Positions 1 through 64,000 of a stretch of 64,000 nt of DNA are shown piece after piece. This stretch comes from Streptomyces sp. NBC_00513. Lineage in GTDB: Bacteria > Actinomycetota > Actinomycetes > Streptomycetales > Streptomycetaceae. Position numbers and translations under genes: made by a program. Below the pieces are notes generated by a model. That model was given only the letters and a program-made list of their open reading frames with translations. It was not told the DNA's origin and searched no databases. Location of the stretch: assembly GCF_041431415.1 (NCBI RefSeq), contig NZ_CP107845.1, positions 5,394,001-5,458,000 of the forward strand, given 5' to 3'. Position 1 is the first letter of the stretch. Each line of letters begins with the position of its first letter.

Positions 1-1
1 C

Positions 2-1306
2 GAGTCCGCGATCAAGATCGGCCTCGCGCTGAACTGCGACATCGCCGAGTGGTGCCGCTTCGCCCGGAAGAACTACTTCTATCCGGACATGCCGAAGAAC
101 TTCCAGACCTCCCAGTACGACGAGCCCATCGCCTTCAACGGCTTCCTGGACGTCCAGCTGGAGGACGGCGAGATCTTCCGCGTGGAGATCGAGCGCGCCC
201 ACATGGAGGAGGACACCGGCAAGTCGCTGCACGTCGGCGGCGCCACCGGTCGCATCCACGGTGCGTCCCACTCCCTGCTGGACTACAACCGCGCCGGCAT
301 CCCGCTCATCGAGATCGTCACCAAGCCGATCGAGGGCGCCGGCGAGCGGGCCCCCGAGGTCGCCAAGGCGTACGTCGCGGAGCTGCGCGAGGTCATCAAG
401 GCGCTCGACGTGTCCGAGGCCCGGATGGACAAGGGCCAGATGCGCTGCGACGTGAACCTGTCGCTGCGCCCGAACGGCACCGAGAAGTTCGGCACCCGCT
501 CGGAGACGAAGAACGTCAACTCGCTCCGCTCCGTGGAGCGCGCGGCGCGCTACGAGATCCAGCGGCACGCGGCCGTGCTGTCCTCCGGCGGCACGATCGT
601 GCAGGAGACCCGGCACTTCCACGAGGAGGACGGCTCCACCACCGCCGGCCGCATCAAGGACAACGCCGAGGATTACCGGTACTTCCCGGAGCCCGACCTG
701 GTGCCCGTCGCCCCGGCCCGCGCCTGGGTCGAGGAGCTGCGCACCGGTCTGCCCGAGATGCCGCGCGTGCGGCGCAACCGGCTCCGCCAGGAGTGGGGCG
801 TCAACGAGCACGACATGCAGTCGATCCTCAACGCGGGCGCGGTGGACTCCATCGTCGCCACCATCGACGCGGGCGCCGACTCGACGGCCGCCCGCAAGTG
901 GTGGATGGGCGAGTTGGCCCGCAACGCCAACGAGCAGGGCGTCGTCGTCGACGAGCTGCCGATCACCCCGGCCCAGGTGGCCCGGGTGGCGGCGCTGGTC
1001 GCCGCGGGCGACCTGAACGACAAGCTGGCCCGCCAGGTCATCGAGGGCGTCCTCGCCGGCGAGGGCACCCCGGACGAGGTCGTCGACAAGCGCGGCCTGA
1101 AGGTCGTCTCGGACGAGGGCGCGCTGGGCGCGGCCGTGGACGAGGCCATCGCGGGCAACGCGGCCATCGCCGACAAGATCCGCGGCGGCAAGGTCGCCGC
1201 CGTCGGCGCCCTGGTCGGGGCGGTCATGAAGACCACCCGCGGTCAGGCCGACGCGGCGCGCGTCAAGGAACTCATCCTGGAGCGCCTGGGCGTCTCCGAG
1301 GGCTAG
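2..1306 (+). CDS. gatB: Aspartyl/glutamyl-tRNA amidotransferase subunit B (3' part)
   Basis: This is the tRNA-binding, ATP-using subunit of the GatCAB complex, which converts misacylated Glu-tRNA(Gln) or Asp-tRNA(Asn) to the correct form in the cytoplasm. The reading frame is already open at the first base, so the gene starts upstream of the window. The visible part carries GatB core motifs such as [21 protein letters not shown] and [11 protein letters not shown]. It ends with the helical C-terminal tail domain ([17 protein letters not shown] and [13 protein letters not shown]). The stop is at 1304-1306 and a perfect hairpin follows directly. The missing N-terminus (roughly 90-100 residues) is the only incompleteness. 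Family assignment is firm. Confidence 0.97.
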
Positions 1307-1320
1307 ATCCCGATCCCGTA

Positions 1321-1366
1321 CGAGGAACGGCCCGCACCGGTGTTCACCGGTGCGGGCCGTTCCTCG
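1321..1366. terminator. Bidirectional hairpin terminator between gatB and GNAT gene
   Basis: A 21-bp perfect inverted repeat (arms 1321-1341 and 1346-1366) with a four-base loop lies between the gatB stop and the convergent acetyltransferase stop. There is no U-tract. Its position suggests it terminates transcription from both sides. Confidence 0.85.
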
Positions 1367-1411
1367 TCGGTCGACTCCGACCGCCGCGGGACGCCGCGGC
1401 CGCCGCGAGAC

Positions 1412-2020
1412 CTACAGCGGAACCGGCGCCGCCAGGAAAGCCAGCCGCGCCGGCTTCGCGGGCAGATACACCTCGGGCAGGTCGATCTCCGGGAGCAAGA
1501 CCTCCGGGCCGAGCACGAAGCCGGTGCGCTCCAGGCGACTGATGGCCTTGAGGTTGCGGGCGTCGGGCTCGGCGACCACGCGGCGGGTACGGCCGTCGGT
1601 GAAGACGTACGCCATGAACGCGGTCAGCAGGGCCGCGGTGAATCCGCGCTCGGCGCCACCGCCCGCGTCCGGGGCGATCAGCAGGTGCACACCCGTGTCG
1701 CCGGGCTGCGCCTCGTAGCACTCGCTGACCCGGTCCGCCGAGCAGTCGTACGTCTGGAACAGCGCGACCGGCGTGCCGTCGCGGCTGACGATGAACGCGT
1801 GGTGCGTCGTGCGCCGGTCCACGTCCTCGTAGATCTCCCGCACCAGTTCGCGGCTCGCGTCGCCCATGCCCCAGAAGCGGGCGCGCTCCTGGCTGACCCA
1901 GCCGTGGATCAGCGTCGCGTCGGCGGCGGGGTCGACGGGGGTGATGGTGACCGTGCCGAAGCCCGCCACGGGGTGGGTGTGCACGGGCTCGCGGGTGGAC
2001 GTGCTGGATGCGCCGGTCAT
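1412..2020 (-). CDS. DesC/AlcB-like GNAT acyltransferase, probable siderophore acyltransferase
   Basis: A 202-residue GNAT-fold protein of the IucB/AlcB/DesC group, whose known members transfer acyl groups to the hydroxylamine of N-hydroxy-diamines during hydroxamate siderophore synthesis. Seen: the HGWVSQERARFWGM segment, the YEAQPGDTGVHLLIAP strand/loop and a C-terminal RRVVAEPDARNLKAISRLE segment, all typical of that group. The ATG at 2020 is preferred over a longer 224-residue frame because it forms an ATGA overlap with the stop of the upstream amidase gene (2017-2019), implying translational coupling. The iron box upstream of that gene should control both. Inferred role: acylation of a siderophore or its precursor. 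The substrate cannot be read from sequence, and no siderophore synthetase gene is nearby. Confidence 0.85.
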   Translation of the reverse strand: MTGASSTSTREPVHTHPVAGFGTVTITPVDPAADATLIHGWVSQERARFWGMGDASRELVREIYEDVDRRTTHHAFIVSRDGTPVALFQTYDCSADRVSECYEAQPGDTGVHLLIAPDAGGGAERGFTAALLTAFMAYVFTDGRTRRVVAEPDARNLKAISRLERTGFVLGPEVLLPEIDLPEVYLPAKPARLAFLAAPVPL

Positions 2021-4092
2021 GCGTGGGTTTCCTTGGTGAGTCGGGCCCAGTCGGTGACGACCGGTACGAGTTCGCACCGCGCCCACAGGGCGAGCTGGTC
2101 ACGGTGGTGGGGTGAGCCGGTGACGCCGTCCGCGCCCAGGGGGACCGCCCAGAGGCTGTCCTCCCGTCGGGCCAGGTCCCAGGCGTAACGGGCGGCCGAG
2201 GCGCGGGCGGTGAGATCGGTGAAGCCGGGTACGGAGGAGGTGGCGTTCACGCAGTCGTGGTCGCCGCCGAGGCCGGGCCACCGCGCGTCGGGGTCCGGGA
2301 GCGCCGACCAGGGCACGAGCCGGTGGACCCGCGACCAGGGGGTGTCGGCGCCCTGCGCGGCGGCGGTCTCCTCCAGGGCGGCCCGTACGTGCGCGACCCG
2401 GTCCAGGGCGGGCAGGAGCGGGGTGGTCAACAGCCCTTCGAGGGCGTAGCCCACCCTCGGGAGCAGGTACAGCCAGGGGTGGAAGACCTCCGGGCCGGTG
2501 GGGGCGTCGGCCAGCCCCGCGAGCGCGGGGTCGGCGGCGATGCCGCGTACCGTCGCGGTCCGGAAGGCGGCGAAGACGGTGGCGTCGGTGCTGTCGGCCG
2601 CCATGTGCCGGTCCCAGGCGAGCAGTCGGGCGCGCAGCGCCTCGGCGGCGGGGGAGAGGTCCGCGAGATCCGGCAGCAGGTCGAGCAGGGCCGCGGCGGA
2701 GGCCAGCCGGGTGTCCGCGTGCACGTCGGCCATCGCCTTCGCGGACCAGTCGGTGGAGCCGGAGAGCAGCTCGCGGATGCGGTCGGCCCGGTGCGGGGGA
2801 GCGAACTCCACGCCGAGGGGGGCGGCGATGCCGCGCGCGTTCGCCATCACGGCGAAGTCCCGCACCGGCTCGGCGGGCGTCTCGGCCCAGCCCCGCCACG
2901 CGTACCGCGCATCCCAGGCGGGCACGGGGCGCAGCCGGTTGGCGGGGTCGCGCAACGGGACGGCGCCGGCGACACGGTGCAGCAGACCGCCCTCGGTGTC
3001 GGCGGCGTGCACGACGTTGACCGGCTCCGCCCAGCCGTCGAGCGCGCGGTCGACGTCGGCCACGGTGCGGGCCCGCAGCAGGGCCGGCAGGACGGCGAAA
3101 CCGAGGTCGCGACGGACCCGGGGCGGGTAGCGCAGCGACAGGGTCTGGTCCGCCGACTCCTCGCGGGTGATCACCGGACCGCGCGCGGTCTCCAGCACCT
3201 CGACCTCCACCGGATCGCCGCCGGCGACGGAGATGGTCTCGGTGTGCCGGTGGACGGGCTCCCAGGCGCCGTCCGGCCCCAGCGCCTCGACGCCGTCGCC
3301 GCCGGGCGCCGGGCGCAGCCGCTCGACGTACAAGTCCTGGTAGTCGGCCATGGCGTTGGTGATGGCCCAGGCCGCGCCGCCGGTGTGCCCGAAGTGGCCG
3401 AGGCCGGGGATGCCGGGGACGGCCAGGCCGAGGACGTCGAACTCGGGGCAGGAGAGACGTATCTGCTGGTAGACGCCCGGGTCCTCGATGAACCGGTGCG
3501 GATCGCCGGCGATGATCGCCGCGCCGGTGGCGGTCCGGTCGCCGGGGACCAGCCAGCCGTTGCTGCCGGCCGTGCCGGGGCCGTCGGTGGCGAACAGGGT
3601 GACCGCCTCGTCGCCCAGGGCCCGGCCGACGCGCTCGCGCCAGAGCTTGGTCGCGAAACCGGCGAACAGGATGTGGGTGGCGATCCAGATGGAGAGCGGG
3701 ACCCACGGCTCCCACGGGGTGGGAACGTGCCCGGTGCGCGCGAACCGCTCGTCGCGCAGGGCGCCTTCGGCCAGCCCCTCGTTGACCCCGTCCACGTACG
3801 CCCGCACCCAGGCCGCGGTCTGCGGGTCGAGGGCCTCGTGACAGCGGCGGGCGGTGTCGTCGAGACGGGACTGGCGGGCGAACCGGTCCCAGGTCACGGC
3901 GTCCGCACCGAGGAAGGCGGCGCTGGAGCCCTGGGCGCGATGACGCTCGACCTCCAACTGCCAGGCGCGGTCCAGGGCGGTGACGCGCCCCTGGGCGTGG
4001 GAGAGTCGGAGCGCGTCGGATGCGCGAAGATGGGGGACGCCCCAGTCGTCGCGGTAGACCGCGTAGTCGTCCGACGGGTTTGCGCTGCTCAC
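2017..4092 (-). CDS. Penicillin-amidase-family Ntn hydrolase, iron-regulated, apparently cytoplasmic
   Basis: A 691-residue member of the penicillin acylase family, Ntn hydrolases that cleave amide bonds after autocatalytic processing. The DDWGVPHLRA start and the processing site GSNGWLV, whose serine (about residue 177) becomes the N-terminal nucleophile, are visible. HFGHTGGAAWAITNAMAD and a late GGDHDCVNA segment also fit the family. I prefer the GTG at 4092 because GGGGAAGA precedes it by about nine bases. ATG 4116 overlaps the iron box and GTG 4101 has no spacing. No signal peptide is visible, unlike classical secreted acylases, so it probably acts inside the cell. It is first in a two-gene operon with the acyltransferase and divergent from a siderophore-interacting protein. 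Siderophore deacylation is therefore more likely than beta-lactam cleavage. Confidence 0.9.
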   Translation of the reverse strand: MSSANPSDDYAVYRDDWGVPHLRASDALRLSHAQGRVTALDRAWQLEVERHRAQGSSAAFLGADAVTWDRFARQSRLDDTARRCHEALDPQTAAWVRAYVDGVNEGLAEGALRDERFARTGHVPTPWEPWVPLSIWIATHILFAGFATKLWRERVGRALGDEAVTLFATDGPGTAGSNGWLVPGDRTATGAAIIAGDPHRFIEDPGVYQQIRLSCPEFDVLGLAVPGIPGLGHFGHTGGAAWAITNAMADYQDLYVERLRPAPGGDGVEALGPDGAWEPVHRHTETISVAGGDPVEVEVLETARGPVITREESADQTLSLRYPPRVRRDLGFAVLPALLRARTVADVDRALDGWAEPVNVVHAADTEGGLLHRVAGAVPLRDPANRLRPVPAWDARYAWRGWAETPAEPVRDFAVMANARGIAAPLGVEFAPPHRADRIRELLSGSTDWSAKAMADVHADTRLASAAALLDLLPDLADLSPAAEALRARLLAWDRHMAADSTDATVFAAFRTATVRGIAADPALAGLADAPTGPEVFHPWLYLLPRVGYALEGLLTTPLLPALDRVAHVRAALEETAAAQGADTPWSRVHRLVPWSALPDPDARWPGLGGDHDCVNATSSVPGFTDLTARASAARYAWDLARREDSLWAVPLGADGVTGSPHHRDQLALWARCELVPVVTDWARLTKETHA

Positions 4093-4115
4093 ACTGCTCA
4101 CTCTTCCCCAAAGCA

Positions 4116-4134
4116 TTAGGTTAGGCTGACCTAA
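4116..4134. promoter_or_regulatory. Iron box (DmdR1/IdeR-type operator)
   Basis: TTAGGTTAGGCTGACCTAA matches the actinobacterial iron-repressor consensus TTAGGTTAGGCTAACCTAA at 18 of 19 positions. It lies between the divergent amidase and siderophore-interacting protein genes, so iron-loaded DmdR/IdeR probably represses both directions. Confidence 0.9.
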
Positions 4135-4201
4135 CTATAAGGCTGAAAGTGCGTGCCGATGCCGAGGGGCAGGGGCAGCTCAGGGGAAGGGGTGGCCACA
4201 C

Positions 4202-4942
4202 ATGGCCGTTGGCAAGGGCTGGGAGGGCGTCGTCCTCAAGCTCATGGGGGCGAAGGACTTCACCTTCACCGTCACCGGGGCGGAGGACGTCACGGCGAAC
4301 TACCGCCGCGTGCACCTGTCGGACGGAGGACTCCTCGCGGCGGCCGGAGAATCGATTCATCCGACGATGTGGGTCCGCCTGTGGTTCCAGAGCGAGGGCA
4401 AGCCGCACCAGCGTGCCTACACGCTCGTCGACCCCGACCCCGCGACGGGCACCTTCACCCTCGAATTCGCCCTCCACGACGGAGTGGCCAGCGCCTGGGC
4501 GCGGGCCGCCCAACCCGGCGACACCATCGAGGCCAGCATCCAGGGCACCGGATTCACCGCCCCCGCGCCCGAGCCCGAACGCCTCCTGGTGATCGGCGAC
4601 CCGGCCTCCCTCCCGGCCATCAACTCCCTCCTCGACGCCTACCCGAGGACCCCCGCCACGATCTGGTTCGAGACCCAGCACGCCTCCGACACCGACCTCC
4701 CCGTCCGCCTGGACCCCGACCGGCACGACATCCGCCGCGTCGAGCGCGGCGCGGGCGCCGGGGCGAACCTGGTGGAGCAGGTCAAGGCGCAACTCCCCGA
4801 GCTGGTCGCCGACCCCGCCTCGGCGTACGTGTGGCTGGCCTGCGACGCCGCGACCACCCGCGCGTTGACCGCGTACCTCCGCAAGGACCTGGCCCTGCCG
4901 AAGCAGCGGGTCAACGGCCTCGGCTACTGGCGCGCCGCCTGA
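4202..4942 (+). CDS. Siderophore-interacting protein (SIP, FAD-dependent ferric-siderophore reductase)
   Basis: A 246-residue SIP/ViuB-type flavoprotein. The family binds FAD and reduces ferric siderophores with NAD(P)H to release iron in the cytoplasm. The N-terminal FAD-binding barrel shows the HQRAYTLVDPD segment (RxYTxR-like). The middle holds LLVIGDPASLPAINSLL. The C-terminal half ends with AYVWLACDAATTRAL and LPKQRVNGLGYWR, typical of the SIP domain. A GGGGAAGG-type ribosome binding site stands about nine bases before the ATG. It is transcribed away from the iron box at 4116-4134. A strong hairpin follows the stop, so it is probably monocistronic. Confidence 0.93.
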   Translation: MAVGKGWEGVVLKLMGAKDFTFTVTGAEDVTANYRRVHLSDGGLLAAAGESIHPTMWVRLWFQSEGKPHQRAYTLVDPDPATGTFTLEFALHDGVASAWARAAQPGDTIEASIQGTGFTAPAPEPERLLVIGDPASLPAINSLLDAYPRTPATIWFETQHASDTDLPVRLDPDRHDIRRVERGAGAGANLVEQVKAQLPELVADPASAYVWLACDAATTRALTAYLRKDLALPKQRVNGLGYWRAA

Positions 4943-4963
4943 CGCAGACGTCCGGCCGCGGCC

Positions 4964-5023
4964 CCCGTGCCCACCCCGTGCCCGCCCCCGAGGCTTCGGG
5001 GGTGGGCACGGGGTGGGCACGGG
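4964..5023. terminator. Long hairpin terminator after the SIP gene
   Basis: Two long GC-rich arms (about 4964-4991 and 4996-5023) are complementary except for one G-U position, around a short loop containing TTCG. The element lies between the SIP stop and the convergent DinB gene, and probably acts in both directions. Confidence 0.8.
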
Positions 5024-5119
5024 TCCCTCTTCGCCCGCCCGCGACTCGCGTGGCCCGCCGCGTCCCGCACCTGCCGACGGTGCGTCTCTCAGACACCTCC
5101 GCCGCGTCCTCCCGCGTCC

Positions 5120-5620
5120 TCACGCGCCGACGGTGCCGTCCACGGCCTCGCGGAGGAAGTCGGCGTGCCCGTTGTGGCGGGCGTACTCGTGGATCATGTG
5201 CAGCATCACCAGGCGCAACGAGACGTCCTCCTTCCACCTCGGGACGTGCACCGTCACCTCCAGGGACGCGGCTGCGGCCTCCACCTCCCGGGAGTGCTCG
5301 ATCTCGGCGTGCCAGGCGGCGAAGGCCTCGGCCCCGCTCGCGTCCGTGGCGTCGTAGGCCGCCTGGAAGTCGTGGCGGTCGGACCACAGGTGCGGGACCT
5401 CGGCCCCGCCGATCGTGCGGCGGAACCACTGTCGCTCGACCTCGGCCATGTGTCGAACCAGGCCCATCAGGGACAAGGCGGACGGCGGGGACGCCTGGCG
5501 GCGCAGTTGCCCGTCGTCCAGACCCTCGCACTTCATCGCGAGGGTGGCGCGGTGAAAGTCGAGGTAGGCGCGGAGCGTTTCGCGCTCGCCGCCGGTACCG
5601 GGTGGTGAGATGCGTTCCAT
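5120..5620 (-). CDS. DinB superfamily protein (DUF664-like)
   Basis: A 166-residue four-helix-bundle protein of the DinB/DUF664 type, a group that includes metal-dependent thiol transferases such as mycothiol or bacillithiol S-transferases. Histidines typical of the fold's metal site occur in LMGLVRHMAEVERQWFRR and in MLHMIHEYARHNGHADFLRE. The ATG at 5620 is chosen because AGG stands about nine bases upstream; an ATG two codons earlier is possible. It follows the GNAT gene on the same strand after 56 bases, so the two may be co-transcribed. Substrate unknown; a mycothiol link is inference from the family. Confidence 0.85.
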   Translation of the reverse strand: MERISPPGTGGERETLRAYLDFHRATLAMKCEGLDDGQLRRQASPPSALSLMGLVRHMAEVERQWFRRTIGGAEVPHLWSDRHDFQAAYDATDASGAEAFAAWHAEIEHSREVEAAAASLEVTVHVPRWKEDVSLRLVMLHMIHEYARHNGHADFLREAVDGTVGA

Positions 5621-5676
5621 GTGCATGATCCTGCCCGCCCGACCCGACGGCCGGAAGGACCCGGCGGGCACCCTTT

Positions 5677-6486
5677 TCAGCACTCCCACACGTACGGCAC
5701 CGTCACTCCCAGCACGTTGAAACCCAGCCGTTCCAGGATCGGTCGGCTGTCCTCCGTCGCGTCCACCTGGAGGTACTCGATGCCGCGGGCCGCCGCCAAC
5801 CGGGCGCGGTGGGCGACCAGAAGGCGGTAGATGCCGCGCCCCCGCCACTCGGGATCGGTGCCACCGCCCCACAGGCCCGCGAACGAGACCCCCTGCGGCA
5901 TCTCCATCCGGGCCGCGCAGACCGGGGTGTCGCCCGCCATCGCGACGACGGCCTCGACGGTGTCCGGTGCGTCCCGCAGCATGCCGAGCACCAGCTCCCG
6001 GATCCGGGGGCTCTCGGAGGCGAACGCCCTTCCGTGGGCCTCCATCATCAAATCCACCCCCGCCTCGTCCGTCACCACCCGCAGGGTGATCCCCTCCGGA
6101 GGACGGACCGGCAGCGCCGCGAGGTCGGCCGTCCGCGCCACGAGCAGCGTCTCGGCCGGCTCCGGCACGAACCCGGCGGCGCGCAGCCGCTCCCCGAGAT
6201 CCGCCGGGCGGTCGTGGTCGTACAACTTCCACTCGAAGTCCGTCGCCTCGCCGGCCTTTGCCCGCCCCGCGTAGTGGGCGATCTGCGCGGCGATCTCCGC
6301 GTCCGCCGTCCCGGCGTCGAGGTCCGACCACACCACACCGTTCCAGCCGGGACCGGACACGGTCTGCCGGACGACCGCGCCCACCCGTTCCACGCGGGCC
6401 GACGCCGAGTCGGGCTGCGCGCCCCGGCGCATCTGCGAGTCGTACAGGGCCCGCACCTTCACCAATTCCGCGTCATCCATGGTCAT
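5677..6486 (-). CDS. GNAT-family N-acetyltransferase
   Basis: A 269-residue protein. The last 140 residues carry a GNAT domain with the acetyl-CoA loop in DPEWRGRGIYRLLVAHR (the RGRGIY core) and a closing ERLGFNVLGVT strand. The first 120 residues form a less conserved region that may be a second, degenerate GNAT repeat. It is divergent from the cupin gene at 6540 and upstream of the DinB gene on the same strand. An ATG at 6480 is an alternative start. Substrate cannot be predicted. Confidence 0.85.
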   Translation of the reverse strand: MTMDDAELVKVRALYDSQMRRGAQPDSASARVERVGAVVRQTVSGPGWNGVVWSDLDAGTADAEIAAQIAHYAGRAKAGEATDFEWKLYDHDRPADLGERLRAAGFVPEPAETLLVARTADLAALPVRPPEGITLRVVTDEAGVDLMMEAHGRAFASESPRIRELVLGMLRDAPDTVEAVVAMAGDTPVCAARMEMPQGVSFAGLWGGGTDPEWRGRGIYRLLVAHRARLAAARGIEYLQVDATEDSRPILERLGFNVLGVTVPYVWEC

Positions 6487-6539
6487 CCGGCCAGCTCACC
6501 AGCCGGGTCCGCGCGCCACAACTGCATTAACCTCGCTCC

Positions 6540-6935
6540 GTGAACGTCGACTCCTCCGTCTACACCGGCAAGGCCGCTCCCGACGCCGCCGCCGACCGGG
6601 GCTGGCTCCTCGGTCACTTCAAGGCGCCCGGCGATCCCCGCCACAGCGAGGACGTGGAGATCAAATGGGGCGTCCACCCCAAGGGCGACGAGCGGGCGCG
6701 ATGGGTGACCGGCGAGGAACGCACCGCGCTCCAGGTGCTGATCAGCGGGCGCTTCCGGCTGGAGTTCCCCGGCCGCACCGTGGTCCTCGCCGAGCAGGGC
6801 GACTACGTGGTCTGGGGGCGCGGGGTCGACCACTCCTGGCACGCGGAGGAGGACACGGTGGTGCTCACCGTCCGATGGCCGTCCGTTCCCGGCTACCGCG
6901 CCGACGAAGAGCAGCCCGGCAGCCCGCGACCCTGA
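6540..6935 (+). CDS. Small cupin-like protein
   Basis: A 131-residue protein with a single cupin-type beta-barrel pattern: ALQVLISGRFRLEFPGRTVVLAEQGDYVVW, then HSWHAEEDTVVLTVRWPS. The early WLLGHFKAPG and VEIKWGVHPKGDERA segments match a conserved streptomycete family; I recall homologues sometimes labelled 'signal peptidase I', but no signal peptidase motif is present. The GTG start has no ribosome binding site. A TAACCT hexamer ends six bases before it, suggesting a leaderless transcript. Function unknown. Confidence 0.8.
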   Translation: MNVDSSVYTGKAAPDAAADRGWLLGHFKAPGDPRHSEDVEIKWGVHPKGDERARWVTGEERTALQVLISGRFRLEFPGRTVVLAEQGDYVVWGRGVDHSWHAEEDTVVLTVRWPSVPGYRADEEQPGSPRP

Positions 6936-7032
6936 ACCTGAACCTGGCCGCGCCCTGAACCTGCTGGCCGTGGCCGTGGCCCTCCGCATCGGGCATTCCC
7001 CAAGTTCCTGTGACGATGCACACGAAAGGGGC

Positions 7033-7060
7033 CAACGATCACCAATCGTTGAGATCGTTG
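7033..7060. repeat. Three copies of a CAACGAT/ATCGTTG heptamer upstream of the MMPL gene
   Basis: CAACGAT (7033-7039) faces ATCGTTG (7045-7051) as a 7-5-7 inverted repeat, and a second ATCGTTG follows at 7054-7060. This lies in the 267-base gap between the cupin and the MMPL exporter (6936-7202). It is a plausible operator; no local regulator is obvious. Nothing else is evident in that gap. Confidence 0.45.
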
Positions 7061-7202
7061 CAGGTGAAGCAGGTAGAGGTGTGGACCGACCGGTCGGGCC
7101 GAGGAGACCCCTCAGGCACCCGCCCCGGCCCGCACGCGTCCACGTGTTCTTTGCGACGGGCCCTCCCCCGGTAAAGATCCGAACCACCAGGGAGCACGTC
7201 CG

Positions 7203-9500
7203 TTGGCAGCAATCGCACGCTGGTGCATGCGACACCGACTGGTCACCGTCCTGATCTGGCTGCTCGCCCTCGGCGGCACCGCCGCGGCGGCGGGGAGCGC
7301 CGGATCCGCCTTCACCAACGACTACGAGGTCCCCGGGACCGAGTCCGCCAGGGCCAACACCCTGCTGCGCGAGGGCTTCCACGGCCAAGGCGGCGACACG
7401 AACACCGTCGTGTGGCGGACCCCGGACCACCAGAGCGCCCGCACCCCCGCCGTCGAAGAGCGCATGAGCCGGGCACTGGACGCGATCACCGCGCTCCCCG
7501 GCGTCGGATCGGTCGCCGGCCCCTACGGACCCGCCCCCGAACAAGCCGCCCGGATCAGCCCCGACGGGCGTACCGCCTACGCCGTCGTCACCTTCGACCG
7601 GCCCGCCGACGCCGTGCCCAAGGACCAGGCCAGAGCCGTCGTCGCGACGGCCAAGAACCCCACCACCGAGTCCGACGGCCTCCAAGTGGAGCTGGGCGGC
7701 CGGGCGATCGGCCTGACCGAGGCACCCGGCGCCCACCTCGCCGAGGCCATCGGCGTGGCCATCGCCGCCGTGGTCCTCTTCCTCGCCTTCGGCTCGCTCG
7801 CCGCGAGCCTGCTGCCCATCGCGACCGCCCTGGTCAGCGTGGGTACCGCCTACTTCGGCATCACCCTGCTCGGACACGCCATGGCGGTCGCGGACTTCGC
7901 CCCGATGCTCGGCACCCTCGTCGGCCTCGGCGTCGGCATCGACTACGCGTTGTTCATCGTCACCCGGCACCGCAAGGCCCTCACCCGCGGCCTCCCGGTC
8001 GAGCAGGCCGCCGCCGATGCCGTCGCGACCACCGGTCGGGCCGTCGTCTTCGCCGGCGCGACCGTCTGCATCGCCCTGCTCGGCATGCTGGTGCTGAGAC
8101 TGAACTTCCTCGACGGCGTCGCGTTGGCGGCCTCCCTGACCGTGGTCCTCACCGTCGCCGCCTCCGTGACACTGCTGCCCGCCCTCCTCTCGTACATCGG
8201 CACCCGCGCCCTCTCGCGCCGCGAACGCCGCACGCTCGCGCGGGAAGGACCACGCCCCGAGCTCCCCACCGGCTTCGCCGTCCGCTGGTCCGCCTTCGTC
8301 GAACGACACCCCAAGCTCCTCGGCGCGCTCGCCACCACCGTGATGGTGGTCTTGGCGCTGCCGACCCTCGGCCTCCACCTCGGTACCTCCGACCAGGGCA
8401 ACAACCCGGCCACCTCCACGACCCGCAAGGCCTACGACCTGCTGGCCGAAGGCTTCGGACCCGGAACGAACGGACCGCTCGCGGTCGTCGCCCGCCTCGA
8501 CGGAGCCGGTGGGCGGGTCGCCGTCGACCGCCTGACCGAAGCCCTGCGGACCACCGAGGGCGTCGCGTTCGCGGGCCCGGCTGTGTTCAACGGCAGCGGG
8601 GACACCGCTGTCCTGACCGTCGTACCGGACTCCTCCCCACAGTCCCGGGCCACCAGCGACCTCGTCGACACGCTCCGCCGGGACGTCATCCCGCGCGCCG
8701 CGAACGACGGCTCGACGGAGGTCCACGTGGGCGGAGTGACCGCCGGTTACGACGACTTCGCGGAGGTCGTCATCGGGAAGCTGCCGCTCTTCGTGGGCGT
8801 GGTCATCGCCCTCGGCTGCGTGCTCCTGCTGCTCGCCTTCCGGTCCATAGGCATCCCCGTCAAGGCCGCCGTCATGAACGTCGCGGCCGTCGCCTCCTCC
8901 TTCGGCGTGGTCGTCGCGATCTTCCAATGGGGCTGGGGCAGCGAGGCGATGGGCCTGGGCAGCGCCGGCCCCGTCGAGCCCTTCCTGCCCGTCATCATGG
9001 TCTCGGTGCTCTTCGGGCTGTCCATGGATTACCAGGTCTTCCTGGTCAGCCGGATGTACGAGGAATGGCTGGAGACGGGGGACAACAAGCGGGCCGTCCG
9101 CGTCGGCCTCGCCGAGACCAGCCGGGTGATCAACTCGGCCGCCGTCATCATGATCTCCGTGTTCCTGGCCTTCGTGCTCAGCGGCGACCGCATCATCGCG
9201 ATGTTCGGCATCGGCCTCGCCGTCGCCGTCGCACTCGACGCCTTCGTCCTGCGCACCCTGCTGGTCCCCGCCCTCATGCACATGCTCGGTGGCGCCAACT
9301 GGTGGCTGCCCGCCTGGCTCGACCGCAGGCTCCCGCGCATCAGCATCGAACCCCCGCCCTCCCGCACCCGCGCGGCACTCCCGGCGCAGCGGCCCGACAC
9401 GGACAGCGCCTCGGACAAGGGCAACGGCGAGGGCAGCGACAAGGACGAGGGCAAGGACGGGGAATCGGACGAGGCCGCGCGCGTCACCGCATCCCGGTGA
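7203..9500 (+). CDS. MMPL/RND-family membrane exporter
   Basis: A 765-residue integral membrane protein of the MMPL group (actinobacterial RND-type lipid and drug exporters). It has two repeats, each with an extracytoplasmic loop followed by a bundle of membrane helices. The first bundle runs from about residue 180 (AIGVAIAAVVLFLAFGSLAA) with the conserved GLGVGIDYALFIVTRHRK. The second runs from about residue 520 (LPLFVGVVIALGCVLLLLAF) with FGLSMDYQVFLVSRMYEEW. The intramembrane Asp-Tyr pairs (GIDYALF, SMDYQVF) fit the proton-relay site of the family. The TTG start is supported by AGGGAG eight bases upstream. The last 50 residues are a charged Lys/Glu/Asp-rich tail. Substrate unknown. Confidence 0.93.
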   Translation: MAAIARWCMRHRLVTVLIWLLALGGTAAAAGSAGSAFTNDYEVPGTESARANTLLREGFHGQGGDTNTVVWRTPDHQSARTPAVEERMSRALDAITALPGVGSVAGPYGPAPEQAARISPDGRTAYAVVTFDRPADAVPKDQARAVVATAKNPTTESDGLQVELGGRAIGLTEAPGAHLAEAIGVAIAAVVLFLAFGSLAASLLPIATALVSVGTAYFGITLLGHAMAVADFAPMLGTLVGLGVGIDYALFIVTRHRKALTRGLPVEQAAADAVATTGRAVVFAGATVCIALLGMLVLRLNFLDGVALAASLTVVLTVAASVTLLPALLSYIGTRALSRRERRTLAREGPRPELPTGFAVRWSAFVERHPKLLGALATTVMVVLALPTLGLHLGTSDQGNNPATSTTRKAYDLLAEGFGPGTNGPLAVVARLDGAGGRVAVDRLTEALRTTEGVAFAGPAVFNGSGDTAVLTVVPDSSPQSRATSDLVDTLRRDVIPRAANDGSTEVHVGGVTAGYDDFAEVVIGKLPLFVGVVIALGCVLLLLAFRSIGIPVKAAVMNVAAVASSFGVVVAIFQWGWGSEAMGLGSAGPVEPFLPVIMVSVLFGLSMDYQVFLVSRMYEEWLETGDNKRAVRVGLAETSRVINSAAVIMISVFLAFVLSGDRIIAMFGIGLAVAVALDAFVLRTLLVPALMHMLGGANWWLPAWLDRRLPRISIEPPPSRTRAALPAQRPDTDSASDKGNGEGSDKDEGKDGESDEAARVTASR

Positions 9501-9622
9501 CGTACGACCCAGCCGCCCGAGAGCCGAGGAGGAAACCGCGTGTTTCCCGAACCGGTTCGACTCCAACCGCGCGGAAACAAACCCCTGTTCGCCGGAAACC
9601 TCGACCCCTACCATGATCCGTC

Positions 9623-10525
9623 ATGCCTTCCAATCAACAGATAATCGAAGAGGCCCTGGAGCGAATCGACGCGGGCTATGTCTTCCCCGCGAAGATTCCC
9701 GCCATCGAAGCCGCGATCGGGGACCATCTGGCGGCCGGCGCCTACGAGGGCCTGGACGGTCCGGCTCTCTGCGAGGCGGTGACCGCACATCTCCAGGAGG
9801 TGTGCCCGGACAAGCACCTGCGACTGCTCTGGACGGACGAGCCGCAATCGTCGGCTCCGGCGGACGCCGACGGGGGCCGGGCCGCGTTCCTCGCGCTGCT
9901 CCGGGCGGAGGGCCAGGGGATCCGCCGCGTCGAACGGCTGGAAGGGAACGTCGGGCTCATCGAGCTCCGGCGCGTCGCCACCGCCGCCGAGGGCGCGAGC
10001 GCGATCGGCGCGGCCATGCAGCTGGTCGCGCACAGCTCCGCCCTCGTACTGGACCTGCGGGCGTGCCTCGGCGGATCCCCGGAGGGGGCGGCGATGTGGT
10101 GCAGCTACTTCTTCCCTGACGACCAGGTGCACCTGAACGACATCCACGACCGGCGCACCGATACGACCCGCCAGTTCTGGACGACCGCCCACCTCCCCGC
10201 GCCGCGCTACCTGGACCGCCCCGTCCAGGTGCTCACGAGCGGGACCACGTTCTCCGCGGGCGAGGACATCGCCTACACCCTGCAGGCCAACGGCCGGGCC
10301 GTCGTCCTCGGCGAGACCACGCGGGGCGGCGCCCACCCCACGACCCGCTACACGGTCACCGATCACATCCAGGTCACCGTCCCCACGGCCCGGGCCGTCA
10401 ACACCGTCACGGGGACCAACTGGGAGGGCGTGGGAGTCGTACCCGACGTTCCGGTTCCGGCGGACCAGGCGCTCGAAGAGGCACTCGGGACCGCGTCGCG
10501 GCAGATCCCGTCGCAGCCCGGATAG
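9623..10525 (+). CDS. S41-family (tail-specific/IRBP-like) peptidase
   Basis: A 300-residue protein of the S41 serine peptidase/IRBP type. The N-terminal 70 residues form the helical IRBP-like domain. The catalytic core follows, with VLDLRACLGGSPEGAAMWCSYFF and the nucleophile segment VLTSGTTFSAGEDIAYTLQ, where the serine in FSAGE is the predicted nucleophile. GETTRGGAH and GTNWEGVGVVPDVPVP complete the fold. No signal peptide and no PDZ domain are visible, so it is probably cytoplasmic or a non-classical member. A TACCAT hexamer eight bases before the ATG and no clear ribosome binding site suggest a leaderless start. The physiological substrate is unknown. Confidence 0.88.
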   Translation: MPSNQQIIEEALERIDAGYVFPAKIPAIEAAIGDHLAAGAYEGLDGPALCEAVTAHLQEVCPDKHLRLLWTDEPQSSAPADADGGRAAFLALLRAEGQGIRRVERLEGNVGLIELRRVATAAEGASAIGAAMQLVAHSSALVLDLRACLGGSPEGAAMWCSYFFPDDQVHLNDIHDRRTDTTRQFWTTAHLPAPRYLDRPVQVLTSGTTFSAGEDIAYTLQANGRAVVLGETTRGGAHPTTRYTVTDHIQVTVPTARAVNTVTGTNWEGVGVVPDVPVPADQALEEALGTASRQIPSQPG

Positions 10526-10545
10526 GCGCCTCGCGGTCGGAGGGC

Positions 10546-10570
10546 CGGCGGTCCCCCGCCGGGACCGCCG
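10546..10570 (+). terminator. Hairpin terminator after the S41 peptidase gene
   Basis: A 10-bp perfect stem (10546-10555 with 10561-10570) and five-base loop lie 20 bases after the stop codon. No T-run is present. Confidence 0.65.
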
Positions 10571-10712
10571 AGCCGCTCGCGATCGGCGGCCCGGCCCACG
10601 GGGCGCGGTCACCGCCCGGAATCCCACCCCGTGGCCCACCTGCGGAGATGGCCCCGGGCGGTCGCGCGACCTTCTCAGGAACCTCTCAGAAACGCCGCCT
10701 ACGGTGCCCCGC

Positions 10713-11339
10713 ATGGACACCAAGAAGACCCCCGACCCGACGGCCCCCGCAACGGACCCCACCGAAGACAAGGCGACAGCGACCACCCCGGCCGAGGCCC
10801 GGACCGAGAACACGGGGTCCGACACGCTCGAACCGGCCGACAAGGCCGTGGCGGAGCCGCTCGACGGGTCCACCGCACCCGAGGCGTCCGACGACGACCT
10901 CGAAGAGGAGTTCGCCGCCGAGGACGAGGAAGCCGGGCAGGTCGGCGGCGTCGCCTCCGCGGCCTCCGCGATCGTGGCCGCGGGGCTGAGCGTCGTCGCC
11001 CTCAGCGGGAGCTGGGTCTCCCGCGTCGTCGCCGAGCGACAGAACCTCGTGAACCAGCTCGACCTGAGCCAGACCGCCGACACCAACGCGAAGATCGCGG
11101 CCCTGTACAGCGCTCCCTGGCACGCGACCGCCCTCGTCAACGGCGTCCTGTCCGCCCTCGCACTCCTCCTCGCCCTCTTCGTGCTGGCCCGCCCCGCCTT
11201 CGGGGTCCCCGGCCGCACCCTCCCGACGTGGATCCGCTCCGTGGCCTGGGCCGCCATCGCGCTCGGCGCCCTGGGCGTACTCCTGTTCACCCTCATGTAC
11301 TTCGACCTCCTCCTCCCCGCGCCGACGAGCGCCGTCTGA
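10713..11339 (+). CDS. Membrane protein with acidic N-terminal region, unknown function
   Basis: A 208-residue protein I do not recognise. The first 75 residues are disordered and rich in Asp, Glu, Thr and Pro (DDDLEEEFAAEDEEAGQ). A hydrophobic segment around ASAIVAAGLSVVALSGSW follows. Two further membrane segments are ALVNGVLSALALLLALFVLA and VAWAAIALGALGVLLFTLMY. A polar loop (VVAERQNLVNQLDLSQTADTNAKIAALYSAPW) between the first and second segments may be extracytoplasmic. The ATG at 10713 is preferred because TACGGT ends seven bases before it, suggesting a leaderless transcript. GTG 10704 would add three residues. Coding bias supports a real gene. Confidence 0.75.
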   Translation: MDTKKTPDPTAPATDPTEDKATATTPAEARTENTGSDTLEPADKAVAEPLDGSTAPEASDDDLEEEFAAEDEEAGQVGGVASAASAIVAAGLSVVALSGSWVSRVVAERQNLVNQLDLSQTADTNAKIAALYSAPWHATALVNGVLSALALLLALFVLARPAFGVPGRTLPTWIRSVAWAAIALGALGVLLFTLMYFDLLLPAPTSAV

Positions 11340-11375
11340 CGCCCGTCGTCCACAGGACGCCCGTCGTCCACAGGG
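11340..11375. repeat. Two tandem copies of an 18-base unit
   Basis: CGCCCGTCGTCCACAGGA occurs at 11340-11357 and again, differing in the last base, at 11358-11375, immediately after a stop codon and upstream of the IS element. No function is evident. Confidence 0.6.
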
Positions 11376-11449
11376 ACACCAGGCGACCCGGGCACGGCCT
11401 CAGGGCTTAGGCCGTCCAGGCCGGTCCGGGGGTCGGCAAGCGGGACTAA

Positions 11450-11473
11450 CTGATAGTTTCAGAATGAGATTCG
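11450..11473 (+). repeat. IS left terminal inverted repeat
   Basis: Begins CTGATAGTTTCAGAATGAG and pairs with the right repeat with two mismatches. The TAA target copy is at 11447-11449. Confidence 0.9.
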
Positions 11474-11518
11474 TTGAGGGGCTTGGCAGTTGGGTATCGT
11501 GTCGGCAGGATCTGGGGT

Positions 11519-12327
11519 GTGTCTGCTGATCTCGTGCCTGATGACCTGTGGGAACGTGTGGCCCCGTTACTGCCGGAACGTCCACCTCGCCGGCACCGGT
11601 ATCCGGGGCGTCGGCCGGTGGACGATCGTGCGGCGTTGAGGGCCATCGTTTACGTGCTGTGCAAGAGCGTGAGCTGGCGGGACGTTCCAGCCGAGCGGTT
11701 CGGCTGCAGTGGTGTGACGGCCTGGCGTCGGCTTCGGGACTGGACCGAGGCCGGAGTGTGGCCCCGCCTCCACGAAGTCCTCCTGGCCGAGCTCCGGGCG
11801 GCCGGGCTGCTGGACATGGATGACGTTGCGATCGACGCCTCGCACGTCAGAGCCCTCAAAGGGGGGCTCACACCGGACCTTCGCCGGTCGACCGTGCCCG
11901 CCCCGGCAGCAAGCACCACCTCATCGTCGACCGCCACGGAACCCCACTCATCGTCTCCCTGACCAGTGGAAACCGTCACGACGTCACCCAGCTCATGCCC
12001 CTGCTGGACGCGATACCCCGCATCCGCGGGCTTCGAGGACGGCCACGTCACCGGCCCCGCCGGCTCTTCGCCGACCGCGGCTACGACTTCGACAAGTACC
12101 GGCGCCTGCTCAGAGCCCGCGGGATCACACCCAAGATCGCCCGACGCGGCACACTTCACGGATCCGGCCTGGGCAAGACCCGCTGGGTCGTCGAGCGAAC
12201 CTTCGCCTGGCTGCACCAGTTCAAACGACTCCGCATCCGCTACGAGATACGAGCCGACCTCCACCTCGGCCTGCTCCAACTGGCCTGCAGCATCATCTGC
12301 TTACGCCGACTCCGAACCTCATTCTGA
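11519..12327 (+). CDS. IS5-family transposase, produced by programmed -1 frameshift
   Basis: The DDE transposase of the element, about 269 residues if read through a -1 shift. The first frame (GTG 11519 to about 11866) gives the N-terminal DNA-binding domain (LVPDDLWERVAPLLPE, CKSVSWRDVP) and the first acidic residue in DDVAIDASHVRA. The second frame supplies VDRARPGSKHHLIVDRHG, the second Asp in RRLFADRGYDFDKY and the Glu in TRWVVERTFAWLHQF. The shift falls at AAAGGGGGG (11858-11866), a slippery run. Sequencing error or pseudogenisation are alternatives, but the location between the first and second catalytic residues and the run are typical of programmed frameshifting in this family. Confidence 0.88.
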
Positions 12328-12336
12328 AACCATCAG
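12313..12336 (-). repeat. IS right terminal inverted repeat
   Basis: Inverted copy of the left end, overlapping the transposase stop codon at 12325-12327. The TAA target copy follows at 12337-12339. Confidence 0.9.
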
Positions 12337-12451
12337 TAAGGCTTCCGGCGCGCGAAGATGCGGCAAGCGCCCCATGCGCCGGCGCCCTCTGGGAAGCGAA
12401 TCTTGGATCACACCGAACGAGGTGCCCGAGAGAGCAACCAGGGAGTACGAG

Positions 12452-12616
12452 ATGTTCGAGTACGAGATGGCCATCGCCCGCCGCGCCGACCTCCTCCGCG
12501 AGGCCGACGCGTACCGACTGGCCCGGGCGGCCAGGAAGGCGCGCCGCTCCTCACGCGGCCAGGAACCCGAAGGGTCGGTGAGTGGAAACCGGAGCCGCTT
12601 CACCCGCGCCGCGTAA
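12452..12616 (+). CDS. Small Arg-rich protein (54 aa), unknown function
   Basis: MFEYEMAIARRADLLREADA begins a 54-residue, strongly basic protein that is probably a single helix followed by a disordered tail (SSRGQEPEGSVSGNRSRFTR). AGGGAG ends six bases before the ATG. From memory, small proteins with this MxEYExxxxRxxELxRxA pattern are common in Streptomyces and are often found beside large LuxR-type regulators; the LAL gene starts about 90 bases downstream. The inserted IS lies just over 100 bases upstream and may have separated the gene from its promoter. No function is known to me. Confidence 0.78.
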   Translation: MFEYEMAIARRADLLREADAYRLARAARKARRSSRGQEPEGSVSGNRSRFTRAA

Positions 12617-12708
12617 GCCGCGGCGCGAGCAGCGGGAGCCGACGCGTGAGGAGAAGCGCCGCGATACTCGGTGACGCCGAACGGCCGCCCTGTGCGATGC
12701 TCGGCGAC

Positions 12709-15700
12709 GTGGAGACCAGATCCGTGAGCCCGGTGTTCGTCGGCCGAGCCGACGAACTGGCCATACTCGTCGATGCACTGACACGCGCCGGGGACCAGGA
12801 GCCGCAGGCCCTGGTCATCGGGGGCGAGGCCGGCGTCGGCAAGACCCGCCTCACGGAGGAGTTCCTGGGCGAGGCGGCCCGCCGCGGCGCGGTGGTGGCC
12901 GTCGGAGGCTGTGTGGAGATCGGGGCGGAGGGGCTTCCCTTCGCCCCCTTCTCGACGGCGCTGCGCAGCCTGCGCCGCCGGCTCCCCGAGGAACTGGCCG
13001 CCGCGACCGCCGGTCAGGAGGACGAACTCGCCCGCATCCTCCCCGAGCTCGGCGACACCCCCAGGGGCCCGCACGACGAGGAGAGCACCGCGCGCCTCTT
13101 CGAGCTGACGGCCCGCATGCTCGAACGGCTCGCCGCCGATCGCACCATCGTGCTCGTCCTGGAAGACCTGCACTGGGCCGACACCTCCACCCGGCACCTC
13201 CTCGCCTACCTCTTCCGCACCCTCGGCAACGGCCGTCTCGTCGTCGTCGCCACCTATCGCGCCGACGACATCCACCGCCGTCACCCGCTGCGCCCGCTCC
13301 TCGCCGAACTCGACCGGCTCCGCACCGTCCAACGCATCGAACTGCCCCGCTTCAACCGGGCCGAGGTGCGCCGACAGCTCGCCGGCATCCTCGCCTCGCG
13401 GCCCGACGAGGCCTTCGTGGACTCGGTGTTCGACCGCTCCGACGGCAATGCCTTCTTCGTCGAGGAACTCGTCGCCTCGCGGGCGAACGGCTGCCGTACG
13501 GGACTCACCGAATCCCTGCGCGATCTGCTGCTCGTCCGGGTCGAGGTCCTGCCGGAGTCCGCGCAGCGCGTGGTCCGGATCGTGGCCGAGGGCGGTTCCA
13601 CCGTCGAGTACCCGCTGCTGCGCGCCGTCACGGGGCTCGGCGAGGACGAGCTGATCGAGGCTCTGCGGGCCGCCGTCGGCGCCAACATCCTCCTCCCCAC
13701 CTCCGACGGGGACGGCTACCGCTTCCGTCACTCCCTCGTCCGCGAGGCCGTCAGCGACGACCTGCTGCCGGGCGAGCGCGCCCGCGTCAACCGCCGTTTC
13801 GCCGAGGCCATGGAAGCCGACGAGACGCTGATCCGCGCCGGCGAACGGGTCATCAGGCTGGCCAGCTACTGGTACTACGCCAACGACGCGGTCAAGGCGC
13901 TGCCCGCCGTCCTCGCCGCCTCCGTGACCGCCCGCCGCCGACACGCCTACTCCGAGCAGCTGAGCCTGCTGGAACGGGCCATCGACCTCTGGGACAGCGT
14001 CCCGGAGGAGACGCGCGAGGGACTCCGCCCGGCGGACTACACCGACGTCTACCCGCCCTGTGGATGCGATCCGGAGAACACCGGGCTCCGGCGACTCGAC
14101 CTGCTGGCCGAGGCCACCGTCGCGGCCCGCTACGGAGGCGAACGCGAGCGCGCCCTCAAGCTGACCAAGACCGCGCTGCGCATGCTGGAGGAGGACGAGG
14201 ACCCGCTCAGGGCCGCCTGGTTCTGGACCGAGCGCTCCCGGTTGGTCGCAAGCCTCGCCCGCGGCGACGGGTGGGCGGAGATAGCCAGGGCGCAGGAACT
14301 CGTCCGGGGGCTGCCCCCGTCCCAGGTGCACGCCGAGGTGCTGGTCCGGGCCGCGGGCTGGGGCATGCTCCACAAGCCGGGCCCCGACAACCTCGCCGCC
14401 GCCGAACGCGCCGTGGAGTACGCGCGGATGGTCGGCGCGGAGGACGTCGAACTCAACGCGCGGATCACGGTCGCCTCCCTGTGTGTCGACTCCGGCGACA
14501 GCGAGACGGGCCTCGCCGAACTGCACGCGGTCAAGGACCGCGCCACGGAACTCGGGCTGACCGCATTGGCCGGTCGTGCTCATATCAATCTCACCTCTCA
14601 GTTGGAATCGCTGGGCCGTTCCGCGGAAGCCGTGGAAGTGGCCAAGCGGGGCACTGAACTCGTCGGCAAATCAAGGCTGTTGGACTCCGAGGCCTGGGTT
14701 CGGGGCAACATGGCGGAAAGCCTCTACAGCCTCGGCCGCTGGGACGAGGCCGCCGAGGAAGCCCGGGAGACCCTCCGTGTCGGCCAGAGTGCCGCCCCGC
14801 GCGCCTCCGCCGCCGCACGCCTCTCCTACCTGGCCCTGGCCCGCGGTGAACTCTCCGAGGCCGCCGCCCAACTCGCCACGGCACACGCATACTTCGGCAC
14901 GCACGACGCCCAGCCCCAACACCGACTGCCGCTCTACCGGCTGGAGATCGGAGTGGCCGCGGGCGAGGGCCGGATCGTCGAGGCCCGCAGCCACGTCACC
15001 GAAGCCATCGCCCACGGATTCGCGCTCGGGCAACACCGCTACGCCTGGCCGCTGTTGCTGGCCGCGGCCACCGCTGAGGCCGACGCCCGGGGACTCCCGA
15101 CCGCCGACTCCGGACGGGAAGCCGCCCTGAAGGCGCTGCGCGCCGCCGCCCGCACCCTGGCGACCCCGGTGCCGGTATGGACCGCGCACGCCGAGTACGT
15201 CCGGACCGAGCTGCTCCGCGCCGAAGGCCGGGACACCACCGCGGACTGGACCGCCGTCGTCGACATGATCCGACCCCTCGCCCGCCCCTACCTGCTCGCC
15301 CGGGCCGGGTACCGACTCGGCGAGGCGCTGCTCGTGGCCGGCGGCGACCGGGAGACGGCCACCGAACTGCTCCGCGAGGCACACGCCACCGCCGAGCGGC
15401 TCGGCTCCCGACGGCTGTGCGAGGACCTGACGCTGCTGGCGCAACGCGCCCGGGTCCCGCTCGACGCCCCCGACCCGCACGGGGCGCCGCCGACACCGGA
15501 GGTGGACCCGGCCGAGGCCCTGGGGCTGACCAGCCGCGAGCGGGACGTACTACGGCTGGTCGCGACGGGCAGCACCAACCGCCGGATCGCGGAGGAACTC
15601 TTCATCTCCCCGAAGACGGCCAGCGTGCACGTCTCGAACATCCTGGCCAAGCTGGGCGTGGCCGGCCGCGGCGAGGCCGCCGCCCTCGCCCATAGGCTCA

Positions 15701-15852
15701 GACTGTTCGGCCCCGAACTCCAGGACCGCCCGGACCGCGGAAGCCGCCGGACCCCGGGAGGCGGCCAGGCCGGTCACGGTGGCCGGCCGTCCGGATCCGC
15801 CCCGGTACGCGGCGCCGGGTCTAGGCCGGAGGTCGCTCGGCAGGGCGTATGA
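12709..15852 (+). CDS. LAL-type LuxR-family transcriptional regulator with AAA ATPase domain
   Basis: About 1,047 residues. The N-terminal AAA_16-type ATPase has Walker A GGEAGVGKT (about residue 40) and Walker B TIVLVLEDLHWAD. A long helical, TPR-like middle follows. The C-terminal LuxR helix-turn-helix reads LTSRERDVLRLVATGSTNRR and then IAEELFISPKTASVHVSNIL. Large ATP-binding LuxR regulators of this kind activate transcription in response to small ligands, often for secondary metabolism or carbon use; the target here is unknown. The start is uncertain: GTG 12709 is chosen, but ATG 12697 and GTG 12724 are in frame and none has a strong ribosome binding site. The 3' end overlaps the antisense DUF6191 gene by 32 bases. 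Confidence 0.92.
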   Translation: METRSVSPVFVGRADELAILVDALTRAGDQEPQALVIGGEAGVGKTRLTEEFLGEAARRGAVVAVGGCVEIGAEGLPFAPFSTALRSLRRRLPEELAAATAGQEDELARILPELGDTPRGPHDEESTARLFELTARMLERLAADRTIVLVLEDLHWADTSTRHLLAYLFRTLGNGRLVVVATYRADDIHRRHPLRPLLAELDRLRTVQRIELPRFNRAEVRRQLAGILASRPDEAFVDSVFDRSDGNAFFVEELVASRANGCRTGLTESLRDLLLVRVEVLPESAQRVVRIVAEGGSTVEYPLLRAVTGLGEDELIEALRAAVGANILLPTSDGDGYRFRHSLVREAVSDDLLPGERARVNRRFAEAMEADETLIRAGERVIRLASYWYYANDAVKALPAVLAASVTARRRHAYSEQLSLLERAIDLWDSVPEETREGLRPADYTDVYPPCGCDPENTGLRRLDLLAEATVAARYGGERERALKLTKTALRMLEEDEDPLRAAWFWTERSRLVASLARGDGWAEIARAQELVRGLPPSQVHAEVLVRAAGWGMLHKPGPDNLAAAERAVEYARMVGAEDVELNARITVASLCVDSGDSETGLAELHAVKDRATELGLTALAGRAHINLTSQLESLGRSAEAVEVAKRGTELVGKSRLLDSEAWVRGNMAESLYSLGRWDEAAEEARETLRVGQSAAPRASAAARLSYLALARGELSEAAAQLATAHAYFGTHDAQPQHRLPLYRLEIGVAAGEGRIVEARSHVTEAIAHGFALGQHRYAWPLLLAAATAEADARGLPTADSGREAALKALRAAARTLATPVPVWTAHAEYVRTELLRAEGRDTTADWTAVVDMIRPLARPYLLARAGYRLGEALLVAGGDRETATELLREAHATAERLGSRRLCEDLTLLAQRARVPLDAPDPHGAPPTPEVDPAEALGLTSRERDVLRLVATGSTNRRIAEELFISPKTASVHVSNILAKLGVAGRGEAAALAHRLRLFGPELQDRPDRGSRRTPGGGQAGHGGRPSGSAPVRGAGSRPEVARQGV

Positions 15853-16006
15853 GCACCGTGCCGGATTCGAGATCTATCGGGCCCCGTCCCGGATCGCCGT
15901 CATTGACGTCGGTCCGGGACAGCTCCAGTCGTTTCTTCTCCTCGTTGGTGTGCTTGCGCCCCGGGGCGAAGAGCTCCTCGAACATGTTGAACACGCTGTC
16001 CACCAC
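15821..16006 (-). CDS. DUF6191-type small protein (61 aa)
   Basis: A 61-residue protein with FNMFEELFAPGRKHTNEEKK and then LSRTDVNDGDPGRGPIDLES, a pattern I recall as the DUF6191 family of Streptomyces. GTG 16006 is the longest start; GTG 15994 and ATG 15985 are also possible, and GGGGAC lies upstream. Its stop lies inside the 3' end of the LAL gene on the other strand (32-base convergent overlap). It follows the sugar dehydrogenase gene by 30 bases on the same strand, so co-transcription is likely. Function unknown. Confidence 0.8.
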   Translation of the reverse strand: MVDSVFNMFEELFAPGRKHTNEEKKRLELSRTDVNDGDPGRGPIDLESGTVLIRPAERPPA

Positions 16007-16036
16007 GCCTTTCGTCCCCGGCCGGGGCCTCGTCGG

Positions 16037-17389
16037 TCATCGCACCGTCAGTGTCAGGATCCTGTCGTCGCCGGTCTCCGGCGACCCGCGCCCATCCGTC
16101 TCGCTCGTGACCAGCAGCAACGCGTCCCCGCCCAGCGGCACCACGGTCCGCAACCGGCCGTACCGGCCCTGGAGGAAGGCCTCCGGCTCGGCCACCGGGG
16201 TCGCGCCGGCGAGCGGGATCCGCCACAGCCGCTCGCCCTTCAGCCCCGCCATCCAGATCGATCCCTGCGCCCAGGCGATGCCGCTCGGCGACGCCTCGTC
16301 GGTCTTCCACACGGCCACCGGGTCGCGGAAGCCGGCTCTGCCCGCCTTCCCCTCGGCCTCCGGCCAGCCGTAGTTCACACCGGGCTCGATCAGATTCAGC
16401 TCGTCCCACGTGTTCTGGCCGAACTCGGCGGCCCAGAGCCGCTTGTCCTTGTCCCAGGTGAGGCCCTGCACATTGCGGTGGCCGTACGAATAGACGACCG
16501 AGTCCGCCTCCGGGTTGCCGTGCACCGGTTCCCCGTCCGGGGTCATCCGCAGGATCTTGCCGCCGAGGGACTTCTTGTCCTGCGCGAGCCCGGTCTCGCC
16601 GGTCTCCCCGGTGCCGACGTACAGCATCTTGTCCGGGCCGAACGCGATCCGACCCCCGTTGTGGACGAGGCCCTTCGGGATGCCCCGGAACACCGTGTCG
16701 GGTGCCCCCAACCGCTGCCCGGCCGGTCTCTGGTCGTCATAGCGCAGGCGGGCGATCCTGTTGTCGGACTCGGTCGTGAAGTAGACGTACACGAGCCGGT
16801 CCGAGGCGAAGGTCGGGGAGAGCGCGAGACCCAGCAACCCGCCCTCGCCGCCCGGGGCCACCCCGGGGACCTCGCCGATCGGCGTGATCGCGCCCGTGTC
16901 CGCCCGCACGCGACTGATGGTGCCCTTGTCCCGCGAGGCGACCAACAGGTCGCCGCCCGGCAGCGCCGCCACACCCCACGGGGACTCCAGCCCCTTGGCG
17001 ACCTCGCCCTTCACCGTCACGGCGCCCTTGGCGGGCGGACCGCTCGTCGAGGGGGAGCCGGAGGAACCCGGTGACCCGCCCCCCGGTGACGCCGTACCCG
17101 GTGGGGAGCCGCCCGGCCGGGCCGCCTCCCCGCCCGGCGGCGAGCAGCCCGCCGCCAGCAGGGCCCCGCACCCGGCCAGGGCCAGCGCCGTCAGGACCGA
17201 CCGGGGCCGCCCACGCGCGACGTCATACGCGGCCGAGGGCACGGGGCGCCCGCCCCACCGGTCGTCGCTGCGCCCGTCCCACCGCCCGTCCCACCGGTCG
17301 TCGCGGCGCGGAGAACCGACCGCCGCCCGCACCCCCGGGCGCCCGTCGCCCCGCCCGTCGCCCTGTCCGTACCGCGGTTCATATCGCAT
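16037..17389 (-). CDS. PQQ-dependent sugar dehydrogenase-like lipoprotein (GSDH family)
   Basis: A 450-residue beta-propeller protein of the glucose/sorbosone dehydrogenase family, which oxidises sugars or sugar-like ligands outside the membrane. Family motifs include LESPWGVAALPGGDLLVASR, LLGLALSPTFASDRLVYVYF, SLGGKILRMTPDGEPVHGNP, SYGHRNVQGLTWD and NYGWPEAEG. A lipobox-like LTALALAGCGALLAAGC puts the mature N-terminus on a lipidated cysteine, but it is preceded by about 65 residues containing RDDRWDGRWDGRSDDRW-type repeats. AAGGGA seven bases before ATG 17389 supports that long start. A shorter GTG start just before PSAAYDVARG would give a normal lipoprotein signal. A Gly/Ser/Pro linker follows the cysteine. 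Whether PQQ is used is unproven. Confidence 0.88.
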   Translation of the reverse strand: MRYEPRYGQGDGRGDGRPGVRAAVGSPRRDDRWDGRWDGRSDDRWGGRPVPSAAYDVARGRPRSVLTALALAGCGALLAAGCSPPGGEAARPGGSPPGTASPGGGSPGSSGSPSTSGPPAKGAVTVKGEVAKGLESPWGVAALPGGDLLVASRDKGTISRVRADTGAITPIGEVPGVAPGGEGGLLGLALSPTFASDRLVYVYFTTESDNRIARLRYDDQRPAGQRLGAPDTVFRGIPKGLVHNGGRIAFGPDKMLYVGTGETGETGLAQDKKSLGGKILRMTPDGEPVHGNPEADSVVYSYGHRNVQGLTWDKDKRLWAAEFGQNTWDELNLIEPGVNYGWPEAEGKAGRAGFRDPVAVWKTDEASPSGIAWAQGSIWMAGLKGERLWRIPLAGATPVAEPEAFLQGRYGRLRTVVPLGGDALLLVTSETDGRGSPETGDDRILTLTVR

Positions 17390-17461
17390 CGCGCTGTCCC
17401 TTCCGGTGCTCCGATCGTGCCTTCCCACCGACTCAACATCGGCGGCACCGCCCGAAGTTCC

Positions 17462-17487
17462 ACCACTCGTACACTCGATCGAGTGGT
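17462..17487. terminator. Candidate hairpin between aldo/keto reductase and sugar dehydrogenase genes
   Basis: ACCACTCG (17462-17469) faces CGAGTGGT (17480-17487) across a ten-base loop, about 45 bases beyond the reductase stop on the minus strand. It could be a weak terminator or an operator. Confidence 0.35.
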
Positions 17488-17533
17488 TGTTCCGGTGGTC
17501 GCCGATCGCGCGGGGCACGACATCCGGCCGGGG

Positions 17534-18541
17534 TCAGTCCCAGGCTCCCACCGCCGCCGGAAGTTCCGCCATCTCGGCCAGGTCCCCGGCCGTGAGCCGG
17601 ACCTCGGCAGCCCGGGCGTTCTCCGCCGCCCAATGCGCCCGATCGGCCCCCGGGACGGGCACCACGTGCGGTCCCTGCGCCAACACCCACGCCAGCGCCA
17701 CCTGCGCCGCGGTGACCTCCGGCCCGTGCCGCCGGGCCACCCGCCGCAGGCCCGCCACCAGCACCTGGTTCGAAGCCATCGCGTCCGCCGTGAACCTCGG
17801 GTGCCGGGCCCGCACGTCCGCCGACTCGAAGCCGGCGCCCGGCCGCAGCGTCCCGGTCAGGAACCCGCTGCCCAGCGGCATCGCCGCCAGCACCCCCACC
17901 CCGCGCGCCGCACACCACGGCAGCAACTGCCACGCCGCCTCCGGCGACCACACCGACAGTTCGGCCTGCACCGCGCTCACCGGGAACACCTGCTGCGCCC
18001 GCTCCAGCAGCCTCACGGTCGACCGGTACGCCCGGTCGCCGCGCCGCCCCGCGCCCGGCCCGGCGCCCGCGCCCAGCGCACAGAAACCGAGCGCCCGCAC
18101 CTTCCCCGCGGCCACCAGCTCCGCCATGGCGCCCCAGGTCTCCTCCACCGGCACGTCCGGGTCCACCCGGTGCAGCTGGTACAGGTCTATGACGTCGGTC
18201 CGCAGCCGCCGCAGCGAGGCGTCGCAGGCCCGCCGCACATATCCGGGCCGACCGTCCGCCACCACGTGCTGCTCACCGGCCCGCAGGCCCACCTTGGCCG
18301 ACACGAAGGCCTCGGACCGCCGCTCCCGCAGCACCCGCCCGAGGACCAGCTCGTTGGTGAAGGGCCCGTACACATCGGCCGTGTCCAGCAGGTTCGCACC
18401 GAGGTCAAGTGCCGTGTGCAGGGTCCGCTCCGACTCCTCGCCCCGGCGGTGCGAGGGCGCGTACGCCCAGCTCATCGGCATGCAGCCGAGGCCGATGGCG
18501 CCCACCCACAGCGGCCCCGACCCGATCGACCTGCGCTCCAC
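17534..18541 (-). CDS. Aldo/keto reductase
   Basis: A 335-residue NADPH-dependent (beta/alpha)8 oxidoreductase. The catalytic tetrad is visible: Asp in LLDTADVYGPFTNE (with the Tyr), Lys in FVSAKVGLR and His in DVIDLYQLHRVDP. NADPH-binding elements include VSAVQAELSVWSPEA and the C-terminal VVPVPGADRAHWAAEN (canonical IPGT..). An unusual Gly/Ala/Pro-rich insert (ALGAGAGPGAGRRGDRAYR) follows the LGFC strand. GTG start at 18541. Divergent from the 2-hydroxyacid dehydrogenase gene. Substrate unknown. Confidence 0.9.
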   Translation of the reverse strand: MERRSIGSGPLWVGAIGLGCMPMSWAYAPSHRRGEESERTLHTALDLGANLLDTADVYGPFTNELVLGRVLRERRSEAFVSAKVGLRAGEQHVVADGRPGYVRRACDASLRRLRTDVIDLYQLHRVDPDVPVEETWGAMAELVAAGKVRALGFCALGAGAGPGAGRRGDRAYRSTVRLLERAQQVFPVSAVQAELSVWSPEAAWQLLPWCAARGVGVLAAMPLGSGFLTGTLRPGAGFESADVRARHPRFTADAMASNQVLVAGLRRVARRHGPEVTAAQVALAWVLAQGPHVVPVPGADRAHWAAENARAAEVRLTAGDLAEMAELPAAVGAWD

Positions 18542-18614
18542 CTGTGCGTCCCCCTCCCGGTCCGGCCATCAAACTAACGGCTTGATCCGGATCCCTTGGC
18601 ATAGCCTCGTGATC

Positions 18615-19562
18615 ATGACTGCAACGACCCCGGACGTCTGGCTCCCCTTCGCCGCCGACGAGATCGAAGGCCTTCCCGACTGCTTCCGGTACCGACGGTG
18701 GGACGGCGAGGACGCGTTCCCCGCGGACCCGGGGGACTGCGTCTTCTACGTCACCCCGTACATGAAGTCCCCGGCCGTCACCCTGCGACCGCTGCCGGCG
18801 ATGCCCGACCTCCAGGTCGTCCAGACCCTCACCGCGGGCATCGACCACGTACTCGGCGGCCTCGACGGGCTGCGGTCCGGCGTGCGCCTGTGCAACGCCC
18901 GCGGGGTGCACGAGGCCAGCACCGCCGAACTGACCCTCACCCTGATCCTCGCCTCGCTCCGCGGCATCCCCGGCATGGTCCGCGGCCAGGACCGCGAGGA
19001 GTGGCGCGCCGGCTTCTACCCGGCCCTCGCCGACAAGTCGGTCCTGATCGTCGGGCACGGGTCGGTCGGCGCGGCCATCGAGGACCGGTTGATCCCCTTC
19101 GAGTGCGCGCGCGTCACACGGGTCGCACGCTCCGCGCGCACCACCGCGCACGGGCCGGTGCACGCCCTCGCCGACCTTCCCCGACTCCTCCCGGACGCCG
19201 ACGTGGTGGTCCTTTCCACCCCGCTGACCGATGCCACCCGCGGCCTGGTCGACGCCCATTTCCTCAGCCGGATGAAGGACGGCGCCCTGCTCGTGAACGT
19301 GGCGCGCGGACCGGTCGTCGACACGGCGGCCCTGCTCGCGGAACTGGAATCCGGCCGGTTGCGGGCGGCGCTCGACGTGACCGAGCCGGAACCGCTGCCC
19401 GCGGGCCACCCGCTGTGGCACGCCCCGAACGTCCTGATCACGCCCCATGTGGGCGGCAGCAGTTCGGCGTTCGAGCCGCGGGCCAAGCGGCTCCTGGCCC
19501 GGCAGCTCTCCCGGTTCGCCGCCGGCGAGCCCCTGGAGAACACGGTGTTGACCACGGGGTGA
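18615..19562 (+). CDS. D-isomer-specific 2-hydroxyacid dehydrogenase family protein
   Basis: A 315-residue NAD(P)-dependent dehydrogenase. The Rossmann motif SVLIVGHGSVGAAIEDRL is atypical, with His inside GHGSVG. The catalytic Arg lies in LLVNVARGPVVDT, the Glu in LDVTEPEPLPAGHPLW, and the His in NVLITPHVGGSS. The family reduces 2-keto acids or oxidises D-2-hydroxyacids (phosphoglycerate dehydrogenase, glyoxylate or hydroxypyruvate reductase). TAGCCT ends seven bases before the ATG and no ribosome binding site is seen, so the transcript is probably leaderless. GTG 18609 is an alternative. Substrate unknown. Confidence 0.9.
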   Translation: MTATTPDVWLPFAADEIEGLPDCFRYRRWDGEDAFPADPGDCVFYVTPYMKSPAVTLRPLPAMPDLQVVQTLTAGIDHVLGGLDGLRSGVRLCNARGVHEASTAELTLTLILASLRGIPGMVRGQDREEWRAGFYPALADKSVLIVGHGSVGAAIEDRLIPFECARVTRVARSARTTAHGPVHALADLPRLLPDADVVVLSTPLTDATRGLVDAHFLSRMKDGALLVNVARGPVVDTAALLAELESGRLRAALDVTEPEPLPAGHPLWHAPNVLITPHVGGSSSAFEPRAKRLLARQLSRFAAGEPLENTVLTTG

Positions 19563-19798
19563 CCCGATGTGAGCACGTTCCGTATTCACCCGAGTGCGCG
19601 CGGTGTCGACAACCTCCCGGACGGTGACGCAGAGTAGAGGAGCTATGTCGCTGAGTGACGAAAGTGGTGTATCGTCCGGAACAAGGGGCTGCGCCGGGAA
19701 CGTCCGGCGCCGGGGAGTGATCGGACACTTTGGGGGCGACGGGCGATGCACGGCCAATGGACGAAGGATCCGACGCGGCAGAGCCGCCGGAGGCGACG

Positions 19799-22714
19799 AT
19801 GGGGTGCGCCGAAGCTGGCAGGCGAGGGGGACCGGTGAGCCCCCCGGGGGCGGCGCTCCTGACCCGGCCCCCGACGGCGGGCGCCGGCAAGGGCCTGGCG
19901 GCGCAGCTCCTCCTCGCGGTGGTCAGCGGTGGTTACGCCGTCGGAGCCGCCCTCGGCTGGGGATCGACCGAACTCGCCAAGTTCATGGGCGATTTCGGGC
20001 TCAGCACGGCGGGACTGCTCGCCGCCGTCTCCTGCTTCCACTACGCACGCACCATCGACCGGCGCGAACGTCCCGCCTGGCTGATGTTCGCGTTCTCCTC
20101 CCTGATGGGGGCCCTCGGGAACGCCGTCTGGGGCTGGTACGAGGTCATTCTCGGCCAGGAGGTCCCGGAACCCTCCCTCGCCGACTTCGCCTTCCTCTGC
20201 TTCGCACCGCCCGCCATCGTGGGCCTCCTGGTCCTCGCCAAGCGTCCCGTCACCCGTGCCGGCTGGGTCTGCCTCGGCCTCGACTCCTGGCTCATCGGCG
20301 GATCGCTGCTGACGCTGTCGTGGAGCCTGGCCCTCGCCAACGCCGCGCGCACCGTCCAGTCGGGCGCCCCCGGCAGCGTCCCCCGGGCCGCGCTGTCCCT
20401 CGCGTACCCGCTGCTCGACATCGCGCTCGTCTCGATGGTGCTGGTCCTGCACTTCCGCCGCTCGGCGAACAACCGCTCCGCCGTCAACACGGCCATCGCG
20501 GCCCTCGCCCTGACCGTCCTGAGCGACGCGCTCTTCACCTCCCCGCTGCTGAACACCACCTACCGCTCCGGTGAGATCCTCGACGCCGGCTGGTTCGCGG
20601 GCTCGCTGCTGCTGGCGTACGCCCCCTGGGGCGCCCGCAGGGCCGAGTCCGCCGAGCAGGCGGTGCGGCCCCCGCGAGCGGAGCGCCCGCACAGCCGTCC
20701 CATCTCCGGCTCGCTGCCCGCGCTGACCCCGTACCTCGCGGCCGCCGTCTGCACCCTCGGCATCCTGTACAACGTCGTGGACGGCCGGAAGGTCGACCGG
20801 ATGGTCGTCTTCACCGGCTGCACGGTCGTCCTGGCCCTCGTCATCCGGCAGGGCATCATGCTCGTCGACAACATCGCGCTGACCCAGGAACTGGCCCAGA
20901 AGGAGAACCACTTCCGCTCCCTGGTCCAGGGTTCCAGCGACGTCATCATGATCGCCGCGCCCACCGGCACCCTGCGCTACGTGAGTCCCGCCGCCGCCGG
21001 GGTCTACGGCCGAGAGGCGGAGGAACTGGTCGGCACCGAGCTCGCCACCCTGATCCACCCCGACGACCTCGGCCGCGTGGTCCACGAGGTGCGCCGCTTC
21101 CTGGCGGCGCCCCCCTCGGAGGAGCCCACCACCCGCATCGAGTGCCGGTTCGAGTCGGGCGACGGTGACTGGCTCAACGTCGAGTCCACCGTCAACCGGC
21201 ACCAGGGCGGGCTCATCCTCAACAGCCGCGACGTCACCGAGCGCGTCCGTCTCCAGGCCCAGCTCCAGCACAGCGCCGAGCACGACCCCCTCACCGACCT
21301 CCCCAACCGGGCCCTGTTCACCCGCAGGGTCCGCCAGGCGCTGACCGGCCGCCGGGCCGGGGACCACGGCACCGCCGTGCTCTTCATCGACCTCGACGGC
21401 TTCAAGGCGGTCAACGACACCATCGGCCACCAGGCCGGCGACGAGCTGCTCGTCGAGGCCGCCCGCAGGCTCCAGGACTCGGTCCGCGCCGGGGACACCG
21501 CGGCCCGGCTCGGCGGCGACGAGTTCGCCGCGCTGATCACGGGCGACGGCAGCCGCGACCGCGGCGCCCGCGAGTACCAGGTGCACGAGATCGCCGACCG
21601 ACTGCGCACCACGCTCTCCCAGCCGTACCGGATCGGGGGCAGCGAGGTCAGGGTCGCCGCGAGCATCGGCGTGGCCTTCGCGGACCCCGGCATCACCCCT
21701 TCGGACCTGATGCGCAACGCGGATCTCGCGATGTACCGGGCCAAGGCGGGCGGCAAGAACCGCGTCGAGCTGTACGCGCCGCAGATGCAGGCCGAGGTCG
21801 TGCGCAAGGCCGAGCTCGCGGGGCGGCTGCGCACCGCGCTCCACGAGGGTGAGTTCGCCCTGCTGCACCAGCCCGTGGTCTCGCTGGCCACCGGGGAGGT
21901 CATGGCCGTCGCCGCGCAGGCCCGTTGGCGCTCGGCGCAGGGGATCCTGTTCACGCCGGCCGAGTTCCTGCGGGTGGCCGAGTACAGCGAGGGCGCCGCC
22001 CACGGCGTCGCTCCGGATGCCTCGCGCACCGCCGAGCTGGGGCGCTGGTTGCTGGAGGAGGCCGTGGAGCAGGCCGCCGAGCGGCACCGGGCCGGTCATC
22101 ACGTGCCGGTGGCGGTCCGGATGACCGCCCAGCGGCTGCTGGACCGCTCCGCGCCGCTCGCCTCCCTGGACGCCCTGCTGACCCGGCACGGGCTGCCGTC
22201 CGGTGCGCTGGTGATCGAGTTGGCGGACAGCGATCCCAGAGTGCCCTTCGACGAGCTGGAGCGGCGCCTGACGGCCTTGCGGAGGCTGGGCGTCCTGATC
22301 GCCCTCGACGGCTTCGGCAGCGGTTACGCGGCCATCAGCGCCCTCCGGCGGCTGCCCGTGGACATGCTGAAACTGGACCGGGGCCTGGTCGAGGGCCTGG
22401 TGGAATCGGCCCGCCTGCACAAGATCACCGCAGGTTTGTTGCGGATCGCAAACGACCTGGGGATGCAGTCGGTGGCCGACGGGGTGGACCTGCCCGAGCA
22501 GGTGTCGGCCCTGCGGGCGATGGGGTGCACCCAGGGTCAAGGAATGGCCTTCTCCGGACCACTCGACGAATACAGGCTGCGACGCGCCCTCGTGCGCGGT
22601 ACGTTCCCAGTACCGGGCGGTTTGGCCCAGCCGGCCTTGGCCGGAGGCTCGTCCAGTGGCTTGATGGTCATCCGTAGAGGCTCAAATAATGAGACGCCCG
22701 TCCCACCCGCTTGA
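19799..22714 (+). CDS. Membrane PAS-GGDEF-EAL protein (c-di-GMP signalling), EAL domain degenerate
   Basis: About 971 residues. The N-terminal 300 residues contain around ten membrane segments. A PAS domain follows (FRSLVQGSSDVIMIAAPTGT and onward). The GGDEF domain has an intact signature (AARLGGDEFAAL) and an intact inhibitory RxxD site (RAGD five residues earlier), so it should synthesise c-di-GMP. The C-terminal EAL-like domain has lost key residues: the EAL position reads AAQ, the DDFG motif reads DGFG, and the usual Asn in the NxS strand is Arg. It is therefore probably not a phosphodiesterase. ATG 19799 has GGAGG five bases upstream; GTG 19835 and an ATG at 19730 are alternatives. By position it resembles S. 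coelicolor SCO5511 (I recall the name CdgF, not certain). Confidence 0.9.
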   Translation: MGCAEAGRRGGPVSPPGAALLTRPPTAGAGKGLAAQLLLAVVSGGYAVGAALGWGSTELAKFMGDFGLSTAGLLAAVSCFHYARTIDRRERPAWLMFAFSSLMGALGNAVWGWYEVILGQEVPEPSLADFAFLCFAPPAIVGLLVLAKRPVTRAGWVCLGLDSWLIGGSLLTLSWSLALANAARTVQSGAPGSVPRAALSLAYPLLDIALVSMVLVLHFRRSANNRSAVNTAIAALALTVLSDALFTSPLLNTTYRSGEILDAGWFAGSLLLAYAPWGARRAESAEQAVRPPRAERPHSRPISGSLPALTPYLAAAVCTLGILYNVVDGRKVDRMVVFTGCTVVLALVIRQGIMLVDNIALTQELAQKENHFRSLVQGSSDVIMIAAPTGTLRYVSPAAAGVYGREAEELVGTELATLIHPDDLGRVVHEVRRFLAAPPSEEPTTRIECRFESGDGDWLNVESTVNRHQGGLILNSRDVTERVRLQAQLQHSAEHDPLTDLPNRALFTRRVRQALTGRRAGDHGTAVLFIDLDGFKAVNDTIGHQAGDELLVEAARRLQDSVRAGDTAARLGGDEFAALITGDGSRDRGAREYQVHEIADRLRTTLSQPYRIGGSEVRVAASIGVAFADPGITPSDLMRNADLAMYRAKAGGKNRVELYAPQMQAEVVRKAELAGRLRTALHEGEFALLHQPVVSLATGEVMAVAAQARWRSAQGILFTPAEFLRVAEYSEGAAHGVAPDASRTAELGRWLLEEAVEQAAERHRAGHHVPVAVRMTAQRLLDRSAPLASLDALLTRHGLPSGALVIELADSDPRVPFDELERRLTALRRLGVLIALDGFGSGYAAISALRRLPVDMLKLDRGLVEGLVESARLHKITAGLLRIANDLGMQSVADGVDLPEQVSALRAMGCTQGQGMAFSGPLDEYRLRRALVRGTFPVPGGLAQPALAGGSSSGLMVIRRGSNNETPVPPA

Positions 22715-22747
22715 CATCCACCTCCCGCCGGAGGGAGGGTCAGTGCC

Positions 22748-22789
22748 ATGCGCACCCGAATTCTCGTACTTGGAAAGCGCGTCGGCTGA
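22748..22789 (+). CDS. ilvB leader peptide MRTRILVLGKRVG
   Basis: A 13-codon reading frame with a strong ribosome binding site (GGAGGGAGGG) and consecutive Ile-Leu-Val-Leu codons (22760-22771). This is the signature of branched-chain amino acid attenuation described for actinobacterial ilvB leaders. Ribosome stalling at these codons would decide the fold of the downstream RNA and so read-through into ilvBNC. Confidence 0.85.
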   Translation: MRTRILVLGKRVG

Positions 22790-22865
22790 AGCTGGGACCT
22801 GTATGTCCCCGCTCCACACACCCGACGCGCTCCCCTCGCTTGCCTCCCGGCACGAGGGGTTTTTT
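22776..22865 (+). promoter_or_regulatory. ilvB leader: ilvBNC attenuator: competing stem and rho-independent terminator
   Basis: Stem 1 is a perfect 10-bp pairing of 22776-22785 (the end of the leader peptide frame) with 22822-22831, enclosing a small GGGAC/GTCCC hairpin. Directly adjacent is the terminator: CCCCTCG (22832-22838) with CGAGGGG (22853-22859) and six T residues (22860-22865). A further perfect 8-bp hairpin lies at 22882-22903. A ribosome stalled at the Ile-Leu-Val-Leu codons would cover the left arm of stem 1. The exact antiterminator is not resolved by eye. Confidence 0.82.
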
Positions 22866-22942
22866 GTTGCACTGGCACACGCCTTCGGAGCTTGCTCCGA
22901 AGGATCCCCGCTCCTCGTAAAACCCTCAGCTTCGAGAAGAGA

Positions 22943-24829
22943 ATGCCGATGACCGAGCAGGCCACCGGGGCCCACCATCCGCAGCCGCGGCCCCGTACGG
23001 GTGGACACCAGTCCGCCGCAGTTGAGCACGTCACGGGTGCGCAGTCCCTCATCCGCTCTCTCGAAGAGGTGGGGTGCGACACCGTGTTCGGGATCCCGGG
23101 TGGCGCCATCCTTCCCGCCTACGACCCGATGATGGACAGCAAGAGGGTCCGTCACATCCTGGTCCGCCACGAGCAGGGCGCCGGCCACGCCGCGACCGGC
23201 TACGCGCAGGCCACCGGGAAGGTCGGCGTCTGCATGGCCACCTCGGGCCCGGGCGCCACCAACCTGGTCACCCCGATCGCGGACGCGCACATGGACTCCG
23301 TGCCGCTCGTCGCGATCACCGGCCAGGTCTCCTCCAAGGCGATCGGCACCGACGCCTTCCAGGAGGCGGACATCGTCGGCATCACGATGCCGATCACGAA
23401 GCACAACTTCCTGGTCACGCGGGCCGAGGACATCCCGCGGACGATCGCGGAGGCGTTCCACATCGCCTCCACCGGCCGCCCCGGCCCGGTCCTGGTGGAC
23501 ATCGCCAAGGACGCCCTCCAGTCGAAGACCACCTTCTCGTGGCCGCCGACCCACGACCTGCCGGGCTACCGGCCCGTCACCAAGCCGCACGCCAAGCAGA
23601 TCCGGGAGGCCGCCAAGCTCATCTGCGCGGCCAAGCGCCCGGTCCTGTACGTCGGCGGCGGTGTCATGAAGTCCGGCGCCACCGCCGAGCTGAAGGTCCT
23701 CGCGGAACTGACCGGCGTCCCCGTCTGTACCACCCTGATGGCGCTCGGCTCCTTCCCCGACAGCCACCCGCTGCACGTCGGCATGCCCGGCATGCACGGT
23801 TCGGTCACCGGCGTCACCTCGCTGCAGAAGTCGGACCTGCTGATCGCGCTCGGCACCCGCTTCGACGACCGCGTCACCGGCAAGCTGGACAGTTTCGCCC
23901 CGTTCGCCAAGGTCATCCACGCGGACATCGACCCGGCCGAGATCGGCAAGAACCGCGAGGTCGACGTCCCGATCGTGGGCGACGCCCGCGAGGTCATCGC
24001 CGACCTGATCCAGGCAATCCAGGCCGAGCACACCGAGGGCAACGCGGGCGACTACACCGCCTGGTGGAAGGACCTCAGCCGCTGGCGCGAGACGTACCCG
24101 CTGGGCTACGACCTGCCCGCGGACGGCAGCCTCTCGCCGCAGCAGGTCATCCAGCGGATCGGCGCGCTCGCCCCGGAGCACACCATCTACGCGGCCGGCG
24201 TCGGCCAACACCAGATGTGGGCCTCGCACTTCGTCGACTACGAGGAGCCCCGCACCTGGCTGAACTCCGGTGGCGCCGGAACCATGGGCTACGCGGTCCC
24301 GGCCGCGATGGGCGCCAAGGTCGGCATGCCGGACCGCACGGTCTGGGCGATCGACGGCGACGGCTGCTTCCAGATGACCAATCAGGAACTGGCCACCTGC
24401 GCGCTGAACAACATCCCGATCAAGGTCGCGATCATCAACAACGGCGCGCTGGGCATGGTCCGCCAGTGGCAGACCCTGTTCTACAACCAGCGGTACTCCA
24501 ACACGGTCCTGCACGCCGACGAGACCGGCCACGCCACCGTGGGCTCCCAGCTCGGCGAGTCCATCGCCCCCCGCAAGGGAACCCGCGTCCCGGACTTCGT
24601 GAAACTGTCCGAGGCCATGGGCTGCGTCGCACTGCGCTGCGAGGACCCCGCCGACCTGGACCGGGTCATCGCCGAGGCCAACGCGATCAACGACCGCCCG
24701 GTGGTCGTCGACTTCATCGTCCACGAGGACGCCATGGTGTGGCCGATGGTCGCCGCCGGCACCTCCAACGACGAGGTCATGGCAGCCCGGGGCGTCCGTC
24801 CCGACTTCGGCGACAACGAAGACGACTGA
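22943..24829 (+). CDS. ilvB: Acetolactate synthase large subunit
   Basis: The 628-residue ThDP-dependent catalytic subunit of acetohydroxyacid synthase, first common step of valine, leucine and isoleucine synthesis. The ThDP-activating Glu lies in [14 protein letters not shown] (about residue 78). The FAD/central domain and the ThDP/Mg motif [18 protein letters not shown], followed by [12 protein letters not shown], are all intact. The C-terminus ends in Asp/Glu-rich residues. ATG 22943 or 22949 (MPMTEQ / MTEQ) are equivalent choices. It is the first gene of ilvB-ilvN-ilvC, preceded by the leader-peptide attenuator. Confidence 0.97.
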
Positions 24830-24861
24830 GCCGAGAGAGCCTGAGAGAGAGAACGACTCAC

Positions 24862-26537
<1,676 letters not shown>

Positions 26538-26602
26538 TCCCGCCGCGCACGCGCCCCTGGAGGCCGTCCGGCCCGCCGGATCAGCGGCCTTCGACCGCGC
26601 GG

Positions 26603-26660
26603 ATTGGCCACCCCGGCCAATCACGGAAGGGTGATCCTTCCGTACAGGCGGAAATCCGCC
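26603..26660. repeat. Three successive inverted repeats upstream of serA
   Basis: ATTGGCC/GGCCAAT (26603-26609, 26615-26621), CGGAAGG/CCTTCCG (26624-26630, 26636-26642) and GGCGGA/TCCGCC (26647-26652, 26655-26660) stand in series in the 256-base ilvC-serA gap. The first may belong to ilvC termination. The others lie just upstream of a TACACT hexamer and could be operators or a structured leader. Confidence 0.5.
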
Positions 26661-26793
26661 GCGGATACGCCACTACACTGCTCAACACAACGCGTCAGGC
26701 CCACAGTGTCGTGCGTCTTCCACGCGGCTACCCCCTCCACCGCCTGCGGCCGTCGGGACGGCCGTCCGCACTGGACTTGTGAGGATGACCCAC

Positions 26794-28383
26794 GTGAGCT
26801 CGAAACCTGTCGTACTCATCGCCGAAGAGCTGTCGCCCGCCACGGTGGACGCGCTCGGTCCGGACTTCGAGATCCGGCACGTCAACGGAGCCGACCGCGC
26901 GGAGCTGCTGCCCGCGATCGTCGACGTCGACGCGATCCTGGTCCGCTCCGCCACCAAGGTGGACGCCGAGGCCATCGCCGCCGCCAAGAAGCTCAGGGTG
27001 GTCGCCCGCGCGGGTGTCGGCCTCGACAACGTCGACGTCTCCGCCGCCACCAAGGCCGGCGTGATGGTCGTCAACGCGCCGACCTCCAACATCGTCACCG
27101 CCGCCGAGCTGGCCTGTGGCCTGCTCGTCGCCACGGCCCGCAACATCCCGCAGGCCAACACCGCCCTGAAGAACGGCGAGTGGAAGCGGAACAAGTACAC
27201 GGGCGTCGAGCTCAGCGAGAAGACCCTCGGTGTCGTGGGCCTCGGCCGCATCGGCGTCCTGGTGGCCCAGCGCATGTCGGCCTTCGGCATGAAGGTCGTC
27301 GCGTACGACCCCTACGTCCAGCCCGCGCGCGCCGCCCAGATGGGCGTCAAGATGCTGACGCTGGACGAGCTGCTGGAGGTCGCGGACTTCATCACCGTGC
27401 ACCTGCCGAAGACCCCCGAGACCCTCGGTCTCATCGGGGACGAGGCGCTGCACAAGGTGAAGCCGTCCGTCCGCATCGTCAACGCCGCGCGCGGCGGGAT
27501 CGTGGACGAGGCCGCGCTGTACACGGCCATCAAGGAGGGCCGCGTCGCCGGCGCCGGCCTCGACGTGTACGCGAAGGAGCCCTGCACGGACTCCCCGCTC
27601 TTCGAGCTCGACCAGGTCGTCTGCACCCCGCACCTCGGCGCGTCCACGGACGAGGCCCAGGAGAAGGCCGGTGTCTCGGTCGCCAAGTCGGTGCGCCTCG
27701 CGCTCGCCGGTGAACTGGTGCCGGACGCGGTCAACGTCCAGGGCGGCGTCATCGCCGAGGACGTGCGTCCGGGCCTGCCGCTCGCCGAGAAGCTCGGCCG
27801 CATCTTCACCGCCCTCGCGGGCGAGGTCGCGGTCCGTCTCGACGTCGAGGTCTGCGGCGAGATCACCCAGCACGACGTCAAGGTGCTGGAGCTCTCCGCG
27901 CTCAAGGGTGTCTTCGAGGACGTCGTCGACGAGACGGTCTCCTACGTCAACGCCCCGTTGTTCGCGCAGGAACGCGGTGTCGAGGTCCGCCTGACCACCA
28001 GCTCGGAGTCCCCGGACCACCGCAACGTGGTCACCGTCCGCGGCACCCTCTCGGACGGGCAGGAGGTCTCGGTCTCCGGCACGCTCGCGGGCCCGAAGCA
28101 CCTTCAGAAGATCGTCGGCATCGGCGAGTACGACCTGGACCTGGCACTCGCCGAGCAGATGGTCGTCCTGCGCTACGCCGACCGTCCGGGCGTCGTCGGC
28201 ACCGTCGGCCGCATCCTGGGCGAGGCCGGTCTGAACATCGCGGGCATGCAGGTCGCCCGCGCCGAGGAGGGTGGCGAGGCGCTCGGCGTCCTCACCGTCG
28301 ACGCCGAGGTCCCGGTGAACGTCCTCGCGGACATCGCCGCCGAGATCGGCGCCGTCTCGGCGCGCACGGTCAGCCTCGGCTGA
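26794..28383 (+). CDS. serA: D-3-phosphoglycerate dehydrogenase
   Basis: A 529-residue type I enzyme catalysing the first step of serine synthesis from 3-phosphoglycerate. The nucleotide-binding domain shows KTLGVVGLGRIGVLVAQRM, the catalytic Arg in VNAARGGIVDE and the His in CTPHLGASTDEAQEKAG. An intervening domain follows. The C-terminal ACT domain (MVVLRYADRPGVVGTVGRIL, GLNIAGMQVAR) is the likely serine-feedback site, as in other actinobacterial long forms. GTG 26794 has GAGG nine bases upstream; an in-frame GTG at 26779 is the alternative. Confidence 0.96.
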   Translation: MSSKPVVLIAEELSPATVDALGPDFEIRHVNGADRAELLPAIVDVDAILVRSATKVDAEAIAAAKKLRVVARAGVGLDNVDVSAATKAGVMVVNAPTSNIVTAAELACGLLVATARNIPQANTALKNGEWKRNKYTGVELSEKTLGVVGLGRIGVLVAQRMSAFGMKVVAYDPYVQPARAAQMGVKMLTLDELLEVADFITVHLPKTPETLGLIGDEALHKVKPSVRIVNAARGGIVDEAALYTAIKEGRVAGAGLDVYAKEPCTDSPLFELDQVVCTPHLGASTDEAQEKAGVSVAKSVRLALAGELVPDAVNVQGGVIAEDVRPGLPLAEKLGRIFTALAGEVAVRLDVEVCGEITQHDVKVLELSALKGVFEDVVDETVSYVNAPLFAQERGVEVRLTTSSESPDHRNVVTVRGTLSDGQEVSVSGTLAGPKHLQKIVGIGEYDLDLALAEQMVVLRYADRPGVVGTVGRILGEAGLNIAGMQVARAEEGGEALGVLTVDAEVPVNVLADIAAEIGAVSARTVSLG

Positions 28384-28401
28384 CCCTTCGGCACGCAGGG
28401 G

Positions 28402-28429
28402 AAGGGCCCGGGGGAGACCCCGGGCCCTT
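28402..28429. terminator. Bidirectional terminator between serA and the MFS gene
   Basis: A 12-bp perfect stem AAGGGCCCGGGG/CCCCGGGCCCTT (28402-28413, 28418-28429) followed by TT lies 18 bases after serA and before the convergent MFS stop at 28454. Confidence 0.85.
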
Positions 28430-28453
28430 TCGCGTTCCGTGTCGTACGGGTCG

Positions 28454-30016
28454 TCAGCGTGCGACGGGGGCGGGGGCCGCGGCGGCCCCGGCCGGCTCCG
28501 GCTCCGGTTCCACCGGGGTCACGGCGGTGGTGCCGATGCCGCGCAGCAGGACCGGCGCGAGGGCCGCGGCCGCGAGCAGCAGGGCCGTTCCGCCCCAGGC
28601 CGCGTACTGCATGCCGTGCACGAACGCCTCCCGGGCCAGGTCCAGCACCCGCTGCCCGGACTCGCCGCCGAGCGAACCGGCGGTGGCGACCGCGCCGCCC
28701 AGGGTCTCCCGGACGGCGGGCTCGGCGCCCACCAGGTCGGAGCGGTAGACCGCGGTGCCGAGGCTGCCCAGGACGGCCATGCCCAGGGCGCCGCCGAACT
28801 CGGCGCCCGTCTCCAGCAGCGAGGCGGCCGAGCCGGCCTTCTCGGCGGGGGCCGCGCCGAGCGCGATGTCGGAGACCAGGGACATCACGACGACGATCCC
28901 ACTGGCCAGCACCCCGGCGCCGACGAGGAGCAGCCACAGGGAGTCCGTGCCGACCCGGCCGATGAGGGCGAACCCGGCGGCGCCGAGGAGGAAGCCGCCC
29001 GCGATGACGAGGGACCGGTCCACCGTGCGGGCGAGGGCCGCGGCCACGGGGGCGGCGGCGCCGATGGCGACCGACGGGGCCAGGCTCCACAGGGCGGCCT
29101 CCAAGGTGCCCATGCCGAGCACCGATTGGAGGTACTGGGTGGTGAAGTAGGCCGAACCCATCATGGCGAAGGCGGAGACGGTCTGGAGGCCGATGCCCGC
29201 GCCGAAGCCCCGGTTGCGGAAGAGCGCCCGGCCGACCATGGCGTCGTCGCGGCCCCGCTGGCGGCGCACGAACACGTACCCGAAGGCCAGGCCGACGGCG
29301 ACGCAGGCGGTGTGGAGCGGTGCGAGGCCCTCCGCGGCGATCTCCTTGAGGCCGTACACCAGGGGCAGCACGGCGGCCATCGACAGCGGGACGCTCGGCA
29401 GGTCGAAGCGGCCCGGGGCGGGGTCCTTGAACTCCGGTACCAGCACCGGGACCAGGACCAGCAGGAGCAGCATCGCGGGGACGTTGATCAGGAACACCGA
29501 ACCCCAGTGGAAGTGGTTCAGCATCACACCGCTCATCACGGAGCCGAGGGCGATGCCGCCGGTCATGGCTCCGGACCAGATGGCGATGGCCTGGGCGCGC
29601 TGCCTGGCGTCCCGGAAGAGGTTTCGTACGAGGGCCAGGGTGGACGGCATCAGCGTCGCACCGCCGACGCCGAGCAGTACCCGGCAGGCGATCAGCATCT
29701 CGGCGCTGGTCGCGTACGCGGCGCCGACGGAGGCGAGGCCGAAGGCGCTCGCGCCGATCAACAGCAGTTTGCGGCGGCCGATGCGGTCTCCGAGCGAACC
29801 CATCGTGATCAGCAGCCCGGAGAGGGCGAAGGCGTAGCTGTCGAAGATCCAGAGCTGTTGGGTGGCGCTCGGGTCCAGCTCCCGGGTGATGGCGGGGATG
29901 GCGAAGTAGAGGACGGAGACGTCCATCGAGACCAGGAGCAGCGGCAGCAGCAGGACGGTGAAGGCGGTCCATTCGCGGCGGCCGGCGAGGCGCGCTGAGG
30001 CAGCGGGGTTCGTCAT
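28454..30016 (-). CDS. MFS multidrug efflux transporter (DHA2, 14-TM type)
   Basis: A 520-residue MFS antiporter of the QacA/EmrB-like DHA2 group. Visible are VSMDVSVLYFAIPAI in helix 1, the loop 2-3 signature GSLGDRIGRRKLLLIG, and the antiporter motif C region ALGSVMSGVMLNHFHWGSVFLINVP. About 14 hydrophobic segments are present and the last 25 residues are Pro/Ala/Glu-rich. The ATG has no ribosome binding site. TAGACA-N17-TACATT stands seven bases upstream, giving a leaderless transcript. Divergent from a TetR gene whose probable operator overlaps this promoter, so the TetR protein presumably represses efflux until a ligand binds. Confidence 0.92.
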   Translation of the reverse strand: MTNPAASARLAGRREWTAFTVLLLPLLLVSMDVSVLYFAIPAITRELDPSATQQLWIFDSYAFALSGLLITMGSLGDRIGRRKLLLIGASAFGLASVGAAYATSAEMLIACRVLLGVGGATLMPSTLALVRNLFRDARQRAQAIAIWSGAMTGGIALGSVMSGVMLNHFHWGSVFLINVPAMLLLLVLVPVLVPEFKDPAPGRFDLPSVPLSMAAVLPLVYGLKEIAAEGLAPLHTACVAVGLAFGYVFVRRQRGRDDAMVGRALFRNRGFGAGIGLQTVSAFAMMGSAYFTTQYLQSVLGMGTLEAALWSLAPSVAIGAAAPVAAALARTVDRSLVIAGGFLLGAAGFALIGRVGTDSLWLLLVGAGVLASGIVVVMSLVSDIALGAAPAEKAGSAASLLETGAEFGGALGMAVLGSLGTAVYRSDLVGAEPAVRETLGGAVATAGSLGGESGQRVLDLAREAFVHGMQYAAWGGTALLLAAAALAPVLLRGIGTTAVTPVEPEPEPAGAAAAPAPVAR

Positions 30017-30023
30017 GAACAGG

Positions 30024-30052
30024 AATGTACAAGCGTCATAAACGCTTGTCTA
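30024..30052 (-). promoter_or_regulatory. MFS promoter with embedded TetR-type operator
   Basis: On the minus strand, TAGACA (30052-30047) and TACATT (30029-30024) are separated by 17 bases, and the ATG follows after seven bases. The palindrome ACAAGCGT-N5-ACGCTTGT (30029-30049) fills the spacer between the two hexamers, the classic place for a repressor. Confidence 0.8.
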
Positions 30053-30105
30053 GTACGAGCGTATGGAACTTCCGTCTAGGACAGTTGTCTTGCTACCGTG
30101 TCGGC

Positions 30106-30849
30106 ATGGGACATCGCGAAGATCTGCTCCGGGGGGCCAAGGAATGCCTGGTCGAGAAGGGGTTCGTGCGCACCACCGCGCGTGACATCGTCAAGGCCTC
30201 GGGCGCCAACCTGGCCTCCATCGGCTATCACTACGGCTCGAAGGACGCCCTGCTCACCCAGGCGTTCATCGAGTTGATCTCCGACTGGGGCGACGCGTTC
30301 ACCGGCGGCCTCGCGGGGGAGGGCGGCTCGCTCGACCGCTTCCGTGCGGTGTGGCAGGGCGTGCACGCCCGGCACGAGGAGTCGGGCCCGATCTGGGCCG
30401 CGAGCCTGGAGGTCGCGCTGACCCGGGACGAGCTCCCGGAGCTGCGCCGACTGCTCGCGGCCTTGCAGGACGAGGGGCGCCGGGGGCTGGTCTCGATGTT
30501 CACCGGTGTGCCGGAGGACCGGCTGGAGGAGGGGGACCTGCGCACGCTGGGCACCTTCTACCAGGCCCTGCTCAACGGGTTCATGATCCAGTGGCTCTTC
30601 GACGCCGGGAGCGCCGGCACCCCGGCCGAGCTGACCGAGGGGATGCGGCGGGCGGCGGAGCTCATGGCGAAGGGGGCGGGGGCGGGAACGCCGGGGAAGG
30701 CGGCCGCGGCGCCGGTCGACGAAGTGCCGGTCGACGGGGCGGCAGTCGACGGGGCGGCGGGGGAAGTGTCGCCCGACGCGCCCGACGCGCCCGACGCGCC
30801 CGACGCGCCCGACGCGCCCGACGCGCCCGACGCGGGACCCGCGGCCTGA
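30106..30849 (+). CDS. TetR-family regulator with C-terminal (Pro-Asp-Ala) repeats
   Basis: A 247-residue TetR repressor. The N-terminal helix-turn-helix reads GFVRTTARDIVKASGANLAS, then IGYHYGSKDALLTQAFIELI. The ligand-binding domain follows to about residue 195. The last 50 residues are a low-complexity tail with two imperfect VDGAA units and about seven Pro-Asp-Ala units encoded by a 9-base tandem repeat. ATG 30106 is preferred: TACCGT lies six bases upstream and the longer frame from 30025 runs through the operator. It is divergent from the MFS pump it probably controls. Confidence 0.9.
   Translation: MGHREDLLRGAKECLVEKGFVRTTARDIVKASGANLASIGYHYGSKDALLTQAFIELISDWGDAFTGGLAGEGGSLDRFRAVWQGVHARHEESGPIWAASLEVALTRDELPELRRLLAALQDEGRRGLVSMFTGVPEDRLEEGDLRTLGTFYQALLNGFMIQWLFDAGSAGTPAELTEGMRRAAELMAKGAGAGTPGKAAAAPVDEVPVDGAAVDGAAGEVSPDAPDAPDAPDAPDAPDAPDAGPAA
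30772..30834 (+). repeat. Seven tandem copies of CCCGACGCG inside the TetR gene
   Basis: Seven perfect 9-base units encode (Pro-Asp-Ala)7 near the C-terminus of the TetR protein. The unit length keeps the frame, so copy number can change without inactivating the gene. Confidence 0.9.
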
Positions 30850-30903
30850 GCCGCGCCGCGCGCCCACGCCGTGCCCGCCGTGCGGCCGGCGAGGGGGCGC
30901 GGG

Positions 30904-32376
30904 TCAGTCGAGGCGGGCGGCCTTGAGGGACATGTGCAGCAACAGCCGGTCCTCGCCCTCGTCCAGATCGAGGCCCGTCAGTTGCTCCACCCGGCCCAAC
31001 CGGTAGTACAGCGTCTGGCGGTGGATCCCCAGGGCCCCCGCCGCCCGGCCCGCCTGTCCGGCGCAGTCCAGGAACACCTCGGCGGTACGGGCCAGTTCCC
31101 GGTGCGCCGCCTCCAACAGGACCCGGGTGGAGGGGTCTTCCGCCCGCCCCGCGGCCAACGAGGCCAACAGTCGGTACGGTCCGATGGCCGACCACCGTGC
31201 CACCTGCCCGAGCCGGGGCTGCGCCGCCGCCGCCCTGGCCGCCGCCACGGCCTCGGCCCACGCGTCGGCGAGCGTGGTCAGCCCGCGCCGGGGCTCGGCG
31301 ATGCCGGCGGTCGCGGCGGCGGGTCCCGCCGGCGTCGCGGGGCGGGGGAGCAGTCGGGAGGTCAGCGCCTCCACCGGCGCGACGGAGTCCGCCGAGCGGA
31401 GCCTGACCAGCACCGCCAGAGCCGTCCGACCGGGACCCGGGTCCCCGTCGATCCCGTCCGACCCGGCGGCGCCGGCCCCGGTGGCGGAACGGTCACCCGG
31501 TCGGGCGTCGGTGCGGCCACCCGGGAGATCGGCGACCCGGCCCGAAACGCCCCGGCCCGAAGCAGGCTGCCCCGCGGCGCCCCGGCCCGAAGCGGCCCGC
31601 CCGGATGCGGTCCGGCCCGATGTGGCGCGCCCCGACGTGGTCCGGCCTGATGTGGTCCGGTCCGACGCGGTCCGGTCCGACGTGCTCCGGTCCGCCCCAC
31701 CGCGGTCCGACCCGCCCGGGTCCGTTCCGCTCGCGCGGCCCGGCCGGGGCCACGGCACCTCGCACACCGCCGCCGCACCCGGCATCGAACCCGGGACCTC
31801 CCCGGCCCACGGGGCCACGCACACCACCGCGTGGATCCCGTCGCCGTCCGGTCCCAGAGCCGTACGCAGCGCGGTCAGCGCCATGTCCCGCTGCCAGCCG
31901 CGGTCGGCCGTGAGCGCCGCGCGGAACTCCCGCGACAGATCCGCCCCGGCCTTGGCCTCCTCGGCGAGCAGCACTCCCATGCGCTCGGCGACCTCCATGG
32001 CGGCGGTGAGCGCCGCCGGACCGGGCCCCGCGTCGGGTCCGGACTCCGGGTCGAGGAGCCACACGTAACCCTGAACGATCCCCCGGTAGCGCACCGGCAG
32101 GCAGAGCCGACCCCGGACGACCCCGGCCTCGGGGGCGGCCGGGATGCGTACCGGACCGGTGGCGCGGGCGATGCCGAAGCCCTCGAACCAGGACCGGACG
32201 GCGGCCGTGGACTGCCTGGTCAGGATCGAGCGGGTGCGGACGGGGTCCATGGCCGTGTCGTCGTCGCCGTCGTGCGCGCCGAAGGCGATGAGGCGGAAGT
32301 CCCGGTTCTCCAGGGTCGCCGGGGCGCCGAGCAGCGCCGAGATCTCGTCCACCAGGTCCTGGTAATCGCCCTTCAC
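30904..32376 (-). CDS. PucR/CdaR-type helix-turn-helix regulator, probable proline catabolism regulator
   Basis: A 490-residue regulator. The N-terminal 200 residues form a sensory region ([20 protein letters not shown] and onward). The C-terminal PucR-type HTH reads [20 protein letters not shown] then [20 protein letters not shown]. In between is a low-complexity insert (about residues 225-300) of repeated Thr/Ala-Ser-Gly/Asp-Arg pentads. It is divergent from the proline dehydrogenase gene. From memory the equivalent S. coelicolor locus has a regulator in the same position, so control of proline dehydrogenase and pruA is the likely job. GTG start with GGGAG nine bases upstream. Ligand unproven. 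Confidence 0.85.
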
Positions 32377-32461
32377 CCGGCCATTCTCCCACCCGCGGAA
32401 CGGTTCTTCAGACAGATGTATGAGATGTCGACAACGGATGCGTGACAGCTGTCGATGGCAG

Positions 32462-32478
32462 AGGATCGTGGAGATCCT
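32462..32478. promoter_or_regulatory. Candidate operator between the PucR-type regulator and proline dehydrogenase
   Basis: AGGATC-N5-GATCCT (32462-32467, 32473-32478) is a perfect 6-5-6 palindrome in the 198-base divergent intergenic region. Repeated TGTCGA and CTGTCGATGGCAG elements lie just upstream (32420-32460). Assignment to the neighbouring regulator is inference. Confidence 0.4.
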
Positions 32479-32574
32479 TAGGTTTCACGGTGGTTTTACA
32501 TGCGTTTCTCTTACGTCCACGCCACGCCGGCGCGAGATCGTGAATCTGCTTCTGCCACCCGTTGGAGGTGCCCC

Positions 32575-33501
32575 GTGCTGGGTCCCGCGATCCTCGCCGC
32601 TTCCCGCAGCGACAAACTGCGCCGAATCGTCTCCGCCGCCCCGGTGACCAAGCCCGTGGTGAACCGGTTCATCCCCGGTGAGACGGTCGGCCAGGTCATC
32701 CCGATCGTCGAGGACCTTACGCGCAAGGGCCTCGAAGTCACCCTCGACGTGGTCGGCGAGGACATCACCGCCGTGGAGCAGTCCCACGCCGCGCGCGACG
32801 CCTACCTCGAACTGATCGAGCGGCTGGCCGAGCTGGGTCTGGGCGAGACGGTCGAGATGTCGGTGAAGCTCTCGATGTTCGGCCAGGCCCTCGAAGGCGG
32901 CCACGAGCTGGCCCTCGCCAACGTGCGCCCGGTCGTCGAGGCCGCAGCGGCCATCGGCACCACCGTCACCCTGGACGCCGAGGACCACACCACCCTCGAC
33001 TCGATGTTCGCGATCCACGAGGAACTGCGCCGGGACTTCCCGCAGACCGGCTGCGTGATCCAGGCCTACCTCTTCCGCACCGAGGCCGACGCCCACCGGC
33101 TCGCCGAGGCCGGCAGCCGCGTCCGGATCGTGAAGGGCGCCTACAAGGAGCCCGCCGAGGTCGCCTACCAGGACAAGGCCGAGATCGACAAGGCGTACGT
33201 CCGCATCATGCGCATCCTGATGGAGGGCGAGGGGTACCCGATGATCGGGTCCCACGACCCGCGCCTGATCGCCATCGCCCAGGAACTGGCCCGCAAGGCC
33301 GGCCGCAAGCCCGACGAGTACGAGTTCCAGATGCTGTACGGGATCCGCAGCGACGAGCACCTGCGGCTGGCCGCCGAGGGACACCGGATGCGCGTCTACA
33401 CCGCGTACGGGACCGACTGGTACGGCTACTTCATGCGCCGCCTCGCGGAGAAGCCGGCCAACCTCCTCTTCTTCCTCCGCTCGATGATCACCAAGAACTA
33501 G
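32575..33501 (+). CDS. Proline dehydrogenase (monofunctional, FAD-dependent)
   Basis: A 308-residue single-domain enzyme oxidising L-proline to pyrroline-5-carboxylate with FAD, the first step of proline degradation. Motifs are VRIVKGAYKEPAEVAYQDK, the Tyr-Gly-Ile-Arg strand (QMLYGIRSDEHLRLAAEG) and VYTAYGTDWYGYFMRRLAEK, which contains the substrate-binding RR pair. GTG 32575 follows TTGGAGGT by four to five bases; the longer frame from 32500 is unsupported. It is followed after 44 bases by pruA, which takes the product. Confidence 0.95.
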   Translation: MLGPAILAASRSDKLRRIVSAAPVTKPVVNRFIPGETVGQVIPIVEDLTRKGLEVTLDVVGEDITAVEQSHAARDAYLELIERLAELGLGETVEMSVKLSMFGQALEGGHELALANVRPVVEAAAAIGTTVTLDAEDHTTLDSMFAIHEELRRDFPQTGCVIQAYLFRTEADAHRLAEAGSRVRIVKGAYKEPAEVAYQDKAEIDKAYVRIMRILMEGEGYPMIGSHDPRLIAIAQELARKAGRKPDEYEFQMLYGIRSDEHLRLAAEGHRMRVYTAYGTDWYGYFMRRLAEKPANLLFFLRSMITKN

Positions 33502-33545
33502 GTCCAGAACCAGGTTCAGAACTAGCTCAAGGAGTTGCCAGACCC

Positions 33546-35177
<1,632 letters not shown>

Positions 35178-35197
35178 CCTCCCTGCCCTGCCGAACC

Positions 35198-35238
35198 CCG
35201 CCCCCGCTCCGGTACCCCCAAGTCCGGAGCGGGGGCGG
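35198..35238. terminator. Bidirectional terminator after pruA
   Basis: A 15-bp perfect stem (35198-35212 with 35224-35238) around an 11-base loop lies 20 bases after pruA and 19 bases before the convergent nitroreductase stop. Confidence 0.85.
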
Positions 35239-35257
35239 TCCAGGTTCCGGGACGGTC

Positions 35258-35959
35258 TCAGACCTCGACGATGACCTGGTCCAGGGACTTGCGCAGCAGG
35301 TCGGGAACCTCGCAGTCGTCGGCCGGGTAGCCGACGGGGATGACCGCGAAGGCCTTCTCGTTCTCCGGACGGTTCAGGACGTGGCTCAGGAACCGCATCG
35401 GGCTCGGTGTGTGGATCAACGCGGCGAGCCCGCTCAGGTGGAGGGCGGACAGGAGCATGCCGACGGCGATGCCGACCGACTCGTCCACGTAGTAGTGCTT
35501 GCGCTTCGTGCCGTCGGGCCCCAGCCAGTACCGCTGCTGGAAGACCACGATCAGGGCCGGAGCGTCGGTCAGGTGGGTCTTGACCGCGTCGGTGCCGAGG
35601 GGGCGCAGCGCGGCGAGCCATTCGTCGCCGAGCCGGCCGTCGTAGGAGATCTGCTCCTCCTGCTCGGCCGCGGCGCGGATCTGCTGACGGATCTCGGGAT
35701 CCTTGACCAGGACGAACGTCCAGGGCTGCTGGTGTGCCCCGGACGGGGCCGTCGCGGCGCAGGCGACGGCGTCCCGCACGACCTGCTCGGGCACCGGGTC
35801 GGGGGAGAAGTGGCGGACGGTGCGCCGCTCGTCCATCCGCGCCCGCAACTCGGCCGCGCGCGCGAGGGATTCCGGGCCCGGCATGCGCGCGGGCCGGTAC
35901 GGGACGGGCCGATGGGGACGGCCATGGGTGGGGGTCCACTGCTGAGTCTCAGGCGACAT
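35258..35959 (-). CDS. Nitroreductase-family flavoprotein
   Basis: A 233-residue FMN-dependent nitroreductase-fold protein. The FMN phosphate loop is in MDERRTVRHFSPDPVPEQVV. ATAPSGAHQQPWTFVLVKDP and SVGIAVGMLLSALHLSGLAA follow, and AFAVIPVGYPADDCEVPDL closes the fold. Among family members the pattern resembles the iodotyrosine-deiodinase/BluB-like side more than classical NfsA, but substrate cannot be read. ATG 35959 is used since upstream sequence in the longer frame belongs to other genes. Divergent from the tyrosine phosphatase gene. Confidence 0.88.
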   Translation of the reverse strand: MSPETQQWTPTHGRPHRPVPYRPARMPGPESLARAAELRARMDERRTVRHFSPDPVPEQVVRDAVACAATAPSGAHQQPWTFVLVKDPEIRQQIRAAAEQEEQISYDGRLGDEWLAALRPLGTDAVKTHLTDAPALIVVFQQRYWLGPDGTKRKHYYVDESVGIAVGMLLSALHLSGLAALIHTPSPMRFLSHVLNRPENEKAFAVIPVGYPADDCEVPDLLRKSLDQVIVEV

Positions 35960-36040
35960 GGGCAGATCTTCACGCGCGGAACCGATCCCCGCCAGATCCG
36001 CGTCATGAGCATCTGTCCGATGTGTACTGACAGGGGGGCT

Positions 36041-36772
36041 ATGAACATGGCAGGGGCCGGACGATTTCTCGAGTGGGACGGGTGTTTCAACGCGCGTGAC
36101 CTGGGGGGCGTGGGGCAGGTCGCGCCGGGGGCGGCCGTGCGCGCGGACCGCCTCGACCGGCTCACCGAACGGGGCTGGACCACCCTGGTCGCCCATGGCG
36201 TGCGGACCGTCGTCGACCTGCGCAACGACGACGAGGTGGAGGTGGACCGCGCGCCCCGCCCGGACCTCCTGACCACGGTGCGGATACCCCTGGACGGGCT
36301 GGAGCACCGGGACTTCTGGGACGTGTGGTGGGGGACCCCGGGATTCGGCACCCCCGCGTATTTCCAGCCTTTCCTGGAGCGTTTCCCCGACCGCGTCGCC
36401 GCCGTGGCCCGGACGATCGCCGACGCCCCGCCCGGCGGGGTCGCCTTCCACTGCGGTCTGGGCCGGGACCGCACCGGGATCATCGCCCTCGTCCTGCTCC
36501 GGCTCGCCGGGGCGAGCCCGCGGGAGATCGCCACCGACCACGGGCTGAGCGAGTCCCGGGTGAAGGCCGGGTACGCCGCGCAGGGCCGACCGTACGACGG
36601 CGCGGAGATCGAGACGTACGTCGCCGGGCTCGGCACGACCGTCCACGCACTGGCCCGGCAGGCCGCCGAACGGTTGGACGCACGGGCCTACCTGCTCGAC
36701 GCCGGCCTCGACACGGGCACGCTGGAAAGGCTCGCCGGCCGGCTCCGGGGCGTTGGTACCGTCGCCGGATGA
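36041..36772 (+). CDS. Tyrosine-protein phosphatase family protein
   Basis: About 243 residues, of the cysteine-dependent phosphatase type (Tyr_phosphatase3). The N-terminal NARDLGGVGQVAPGAAVRAD and TVVDLRNDDEVE segments and the active-site P-loop HCGLGRDRTG (CX5R) are intact. It may remove phosphate from tyrosine, serine or a small molecule. AGGGGGG is three bases from ATG 36041 and nine from ATG 36047, so either may be used; ATG 36005 is also in frame. Its stop overlaps the next gene's start (ATGA at 36769-36772), indicating translational coupling to the AAC(2')-like acetyltransferase. Confidence 0.88.
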   Translation: MNMAGAGRFLEWDGCFNARDLGGVGQVAPGAAVRADRLDRLTERGWTTLVAHGVRTVVDLRNDDEVEVDRAPRPDLLTTVRIPLDGLEHRDFWDVWWGTPGFGTPAYFQPFLERFPDRVAAVARTIADAPPGGVAFHCGLGRDRTGIIALVLLRLAGASPREIATDHGLSESRVKAGYAAQGRPYDGAEIETYVAGLGTTVHALARQAAERLDARAYLLDAGLDTGTLERLAGRLRGVGTVAG

Positions 36773-37323
36773 CGGCGAACACGAGCGGTGACATCCTGCT
36801 GCGGCACACCTGCGAGCTGGGCACGGCGGAGTTCGGCGAGATCCGCGCCCTGCTGGACGACGCGTTCGACGGGGACTTCGCCGACGAGGACTTCGAGCAC
36901 GCGCTCGGCGGGATGCACGTCCTGGTCCGGGAGGACGGCGTGCCGATCGCGCACGGCAGCGTGGTGCAACGCCGGGTCGTGCACGCCGGTCGGGCCCTGC
37001 GGACCGGGTACGTCGAGGCGGTGGCCGTCCGCTCCGACCGGCGCCGGCGCGGTCTCGCCGGGCGGGTCATGGCCGAACTGGAGGGTGTGATCGGGCGGGC
37101 CTACGAGCTGGGCGCGCTGTCCGCCTCAGAGGACGGCGCCGCCCTGTACGCGGGGCGCGGCTGGCGGGTGTGGGGCGGACGGGTCGGGGTGCTGGGCCCG
37201 GCCGGGCCGGAGCGACTCGCGGAGGAGGAGGGTTCCACCTACCTCTGGGCACCGCCCGGCGGGGCCCTGTTGGACCCCACCGGGCGGCTCGACTTCGACT
37301 GGCGCGACGGGGACGTGCTCTAG
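36769..37323 (+). CDS. Aminoglycoside 2'-N-acetyltransferase-like GNAT, AAC(2')-I family
   Basis: A 184-residue GNAT closely resembling the chromosomal AAC(2')-I proteins of mycobacteria. Shared segments are FEHALGGMHVLVREDG, IAHGSVVQRRVVHAGRALRT, GYVEAVAVRSDRRRRGLAGR, YELGALSASEDGAALYAGRG, and the closing DWRDGDVL. The family acetylates the 2'-amino group of aminoglycosides from acetyl-CoA, though the natural role in mycobacteria may be different. It overlaps the phosphatase stop by four bases (ATGA), so the two genes are co-translated. No antibiotic cluster is near. Resistance activity is inference. Confidence 0.85.
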   Translation: MTANTSGDILLRHTCELGTAEFGEIRALLDDAFDGDFADEDFEHALGGMHVLVREDGVPIAHGSVVQRRVVHAGRALRTGYVEAVAVRSDRRRRGLAGRVMAELEGVIGRAYELGALSASEDGAALYAGRGWRVWGGRVGVLGPAGPERLAEEEGSTYLWAPPGGALLDPTGRLDFDWRDGDVL

Positions 37324-37349
37324 GGGGTGTCGGTGCGGGCGCGGGCCGC

Positions 37350-39377
37350 TCAGCCCGAGACGCTCGGCGCCCCGTACTCGACGTGGCCCGTGTAGCGGCG
37401 CGACCAGGTGCCGTCGGAGTCGGCCAGGATCGTGAAGTCGTACCAACCGCCGTTGTAGGCGACGGCGTTGAAGAAGTCCTCGCGGGAGGAGTTCGCGGGG
37501 ACCTTGTACGTCCACGGGCCGTCCGTGCGGTACGCGTCGGAACGGATCGTGAAGGTGACCGCCGCCGCGGAGGTGTTGGTCATCTTGAAGTACACGGCGG
37601 TCTTGCCCGTGCCCGGCTCCAGCGCGAAGCGCGCCGCGACCTCGATCGCCCCGCCCGCCTTGGAGGCGTCGCCGATGAAACGGCGCAGGAAACGGTTCGG
37701 CCCGTGCATCGAGATGTCGTACTTGCCGGAGCCGCTGCCGAGGCCGACGCTGAAGTAGTCCGTCGAGGTGGTGCCCGGGTCCACCGTGTACTGCCAGGGC
37801 GTCGTGTCCCGGTGCTGGTGCGGGTGGATCGAGAAGTGCGCGGGCCGCTTCGCGTGCGCGCCCTGGTTGGACATCGAGAACCAGGCCAGGATCTTCCCGG
37901 CGGCCCCGAACTCGAAGCGGTCCAGGTTGCCGTTCACCTGGTACGGCAGGGCGCGCGCCGGGCGGGTGCCGGGCTCCTGCGTCGGGAGCGCGTTGTTCTG
38001 CGGGGCGGGGTTGGGCAGCGGGGCGCAGGTGGCCTGGCCGATGACCTTCGCGGTCGAGGGCAGGCCTGCGGGAACGCCGTGGACGGGGCGCGCGAAGTCG
38101 AAGACGCCGGTCAGGTCACCCACCACCCTGCGGCGCCAGGCGCTGATGTTCGGACAGGTGGCGGGCGTGCCGAGGGCCGTCGTCCAGGTCTCCATGAACC
38201 GCAGGACGGAGGTGTGGTCGAAGACCTCGGAGCTGACCCAGCCGCCGCGGGTCCACGGGGACATCACGAGCATCGGGACGCGGAAGCCGAGCCCGATCGG
38301 GAGGCCGTCGAGGTACTCGTCGGGTGTGCCGGGCGGAGCGACGGGCGGCGGCACGTGGTCGAAGAACCCGTCGTTCTCGTCGTAGTTGAGGAAGAGGACG
38401 GTGGAGTCGAAGACCTCCGGGTTCGCGGCCAGCGCCCGGTAGACCAGGTCCACGAAGTGCGCGCCGTCCCCGGGCGGCGCGTACGGGTGCTCCGAGAAGG
38501 CCTCGCTCGCCACGACCCAGGACACCTGCGGGAGGGTCCCGGCGACGACGTCGGCGCGGATCGCGGCCGCGATGTCGTCCGGGGTGGAGCCGGTGACCCT
38601 GGGGACGGAGCCCATGCCGCGGTCCCACAGCGGGTCGCCGGGGGCCGCGCCGGTGAACTTCCCGAAGTAGGCCAGGCCGTTGTCCCCGTAGTTGTCCTGG
38701 GCGTTCTGGTAGACCTTCCAGCTCAACCCGGCCCGCTGGAGAGCCTCCGCGTACGTCTCCCAGGTCAGCCCGGACTCGTCGCCGCCGTCCTTGCTGCTCG
38801 CGTCGACCTTGCCGCTCCACAGGAAGGTGCGGTTGGGGCCGGTGGCGCTGAGGGCCGAGCAGAAGTACGCGTCGCAGATCGTGTAGTGGTCGGCGAGCCC
38901 GTAGTGGAAGGGGATGTCGCCCCGGTCGAGGTGGCCGAGGGTGCGGGTGTTGCCGACACCGATGACGAAGTTGTCCATCCGGCCCTTGTTCCAGGCCGCG
39001 TGCTGCGAGGTCCAACTGTGCGGGAGGTCGCCGGTGCACTGCGCGAGGGTCGCGCCGTCCACCCCGCCCGCCGGCGGGGTGGCGCTGAGTTTCCACGGGT
39101 ACTGGCGACCGCCCCAGTTCGGCTGGTTGAACATGCCCCAGCCGCCCGGGAGGTTGCCGGCGGCGCGGTCGCCGAAGCCGCGGACGCCCTTCAGCCTGCC
39201 GAAGTAGTGGTCGAAGCTGCGGTTCTCCTGCATGAGGATCACCACGTGCTTGACGTCGGTGATCGTGCCGGTCGCGGCGGCCGCGGCCGCCGAGGTCGGG
39301 GTGACCGCGGACAGGCCGGCGCCCGCCACCAGTCCGGCGCCGATTCCCACGAAACCCCTGCGGCTGATCGGTGTCAC
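37350..39377 (-). CDS. Phosphocholine-specific phospholipase C, Tat-exported
   Basis: A 675-residue secreted phosphoesterase. The Tat signal SRRGFVGIGAGLVAGAGLSA is at the N-terminus. The alkaline-phosphatase-like PLC domain begins KHVVILMQENRSFDHYFGRL and contains DNFVIGVGNTRTLGHLDRGD and LFLNYDENDGFFDHVPPPVA, with the metal-binding Asp, Glu and His residues present. Two C-terminal DUF756 repeats are seen (NGNLDRFEFGAAGKILAWFS and IEVAARFALEPGTGKTAVYF). It cleaves phosphatidylcholine or sphingomyelin outside the cell, probably for phosphate or membrane-lipid scavenging. Length fits the family. Confidence 0.94.
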   Translation of the reverse strand: MTPISRRGFVGIGAGLVAGAGLSAVTPTSAAAAAATGTITDVKHVVILMQENRSFDHYFGRLKGVRGFGDRAAGNLPGGWGMFNQPNWGGRQYPWKLSATPPAGGVDGATLAQCTGDLPHSWTSQHAAWNKGRMDNFVIGVGNTRTLGHLDRGDIPFHYGLADHYTICDAYFCSALSATGPNRTFLWSGKVDASSKDGGDESGLTWETYAEALQRAGLSWKVYQNAQDNYGDNGLAYFGKFTGAAPGDPLWDRGMGSVPRVTGSTPDDIAAAIRADVVAGTLPQVSWVVASEAFSEHPYAPPGDGAHFVDLVYRALAANPEVFDSTVLFLNYDENDGFFDHVPPPVAPPGTPDEYLDGLPIGLGFRVPMLVMSPWTRGGWVSSEVFDHTSVLRFMETWTTALGTPATCPNISAWRRRVVGDLTGVFDFARPVHGVPAGLPSTAKVIGQATCAPLPNPAPQNNALPTQEPGTRPARALPYQVNGNLDRFEFGAAGKILAWFSMSNQGAHAKRPAHFSIHPHQHRDTTPWQYTVDPGTTSTDYFSVGLGSGSGKYDISMHGPNRFLRRFIGDASKAGGAIEVAARFALEPGTGKTAVYFKMTNTSAAAVTFTIRSDAYRTDGPWTYKVPANSSREDFFNAVAYNGGWYDFTILADSDGTWSRRYTGHVEYGAPSVSG

Positions 39378-39496
39378 TGACTGCTCGCCTCCAACTCACG
39401 TGCCCCGTCGGCACATTGAGCGCAAGGGTGGCCGGACCCGCGTCAAAGGTCTACATCCGTGCGGTAAGAGTTCGGTGAACTTCCGGGTGGCTGGAA

Positions 39497-40510
39497 TCAG
39501 TCACCCAACCGGACCAGCATCTTGCCCAGATTGTCCCCGCGCAGCATCCCCAGGAAAGCGTCCACCATCCGGTCGATGCCCTGCACAACGGTGGTGTCGG
39601 TGCTCACCCGGCCGCTGCGCAGATGCGGGACCAGGAAGTCCTCCAACTCCTCCTGCAGATTGGTGTGATTGCGAACCAATACCCCTTCCAGGCGCAGCGA
39701 CTTGTGTACGACCTCGAAGAGATTGCGGGGAGCGGCGGGCGACCGGTCGCCGTTGTACATCGAGATCGCCCCGACCCACGCGATCCGCCCGTACTCGCGC
39801 AGCGCGCCGATCGCACCCTCCAGGTGGTCGCCGCCCACGTTGTCCACGTACACGTCGATCCCGTCCGGGGCCGCCTTCGCCAACTGCTCGCCGATCGGGC
39901 CGTCGTGGTGGTCGAAGGCCGCGTCGAAACCCAGCACCTCGGTGAGCCTGCGCACCTTGGCGGGCGAACCCGCGCTGCCCACGATCCGGCGGGCGCCGAG
40001 CAGTCGGGCGATGTGCCCGGTCGCGGTGCCGACCCCGCCCGCCGCCGCGGACACGAACAGGTCCTCCCCCTCGCGCAGGGCGGCGGTGCGGGTCAGCGCC
40101 GCGTACGCGGTCAGTCCGGTGCCGCCGAGGATGCTCAGGTACGCCTCCAGCGGGACGCCCTCGTGGCCGCGCAGCGTACGGGTGCCGTCCACACCGAGGG
40201 TGACGAGGGCGTGCGTGCGCCAGCCCGCGCGGTGGAAGACCAGGTCGCCCTCGGCCAGCCCGGGATCCCGCGAGGCGATCACCCGACCCACCGCACGGCC
40301 CTCCAGCGGGGCGTTCAACTCGAAGCCGCCCTCGCCGCCGTCCATCAGGCCCCGGTGGTACGGGTCCACCGAGAGCAGCAGGTTCTCCACCAGGGCGGTG
40401 CCGGGGGAGGGGGAAGGGACGGGACCCCGCGCGAGGGTGAACGCGGCGGCCGTGGGGAAGCCGGTGGGGCGGGCGATCTGATGGACGGCGACGGCCGTGT
40501 CGGTGGTCAT
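39497..40510 (-). CDS. NADP-dependent zinc-free MDR oxidoreductase (CurA-like)
   Basis: A 338-residue medium-chain reductase of the curcumin reductase/leukotriene B4 dehydrogenase group, which reduces alkenal or enone double bonds with NADPH. Seen: SVDPYHRGLMDGGEGGFELN, GGTGLTAYAALTRTAALREG, the NADP motif AAAGGVGTATGHIARLLGAR, and VDVYVDNVGGDHLEGAIGAL-type segments near IDVYVDNVGG. No zinc ligands are present. The ATG at 40510 is preceded by TAGCGT seven bases upstream and lacks a ribosome binding site, so it is probably leaderless. Divergent from a LysR gene that may regulate it. Confidence 0.9.
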   Translation of the reverse strand: MTTDTAVAVHQIARPTGFPTAAAFTLARGPVPSPSPGTALVENLLLSVDPYHRGLMDGGEGGFELNAPLEGRAVGRVIASRDPGLAEGDLVFHRAGWRTHALVTLGVDGTRTLRGHEGVPLEAYLSILGGTGLTAYAALTRTAALREGEDLFVSAAAGGVGTATGHIARLLGARRIVGSAGSPAKVRRLTEVLGFDAAFDHHDGPIGEQLAKAAPDGIDVYVDNVGGDHLEGAIGALREYGRIAWVGAISMYNGDRSPAAPRNLFEVVHKSLRLEGVLVRNHTNLQEELEDFLVPHLRSGRVSTDTTVVQGIDRMVDAFLGMLRGDNLGKMLVRLGD

Positions 40511-40559
40511 GACGATCACGCTAGGAAGGAATCCCGGGCCCGGGCAGGGGGTTGCGCTC

Positions 40560-40578
40560 ATGGAAGGCGCACATCCAT
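40560..40578. promoter_or_regulatory. Candidate LysR operator between oxidoreductase and lysR
   Basis: ATGGA-N9-TCCAT (40560-40564, 40574-40578) fits the T-N11-A form of LysR boxes and lies in the 101-base divergent gap. A direct repeat GCGCTCAT flanks it (about 40554 and 40584). Confidence 0.45.
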
Positions 40579-40611
40579 GAATGGCGCTCATACGACGAGG
40601 TGGGAGCACCC

Positions 40612-41493
40612 ATGGCCGCCGGCTCGACCGAACTCGCCCCCCAGGAACTGCGGGTCCTGGTCGCCGTCGCCGACACCGGCGGCTTCTCCGCCGCGGCCGC
40701 CGCCCTCGGGATCGGCCAGTCCGCCGTCTCGCACTCGGTGCGCGGCAGCGAGACCAAGGTCGGCGCGGTGCTGTTCGAGCGGGGCCGCGCGGGAGCCACG
40801 CCGACCCCGGCGGGGGAGCGGGCCGTCACCCTCGCCCGGCGCATCCTGCGGCTGTACGAGGTGCTGGGCGCGGAGGCCCGCGGCGCCGGCCGTGGCGCGG
40901 TGGAGGGGACGCTGCGCATCGCCGCCTTCCGCAGCGCCGCCCTGCACCTGCTGCCGCCCGCGCTGGAGCGACTGGCGGCCCTGCACCCCGGCATCCGGCC
41001 CGAGGTGCGGGTGGTGCGCGAGATCGGCGCGGGCGCGGCGGGGGAGGTGCTGGCCGGGCGCGCCGACCTCGGCATCGCCACCCTGGACGCGGGGGCCGAC
41101 GCCCGGCCCGAGCTGCTGACCGGCGAGCTGGTGCGGGAGGCGTACGCCCTGGTCCACCCCGTCGGACACCCCGACCCGCGGTCGCTTCCGCTGCTGGACT
41201 GGGACGAGAACTGCGGCTCGTACACCCGCGCGTGGTGGCGGGCCCAGGACTGGATCCCGCGGGCCACCGTCAAGGCCGAGGACGACGCGATGGTGCTGAC
41301 GATGGTCGGTAGGGGACTGGGAATGGCGATCCTGCCCGAACTGTCGCTGAGCGAGGCCACGGAAGCCGTCGAGATCACCGACCTGGGCCCCGAACGGCCC
41401 ATGAGGCGGGTGGGATACGTCACGACGGCGGAATCCGCCTCGACCCTCGCCGTCAGAGCCCTGATCAGGGAACTCCGCGCGAACAAGGGCTGA
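40612..41493 (+). CDS. LysR-family transcriptional regulator
   Basis: A 293-residue LysR regulator. The N-terminal winged HTH reads LAPQELRVLVAVADTGGFSA, then AAAALGIGQSAVSHSVRGSE, with an unusual Gly-Ser-Glu where most members have an LE pair. The effector-binding domain follows (VEGTLRIAAFRSAALHLLPP and onward). ATG 40612 has GGGAG about seven bases upstream; the frame also opens at 40552, within the candidate operator. By position it likely autoregulates and controls the divergent MDR oxidoreductase. Confidence 0.88.
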   Translation: MAAGSTELAPQELRVLVAVADTGGFSAAAAALGIGQSAVSHSVRGSETKVGAVLFERGRAGATPTPAGERAVTLARRILRLYEVLGAEARGAGRGAVEGTLRIAAFRSAALHLLPPALERLAALHPGIRPEVRVVREIGAGAAGEVLAGRADLGIATLDAGADARPELLTGELVREAYALVHPVGHPDPRSLPLLDWDENCGSYTRAWWRAQDWIPRATVKAEDDAMVLTMVGRGLGMAILPELSLSEATEAVEITDLGPERPMRRVGYVTTAESASTLAVRALIRELRANKG

Positions 41494-41763
41494 AACGGAC
41501 CCTCGGGGCGGCCGTCCGAGAGGTCTTCCCGGGGGATTCCCGTCTCAGATAGTAGGAAGTCCGAGTAATTGCGGAGACATACAGCGGGACCTGGCCTAGC
41601 TTTGTAAGAGCCGAACGTCTCGCCGATCCGGCGAATGGCGGTCGAGAGCGCGCGCCCCTGGCAGGCAACCCCTGCGGCGCACCGCTCCCCGCCTCTTCCG
41701 GCGCCTTGAAGGAACCCCTCATCCGTGGCCCCGCCACGCCGTGATCTCAAGGAGTCGATCACC
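41494..41763 (+). promoter_or_regulatory. Upstream region of the 43-residue protein gene
   Basis: The 270-base gap carries a relatively AT-rich segment (about 41545-41605: AGATAGTAGGAAGTCCGAG, then AATTGCGGAGACATACAG and CTGGCCTAGCTTTGTAAGAG). It looks like a promoter; TAGCTT could be a -10. The rest, to the ribosome binding site AAGGAG, would be a long 5' leader without an obvious terminator. Confidence 0.4.
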
Positions 41764-41895
41764 ATGACCCGTCACACCCCCGCAGTCCGCCGCGTCCGCC
41801 ACTCCTCCCAGGCCGAGGCCGACCGCAAGAACGCCGCGGCCGCCCTCCAGCGCGCCCTGGACCGCCGCGACAACGGCGGCTCGACCGGCCACTGA
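41764..41895 (+). CDS. Small basic protein (43 aa), unknown function
   Basis: [20 protein letters not shown] starts a 43-residue, Arg/His/Ala-rich protein, probably one amphipathic helix ([20 protein letters not shown]) with a Gly/Ser tail. AAGGAG nine bases before the ATG is a good ribosome binding site, and a long promoter-like region precedes it. It stands between the LysR gene and leuB on the plus strand. I do not recognise a family; I have the impression that similar proteins occur in other Streptomyces at this site. Confidence 0.65.
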
Positions 41896-41963
41896 GCACA
41901 TCGGCCGTCCCGCGCGGGCGGCCTTCCGAACACACCCGGGCCCGGACATGTCGCGTCCACCGA

Positions 41964-41980
41964 CGTCCACATGGTGGACG
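41964..41980. promoter_or_regulatory. Palindrome upstream of leuB
   Basis: CGTCCAC-ATG-GTGGACG (41964-41980) is a perfect 7-3-7 palindrome about 40 bases before leuB, with an extra GTCCAC half-site at 41955-41960. It is a plausible operator for a leucine regulator; which one is unknown. Confidence 0.5.
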
Positions 41981-42020
41981 CAATATGTCTGAGGGCTGGG
42001 ACAGGGAGTACGGTTTTCCC

Positions 42021-43061
42021 ATGTCGACCAGCATCAATCTCGCAGTGATCCCCGGTGATGGCATCGGCCAGGAAGTCGTGGCTCAGGGCCTCAAGGTCCT
42101 TACCGCGGTCCTGCCTCAGGATGTGAAGCTGGAGACCAAGGAGTACGACCTCGGCGCCCGGCGCTGGCACCGCACCGGTGAGACCCTCCCGGACGCGGAA
42201 CTCGAAGCGCTCAAGCACCACGACGCGATCCTGCTGGGCGCCATCGGCGATCCCTCGGTCCCGTCCGGCGTCCTGGAACGCGGTCTGCTGCTGAAGCTCC
42301 GCTTCGCCTTCGACCACTTCGTCAACCTGCGCCCGTCGAAGCTGTTCCCCAACACGGCCACCCCGCTCGCCGGCCGCCCGGAGATCGACTTCGTCGTGGT
42401 CCGCGAGGGCACCGAGGGCCCGTACACCGGCAACGGCGGCTCGCTGCGCACCGGCACCCCCGCCGAGGTGGCGACCGAGGTCAGCCTCAACACCGCGTAC
42501 GGCGTGGAGCGCGTGGTCCGGGACGCCTACGCGCGGGCCGACGCCCGCCCCCGCAAGAAGCTGACGCTGGTCCACAAGAACAACGTCCTCGTGTACGCGG
42601 GTCACCTGTGGAAGAACATCTTCGACAAGGTCGGCCAGGAGTACCCCGAGGTCACCACCGACTACCTGCACGTCGACGCCGCGACGATCTTCTTCGTCAC
42701 GCAGCCCGAGCGGTTCGACGTCATCGTCACGGACAACCTCTTCGGTGACATCCTCACCGACCTGGCCGCCGCCGTCACCGGCGGAATCGGCCTGGCCGCC
42801 TCCGGGAACATCAACCCGACCGGCGCCTTCCCGTCCATGTTCGAGCCCGTCCACGGCTCCGCCCCGGACATCGCCGGCACCGGCAAGGCGGACCCGACCG
42901 CGACGATCCTCTCGGTCGCCCTCCTGCTGCGCCACCTCGGCCACGAGACCGAGGCCGCCCGTATCGAGGACGCCGTCTCCGCCGACCTGGCCGAGCGCGA
43001 CGGCACCTTCCGCTCCACCGAGGCGATCGGCGACGCCCTCGCCGCGCGAGTAGCCGGCTGA
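42021..43061 (+). CDS. leuB: 3-isopropylmalate dehydrogenase
   Basis: A 346-residue NAD-dependent beta-decarboxylating dehydrogenase of leucine synthesis. Motifs are [20 protein letters not shown], the substrate-binding Arg residues around [35 protein letters not shown], the catalytic Lys in [14 protein letters not shown] and the metal-binding [22 protein letters not shown] 42021 is taken over the in-frame 41985 start because it begins at the conserved sequence. A palindrome lies just upstream and a terminator separates it from ilvE. Confidence 0.96.
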
Positions 43062-43082
43062 CCCGGCAACCCCGTCTCAGGA

Positions 43083-43119
43083 AGCCGCCGGGTCGCGACC
43101 ACCGCACCCGGCGGCTTTT
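43083..43119 (+). terminator. Rho-independent terminator after leuB
   Basis: An 11-bp stem AGCCGCCGGGT/ACCCGGCGGCT (43083-43093, 43106-43116) followed by TTTT. Confidence 0.88.
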
Positions 43120-43291
43120 CCTGTGCGGCCCCGGGTGCCACCATCTCCCCTGGGCCGCAAACTCCCTGTTTCACCGAAGCCTCCCTGCGCGCGATAATCG
43201 AACGCGAGGCCGCGGAATGCGGGGATGCTCGGACGTCCTAGTACGCCGTGAGCGCGGTCCGCCCTACAAAACCGGTGAAGGACAAGCACTC

Positions 43292-44377
43292 ATGACGACG
43301 CCCACGATCGAGCTCAAGCCCTCCTCGAACCCGCTGTCCGACGCGGAGCGCGAGGCGATCCTGGCCAGCCCCGGCTTCGGCCGCCACTTCACCGACCACA
43401 TGGTGACGATCAAGTGGACCGAGGGTCGCGGCTGGCACGACGCCGAGCTGGTCCCGTACGCGCCCCTGTCGATGGACCCGGCGAACATGACCCTGCACTA
43501 CGCGCAGACCATCTTCGAGGGACTCAAGGCCTACAAGCAGCCCGACGGCACCGTCGCCACCTTCCGCCCCGAGGCCAACGCGGACCGCTTCCAGGCCTCG
43601 GCCCGCCGCATGGCCATGCCCGAACTGCCCTCGGAGCTGTTCATCGCCGCCTGCGACGCGCTCATCAAGCAGGACCGTGCCTGGGTTCCGGACTCCGGCG
43701 AGGCCTCGCTGTACCTGCGCCCGTTCATGTTCGCGTCCGAGGTCGGTCTCGGCGTCCGCCCGGCCAACGAGTTCCTCTTCATGGTCATCGCCTCGCCCGC
43801 CGGCGCCTACTTCCCCGGTGGCGTCAAGCCCGTCTCCGTCTGGCTCTCCGAGGACTACGTCCGCGCGGTCAAGGGCGGCACCGGCGCGGCGAAGACCGGC
43901 GGCAACTACGCGGCCTCCCTCGTCGCCCAGGCCGAGGCCGCCTCGCACGGCTGCGACCAGGTCGTCTGGCTGGACGCCGTCGAGCACCGCTGGATCGAGG
44001 AGATGGGCGGGATGAACCTGTACTTCGTGTACGGCGACCGCATCGTCACCCCCGAGCTCACCGGATCGCTCCTCCCCGGCATCACCCGCGACTCCCTCCT
44101 CACCATCGCCCGTGACCTCGGCTACACCGCCGAGGAGGGCCGCATCACCACCGAGGACTGGAAGCGCGACAACGAGAACGGCACCCTGACCGAGGTGTTC
44201 GCCTGCGGCACCGCGGCCGTCATCACCCCCGTCGGCTCGGTCAAGTCCGGCCGCGCGAACTGGACGCAGGGCACCGGCGAGCCCGGCGAGGTCACCATGA
44301 AGCTCCGCAAGGCGCTCCTCGACCTCCAGACCGGCCACTCCGCCGACCGCCACGGCTGGATGCACCCGCTCGGTTAG
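43292..44377 (+). CDS. ilvE: Branched-chain amino acid aminotransferase
   Basis: A 361-residue class IV PLP aminotransferase making leucine, isoleucine and valine from their keto acids with glutamate. Seen: [40 protein letters not shown], the PLP-lysine in [35 protein letters not shown], and [24 protein letters not shown] about eight bases upstream serves as ribosome binding site. It has its own promoter region after the leuB terminator. Confidence 0.96.
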
Positions 44378-44400
44378 TACCGCGCGCTCGACGAAGTACG

Positions 44401-44440
44401 GCGAGAGGCCCGCACCCGATCCGGGGTGCGGGCCTCTCGC
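44401..44440. terminator. Bidirectional terminator between ilvE and the NCS1 permease gene
   Basis: A 17-bp perfect stem (44401-44417 with 44424-44440) around a six-base loop, between convergent genes. Confidence 0.88.
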
Positions 44441-44463
44441 CGTGGAGACGGGCCAAGCGAGGG

Positions 44464-45894
44464 CTAAGCGGCGACCGGCTCGTCGGCGGCTTCGGGGGCG
44501 GCCGGTGCGGCGACGGCCGCCTTCCGCCGGGTGAGGGCCGTGTAGGCGAGGCCGCCGACCAGGCCGGACAGGACGAAGGAACAGTCCACGCCGCCCGTCA
44601 GGGTCAACAGCGGTCCCTCGTAGAAGGGGGTGGTGACGGAGAGCAGGCCGACGCCCGCGCCGATCGCCCACGAGGCGGTGGCGGCCGGATTCCAACCGCC
44701 CCGGTACCAGTAGATCCCGCCCACCGAGCGGCGGTTGAACACCTGGAGGGCGTCGGCGTCGTACGTGCCGCGACAGCGCACGTGGCCGATCAGGGTGATC
44801 ACCGCCCACGGGGTGCCGAGCGCGGTGAGCAGCAGCACGAACGAGGTCATCGCGGACTGGACGTCCCACTCGAAGGAGCCGACGAACACGAAGGCGGTGG
44901 CCACACCGGCCGCGACCAGGGTGGCGGTCGTGCGGCTGGCCCGGGGCACGATCGCGTCCAGGTCGAGGCCCATGGAGTAGAGCATCAGCCCGGCGTTGCC
45001 CACGGAACCCGCGGCGGCGGCCACCAGCAGCGGGACCAGGTACCAGAACGGCGAGGCGTCGACCAGCGGCCCGGCGTACTCGGCGCCGGCCCGCGCGGCG
45101 AGGGCGGTGTACGTGCCGAAGAGCTGCGGGACCAGCAGGCCGACCAGGAGACCGAGCGCGGTGGACCGGAGCACCTTGCGGGAGTCGTGTCGGGCGGGGG
45201 AGATGTAGCGGGTGTAGTCGCCGAGCAGGGTGATGAAGGCGACGGGACCGCTGAGACCGGCGGCGACGGCGGCGAGCAGCCAGGTCGGCCAGAAGGAGCC
45301 GAGGAGGTAGGCGGTCTCCGGCGGCGCGGCGGCGGTGAAATCGGGGGCGTACGCGAAGACGCCGACGGCGAGCAGGACCACCATGGCGACGGACAGGATC
45401 TTGCTCATCCGCAGCAGGAGCCGGTAGCCGAACACCGCCGCTACGACGGTGCAGGCGGCCAGCACGCCGTACATCACGGCGCGCGAGACCCCGGTGTCCG
45501 GCAGCCCGGTGAGCCGGGACAGGGCGCCGACCATCACGTCGCCGCCGATCCACAGGGTCAGCGCCGTGTAGCCGAGGGAGAGCAGCAGGCCCACCACGGA
45601 CCCGACCAGCCGACCGCGCACGCCGAACTGGGCCCCGCTGGAGGTGGACAGGTTGGTTCCGGTGCGCAGGGAGACCAGCGCCAGCGGGGCGGTGAAGGCG
45701 ATCCCGACGACGGTGCCGGTCACGATCGCGGTCACCGAGGGCCACAGCCCCAGTCCGAAGGACGGGGGCAGCCAGCCGAAGACGATCACGCCGAGGCAGA
45801 GGTTGGAGCCGAGGAGGATCGAGATCAGGTCGCGGGGGCCGCTCGTCCGCTCCTCCTCCGGGATGGTGTCGACTCCGCGCTGTTCGATGGGCAT
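44464..45894 (-). CDS. NCS1-family cytosine/purine-type permease
   Basis: A 476-residue membrane transporter of the nucleobase-cation symporter-1 family (cytosine, allantoin, hydantoin, thiamine and related substrates). About 12 hydrophobic segments are present. ISILLGSNLCLGVIVFGWLP in the first helix, FGVRGRLVGSVVGLLLSLGY and GPVAFITLLGDYTRYISPAR, with the DYTRY element, are typical. ATG 45894 follows AAGGGAG by about seven bases; the longer frame from 45951 is less likely. It is divergent from the urease-like operon across a shared control region, so a nitrogen-rich substrate that is then hydrolysed is a reasonable inference. Substrate unknown. Confidence 0.9.
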   Translation of the reverse strand: MPIEQRGVDTIPEEERTSGPRDLISILLGSNLCLGVIVFGWLPPSFGLGLWPSVTAIVTGTVVGIAFTAPLALVSLRTGTNLSTSSGAQFGVRGRLVGSVVGLLLSLGYTALTLWIGGDVMVGALSRLTGLPDTGVSRAVMYGVLAACTVVAAVFGYRLLLRMSKILSVAMVVLLAVGVFAYAPDFTAAAPPETAYLLGSFWPTWLLAAVAAGLSGPVAFITLLGDYTRYISPARHDSRKVLRSTALGLLVGLLVPQLFGTYTALAARAGAEYAGPLVDASPFWYLVPLLVAAAAGSVGNAGLMLYSMGLDLDAIVPRASRTTATLVAAGVATAFVFVGSFEWDVQSAMTSFVLLLTALGTPWAVITLIGHVRCRGTYDADALQVFNRRSVGGIYWYRGGWNPAATASWAIGAGVGLLSVTTPFYEGPLLTLTGGVDCSFVLSGLVGGLAYTALTRRKAAVAAPAAPEAADEPVAA

Positions 45895-46003
45895 GGGGGA
45901 ACTCCCTTGGCAGGGCGGGGGGTGGTTCGCAAAGGTTTGAGCGACATTCAATGTGGCGCAGCCCCTGCTCTCCGGTCAATGCTTCACTGCCGGGAAATGA
46001 AGA

Positions 46004-46022
46004 GTTAGAGTGATGCTCTAAC
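46004..46022. promoter_or_regulatory. Palindromic operator upstream of ureAB
   Basis: GTTAGAG-N5-CTCTAAC (46004-46010, 46016-46022) is a perfect 7-5-7 palindrome 29 bases before the ureAB start, in the divergent gap (45895-46050) with the permease. It has the form of a TetR operator; the TetR gene at the end of this operon is the best candidate binder. Confidence 0.65.
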
Positions 46023-46050
46023 CCATCGACTCCGAAGGTGGTGGATCGGC

Positions 46051-46824
46051 GTGCGGCTGACCCCAACCGAGCGCGACCGGCTGCTGCTCCGCAGTGCCGC
46101 GGAACTGGCCAGGGCCCGACGGGCCCGGGGCCTGCGCCTCAACGTCCCCGAGGCCACGGCGCTGATCGCGGACACGGTCTGCGAGGCCGCCCGCGACGGC
46201 AGGCGGCTGGCGGAGGCCATCGAGGAGGCCCGCGGCGTGCTGGGGCCCGACGACGTGCTGCCCGGCGTCGCCGACGTGGTCACCGAGGTGCACGTGGAGG
46301 CCGTCTTCGACGACGGCTCCCGCCTCGCGGTGGTCTCGGCCCCCATCCGCGGCGCCGTCCCGCTCGGCGACGACGCCCCCGGCGCGGTCGTGCCCGGCCC
46401 CGGCGCCCCCCAGCCGGAGCCCACGGTCCACCTCCACGTGCGCAACACCGCCGCCGTGCCGATCAGCGTGACCTCCCACTTCCACTTCTTCGAGGCCAAC
46501 CCGCGCCTCGACTTCGACCGCGCCGAGGCCTACGGCATGCGGCTGTGCGTGCCGGCGGGCTCCTCCGTGCGGTTCGACCCGCACGGCGAGGCCGAGGTCG
46601 GGCTGGTCCCCATCGGCGGCGCCCGCGTCGCCGTCGGTTTCGCCGGGCTGGTCGACGGCCCCCTCGACGCCCCCGGAGCCAAGGACGAGGCACTGCGCCG
46701 CGCCGTCGCCTGCGGCTACCTCGGCGCCGGCGGCGAGACCGCCGCCCCGGTGTCCCCGGCCGCCGCACCCGGGCCCGACGCCCCCGAGACCGGCGACGAC
46801 CATCCGGAAGGTGACCCCGCATGA
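46051..46824 (+). CDS. ureAB: Urease gamma/beta subunit fusion (urease-like)
   Basis: A 257-residue fusion. The N-terminal gamma domain reads MRLTPTERDRLLLRSAAELA, LRLNVPEATALIADTVCEAA and VLGPDDVLPGVADVVTEVHV. The C-terminal beta domain reads VHLHVRNTAAVPISVTSHFH, FFEANPRLDFDRAEAYGMRL and VPAGSSVRFDPHGEAEVGLV. An Ala/Pro-rich tail follows. Such fusions occur in some bacteria (Helicobacter UreA is one). The GTG start overlaps nothing; the stop overlaps ureC by ATGA (46821-46824), so the subunits are translationally coupled. Sequences are clearly divergent from standard ureases, and no accessory genes are nearby. Confidence 0.9.
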   Translation: MRLTPTERDRLLLRSAAELARARRARGLRLNVPEATALIADTVCEAARDGRRLAEAIEEARGVLGPDDVLPGVADVVTEVHVEAVFDDGSRLAVVSAPIRGAVPLGDDAPGAVVPGPGAPQPEPTVHLHVRNTAAVPISVTSHFHFFEANPRLDFDRAEAYGMRLCVPAGSSVRFDPHGEAEVGLVPIGGARVAVGFAGLVDGPLDAPGAKDEALRRAVACGYLGAGGETAAPVSPAAAPGPDAPETGDDHPEGDPA

Positions 46825-48554
46825 GCCGCCAGACCCCGCACAGCGACCACTGCGCGCCGGGCAGCCGTCACATCGACCCGCACGAGTACGCCTCCGTCTT
46901 CGGCCCCCGCGCCGGCGACCGGGTACGCCTCGGCGACTCCGGGCTGACCGTCCGCGTCGAGCACGACGCCCAGAAGCCCGGCGACGAGTTCCTGGCCGGC
47001 TTCGGCAAGACCGCCCGCGACGGCCTGCACCTCAAGGCCGCCGCCGTCCGCGATACCTGCGACGTCGTGATCAGCAACGTGCTGGTCATCGACGCCGTCC
47101 TCGGCATCCGCAAGGTCTCCATCGGCATCCGCGAGGGCCGCATCCACGCGATCGGCCGCGCCGGCAATCCCGACACCCTCGACGGGGTCGACGTGGTCGT
47201 CGGCACCGGCACCTCGATCGTGTCCGGCGAGGGCATGATCGCCACCGCCGGAGCCGTGGACACCCACGTCCACCTGCTCTCCCCGCGCATCATGGAGGCC
47301 TCGCTCGCCGCGGGCGTCACCACGATCATCGGCCAGGAGTTCGGGCCGGTCTGGGGCGTGGGCGTCAACTCCCCCTGGGCGCTCAAGCACGCCTTCAACG
47401 CCTTCGACGCCTGGCCCGTCAACATCGGCTTCCTCGCCCGCGGCTCCTCCTCGGACGCCGCCCCGCTGGTCGAGGCCCTCGCCGAGGGCGGCGCCAGCGG
47501 CTTCAAGGTCCACGAGGACATGGGCGCCCACACCCGCGCCCTGGACACCGCCCTGCGGGTCGCCGAGGAGTACGACGTCCAGGTCGCCCTGCACAGCGAC
47601 GGCCTCAACGAGTGCCTCTCCGTCGAGGACACCCTGCGCGTCCTGGACGGTCGCACCATCCACGCCTTCCACATCGAGGGCTGCGGCGGCGGACACGTGC
47701 CCAACGTGCTCAAGATGGCCGGCGTGCCGAACGTCATCGGCTCCTCCACCAACCCGACGCTGCCCTTCGGTCGGGACGCCGTCGCCGAGCACTACGGCAT
47801 GATCGTCTCCGTCCACGACCTCAAGCCCGACCTCCCCGGCGACGCGGCCATGGCCCGCGACCGGATCCGCGCGGGCACCATGGGCGCCGAGGACGTGCTG
47901 CACGACCTGGGCGCGATCGGCATCACCTCCTCCGACGCGCAGGGCATGGGCCGCGCGGGCGAGACCATCCGGCGCACCTTCGCCATGGCCGCGAAGATGA
48001 AGGGCGAACTGGGCCCGCTCGACGGCGACGGCGAGGGCGACGACAACGCCCGCGTCCTGCGCTACATGGCCAAGCTGACCATCAACCCGGCCATCGCCCA
48101 CGGCCTGGCCCACGAGATCGGCTCCATCGAGGTCGGCAAACTCGCCGACATCGTCCTGTGGCGCCCCCAGTTCTTCGGCGCCAAGCCGCAACTCGTCCTC
48201 AAGTCCGGCTTCCCCGCGTACGGCGTCACCGGCGACCCCAACGCCGCCACCGACACCTGCGAACCGCTCGTCCTCGGCCCGCAGTTCGGTTCGTACGGAG
48301 CCACCGCGGCCGACATCTCCGTCGCCTTCGTGTCGGCGGCGGCCGCCGCGCTCGGCTCCGACGAGATGCCGACCCGGCGCCGCCGGGTGGCCGTTCGCGG
48401 AACCCGCGGCATCGGCCCCCGGGACCTCCTGCTCAACTCCCGGGTGGGCGCGGTCGATGTGGACGCGCGCAGCGGCCTCGTCTCCCTCGACGGAGAACCC
48501 CTGCGCTCCGAAGCGGCCGATTCGGTCTCCCTCAACCGCCTGTACTTCCTGTAA
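46821..48554 (+). CDS. ureC: Urease alpha subunit-like amidohydrolase, altered active-site flap
   Basis: A 577-residue amidohydrolase of the urease alpha family. The nickel-binding set is present: His149 and His151 (AVDTHVHLL), carbamylation Lys229 with His231 (GFKVHEDMG), His258 (VALHSDGLNE), His284 (AFHIEGCGGGH) and Asp372 (ITSSDAQGMGR). However, the mobile-flap Cys-His-His of canonical urease reads Val331-His332-Asp333 (MIVSVHDLKPD), so the flap cysteine is lost. No ureD, E, F or G gene is in the window, so metallation would need genes elsewhere or a different metal. It may hydrolyse urea weakly or another ureido/guanidino compound. It is followed by agmatine deiminase after 19 bases. Confidence 0.9.
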   Translation: MSRQTPHSDHCAPGSRHIDPHEYASVFGPRAGDRVRLGDSGLTVRVEHDAQKPGDEFLAGFGKTARDGLHLKAAAVRDTCDVVISNVLVIDAVLGIRKVSIGIREGRIHAIGRAGNPDTLDGVDVVVGTGTSIVSGEGMIATAGAVDTHVHLLSPRIMEASLAAGVTTIIGQEFGPVWGVGVNSPWALKHAFNAFDAWPVNIGFLARGSSSDAAPLVEALAEGGASGFKVHEDMGAHTRALDTALRVAEEYDVQVALHSDGLNECLSVEDTLRVLDGRTIHAFHIEGCGGGHVPNVLKMAGVPNVIGSSTNPTLPFGRDAVAEHYGMIVSVHDLKPDLPGDAAMARDRIRAGTMGAEDVLHDLGAIGITSSDAQGMGRAGETIRRTFAMAAKMKGELGPLDGDGEGDDNARVLRYMAKLTINPAIAHGLAHEIGSIEVGKLADIVLWRPQFFGAKPQLVLKSGFPAYGVTGDPNAATDTCEPLVLGPQFGSYGATAADISVAFVSAAAAALGSDEMPTRRRRVAVRGTRGIGPRDLLLNSRVGAVDVDARSGLVSLDGEPLRSEAADSVSLNRLYFL

Positions 48555-48573
48555 GCCAGTAAGGATCCCCGCC

Positions 48574-49620
48574 ATGACCGACGCTGCCGACAAGCCCGCC
48601 GCCCACGGATACCGGATGCCCGCCGAGTGGACCCCCCACGAGCGCACCTGGATGGCCTGGCCGAGCCCCAACCCGACCTTCACCGACGAGAGGGAACTCG
48701 CCGAGGCCCGCGAGGCATGGGGAGCCGTCGCCCGAGCCGTGCGCGCGTACGAGCCGGTGACCCTCGTCGTCTCCCCGGGCGACGCGCAGGGCGCCCGCGC
48801 GATCGTCGGCGACGACGTCGAGCTGGTCGAGCGCGAGCTGGACGACGCCTGGATGCGGGACATCGGCCCGACCTTCGTCACCGACGGCGCCGGCGGGCTC
48901 GCCGCCGTCGACTGGACCTTCAACGGCTGGGGCGCCCAGGAGTGGGCCCGCTGGGGCCACGACGAGAAGATCGCCCGCCACGTCTCCGACCTGGCCGGCA
49001 CCCGTACCTACAGCACCCCGCTGGTCAACGAGGGCGGCGCCATCCACGTGGACGGCGAGGGCACCGTGCTGCTCACCGACACCGTGCAGCTCGGCGCCGG
49101 ACGCAACCCCGACTGGAACCGCCGGCAGGTGGAGGAGGAGATCCACGCCCACCTCGGCACGACCAAGGCGATCTGGCTGCCCTACGGCCTGGCCGGCGAC
49201 TACGGCACCTACGGCACCCAGGGCCACGTGGACATCGTCGCCGCCTTCGCCCGCCCCGGTGTCGTCATGGTCCACAGCCAGCCCGACCCGGCCCACCCCG
49301 ACCACGAGCGCTGCAAGACCATCGCCGCCCTCCTGCGCGCGTCCACCGACGCGCGGGGCCGGCTGCTGGAGGTCGTGGAGATCCCGGCGCCGACCGTGCT
49401 GGAGGAGGACGGCGAGTGGGTCGACTACTCGTACATCAACCACTACCTCTGCAACGACGGCGTGGTGCTCTGCGCCTTCGACGACCCGCGCGACGAGGAA
49501 GCCGCGGAGATCTTCCGGGGTCTGTTCCCCGAGCGGACCGTGACACTGGTTGACGCACGTACGATTTTCGCCGGGGGTGGCGGTATCCACTGCATCACCC
49601 AGCAACAGCCGAAGGTCTGA
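48574..49620 (+). CDS. aguA: Agmatine deiminase
   Basis: A 348-residue guanidino-group-modifying enzyme of the agmatine/peptidyl-arginine deiminase family, producing N-carbamoylputrescine and ammonia from agmatine. Motifs are MPAEWTPHERTWMAWPSPNP, DDAWMRDIGPTFVTDGAGGL, VNEGGAIHVDGEGTVLLTD, GHVDIVAAFARPGVVMVHSQ and the nucleophile Cys340 in AGGGGIHCITQQQP. AAGGA stands several bases before the ATG. It lies in the same operon as the urease-like genes, which suggests joint metabolism of a guanidino or ureido compound with nitrogen release. Confidence 0.93.
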   Translation: MTDAADKPAAHGYRMPAEWTPHERTWMAWPSPNPTFTDERELAEAREAWGAVARAVRAYEPVTLVVSPGDAQGARAIVGDDVELVERELDDAWMRDIGPTFVTDGAGGLAAVDWTFNGWGAQEWARWGHDEKIARHVSDLAGTRTYSTPLVNEGGAIHVDGEGTVLLTDTVQLGAGRNPDWNRRQVEEEIHAHLGTTKAIWLPYGLAGDYGTYGTQGHVDIVAAFARPGVVMVHSQPDPAHPDHERCKTIAALLRASTDARGRLLEVVEIPAPTVLEEDGEWVDYSYINHYLCNDGVVLCAFDDPRDEEAAEIFRGLFPERTVTLVDARTIFAGGGGIHCITQQQPKV

Positions 49621-49650
49621 CCCGCGGCGAACGGTTTCGAGGAGTGGTCC

Positions 49651-50259
49651 ATGGTGGCGGGTGGAGTACGGGCGGCGCGGAAGAACGCGCCGCCGCGCGA
49701 GGACGTACTCGTCGCCGCCATGGCCACGATCGCCGAGCGCGGCCTCGAAGGCCTCACCATGGCCGGCCTCGGCCGCCAGGTGGGCATGAGCAGCGGCCAC
49801 CTCCTCTACTACTTCGGCAGCAAGGACGAACTCCTGCTGCAGACCCTGGAGTGGAGCGAGGCCTCCCTCGGCGCCGAACGCCGGGCCCTGCTGTCCCGCC
49901 GCGGCCCGGTGCGCGAGCGGGTGCAGGCGTACGTCGACCTGTACGTGCCCGAGGCCGCGCGCGACCCGCACTGGACGCTGTGGCTGGAGGTCTGGAACCG
50001 CTCGCAGAACGCCGGCCCCCTGGAACGCGAGCGCCAGGCCGCCATCGAGGGAGCCTGGCACCGGGACCTGGTCGCGCTGCTCGCCGAGGGCATCTCGCGC
50101 GGCGAGTTCCGCGCGGTGGACGCCGACCGGTTCGCCGCCCGCGTCAGGGCCCTGCTCGACGGGTTCAGCATCCAGGTCGCCGTCGGCCTGCCCGGGATAG
50201 GGCGCGGCGACATCCTCGAACACGTCACCGAGTTCCTGGACGAGGCGCTCGTATCGTGA
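49651..50259 (+). CDS. TetR-family regulator of the urease-like/agmatine operon
   Basis: A 202-residue TetR regulator. The HTH reads AERGLEGLTMAGLGRQVGMS then SGHLLYYFGSKDELLLQTLE. The C-terminal part (YVDLYVPEAARDPHWTLWLE, WNRSQ) resembles the BetI-like TetR_C_6 ligand domain. GAGGAG six bases before the ATG is a good ribosome binding site. As the last gene of the operon it probably responds to the pathway substrate and binds the palindrome at 46004-46022. That link is inference. Confidence 0.88.
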   Translation: MVAGGVRAARKNAPPREDVLVAAMATIAERGLEGLTMAGLGRQVGMSSGHLLYYFGSKDELLLQTLEWSEASLGAERRALLSRRGPVRERVQAYVDLYVPEAARDPHWTLWLEVWNRSQNAGPLERERQAAIEGAWHRDLVALLAEGISRGEFRAVDADRFAARVRALLDGFSIQVAVGLPGIGRGDILEHVTEFLDEALVS

Positions 50260-50317
50260 GACGTCGGTCCGCGGGCGGAGCCCCTTGTGACACACTGCGG
50301 ACGTGCCTGCTCAGCTC

Positions 50318-50359
50318 ATGATTATGGACAGCAGCGCGCCGGTCCGCAGTGACCGTTGA
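50318..50359 (+). CDS. Possible leader peptide MIMDSSAPVRSDR upstream of cimA
   Basis: A 13-codon frame in the 281-base gap before cimA, upstream of a terminator hairpin. It carries one Ile, one Val and no Leu codon and no strong ribosome binding site, so a role in attenuation is doubtful but possible. Confidence 0.3.
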   Translation: MIMDSSAPVRSDR

Positions 50360-50409
50360 GCCGTGGAGAACCTACGGGACAGCGGCCACAGTGCCTCAGA
50401 CCCGCGCGC

Positions 50410-50438
50410 AGACCTCTCGCACCCGCGAGGGGTCTTTT
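50410..50438 (+). terminator. Terminator/attenuator in the cimA leader
   Basis: AGACCTCTCGC pairs with GCGAGGGGTCT (50410-50420, 50425-50435, one G-U pair) across an ACCC loop and is followed by TTTT. It lies about 100 bases before cimA. It is either the terminator of the upstream TetR operon or a conditional attenuator of cimA. Confidence 0.7.
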
Positions 50439-50540
50439 CGTTTCCCGGCTCCATTCCTGCCGGGAGCGGGCGGCGCGCGATGATGGGGGCAGTGGATCCC
50501 CGGTCTCCGGAACCACTCATCCGACAGGAGTCAGACCAGC

Positions 50541-52169
50541 ATGACGACGACAGAGGCGACCGAGCCGACTGCGCCGGCGGGCCCCGACGACAGCTTCCAC
50601 GTCTTCGACACGACCCTGCGCGACGGCGCCCAGCGTGAGGGCATCAACCTCACGGTCGCGGACAAGCTGACCATCGCGCGGCACCTGGACGACTTCGGAG
50701 TGGGCTTCATCGAGGGCGGCTGGCCCGGCGCCAACCCCCGCGACACCGAGTTCTTCGCCCGCGCCCGTGCCGAGATCGACTTCAAGCACGCCCGCCTCGT
50801 GGCCTTCGGCGCCACCCGCCGGGCCGGCGGCTCCGCCGCCGCGGACCCCCAGGTGCGGGCCCTGCTGGAGTCCGGCGCCCCGGTGATCACCCTGGTCGCC
50901 AAATCCCACGACCGGCACGTCGAGCTCGCGCTGCGCACCACCCTCGACGAGAACCTGGAGATGGTCCGGGACACCGTCTCCCACCTCGTCGAGCAGGGGC
51001 GCCGGGTCTTCGTCGACTGCGAGCACTTCTTCGACGGCTACCGCGCCAACCCCGAGTACGCCAAGGCCGTCGTCCGCACCGCACACGAGGCCGGCGCCGA
51101 TGTCGTCATCCTCTGCGACACCAATGGCGGCATGCTGCCCGCGCAGGTGTCCGCCACCGTCGCGACGGTCCTCGCCGACACCGGGGCCCGCCTGGGCATC
51201 CACGCCCAGGACGACACCGGCTGCGCCGTCGCCAACACCCTGGCCGCCGTCGACGCGGGCGCCACCCACGTCCAGTGCACCGCCAACGGCTACGGCGAGC
51301 GCGTCGGCAACGCCAACCTCTTCCCCGTCGTCGGCGCCCTGGAGATCAAGTACGGGCGCACGGTGCTCCCCGCGGGCGCGCTCGCCGAGATGACCCGGAT
51401 CTCCCACGCCATCGCCGAGGTCGTCAACCTCACCCCGTCCACGCACCAGCCGTACGTCGGCGTCTCGGCCTTCGCGCACAAGGCCGGCCTGCACGCCTCG
51501 GCCATCAAGGTCGACCCCGACCTCTACCAGCACATCGACCCCGAGCGGGTCGGCAACACCATGCGGATGCTGGTCTCCGACATGGCCGGGCGCGCCTCCA
51601 TCGAGCTCAAGGGCAAGGAACTCGGCGTCGACCTCGGCGGCGACCGCGCGCTGATCTCCCGGGTCGTGGAGCGGGTCAAGGAGCGGGAGCTCCAGGGCTA
51701 CACCTACGAGGCCGCCGACGCCTCCTTCGAGCTGCTGCTGCGGGCCGAGGCCGAGGGCCGGGCGCGCAGGTACTTCCGGATCGAGTCCTGGCGGGCGATC
51801 GTCGAGGACCGCCCGGACGGCACCCACGCCAACGAGGCCACGGTCAAGCTGTGGGCCAAGGGCGAGCGGATCGTCGCGACGGCGGAGGGCAACGGCCCCG
51901 TCAACGCGCTGGACCGGGCCCTGCGGGTGGCGCTGGAGCCGTTCTACCCGCAGCTCGCCAAGTTCGAGCTGATCGACTACAAGGTCCGCATCCTGGAGGG
52001 CAAGCACGGCACCGACTCCACCACGCGCGTGCTGATCGCCACGACGGACGGCGCCGGCGAGTGGTCCACGGTCGGCGTCGGCACGAACGTCATCGCCGCG
52101 TCCTGGCAGGCCCTGGAGGACGCCTTCACGTACGGCCTGCTGCGCGCGGGCATCGAACCGGCCGAGTAG
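50541..52169 (+). CDS. cimA: Citramalate synthase (LeuA-like)
   Basis: A 542-residue member of the HMGL/LeuA family, CimA subgroup, condensing pyruvate and acetyl-CoA to (R)-citramalate on the threonine-independent route to isoleucine. The TIM barrel begins FHVFDTTLRDGAQREGINLT. The IEGGWPGANPRDTEFFARAR stretch is distinctive of the CimA subgroup. Metal-binding and active-site segments include CDTNGGMLPAQVSATVATVL, LGIHAQDDTGCAVANTLAAV and HVQCTANGYGERVGNANL. The C-terminal regulatory domain follows. AGGAG stands about ten bases upstream. 2-isopropylmalate synthase is the alternative label but fits less well. Confidence 0.93.
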   Translation: MTTTEATEPTAPAGPDDSFHVFDTTLRDGAQREGINLTVADKLTIARHLDDFGVGFIEGGWPGANPRDTEFFARARAEIDFKHARLVAFGATRRAGGSAAADPQVRALLESGAPVITLVAKSHDRHVELALRTTLDENLEMVRDTVSHLVEQGRRVFVDCEHFFDGYRANPEYAKAVVRTAHEAGADVVILCDTNGGMLPAQVSATVATVLADTGARLGIHAQDDTGCAVANTLAAVDAGATHVQCTANGYGERVGNANLFPVVGALEIKYGRTVLPAGALAEMTRISHAIAEVVNLTPSTHQPYVGVSAFAHKAGLHASAIKVDPDLYQHIDPERVGNTMRMLVSDMAGRASIELKGKELGVDLGGDRALISRVVERVKERELQGYTYEAADASFELLLRAEAEGRARRYFRIESWRAIVEDRPDGTHANEATVKLWAKGERIVATAEGNGPVNALDRALRVALEPFYPQLAKFELIDYKVRILEGKHGTDSTTRVLIATTDGAGEWSTVGVGTNVIAASWQALEDAFTYGLLRAGIEPAE

Positions 52170-52288
52170 CGGCCCCGCCCGACCGCCTCGGGTCCGGACC
52201 GTCCGGACCCGAACGGCGACGGCGTGCGCGGGCGGGCCCTTATGCCCCCCTCACACGTAAAAGGGGCGATTCGGGTAGCGTCGTGACC

Positions 52289-53632
52289 ATGAGGACCAGG
52301 CTCGTTTCCGTGTTTTCCGGTCTGCTGCTGGCCCTGTCCGCGACGGCCCTCGTGGTCGCCCCGCAGGCGTCGGCCGCCACCGGGGTCAGTGCCGTCGGGG
52401 AGGCCCTCAAGAAGGGCCCGGTCTACGTCGATCCCGGCGCGCGGGCCCAGCTCTCGCCGGCGCAGGCGGACGCCCTCACGAAGAAGATCGAGGACGCCGG
52501 CAAGCCGGTCTTCGTCGCCGTCCTTCCCGCCGGCCAAACGTTCCCCGAGCGGGGGCTGCTCGCCGCCGTCCGTGCCCAGACGGGGATCACGGGGCTCTAC
52601 GCGGTCCGGCTCGGCGAGGGCTTCGACGCCGGCGCCGACCCGAGGGCGATGCCGAGGAACGCCGTCCAGAACCTCACCTCGTCCGTGAAGGTCGGCGGCC
52701 CGGTGGACGCGAACACCCAGCTGAACGACTTCGTCGACCAGGCCCTCACCCAGGTCAAGGGGAACGCCCCCGCCTCCTGGGGCGGCGCGGCCGCCGACGA
52801 CGGCGCCCCGGTCGGCGGGCTGATCACCCTCGGTGTGGTGGCCGTGGTCGGCGGTGGCGGCGCCTACGCGCTGGTCCGCCGCAACCGGAAGCGGAAGGAA
52901 GAGGAGCGGCGCGAGGCCATCGCACGCCTCGGCGTGGTCGTCGACGAGGACATCACGGCCTTCGGCGAGGAGCTGGAGCGGCTCGACTTCCACCCCGGCG
53001 AGCCCGGTGCGGACGACGCGATGCGCAAGGACTACGAACAGGGCCTGGACTCCTACGAGAAGGCCAAGCAGATCATGGCCTCGGTCCAGCGCCCCGACGA
53101 GGTGCAGGGCGTGACCCAGGCGCTGGAGGACGGGCGGTACGCGCTCGCCTGCCTGGACGCGCGCCGGCAGGGCAGGCCGGTACCCGAGCGCCGCTCGCCC
53201 TGTTTCTTCGACCCGCGCCACGGGCCGAGCACGCAGGACGCGGACTGGGCCCCGGCGGGCGGGACGGCCCGTACCGTGCCGGTCTGCGAGGCGGACGCCG
53301 TGCGGCTGCGCGACGGTCTGGACCCGGCGGTCCGCACGGTGGACACGGAGCGCGGGCCGCGCCCCTACTACGACGCGGGCCCGGCGTACGGTCCCTGGGC
53401 CGGCGGGTACTTCGGCGGCGGCATGCTGCCGGGCCTGCTGATGGGCACGATGCTCGGCTCGATGATGTCGACCCCTGCCTACGCCGCCGACTTCGGCGGT
53501 GCGGGCGGCGGCTACGACGGGGGAGACGTCTCCGGCGCCGACTTCAACCCGTCCGACTTCGGCGGCGGGGACTTCGGCGGCGGTGGCGGTTTCGACGGGG
53601 GCGGCGGCTTCGACGGCGGGGGCGGCTTCTAG
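52289..53632 (+). CDS. Secreted/membrane TPM-like protein with Gly-rich tail
   Basis: A 447-residue protein. A Sec signal peptide (RLVSVFSGLLLALSATALVV, cleavage near ASAA) is followed by an extracytoplasmic domain of about 130 residues that resembles TPM-type domains in layout. A transmembrane segment (GGLITLGVVAVVGGGGAYAL) and a cytoplasmic part with charged helices (RRNRKRKEEERREAIARLGV) come next. A second hydrophobic Gly/Met stretch (GGMLPGLLMGTMLGSMMSTP) and a C-terminal (Phe-Gly-Gly/Asp-Gly-Gly)n tail complete it. TAGCGT seven bases before the ATG suggests a leaderless transcript. Function unknown; the Gly-Phe tail recalls other TPM proteins. Confidence 0.78.
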   Translation: MRTRLVSVFSGLLLALSATALVVAPQASAATGVSAVGEALKKGPVYVDPGARAQLSPAQADALTKKIEDAGKPVFVAVLPAGQTFPERGLLAAVRAQTGITGLYAVRLGEGFDAGADPRAMPRNAVQNLTSSVKVGGPVDANTQLNDFVDQALTQVKGNAPASWGGAAADDGAPVGGLITLGVVAVVGGGGAYALVRRNRKRKEEERREAIARLGVVVDEDITAFGEELERLDFHPGEPGADDAMRKDYEQGLDSYEKAKQIMASVQRPDEVQGVTQALEDGRYALACLDARRQGRPVPERRSPCFFDPRHGPSTQDADWAPAGGTARTVPVCEADAVRLRDGLDPAVRTVDTERGPRPYYDAGPAYGPWAGGYFGGGMLPGLLMGTMLGSMMSTPAYAADFGGAGGGYDGGDVSGADFNPSDFGGGDFGGGGGFDGGGGFDGGGGF

Positions 53633-53693
53633 CCACCCCCGGACCCGCGCGTCCGTCCCCTTCTTCCCGGCCCCGTCCCCTTGCGGGGCGGGG

Positions 53694-54308
53694 TCAGGCC
53701 TGCTTGATGGCGGAGATGTCGAAGGTCAGCTTGACCTTGTCGCTGACCATCACGCCGCCGGTCTCCAGGGCGGCGTTCCAGGTCAGGCCCCAGTCGGAGC
53801 GCAGGATCTCGGCGGAGCCCTCGAAGCCGACGCGCTCGTTGCCGTAGACGTCGGTGGCGGACCCGTTGAACTCCAGGTCGATGGAGAGCGGACGCGTGAC
53901 GTCCTTGATCGTCAGGTCGCCGGTGATCCGGTACGCGTCCCCGCCCAGCTGGGCCGCGCCGGTGGAGCGGAAGGTCATCAGCGGGAAGGCCTCGGCGTCG
54001 AAGAAGTCGCCGCTGCGCAGGTGGCCGTCGCGGTCGGCGATGCCGGTGTCGACGGAGGCGATCTTCACGTCGATGGAGGCGGTGGAGCGGGAGGGGTCGG
54101 CGCCGTCCAGGTGCAGGCTGCCCTCGTGGTCGGCGAAGGAGCCGCGGACGTTGGTGACCATCGCGTGCCGGACGGTGAAGCCGATGCTGGTGTGCGCGGG
54201 GTCGATGACGTAGTCACCGGTGAGGGCTGCGAGCGCCGGGTCCACCGGGAGGGTGGCGACCGACGACGCGGCGTTGGTGTCCTGGCTGCGGCGGGTGAAG
54301 AGACCCAT
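53694..54308 (-). CDS. YceI-family protein
   Basis: A 204-residue lipocalin-like beta-barrel of the YceI family, which binds polyisoprenoid-type lipids. Family motifs are GDYVIDPAHTSIGFTVRHAM, SIDVKIASVDTGIADRDGHL, RSGDFFDAEAFPLMTFRST and GDLTIKDVTRPLSIDLEFNG. No signal peptide is seen, so unlike E. coli YceI it is probably cytoplasmic. AAGGAGG precedes ATG 54308 closely; the upstream frame from 54344 is unlikely. A palindromic element lies upstream. Confidence 0.92.
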   Translation of the reverse strand: MGLFTRRSQDTNAASSVATLPVDPALAALTGDYVIDPAHTSIGFTVRHAMVTNVRGSFADHEGSLHLDGADPSRSTASIDVKIASVDTGIADRDGHLRSGDFFDAEAFPLMTFRSTGAAQLGGDAYRITGDLTIKDVTRPLSIDLEFNGSATDVYGNERVGFEGSAEILRSDWGLTWNAALETGGVMVSDKVKLTFDISAIKQA

Positions 54309-54351
54309 GACTTCCTCCTTGGTGGGGGTGCGGACCTGCCGCACCTGGTTG

Positions 54352-54363
54352 TTTAACGTTCAA
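54352..54363. promoter_or_regulatory. Palindromic element upstream of yceI
   Basis: TTTAACGTTCAA (54352-54363) is a near-perfect dyad and is followed by TTGACGTTA and GTTCAACTTTCAAC on the same side (54370-54401). The cluster resembles MarR-type boxes and lies about 45-90 bases from the yceI start. No MarR gene is in the window. Confidence 0.45.
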
Positions 54364-54573
54364 CGAGATTGACGTTAGGCCTATTCCGTTCAACTTTCAA
54401 CTTCTTGGAGGGGTGTCATCCGATTTTGTGGAATACCCACAAAGGCTTGCCGCCCCGCCTGGTGGAGTCCTTGCATCGTTCGGCGGTTCTGTCCGGGCCT
54501 CACAGCGGATGACTCCGGAGACTGTGTGGAACCAACGGAGGGTTTTGGCCCCGTCACTTCGTAAGGTCGGTAC

Positions 54574-56157
<1,584 letters not shown>

Positions 56158-56178
56158 CACGAAGGAGACCCGCCACCG

Positions 56179-56379
56179 ATGAGCATCACCACCGACACCC
56201 TCCTCAAGGTCGAGAAGGGCAACGCCGCACCCGAGGAACTCGCCGCGATCACCGCGATCCTCCTCGCCCGCGCCACCACCACCACCGACACCACCACCCG
56301 CACCCCCCGCACCCAGGCCGGCTGGCGCCGCCTGGAACGCAGCGCCGGCTTCCGCGCCCCGCACAGCTGGCGCGGCTAG
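56179..56379 (+). CDS. accE: Acyl-CoA carboxylase epsilon subunit
   Basis: A 66-residue protein of the actinobacterial acyl-CoA carboxylase epsilon family, which binds and stimulates the AccA-AccB complex. The conserved N-terminal helix (LLKVEKGNAAPEELAAITAI) and the C-terminal Trp-Arg segment (AGWRRLERSAGF, SWRG) are present. It starts 21 bases after accB with AAGGAG upstream, and is followed by two strong terminators. Confidence 0.93.
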   Translation: MSITTDTLLKVEKGNAAPEELAAITAILLARATTTTDTTTRTPRTQAGWRRLERSAGFRAPHSWRG

Positions 56380-56413
56380 GTACGTCGCACACGCGGCACG
56401 TCACACGGTTCAC

Positions 56414-56446
56414 CGAGAGCGCCGGGGCCCCGCCCCGGCGCTCTCG
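56414..56446 (+). terminator. First terminator after accB-accE
   Basis: A 15-bp perfect stem (56414-56428, 56432-56446) with a CCC loop, 34 bases after accE. Confidence 0.85.
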
Positions 56447-56512
56447 CGTACCCCGGGACGCACCGCGGAGAGCTCGCGTACGGCTCCTGTACGACCCGCG
56501 GGCGACGGAGAC

Positions 56513-56561
56513 GCGGAAAAGGCCCCTCACGCTCCGACGGAGCGTGAGGGGCCTTTTCCGC
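56513..56561. terminator. Bidirectional terminator between accE and the cvn operon
   Basis: A 23-bp perfect stem (56513-56535, 56539-56561) whose outer arms are AAAA/TTTT-rich, so it works as an intrinsic terminator on both strands; it ends 17 bases before the cvnD stop. Confidence 0.92.
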
Positions 56562-56577
56562 GCGTTCCGCGGAACCG

Positions 56578-57159
56578 CTAGCGCAGGCGCGCCATCAGCG
56601 CGTGCTCGACGAGCGTGATGAGCGCGCTCTTGGCGTCCGCGCGGTGGCGGGCGTCGGTGGTGATGATCGGGGCGTCCGGGCCGATCTGCAGGGCCTCGCG
56701 GACTTCCTCCGGCGTGTAGGGCTGGTGTCCGTCGAAGCCGTTCAGGGCGATGACGAACGGCAGGCCGCTGTTCTCGAAGTAGTCGACGGCGGGGAAACAG
56801 TCCGCGAGCCGCCGGGTGTCCACGAGCACCACGGCGCCGATCGCGCCGCGTACCAGGTCGTCCCACATGAACCAGAAGCGGTCCTGACCCGGCGTACCGA
56901 AGAGGTACAGGATCAGGTCCTGGTCCAGGGTGATGCGGCCGAAGTCCATGGCGACCGTCGTCGTCGTCTTGTCACCGGTGTGGGTGAGGTCGTCGATTCC
57001 GGCGGAGGCGCTGGTCATGACGGCCTCGGTGCGCAGCGGGTTGATCTCGGAGACCGCGCCGACGAACGTGGTCTTGCCCACGCCGAAGCCGCCCGCCACC
57101 ACGATCTTCGCGGAGGTGGTGGAGCGAGCCGCTCCGCCGTTAGAGCTTGCGAAGTCCAC
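56578..57159 (-). CDS. cvnD: CvnD, small Ras-like GTPase of conservon (first copy)
   Basis: A 193-residue GTPase of the ATP/GTP-binding conservon family. The P-loop is in VAGGFGVGKTTFVGAVSEI, the G3 region in LYLFGTPGQDRFWFMWDDL and a non-canonical G4 in FVIALNGFDGHQPY (Asn-Gly-Phe-Asp instead of NKxD). It acts at the membrane with the CvnA-C proteins as a signalling complex. It is the last gene of this cvnABCD operon; its GTG start lies 20 bases inside cvnC. By position it matches cvnD2 of S. coelicolor. It is almost identical to the copy at 61717. Confidence 0.93.
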   Translation of the reverse strand: MDFASSNGGAARSTTSAKIVVAGGFGVGKTTFVGAVSEINPLRTEAVMTSASAGIDDLTHTGDKTTTTVAMDFGRITLDQDLILYLFGTPGQDRFWFMWDDLVRGAIGAVVLVDTRRLADCFPAVDYFENSGLPFVIALNGFDGHQPYTPEEVREALQIGPDAPIITTDARHRADAKSALITLVEHALMARLR

Positions 57160-57700
57160 TGAGCACCCTTTCGAGCAGTGTCACGTCTGGCTGGCCGCCG
57201 GCAGACTCGTCGCCGCCGGGCTGGTGAATGGCGACAAGGCCCGCCTCCGCCAGGTCGGCGACGAGGATGCGGGCGACACCAAGAGGAATGGAGAGGAGTG
57301 CCGAGATCTCCGCGACGGATTTGATCTCCTGGCACAGACGGCAGATGCGCTGATGCTCGGGCAACTGCCCTTGCAGCCGCGCGGGATCGGCCGTGGTGCT
57401 GACCAGCGCCTCGATGGCGAGCTGGTAGCGCGGCCGGGTACGGCCGCCGGTCATGGCGTACGGACGCACCAGCGGGTTGTGTGCCTTCGGGGCCTGCGGC
57501 TGCGAGGAGCGCGAGGGCCGCTGCGAAGGCCGGTAAGGCTGCTGGGGCTGCTGGGGCTGGCCGTACGAAGGCTGCTGCTGGTACGGGTTGTGCTCCGGCG
57601 CGGGCCGGCTGGGAGTGGAGGGGAAGTTGAAGCGGTTCTGGTCGTGCCCACCCTGCGGCTGCTGCGCGCCGCCATAAGGATGTCCTCCGGGTGTTGTCAC
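57140..57700 (-). CDS. cvnC: CvnC, DUF742 protein of conservon (first copy)
   Basis: A 186-residue DUF742 protein. A disordered Pro/Gln-rich N-terminal third (QQPSYGQPQQPQQPYRPSQR) precedes the conserved core: VRPYAMTGGRTRPRYQLAIE, LPEHQRICRLCQEIKSVAEI, SALLSIPLGVARILVADLAE and TLLERVLSGLRKL, a winged-helix-like fold. GTG 57700 follows GGAGG closely. It links the sensor complex to the CvnD GTPase, whose start it overlaps. Confidence 0.92.
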   Translation of the reverse strand: MTTPGGHPYGGAQQPQGGHDQNRFNFPSTPSRPAPEHNPYQQQPSYGQPQQPQQPYRPSQRPSRSSQPQAPKAHNPLVRPYAMTGGRTRPRYQLAIEALVSTTADPARLQGQLPEHQRICRLCQEIKSVAEISALLSIPLGVARILVADLAEAGLVAIHQPGGDESAGGQPDVTLLERVLSGLRKL

Positions 57701-57793
57701 GTTTCCTCCTCCGACTCCAAGAACGCAGTACTCCCTGTGGAACCGCGCCACCGCACCCTATGGTGCGATGACGCGAAACGCACTGCCTGTCTG

Positions 57794-58207
57794 CTAGTTG
57801 AGCAGACTTCCCTGCAGCTCCGCACGCAGGTCCGGGGTGAGGACACTGCCTGCTCGATCCACAAGAAGGGCCATTTCGTAGCCCACCAGGCCGATGTCGC
57901 ACTCGGGGTGCGCGAGCACCGCGAGCGAGGATCCGTCGGACACGGACATGAGGAAAAGGAATCCCCGGTCCATCTCGACGACCGTCTGGTTGACCGCGCC
58001 ACCCTCGAAGATGCGGGAGGCTCCGGCGGTCAGCGACGTCAGACCGGAGGCCACGGCCGCCAGCTGATCGGCGCGGTCGCGCGGGAATCCGTCGGACATC
58101 GCCAGAAGGAGTCCGTCGGCGGAGACCACCACCGTGTGGGACACCCCGGGGGTGTTGTCCACGAAGTTGGTGATCAACCAGTTCAGGTTCTGTGCCGCCT
58201 GGCTCAT
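57794..58207 (-). CDS. cvnB: CvnB, roadblock/LC7 protein of conservon (first copy)
   Basis: A 137-residue roadblock/LC7-fold protein (MSQAAQNLNWLITNFVDNTP, ADQLAAVASGLTSLTAGASR, AVNQTVVEMDRGFLFLMSVS). Roadblock proteins usually regulate Ras-like GTPases, here CvnD. It starts 10 bases after cvnA. It differs from the copy at 62826 by only two residues in my comparison. Confidence 0.94.
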   Translation of the reverse strand: MSQAAQNLNWLITNFVDNTPGVSHTVVVSADGLLLAMSDGFPRDRADQLAAVASGLTSLTAGASRIFEGGAVNQTVVEMDRGFLFLMSVSDGSSLAVLAHPECDIGLVGYEMALLVDRAGSVLTPDLRAELQGSLLN

Positions 58208-58217
58208 CGGGCTCACA

Positions 58218-61200
58218 CTAACGCTCCTGGTCATAGCTGTTACTTGACTGCTCGGAACCCGCGCTGCGTCCCTGTTGGACACCGCGTCGCAGGTTGCTCA
58301 ACCTGCCACGGACGTCCTCCGGTGCGCGGGAGACCTGGGGGCCGCCCTGCGGGGTCGTCTCCGCAGCACCCTCGACCAGGTTGGCCTTGGGCACCCGCCG
58401 AGGGAGACCGGACGGGGTGACCCCGCCCGCCTTCGGCTCACGAAGCTTGGCGGCCTGCTGCCAACGCTCGTCGTTGTTCGAGCGCCAGGCCTCAGGGCCT
58501 TCCTCGTCCGCCTTCGGGGCGGCGGCGGGCTGCTGACGCTGCGGCCGCTGCTCGAAGAGGGATCCGGTGGACTCCGCTTCCTGCTGTGCCGGCTGCCACT
58601 GCTGCTGGCTGCCGCGGCGCGGCAGGCCCGCTCCGGTCATCTTGTGACCGGTGTCGGCGGCGGCGCCCGGACGGTCGAAGCCTACGCGTTCCGGGGCCGG
58701 TTCGGGAGCGGGCGTGGATTCCGATTCGGTCCCGTAGTCCTGCTGGTAGCCACCCGAGTACGTGTTCTGCTCGGGCCACTCCGCCTGCTGGGACTGGGGT
58801 TCGAAGCCCCCGTCGTACGACGGGGCGTCCTGCCGCTGGTCCTGGTACTCGGCTTCCGGATAGCCATATCCCTGTTGCGGATAGGCCTCGTAGGACTGCT
58901 GGGGCTGCTGGGACGGCCCGCCCTCGTACCCCGGGGCGTAGCCCGGCTCGGGCTGCTGCTCGTAGCCCTGGTACGGCTGGTACCCGTGTTCAGGCTGGGG
59001 TTCCGAATAGTCCTGGGAGGACTGCTCGGCCTGATCGGGGTACTGCTGGTCCTGCGGGTAGCCCACCTGGGCGGCCAACGCCGCCCGGCGCTCCTGCTGG
59101 CCCAGCGACCGGCCCACGGGGTCGGCGCCCTGTCCGTCGGCTCCCTGGCCGCCCTGGGCGTCGTAGCGGGAGTCGTCGAAGCCGAGCTCGGCCGCCGTGC
59201 GCATCTTCGGAGCCTGCAGGGCCTGCTGCTCCGGGATGATCTGCGAGACCGTGAAGTCGTCGTCCGGTACGCCCTCGCCACCGCCACCGTGGGTGATGGC
59301 GTCGGGGAGCATGACCAGCGAGGTGGTGCCGGCCGCCTCGCCCGAGGGGCGCAGCTGGACGCGGATGCTGTGGCGGTCCGCCAGCCGGCCGACCACGAAC
59401 AGACCCATGCGCTGCGAGATCGCGGCGTCCACGGTCGGCGGGTTGGCCAGCTTGTGGTTGATGTCCGCGAAGTCCTCGGCGGTGAGGCCGATGCCCTTGT
59501 CGTGGATCTCGATCATGACGCGGCCGTCGGGCAGACGGGTGGCGTTGACACGGACCTTGGTCTGCGGGGAGGAGAACGTGGTGGCGTTCTCCAGCAGCTC
59601 GGCGAGCAGGTGCACGAGGTCGGTCACGGCCTGGCCGTGGATCTCGGCCTCCGAGACGCCCGACAGCTCGACGCGCTCGTACTGCTCCACCTCGGAGGAG
59701 GCGGCGCGCAGCACGTCGACCAGCGGGACCGGCTGGTCCCAGCGGCGGCCCGGCTCCTCACCCGCGAGGATGAGGAGGTTCTCGCCGTTGCGGCGCATGC
59801 GGGTGGCCAGGTGGTCCAGGCGGAAGAGGTTCTCCAGCTGGTCCGGGTCGGCCTCGTTGTTCTCCAGGTCGGTGATGAGGGTCAACTGGCCCTCGATCAG
59901 CGACTGGTTGCGCATGGAGAGGTTCGTGAAGATCGCGTTGACGTTCCCTCGCAGGAGCGCCTGCTCCGCGGCGAGCCGGACCGCTTCCCGGTGGACCTGG
60001 TCGAAGGCGCGGGCGACCTCGCCGATCTCGTCCTGGGAGTCGATCGGGATCGGCAGCACCCGGGTGTCGACCTTGCCCGGATCGGTGCGCGACAGCTGGT
60101 CGACGAGCATCGGCAGGCGCTGCTCGGCGATGTCGAAGGCGGCGGTGCGCAGGTGGCGCATGGCGCGGCCCATCTGGCGGGCCATCATGCCGGCCAGGAT
60201 GAAGGCGGCGAGCAGGGCCACGACCACGATGGCGCCGGTCAGGATGGCGTCGTTGCGGGACTCGTCGGAGACCGCGACCGCGTCCTGCACGGCCTTGCCG
60301 AGGAGTTCCTTCTCGATCTCGGCGTAGCCGTCGAACTTGGCGGTGGCGGCGGCCTGCCAGGCCTGGGCCGTGGTGCCGTTCTGGGCGAGACGGGTGTTCT
60401 TCTCGCCCGAGGCTATCGCCTCGGTCATGCCGGTGAGCACGGAGCCGTTGACCACGGGCGGGGTCTTGAAGGTGGTGCCCGCCTGCTCGGCGGCCTGCTT
60501 GGCCGCGGCGAGCTTCTGCGCGCCCTCCTGGGACTTCTGACCCATGACGTCGCGCAGGCGGTTGGTGTCCGCGTCGGTGCCGGCCGCGACGTACTCGCCG
60601 ATGGCGATCTCTTCGAGGTAGGCGTACGAGGAGAAGGCGACGAGCTGGGACTTGCGGATGTCCTCGCTCTCGCTCGGCCGGACCAGCAGGTGGGTGCCGA
60701 CGGAGCGCTGGAGCGAGTTCGCCGCCTTGGCCAGCTCGATCGCGTAGACCATGCGGCCGTAGCTGGTCACGTTGCCGGTGCCCAGGCCGAGCTCGTTGGA
60801 GAACTGCATCAGGTAGTGCTGGACCAGCACGTACCCCTCTTCGGTGGGGATGGGGCCCAGCGCGTTGGGGAGGTTCTTCTTCGCCGACTCGGGCGCCGCG
60901 AGGTAGGCCGTCTTGCGGACCTGCTCCAGCTTCGGCTCCTCCTGACGGAAGAGCTCCAGGCGCCGTTCCAGGCCCTGGTTCCCCGGGAGGTCCTTCGCCG
61001 CGTCCGCGAACTTGGCCTTCGCCGCGTCCGTGGCCGCGTACGCCTTCGTGACGATCTCGCTGCCGCGGTCGCCGCGCAGCAGCGGCTGGGCGGTCAGGTC
61101 ACGCTCGTCGAGGAGCGCCTGGCCGTATTCGGAGGCCGCCTGGACGATGCGGGCGGTCTTCTCCGCGTCCTTGGCCTCGTTCCAGCTGTCGACGGAACCC

Positions 61201-61424
61201 TTCACCTGGAAGCCGCCCATGACCAGTCCGACGAGGACGGGTACGAGGAGGATGGCGTTCAGACGGGTCGGCACACGCCAGTTGCGGGGCGAGAACCTGC
61301 TGGTGCTGCCGCTGCTCGCGGGTGGGTCAACGGGCACGTCGACGGGCGACGCGGCCGCTCGCGGCGGCGGGGTGAAGTTGCCGCGCGCGGGTTCATCCGC
61401 GGGGCTCGAGTTGCTTCGCCTCAC
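58218..61424 (-). CDS. cvnA: CvnA, nitrate/nitrite-sensor-like histidine kinase of conservon (first copy)
   Basis: A 1,068-residue membrane sensor. After a short cytoplasmic start comes a first membrane helix (LNAILLVPVLVGLVMGG, about residue 60), then a helical extracytoplasmic NIT-like domain to about residue 390. A second helix (ILTGAIVVVALLAAFILAGM), a HAMP-like segment and the kinase core follow, with a His in FRLDHLATRMRRNGENLLIL, N-box LLAELLENATTFSSPQTKV, G1 DKGIGL and G2 RMGLFVVGRLADRHSIRVQL. The last 330 residues are Gln/Pro/Tyr-rich and disordered. GTG start. It is the first gene of the operon and forms a complex with the CvnB-D products. Confidence 0.94.
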   Translation of the reverse strand: MRRSNSSPADEPARGNFTPPPRAAASPVDVPVDPPASSGSTSRFSPRNWRVPTRLNAILLVPVLVGLVMGGFQVKGSVDSWNEAKDAEKTARIVQAASEYGQALLDERDLTAQPLLRGDRGSEIVTKAYAATDAAKAKFADAAKDLPGNQGLERRLELFRQEEPKLEQVRKTAYLAAPESAKKNLPNALGPIPTEEGYVLVQHYLMQFSNELGLGTGNVTSYGRMVYAIELAKAANSLQRSVGTHLLVRPSESEDIRKSQLVAFSSYAYLEEIAIGEYVAAGTDADTNRLRDVMGQKSQEGAQKLAAAKQAAEQAGTTFKTPPVVNGSVLTGMTEAIASGEKNTRLAQNGTTAQAWQAAATAKFDGYAEIEKELLGKAVQDAVAVSDESRNDAILTGAIVVVALLAAFILAGMMARQMGRAMRHLRTAAFDIAEQRLPMLVDQLSRTDPGKVDTRVLPIPIDSQDEIGEVARAFDQVHREAVRLAAEQALLRGNVNAIFTNLSMRNQSLIEGQLTLITDLENNEADPDQLENLFRLDHLATRMRRNGENLLILAGEEPGRRWDQPVPLVDVLRAASSEVEQYERVELSGVSEAEIHGQAVTDLVHLLAELLENATTFSSPQTKVRVNATRLPDGRVMIEIHDKGIGLTAEDFADINHKLANPPTVDAAISQRMGLFVVGRLADRHSIRVQLRPSGEAAGTTSLVMLPDAITHGGGGEGVPDDDFTVSQIIPEQQALQAPKMRTAAELGFDDSRYDAQGGQGADGQGADPVGRSLGQQERRAALAAQVGYPQDQQYPDQAEQSSQDYSEPQPEHGYQPYQGYEQQPEPGYAPGYEGGPSQQPQQSYEAYPQQGYGYPEAEYQDQRQDAPSYDGGFEPQSQQAEWPEQNTYSGGYQQDYGTESESTPAPEPAPERVGFDRPGAAADTGHKMTGAGLPRRGSQQQWQPAQQEAESTGSLFEQRPQRQQPAAAPKADEEGPEAWRSNNDERWQQAAKLREPKAGGVTPSGLPRRVPKANLVEGAAETTPQGGPQVSRAPEDVRGRLSNLRRGVQQGRSAGSEQSSNSYDQER

Positions 61425-61660
61425 TCGACCAACAACCTCTCGGCGGTGCTACTAGCTAGTTCGTTGAATTCCAGCACGGTTAACGGCCGTGTTCCAAACA
61501 GTTGAAATCGGCCATTCCCAGAGCCTTATGCCCCACATAAATCGGACATAAAGAGCGAGGGGCTGCAAATGCGGGGCCAGTTGTGAGCACAGCGGCACCG
61601 GGCGACCGCACCCTGTGCCCGGCCGGCCTCAATTCTCTGTCGAAACGTTATGAACGAGAA

Positions 61661-61692
61661 GGGCGGGCCGTGTCGTATGACACAACCCGCCC
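61661..61692 (-). terminator. Terminator of the upstream (second) cvn operon
   Basis: GGGCGGG/CCCGCCC (61661-61667, 61686-61692) encloses GTGTC/GACAC and lies 25 bases beyond the cvnD stop on the minus strand. The rest of the 292-base gap (61425-61716) is relatively AT-rich and probably holds the promoter of the first cvn operon; I see no gene in it. Confidence 0.75.
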
Positions 61693-61716
61693 TCACACGC
61701 GGCCATGATTTCCGTG

Positions 61717-62301
61717 CTACTTGAGCCGCGCCATCAGCGCGTGCTCGACGAGCGTGATGAGCGCGCTCTTGGCGTCCGCGCGGTGGCGGGCGTCGGTGGT
61801 GATGATCGGCGCGTCCGGGCCGATCTGCAGCGCCTCGCGGACCTCCTCCGGGGTGTACGGCTGGTGCCCCTCGAAGCCGTTGAGCGCCACGACGAACGGC
61901 AGGCCGCTGTTCTCGAAGTAGTCGACGGCGGGGAAACAGTCCGCGAGCCGGCGGGTGTCGACCAGGACGATCGCGCCGATGGCGCCCCGTACGAGGTCGT
62001 CCCACATGAACCAGAAGCGGTCCTGACCCGGCGTACCGAAGAGGTACAGGATCAGGTCCTGGTCCAGGGTGATGCGGCCGAAGTCCATGGCGACCGTGGT
62101 GGTCGTCTTGTCCCCGGTGTGGGTCAGGTCGTCGATGCCCGCGCTCGCGGACGTCATGACGGCCTCGGTGCGCAGCGGGTTGATCTCGGAGACCGCGCCG
62201 ACGAACGTGGTCTTGCCCACGCCGAAGCCGCCGGCCACCACGATCTTCGCGGAGGTGGTGGAGCGAGGAGCCGCTCCACCGTCAGAGCTTGCGAAGTCCA
62301 C
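61717..62301 (-). CDS. cvnD: CvnD, small GTPase of conservon (second copy)
   Basis: A 194-residue GTPase nearly identical to the first copy, with the same P-loop (GGFGVGKTTF), G3 (FGTPGQDRFW) and atypical G4 (FVVALNGFEGH). It ends in lysine rather than arginine. It overlaps cvnC by 20 bases, like its paralogue. By position it corresponds to cvnD1 of S. coelicolor. Confidence 0.93.
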   Translation of the reverse strand: MDFASSDGGAAPRSTTSAKIVVAGGFGVGKTTFVGAVSEINPLRTEAVMTSASAGIDDLTHTGDKTTTTVAMDFGRITLDQDLILYLFGTPGQDRFWFMWDDLVRGAIGAIVLVDTRRLADCFPAVDYFENSGLPFVVALNGFEGHQPYTPEEVREALQIGPDAPIITTDARHRADAKSALITLVEHALMARLK

Positions 62302-62674
62302 TGAGAACCCTCTCGAGCAGTGTTACATCCGGCGTTCCGCCGGCCTCTCCATTGCCCGGCTGGTGGATGGCCACCATTCCGGCCTCCGCCAGGTCGGCGA
62401 CGAGGATCCGGGCGACACCGAGCGGCATCGACAGAAGTGCGGAGACCTCCGCGACCGACTTCACCTCACGGCACAGCGTGCAGATGCGCTGGTGCTCCGG
62501 CAGCAGGCCGGAAAGGTGCATCGGATCGGCCGTGGTGCTGACCAGCGCCTCGATGGCGAGCTGGTAGCGCGGCCGGGTCCGGCCACCGGTCATCGCGTAC
62601 GGACGTACCAGCGGCTGGTCGCCTTCCGAGTACGAATCTCCGTACGCATCGGGGTAGGCGGGGGGCGGGGTCAT
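62282..62674 (-). CDS. cvnC: CvnC, DUF742 protein of conservon (second copy)
   Basis: A 130-residue DUF742 protein with the same conserved core as the first copy (GGRTRPRYQLAIEALVSTTA, LLSMPLGVARILVADLAEAG) but with a much shorter N-terminal region (MTPPPAYPDAYGDSYSEGDQ). GGAGG lies a few bases before the ATG. A 151-base gap with two hairpins separates it from cvnB. Confidence 0.92.
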   Translation of the reverse strand: MTPPPAYPDAYGDSYSEGDQPLVRPYAMTGGRTRPRYQLAIEALVSTTADPMHLSGLLPEHQRICTLCREVKSVAEVSALLSMPLGVARILVADLAEAGMVAIHQPGNGEAGGTPDVTLLERVLSGLRKL

Positions 62675-62767
62675 TGATCCTCCGGGCTGGACAGCAGTGG
62701 TCAGCGTGCCGTCTGACAGGGCGGCCGGTGGGGGGACGTGATGACGGCCTGTCGGGGGTACTGGATT

Positions 62768-62817
62768 CCGGGGCACGAGCCCCGGGCTCCCGGCCGGAAG
62801 TACCGTCCGGCCGGGAG
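62768..62817 (-). terminator. Two hairpins in the cvnB-cvnC gap of the second conservon
   Basis: A 7-bp stem (62768-62774, 62779-62785) and a 12-bp stem (62787-62798, 62806-62817) stand side by side within the operon. Neither has a T-run. They may cause partial termination or mark an mRNA-processing site. Confidence 0.5.
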
Positions 62818-62825
62818 TCTGGCAG

Positions 62826-63239
62826 TCAGATGAGCAGGCTTCCCTGCAGCTCCGCGCGCAGGTCCGGGGTGAGGACACTGCCGGCGCGGTCCACGAGGAG
62901 GGCCATCTCGTAGCCCACGAGGCCGATGTCGCACTCGGGGTGCGCGAGAACGGCCAGCGAGGATCCGTCGGACACGGACATGAGGAAAAGGAATCCCCGG
63001 TCCATCTCCACGACCGTCTGGTTGACGGCGCCACCCTCGAAGATGCGGGAGGCACCGGCGGTCAGCGACGTCAGACCGGAGGCCACGGCCGCCAGCTGAT
63101 CGGCGCGGTCACGCGGGAAACCTTCCGACATCGCCAGAAGGAGTCCGTCGGCGGAGACCACCACGGTGTGGGACACCCCAGGGGTGTTGTCCACGAAGTT
63201 GGTGATCAACCAGTTCAGGTTCTGTGCCGCCTGGCTCAT
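62826..63239 (-). CDS. cvnB: CvnB, roadblock/LC7 protein of conservon (second copy)
   Basis: A 137-residue roadblock protein that matches the first copy except for Asp-to-Glu in LLLAMSEGFPRDRAD and a final Ile instead of Asn. ATG 63239 is used. It starts 9 bases after cvnA, mirroring the other operon. Confidence 0.94.
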   Translation of the reverse strand: MSQAAQNLNWLITNFVDNTPGVSHTVVVSADGLLLAMSEGFPRDRADQLAAVASGLTSLTAGASRIFEGGAVNQTVVEMDRGFLFLMSVSDGSSLAVLAHPECDIGLVGYEMALLVDRAGSVLTPDLRAELQGSLLI

Positions 63240-63248
63240 CGAACTCAA

Positions 63249-64000
63249 CTATCGCTCCTGCTGGTAAGTGGGGTCGACGTGGTAACTGCCGGTCGCGGGG
63301 CCGGTGGTGCCGGCCTGACGCCCCTGCTGGATACCGCGGCGGAGGTTGGTGAGACGTCCCCGGACATCGTCCGGGGAACGCGATACCTGCGGGCCTGCCT
63401 GTGCTTCGGCCTGCTGCTGCGCCGTGCCGGCCACGAGGTTCGCTCGCGGTACGCGACGGGGCAGCCCCGAGGTGGTGATGCCGCCCGCGGCGGGCTGGCG
63501 CACGCGCTCGGCCTGTCGCATCAGCTCGTCGTTCGGCGACGAACGCCAGCTGACGGTCGGCATGGCGCCGGTCGCGGCGGCATCGGCCGCCGGCTCCTGG
63601 CCCCGCTGCGGCAGCTGGGGCTGCGTGCGCTGCGGAGCCGGCGCGGACGGGGCGCTCTGCTGCGGCTGCTGGGGCACGGCCGGTCCCTGGTCGGCGGGCT
63701 GCTCGCCCTCCTGACGGAACCAGTTCGACTCCAGCGTGTCGAAGATCGGGCTGCGCCCCTCACCCTGGTTCCGGGCCGGCGGCAGGGCCTCCGGCTGCGG
63801 AGCCTGCGGCAGGCTCGGGGCCTCCGGGCGCGGAGCCGCCGCCGGCGAGGGAGCGGCCGGGTAGCCGCCGCCCTGCTGCGGGGCCTGCTGCGGAGCCTGG
63901 TGCCGGCGGCTGTAGCCGCCCACCCCGGGGCCGCCGCTGCGCGGCGCCTGGAAGTCCTGGCGGTCGAACTGGCCGGTGGTCGAGGCCGGGCCGCTCAGGT
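63249..64000 (-). CDS. cvnA: CvnA, sensor kinase-like protein of conservon (C-terminal part)
   Basis: Only the C-terminal 250 residues are in the window; the frame is open to the last base. The visible part is the disordered Pro/Gln/Ala-rich tail (QAPQQAPQQGGGYPAAPSPA) with a conserved end: VSWRSSPNDELMRQAERVRQ, GGITTSGLPRRVPRANLVAG and SRSPDDVRGRLTNLRRGIQQ. The same end motifs occur in the first CvnA (TPSGLPRRVPKANLVEG, VRGRLSNLRRGVQQG). The kinase core lies beyond the window. Confidence 0.9.
   Translation of the reverse strand, partial: LSGPASTTGQFDRQDFQAPRSGGPGVGGYSRRHQAPQQAPQQGGGYPAAPSPAAAPRPEAPSLPQAPQPEALPPARNQGEGRSPIFDTLESNWFRQEGEQPADQGPAVPQQPQQSAPSAPAPQRTQPQLPQRGQEPAADAAATGAMPTVSWRSSPNDELMRQAERVRQPAAGGITTSGLPRRVPRANLVAGTAQQQAEAQAGPQVSRSPDDVRGRLTNLRRGIQQGRQAGTTGPATGSYHVDPTYQQER

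Follow-up and report, generated by a model that had tools for sequence, protein, structure and literature searches.

Nickel urease (UreABC, EC 3.5.1.5; PDB 1ejx, 1ie7 and 4z42) shares with the proteins described here the alpha-subunit fold with gamma and beta subunits, as well as the metal ligands. However, the UreC of this locus belongs to a group, here called type-2, that differs from nickel urease in having no Cys-His-His flap, in changed loops at 172-178 and 373-375 with many further changes in the pocket, in its gene partners, and in its clade-wide independence of UreF and UreG. The urease fold is also found in UreA2B2 of Helicobacter mustelae (PDB 3qga), which is reported to be iron-cofactored in an excerpt of PMC11541087; at 42% identity, it is no closer than the nickel ureases. 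Dihydroorotase, hydantoinase and allantoinase showed 17-21% identity and have no UreAB partner. Of the 50 entries shown in a fold comparison, 38 were urease alpha subunits, and the remaining 12, which scored far lower, were dihydroorotase, allantoinase, dihydropyrimidinase or hydantoinase.

Clusters of ure(AB)C without accessory genes are described in an excerpt of PMC2492869, namely SCO5525-SCO5527 of S. coelicolor and SAV2715 of S. avermitilis. In an excerpt of PMC3293853, SCO5527 appears among the homologues of the ADC pathway, and SCO5525-5526 are given as genes of urea use that neither ArgR nor arginine affected. Both sources, in these excerpts, treat the locus as a second urease. Matched by description, SCO5525-SCO5527 and SAV2715 very probably represent this locus in other species. 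PMC4991794, considered as a further source on SCO5526, was irrelevant, since the excerpt uses that tag for nrdABS. Among the papers listed in searches of open-licence literature, none proposed a function other than urease for the type-2 clade.

In the AguA-AguB agmatine pathway, as described in an excerpt of PMC9397018, a deiminase acts first and a second enzyme then hydrolyzes the carbamoyl group. The same order would apply to the pathway proposed below, but its hydrolase would have a urease fold instead of a nitrilase fold, and its deiminase scores below the AguA cut-off.

Organization of the locus

The window was a 64,000-nucleotide stretch of the Streptomyces sp. NBC_00513 genome. Its ureAB gene (46051-46824, plus strand, GTG start) is a single open reading frame of 257 residues carrying both PF00547 and PF00699, which bears out the fusion of the gamma and beta subunits noted in the initial annotation. 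The gene overlaps by 4 bases with ureC (46821-48554, plus strand), which encodes a type-2 alpha subunit of 577 residues. An agmatine-deiminase-family gene of a separate subfamily begins 19 bp past ureC (48574-49620, plus strand; 348 residues; PF04371, 369.9 bits), and a tetR gene with a BetI-type C-terminal domain begins 30 bp past the deiminase (49651-50259, plus strand; 202 residues; PF00440 and PF13977). An NCS1-type permease gene (44464-45894, minus strand; 476 residues; PF02133, 305 bits) diverges from ureAB at a distance of 156 bp. The palindrome TTAGAG-N5-CTCTAA, a proposed TetR operator with an exact match and no assigned strand, lies at 46005-46021, 29 bp 5' of ureAB. A terminator-like hairpin 3' of tetR (50410-50435, plus strand) came from a consensus scan only, in which four such hairpins were found against 1.3 expected by shuffling. 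No sigma-70 consensus promoter was found in 44300-50560.

The operon of fused ureAB, ureC, deiminase and tetR with its divergent NCS1 permease is real. The best 120 of 7998 scored relatives were 87-98% identical, which excludes chance. The fused UreAB is not odd per se, because it passed the NCBIfam cut-off of a known fused gamma/beta subfamily (PRK13192; 304.8 bits against 243). UreC was below the cut-off of the curated urease-alpha equivalog (TIGR01792; 644.8 bits against 680). The deiminase was below that of the agmatine deiminase equivalog (TIGR03380; 320.9 bits against 381.8), in family searches whose query had two extra residues ahead of the ATG (start 48568). The permease scored 51 bits, far under the 353 that NCBIfam sets for NCS1, and no relative was found among the solved structures compared. 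The nucleobase-type permease facing the operon is present here, as had been noted, but 21 of 60 related loci gave no NCS1 match, and the permease is a variable, optional partner.

The type-2 clade and its accessory proteins

In a tree of 66 chosen representative UreC rows, midpoint-rooted only and containing no UreA2B2 row, 41 rows formed the type-2 clade with support 100/100. The phylogeny proposed in the initial annotation therefore placed the window UreC inside a clade separate from the canonical ureases. The ligands named there (H149, H151, K229, H258, H284 and D372) and the V331-H332-D333 that replaces the flap Cys-His-His were found at exactly these positions. The metal ligands and the carbamylated-Lys position were invariant in the 23 rows compared. 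Type-2 UreC also keeps the catalytic residues and those that bind substrate in urease. The Cys-His-His flap occurred in none of the 41 type-2 rows and in all 21 canonical rows. Loss of the cysteine alone was rejected as a clean clade marker, since two of the 41 type-2 rows (L071 and L085) carry it; the replaced flap holds as a loss of the motif and not of the Cys itself. Variants of K. aerogenes urease at C319 were among the solved structures matched by UreC, which implies that the flap Cys is not essential for the fold. The dN/dS of UreC was 0.14-0.21 in six pairs, as low as that of cimA and leuB. A separate UreC clade, type-3, also has no flap Cys and adjoins PF07969. In-frame TGA flags in two relatives (G377 and G433) apparently lie 5' of the real UreC start.

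As had been observed, ureDEFG are missing at the locus, being neither among its open reading frames nor among the families of the five genes. The suggested genome search did reveal a second, canonical urease, with UreC at C1:1519144-1520859 and UreF, UreG and UreD at 1517078-1519007. Accessory proteins encoded elsewhere, which had been considered a point against a departure from urease, are therefore present in NBC_00513, but the same is not true of the type-2 clade. Type-2 was found in at least 74 of 121 Streptomyces by hand count, including two partial matches (G041 and G119), and in 29 non-Streptomyces genomes from a class draw of 394. Outside Streptomyces, where the search covered UreF, UreG and a second UreC, all three were missing from 21 of these 29 genomes. 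The clade is thus independent, at clade level, of the standard nickel-loading proteins UreF and UreG. UreF and UreG were both present in seven of the 29, which we count against an accessory-independent ureidohydrolase. Within Streptomyces, UreD was searched as well and was present in 105 of 121 genomes. Two type-2 Streptomyces, G094 (2 contigs, 100% complete) and G112, had no UreD, UreF or canonical UreC, and no UreG over the cut-off.

Deiminase, operator and gene partners

The catalytic Asp, His and Cys motifs of PF04371 are kept in the window deiminase. The acid four residues before the catalytic His is lost in the subfamily to which this protein belongs; the window protein has Gly in place of the Asp or Glu seen in four different solved proteins aligned. 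We take this acidic residue to have a role in amine binding. Judging from its sequence, the enzyme probably differs from standard agmatine deiminases, and agmatine may not be the substrate because of this loss. The deiminase and TetR genes of the operon were correctly recognized in the initial annotation, but the identity as agmatine deiminase probably does not hold.

The window-type deiminase was present in 25 of 25 Streptomyces with type-2 and in 2 of 12 without it (Fisher p = 1.9e-7, with both sets hand-picked and relatedness ignored). The two exceptions, G005 and G015, have no ureABC at this place but retain the operator, the deiminase and tetR, as would be expected if UreABC catalyzed the later step. 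Against the main reading, the deiminase was wholly missing in 6 of 18 non-Streptomyces type-2 genomes.

The palindrome was found within one mismatch 5' of ureAB in 53 of 57 loci, comprising 56 from Streptomyces and one from Thermoactinospora, which had two mismatches. These were 57 of the 66 loci L134-L199; eight were dropped for UreAB below 70% identity and one for a cut UreAB. In control 250-bp tiles without true sites, 0 of 3714 matched within two mismatches, and with true sites left in, 41 of 4179 matched within one. The number of matches within two mismatches expected by chance in the window was 0.19. Of 15 genomes scanned, 11 have the main type-2 locus, and in 10 of these (all but G034) the site lies 5' of ureAB. 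In G005 and G015 it lies 5' of the deiminase, and no such site was found in G013 and G021, which have no type-2. The reversed-pattern control gave 0-4 sites per genome, and in several genomes the operator count was not above it (1 against 4 in G094, 1 against 3 in G264), so only the position of the palindrome is significant. No additional pathway gene was found beside further palindromes elsewhere in the scanned genomes.

Among 42 type-2 loci outside Streptomyces, 12 have a deiminase and 19 a PF07969 amidohydrolase at a distance of up to 3 kb, and 13 have Pot-type (polyamine-type) transport genes at up to 8 kb; this count leaves out L122, L124 and L138 (matching G369, G409 and G161), and the remaining loci may include close relatives. 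Among the solved structures, the only matches to the PF07969 partner were uncharacterised hydrolases. Neither a deiminase nor PF07969 was within 3 kb in 11 of the 42, counted against the main reading. The NRPS-like clusters around three plasmid-borne members also encode a 2OG-Fe oxygenase and phosphotransferases.

In one own-genome operon (L216), an AguB-like amidase occupied the place held by UreABC in the homologous operons L049, L050, L196 and L229. The argument from this swap is one of gene position. Its being a single case counts against the main reading, as do three genomes (G012, G038 and G083) that carry UreABC plus a separate AguB-like gene. No complementary distribution of AguB and type-2 could be claimed: in the 55 genomes tested, none had AguB over the equivalog cut-off and all had weaker relatives. 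UreABC therefore need not be the sole such enzyme.

Proposed ureido hydrolysis and alternatives

We consider it an even chance that ureAB-ureC encodes a putative accessory-independent ureidohydrolase of urease fold, acting after a guanidine deiminase in an operon under TetR and palindrome control. The ureido (N-carbamoyl) product of the adjoining deiminase would be the substrate of UreABC, which would catalyze R-NH-CO-NH2 + H2O -> R-NH2 + CO2 + NH3, and release of TetR from the palindrome 5' of ureAB might induce the operon. At carbamylated Lys229, nickel seems less likely than a self-loading pair of Zn, Fe or Mn. Support for the hydrolase comes from the 100/100 clade, its invariant ligands and the low UreC dN/dS, from the type-2 genomes that have no UreF or UreG, from the co-occurrence with the window-type deiminase in Streptomyces, from the L216 swap, and from the linkage to deiminase, PF07969 and Pot-type genes. 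The dedicated guanidino/ureido pathway suggested in the initial annotation, as opposed to plain urea use, gained support from the recurrent deiminase link outside Streptomyces, the shared palindrome joining the genes, and the persistence of the clade without UreF and UreG.

More tentatively, and with less than even probability, type-2, perhaps with type-3, may form a non-nickel, self-activating urease-fold branch for ureido hydrolysis in guanidine or polyamine nitrogen use. Such an enzyme, working without the usual maturation proteins, would separate the needs of the fold from those of nickel loading and open the evolution of urease maturation to testing. Guanidine and polyamine nitrogen use would then have two unrelated solutions for the carbamoyl-amine step. 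If the family root lay on the nickel-urease branch, type-2 and type-3 would show the urease before nickel and chaperones. Source-named rows among the best 120 of 7998 relatives are called 'urease subunit alpha', so predictions of ureolysis for Streptomyces and for Nanopelagicales-type MAGs are probably too frequent.

The iron urease of Helicobacter mustelae is not known to require accessory genes, and the window enzyme might likewise be an accessory-independent urease with another metal, the urea being made from guanidine by the deiminase-like enzyme. Loss of the acid at -4 could fit the small guanidine, and the type-2 clade is accessory-independent. However, the PF07969 hydrolases and polyamine-type binding proteins of other loci do not suggest urea. 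The Rfam scans also gave no guanidine riboswitch, with no match in 43900-50700 of the window and only tRNAs in nine relative loci. We regard this route as rather unlikely.

It is somewhat less likely that UreABC hydrolyzes a quite different bond, or serves specialised metabolism, with the deiminase link reflecting shared regulation only. The plasmid members in NRPS-like clusters, the loci without either partner and the many pocket changes could be explained in this way, but the AguB-like swap and the retained urease metal- and substrate-binding residues argue against it.

A second genuine nickel urease, splitting urea and receiving its metal in trans from the UreDFG proteins that the canonical operon encodes, appears improbable. 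The kept ligands and carbamylated-Lys position, the match to the urease-alpha fold, and the UreD of NBC_00513 and most other Streptomyces would agree with it, but the absence of UreF, UreG and a second UreC from most non-Streptomyces type-2 genomes, the absence of Cys-His-His from all 41 type-2 rows and the UreC score under the equivalog cut-off argue against it. A catalytically dead or structural remnant, which the changed flap and missing accessory genes might suggest, is very improbable in view of the invariant ligands and a dN/dS as low as that of cimA and leuB.

The ureABC-deiminase operon

The window corresponds to G000 C1:5394001-5458000, and near-identical relatives place it in Streptomyces. 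Its operon starts with ureAB (46051-46824), followed at a spacing of -4 bp by ureC (46821-48554). An agmatine-deiminase-family gene (48574-49620) lies 19 bp after ureC and tetR (49651-50259) another 30 bp downstream, and an NCS1-type permease gene (44464-45894) is divergent from them. The flanking genes look like leuB, ilvE and cimA from their translations. UreC fell below the equivalog cut-off for urease alpha (644.8 vs 680), and the deiminase fell below that for agmatine deiminase (320.9 vs 381.8). This UreC belongs to a clade lacking the Cys-His-His flap (type-2), and type-2 UreABC is better described as a novel form of the urease fold than as an ordinary urease. The pairs in S. coelicolor and S. 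avermitilis appear in earlier papers, in PMC2492869 as clusters of ure(AB)C only and in PMC3293853 as genes for urea utilisation. With a simple counting method, comparison of the window with six relatives gave dN/dS values of 0.14-0.21 for UreC (6 pairs), 0.13-0.26 for cimA (5 pairs), 0.16-0.36 for leuB (4 pairs) and 0.31-0.65 for the deiminase (6 pairs).

Type-2 UreC and the urease helper genes

The initial annotation stated that dependence on helper proteins encoded elsewhere would count against a dedicated pathway. The window's own 8.6-Mb genome (G000) does encode UreF, UreG and UreD with a canonical urease (C1:1517078-1520859), but the presence of such helpers does not extend to the clade. 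Of 394 genomes of the class, 61 gave a match at E<=1e-158. They comprised 28 from the window's genus, 29 further type-2 genomes and four with a lower-scoring UreC, all four carrying UreG and UreF. Among the 29, where the helper search covered UreF and UreG, both genes were present in seven, and ureG was truncated at a contig end in G401. The remaining 21, at 93-100% estimated completeness, had no UreF or UreG over the cut-off and no real second UreC; the sub-threshold exceptions were one 46-bit match in G146 and a 27-bit second-UreC fragment in G290. Thus, type-2 is independent of UreF and UreG at the clade level, and these standard helpers are not needed.

Within Streptomyces, type-2 occurred in 74 of 121 genomes among the matches listed, and UreD was absent at E<=0.001 from four of the 74 (G017, G094, G102 and G112). 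Canonical UreC sequence is still present in G017 and G102, so gaps are possible there. Neither canonical UreC nor UreF was found in G094 (2 contigs, 100% complete) or G112 (91% complete). In G088 the type-2 gene is intact, the canonical UreC is broken and UreD is a 23-bit remnant (C1:445167-448962).

Four Streptomyces genomes (G083, G038, G012 and G004; loci L048-L050, L228 and L229) carry type-2 twice, once in the main locus and once in a deiminase-rich region with different TetR genes. Among the best 80 of at least 549 loci, hosts given by name include Kribbella catacumbae, Thermoactinospora rubra and Candidatus Nanopelagicales. Three MAG records (L123, L128 and L129) are titled Bifidobacterium breve, yet their type-2 loci are of the Nanopelagicales kind, and the titles are probably wrong.

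Proposed reaction, order of action and regulation

Deiminases convert guanidines to ureido compounds. The deiminase would act first in this way, and UreABC, perhaps with a non-nickel metal, would act second. As the deiminase product is a ureido compound, CO2 and NH3 would be expected from the enzyme that follows, as is established for AguA-AguB of the agmatine pathway (PMC9397018).

A second deiminase operon of the window's genome, L216 (4710-12881; G000 C1, about 6132700-6140900), bears on this proposal. It encodes, in order, TetR, a deiminase, an AguB-like amidase (TIGR03381 score 235 bits against a cut-off of 410), a binding protein and ABC genes of an oligopeptide-type transporter. UreAB and UreC occur in four homologous operons (L049, L050, L196 and L229), whose deiminase (66-68% identity with that of L216) and binding protein (58% identity with that of L216 in L049 and L050) are of the same kinds; another homologous operon, L223, has neither UreABC nor the amidase. 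Because this is one displacement, the exchange of amidase for UreABC is suggestive only. The window deiminase carries an inserted loop and, at -4 from the catalytic His, does not have the acid found in the L216 deiminase. The window enzyme may therefore act on a guanidine that has no amine tail like that of agmatine, and the tails accepted by UreABC may vary from operon to operon.

Co-occurrence is consistent with this order. In a hand-chosen Streptomyces sample, a window-type deiminase (at least 70% identical) was present in 25 of 25 genomes with type-2, and a near full-length one in two of 12 without it. In these two (G005 and G015), ilvE and cimA still flank the palindrome described below, the deiminase gene and tetR, with no ureABC among them; G072 retains only tetR and a deiminase remnant. 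The deiminase thus persists without UreABC in this sample and the reverse was not seen, which is what action of UreABC in second place would predict. Among 18 type-2 genomes outside Streptomyces, six had no deiminase, and five of the six (the exception being G412) have a PF07969 gene beside UreABC.

The palindrome TTAGAG-N5-CTCTAA, a putative TetR binding site through which TetR would regulate the operon, is conserved. It lies 13-54 bp upstream of ureAB with at most one mismatch in 53 of 57 loci, is exact in 29, and is found within two mismatches in 56; the sole exception, L196, is an operon with a different TetR type. None of 3714 other 250-bp tiles from the same loci matched within two mismatches. 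In G264, from another family, ureAB and a divergently oriented TetR gene also have a one-mismatch site between them. The dedicated guanidino/ureido pathway first suggested for this locus is partly supported, by the deiminase linkage, the common palindrome and persistence without UreF/UreG, although agmatine may not be the substrate.

Five genomes (G000 C1:3480147, G083 C1:3462591, G012 C1:5103556, G071 C119:186973 and G038 C1:4527375) have another palindrome of this form, at related positions beside an antiporter-like gene.

Neighbouring genes in other loci

UreAB adjoins UreC in 41 of 42 non-Streptomyces loci, the remaining one (L131) being cut. Within 3 kb, a deiminase occurs in 12 of the 42 and a PF07969 amidohydrolase in 19, with both together in none and neither in 11; three of these 11 have a Pot-type cluster (polyamine-type transport genes) whose PF07969 gene is more distant. 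In 13 of the 42, Pot-type genes, assigned by similarity to L089, occur no more than 8 kb away; for L151 and L168 this similarity is just 27-45%. The L089 binding protein is closest to spermidine/putrescine-binding proteins. A single Streptomyces locus, L046, combines genes for a deiminase, PF07969, an NCS1-like and a TetR-like protein, UreAB and UreC.

A second deep UreC clade ("type-3"; L103, L105, L110 and L205) has the flap TMTVHR, with no Cys, and each of the four loci has a PF07969 gene close by (partial in L105); G043 holds type-3 only and gave no UreD match. In Embleya and Streptomyces, plasmid-borne type-2 relatives (L117 6315-8701, L118 6282-8647 and L119 6273-8653) are part of NRPS-like clusters with adenylation, condensation, phosphotransferase, UreAB, UreC and 2OG-Fe oxygenase-like genes, together with a 528-aa protein having a weak B12-binding match.
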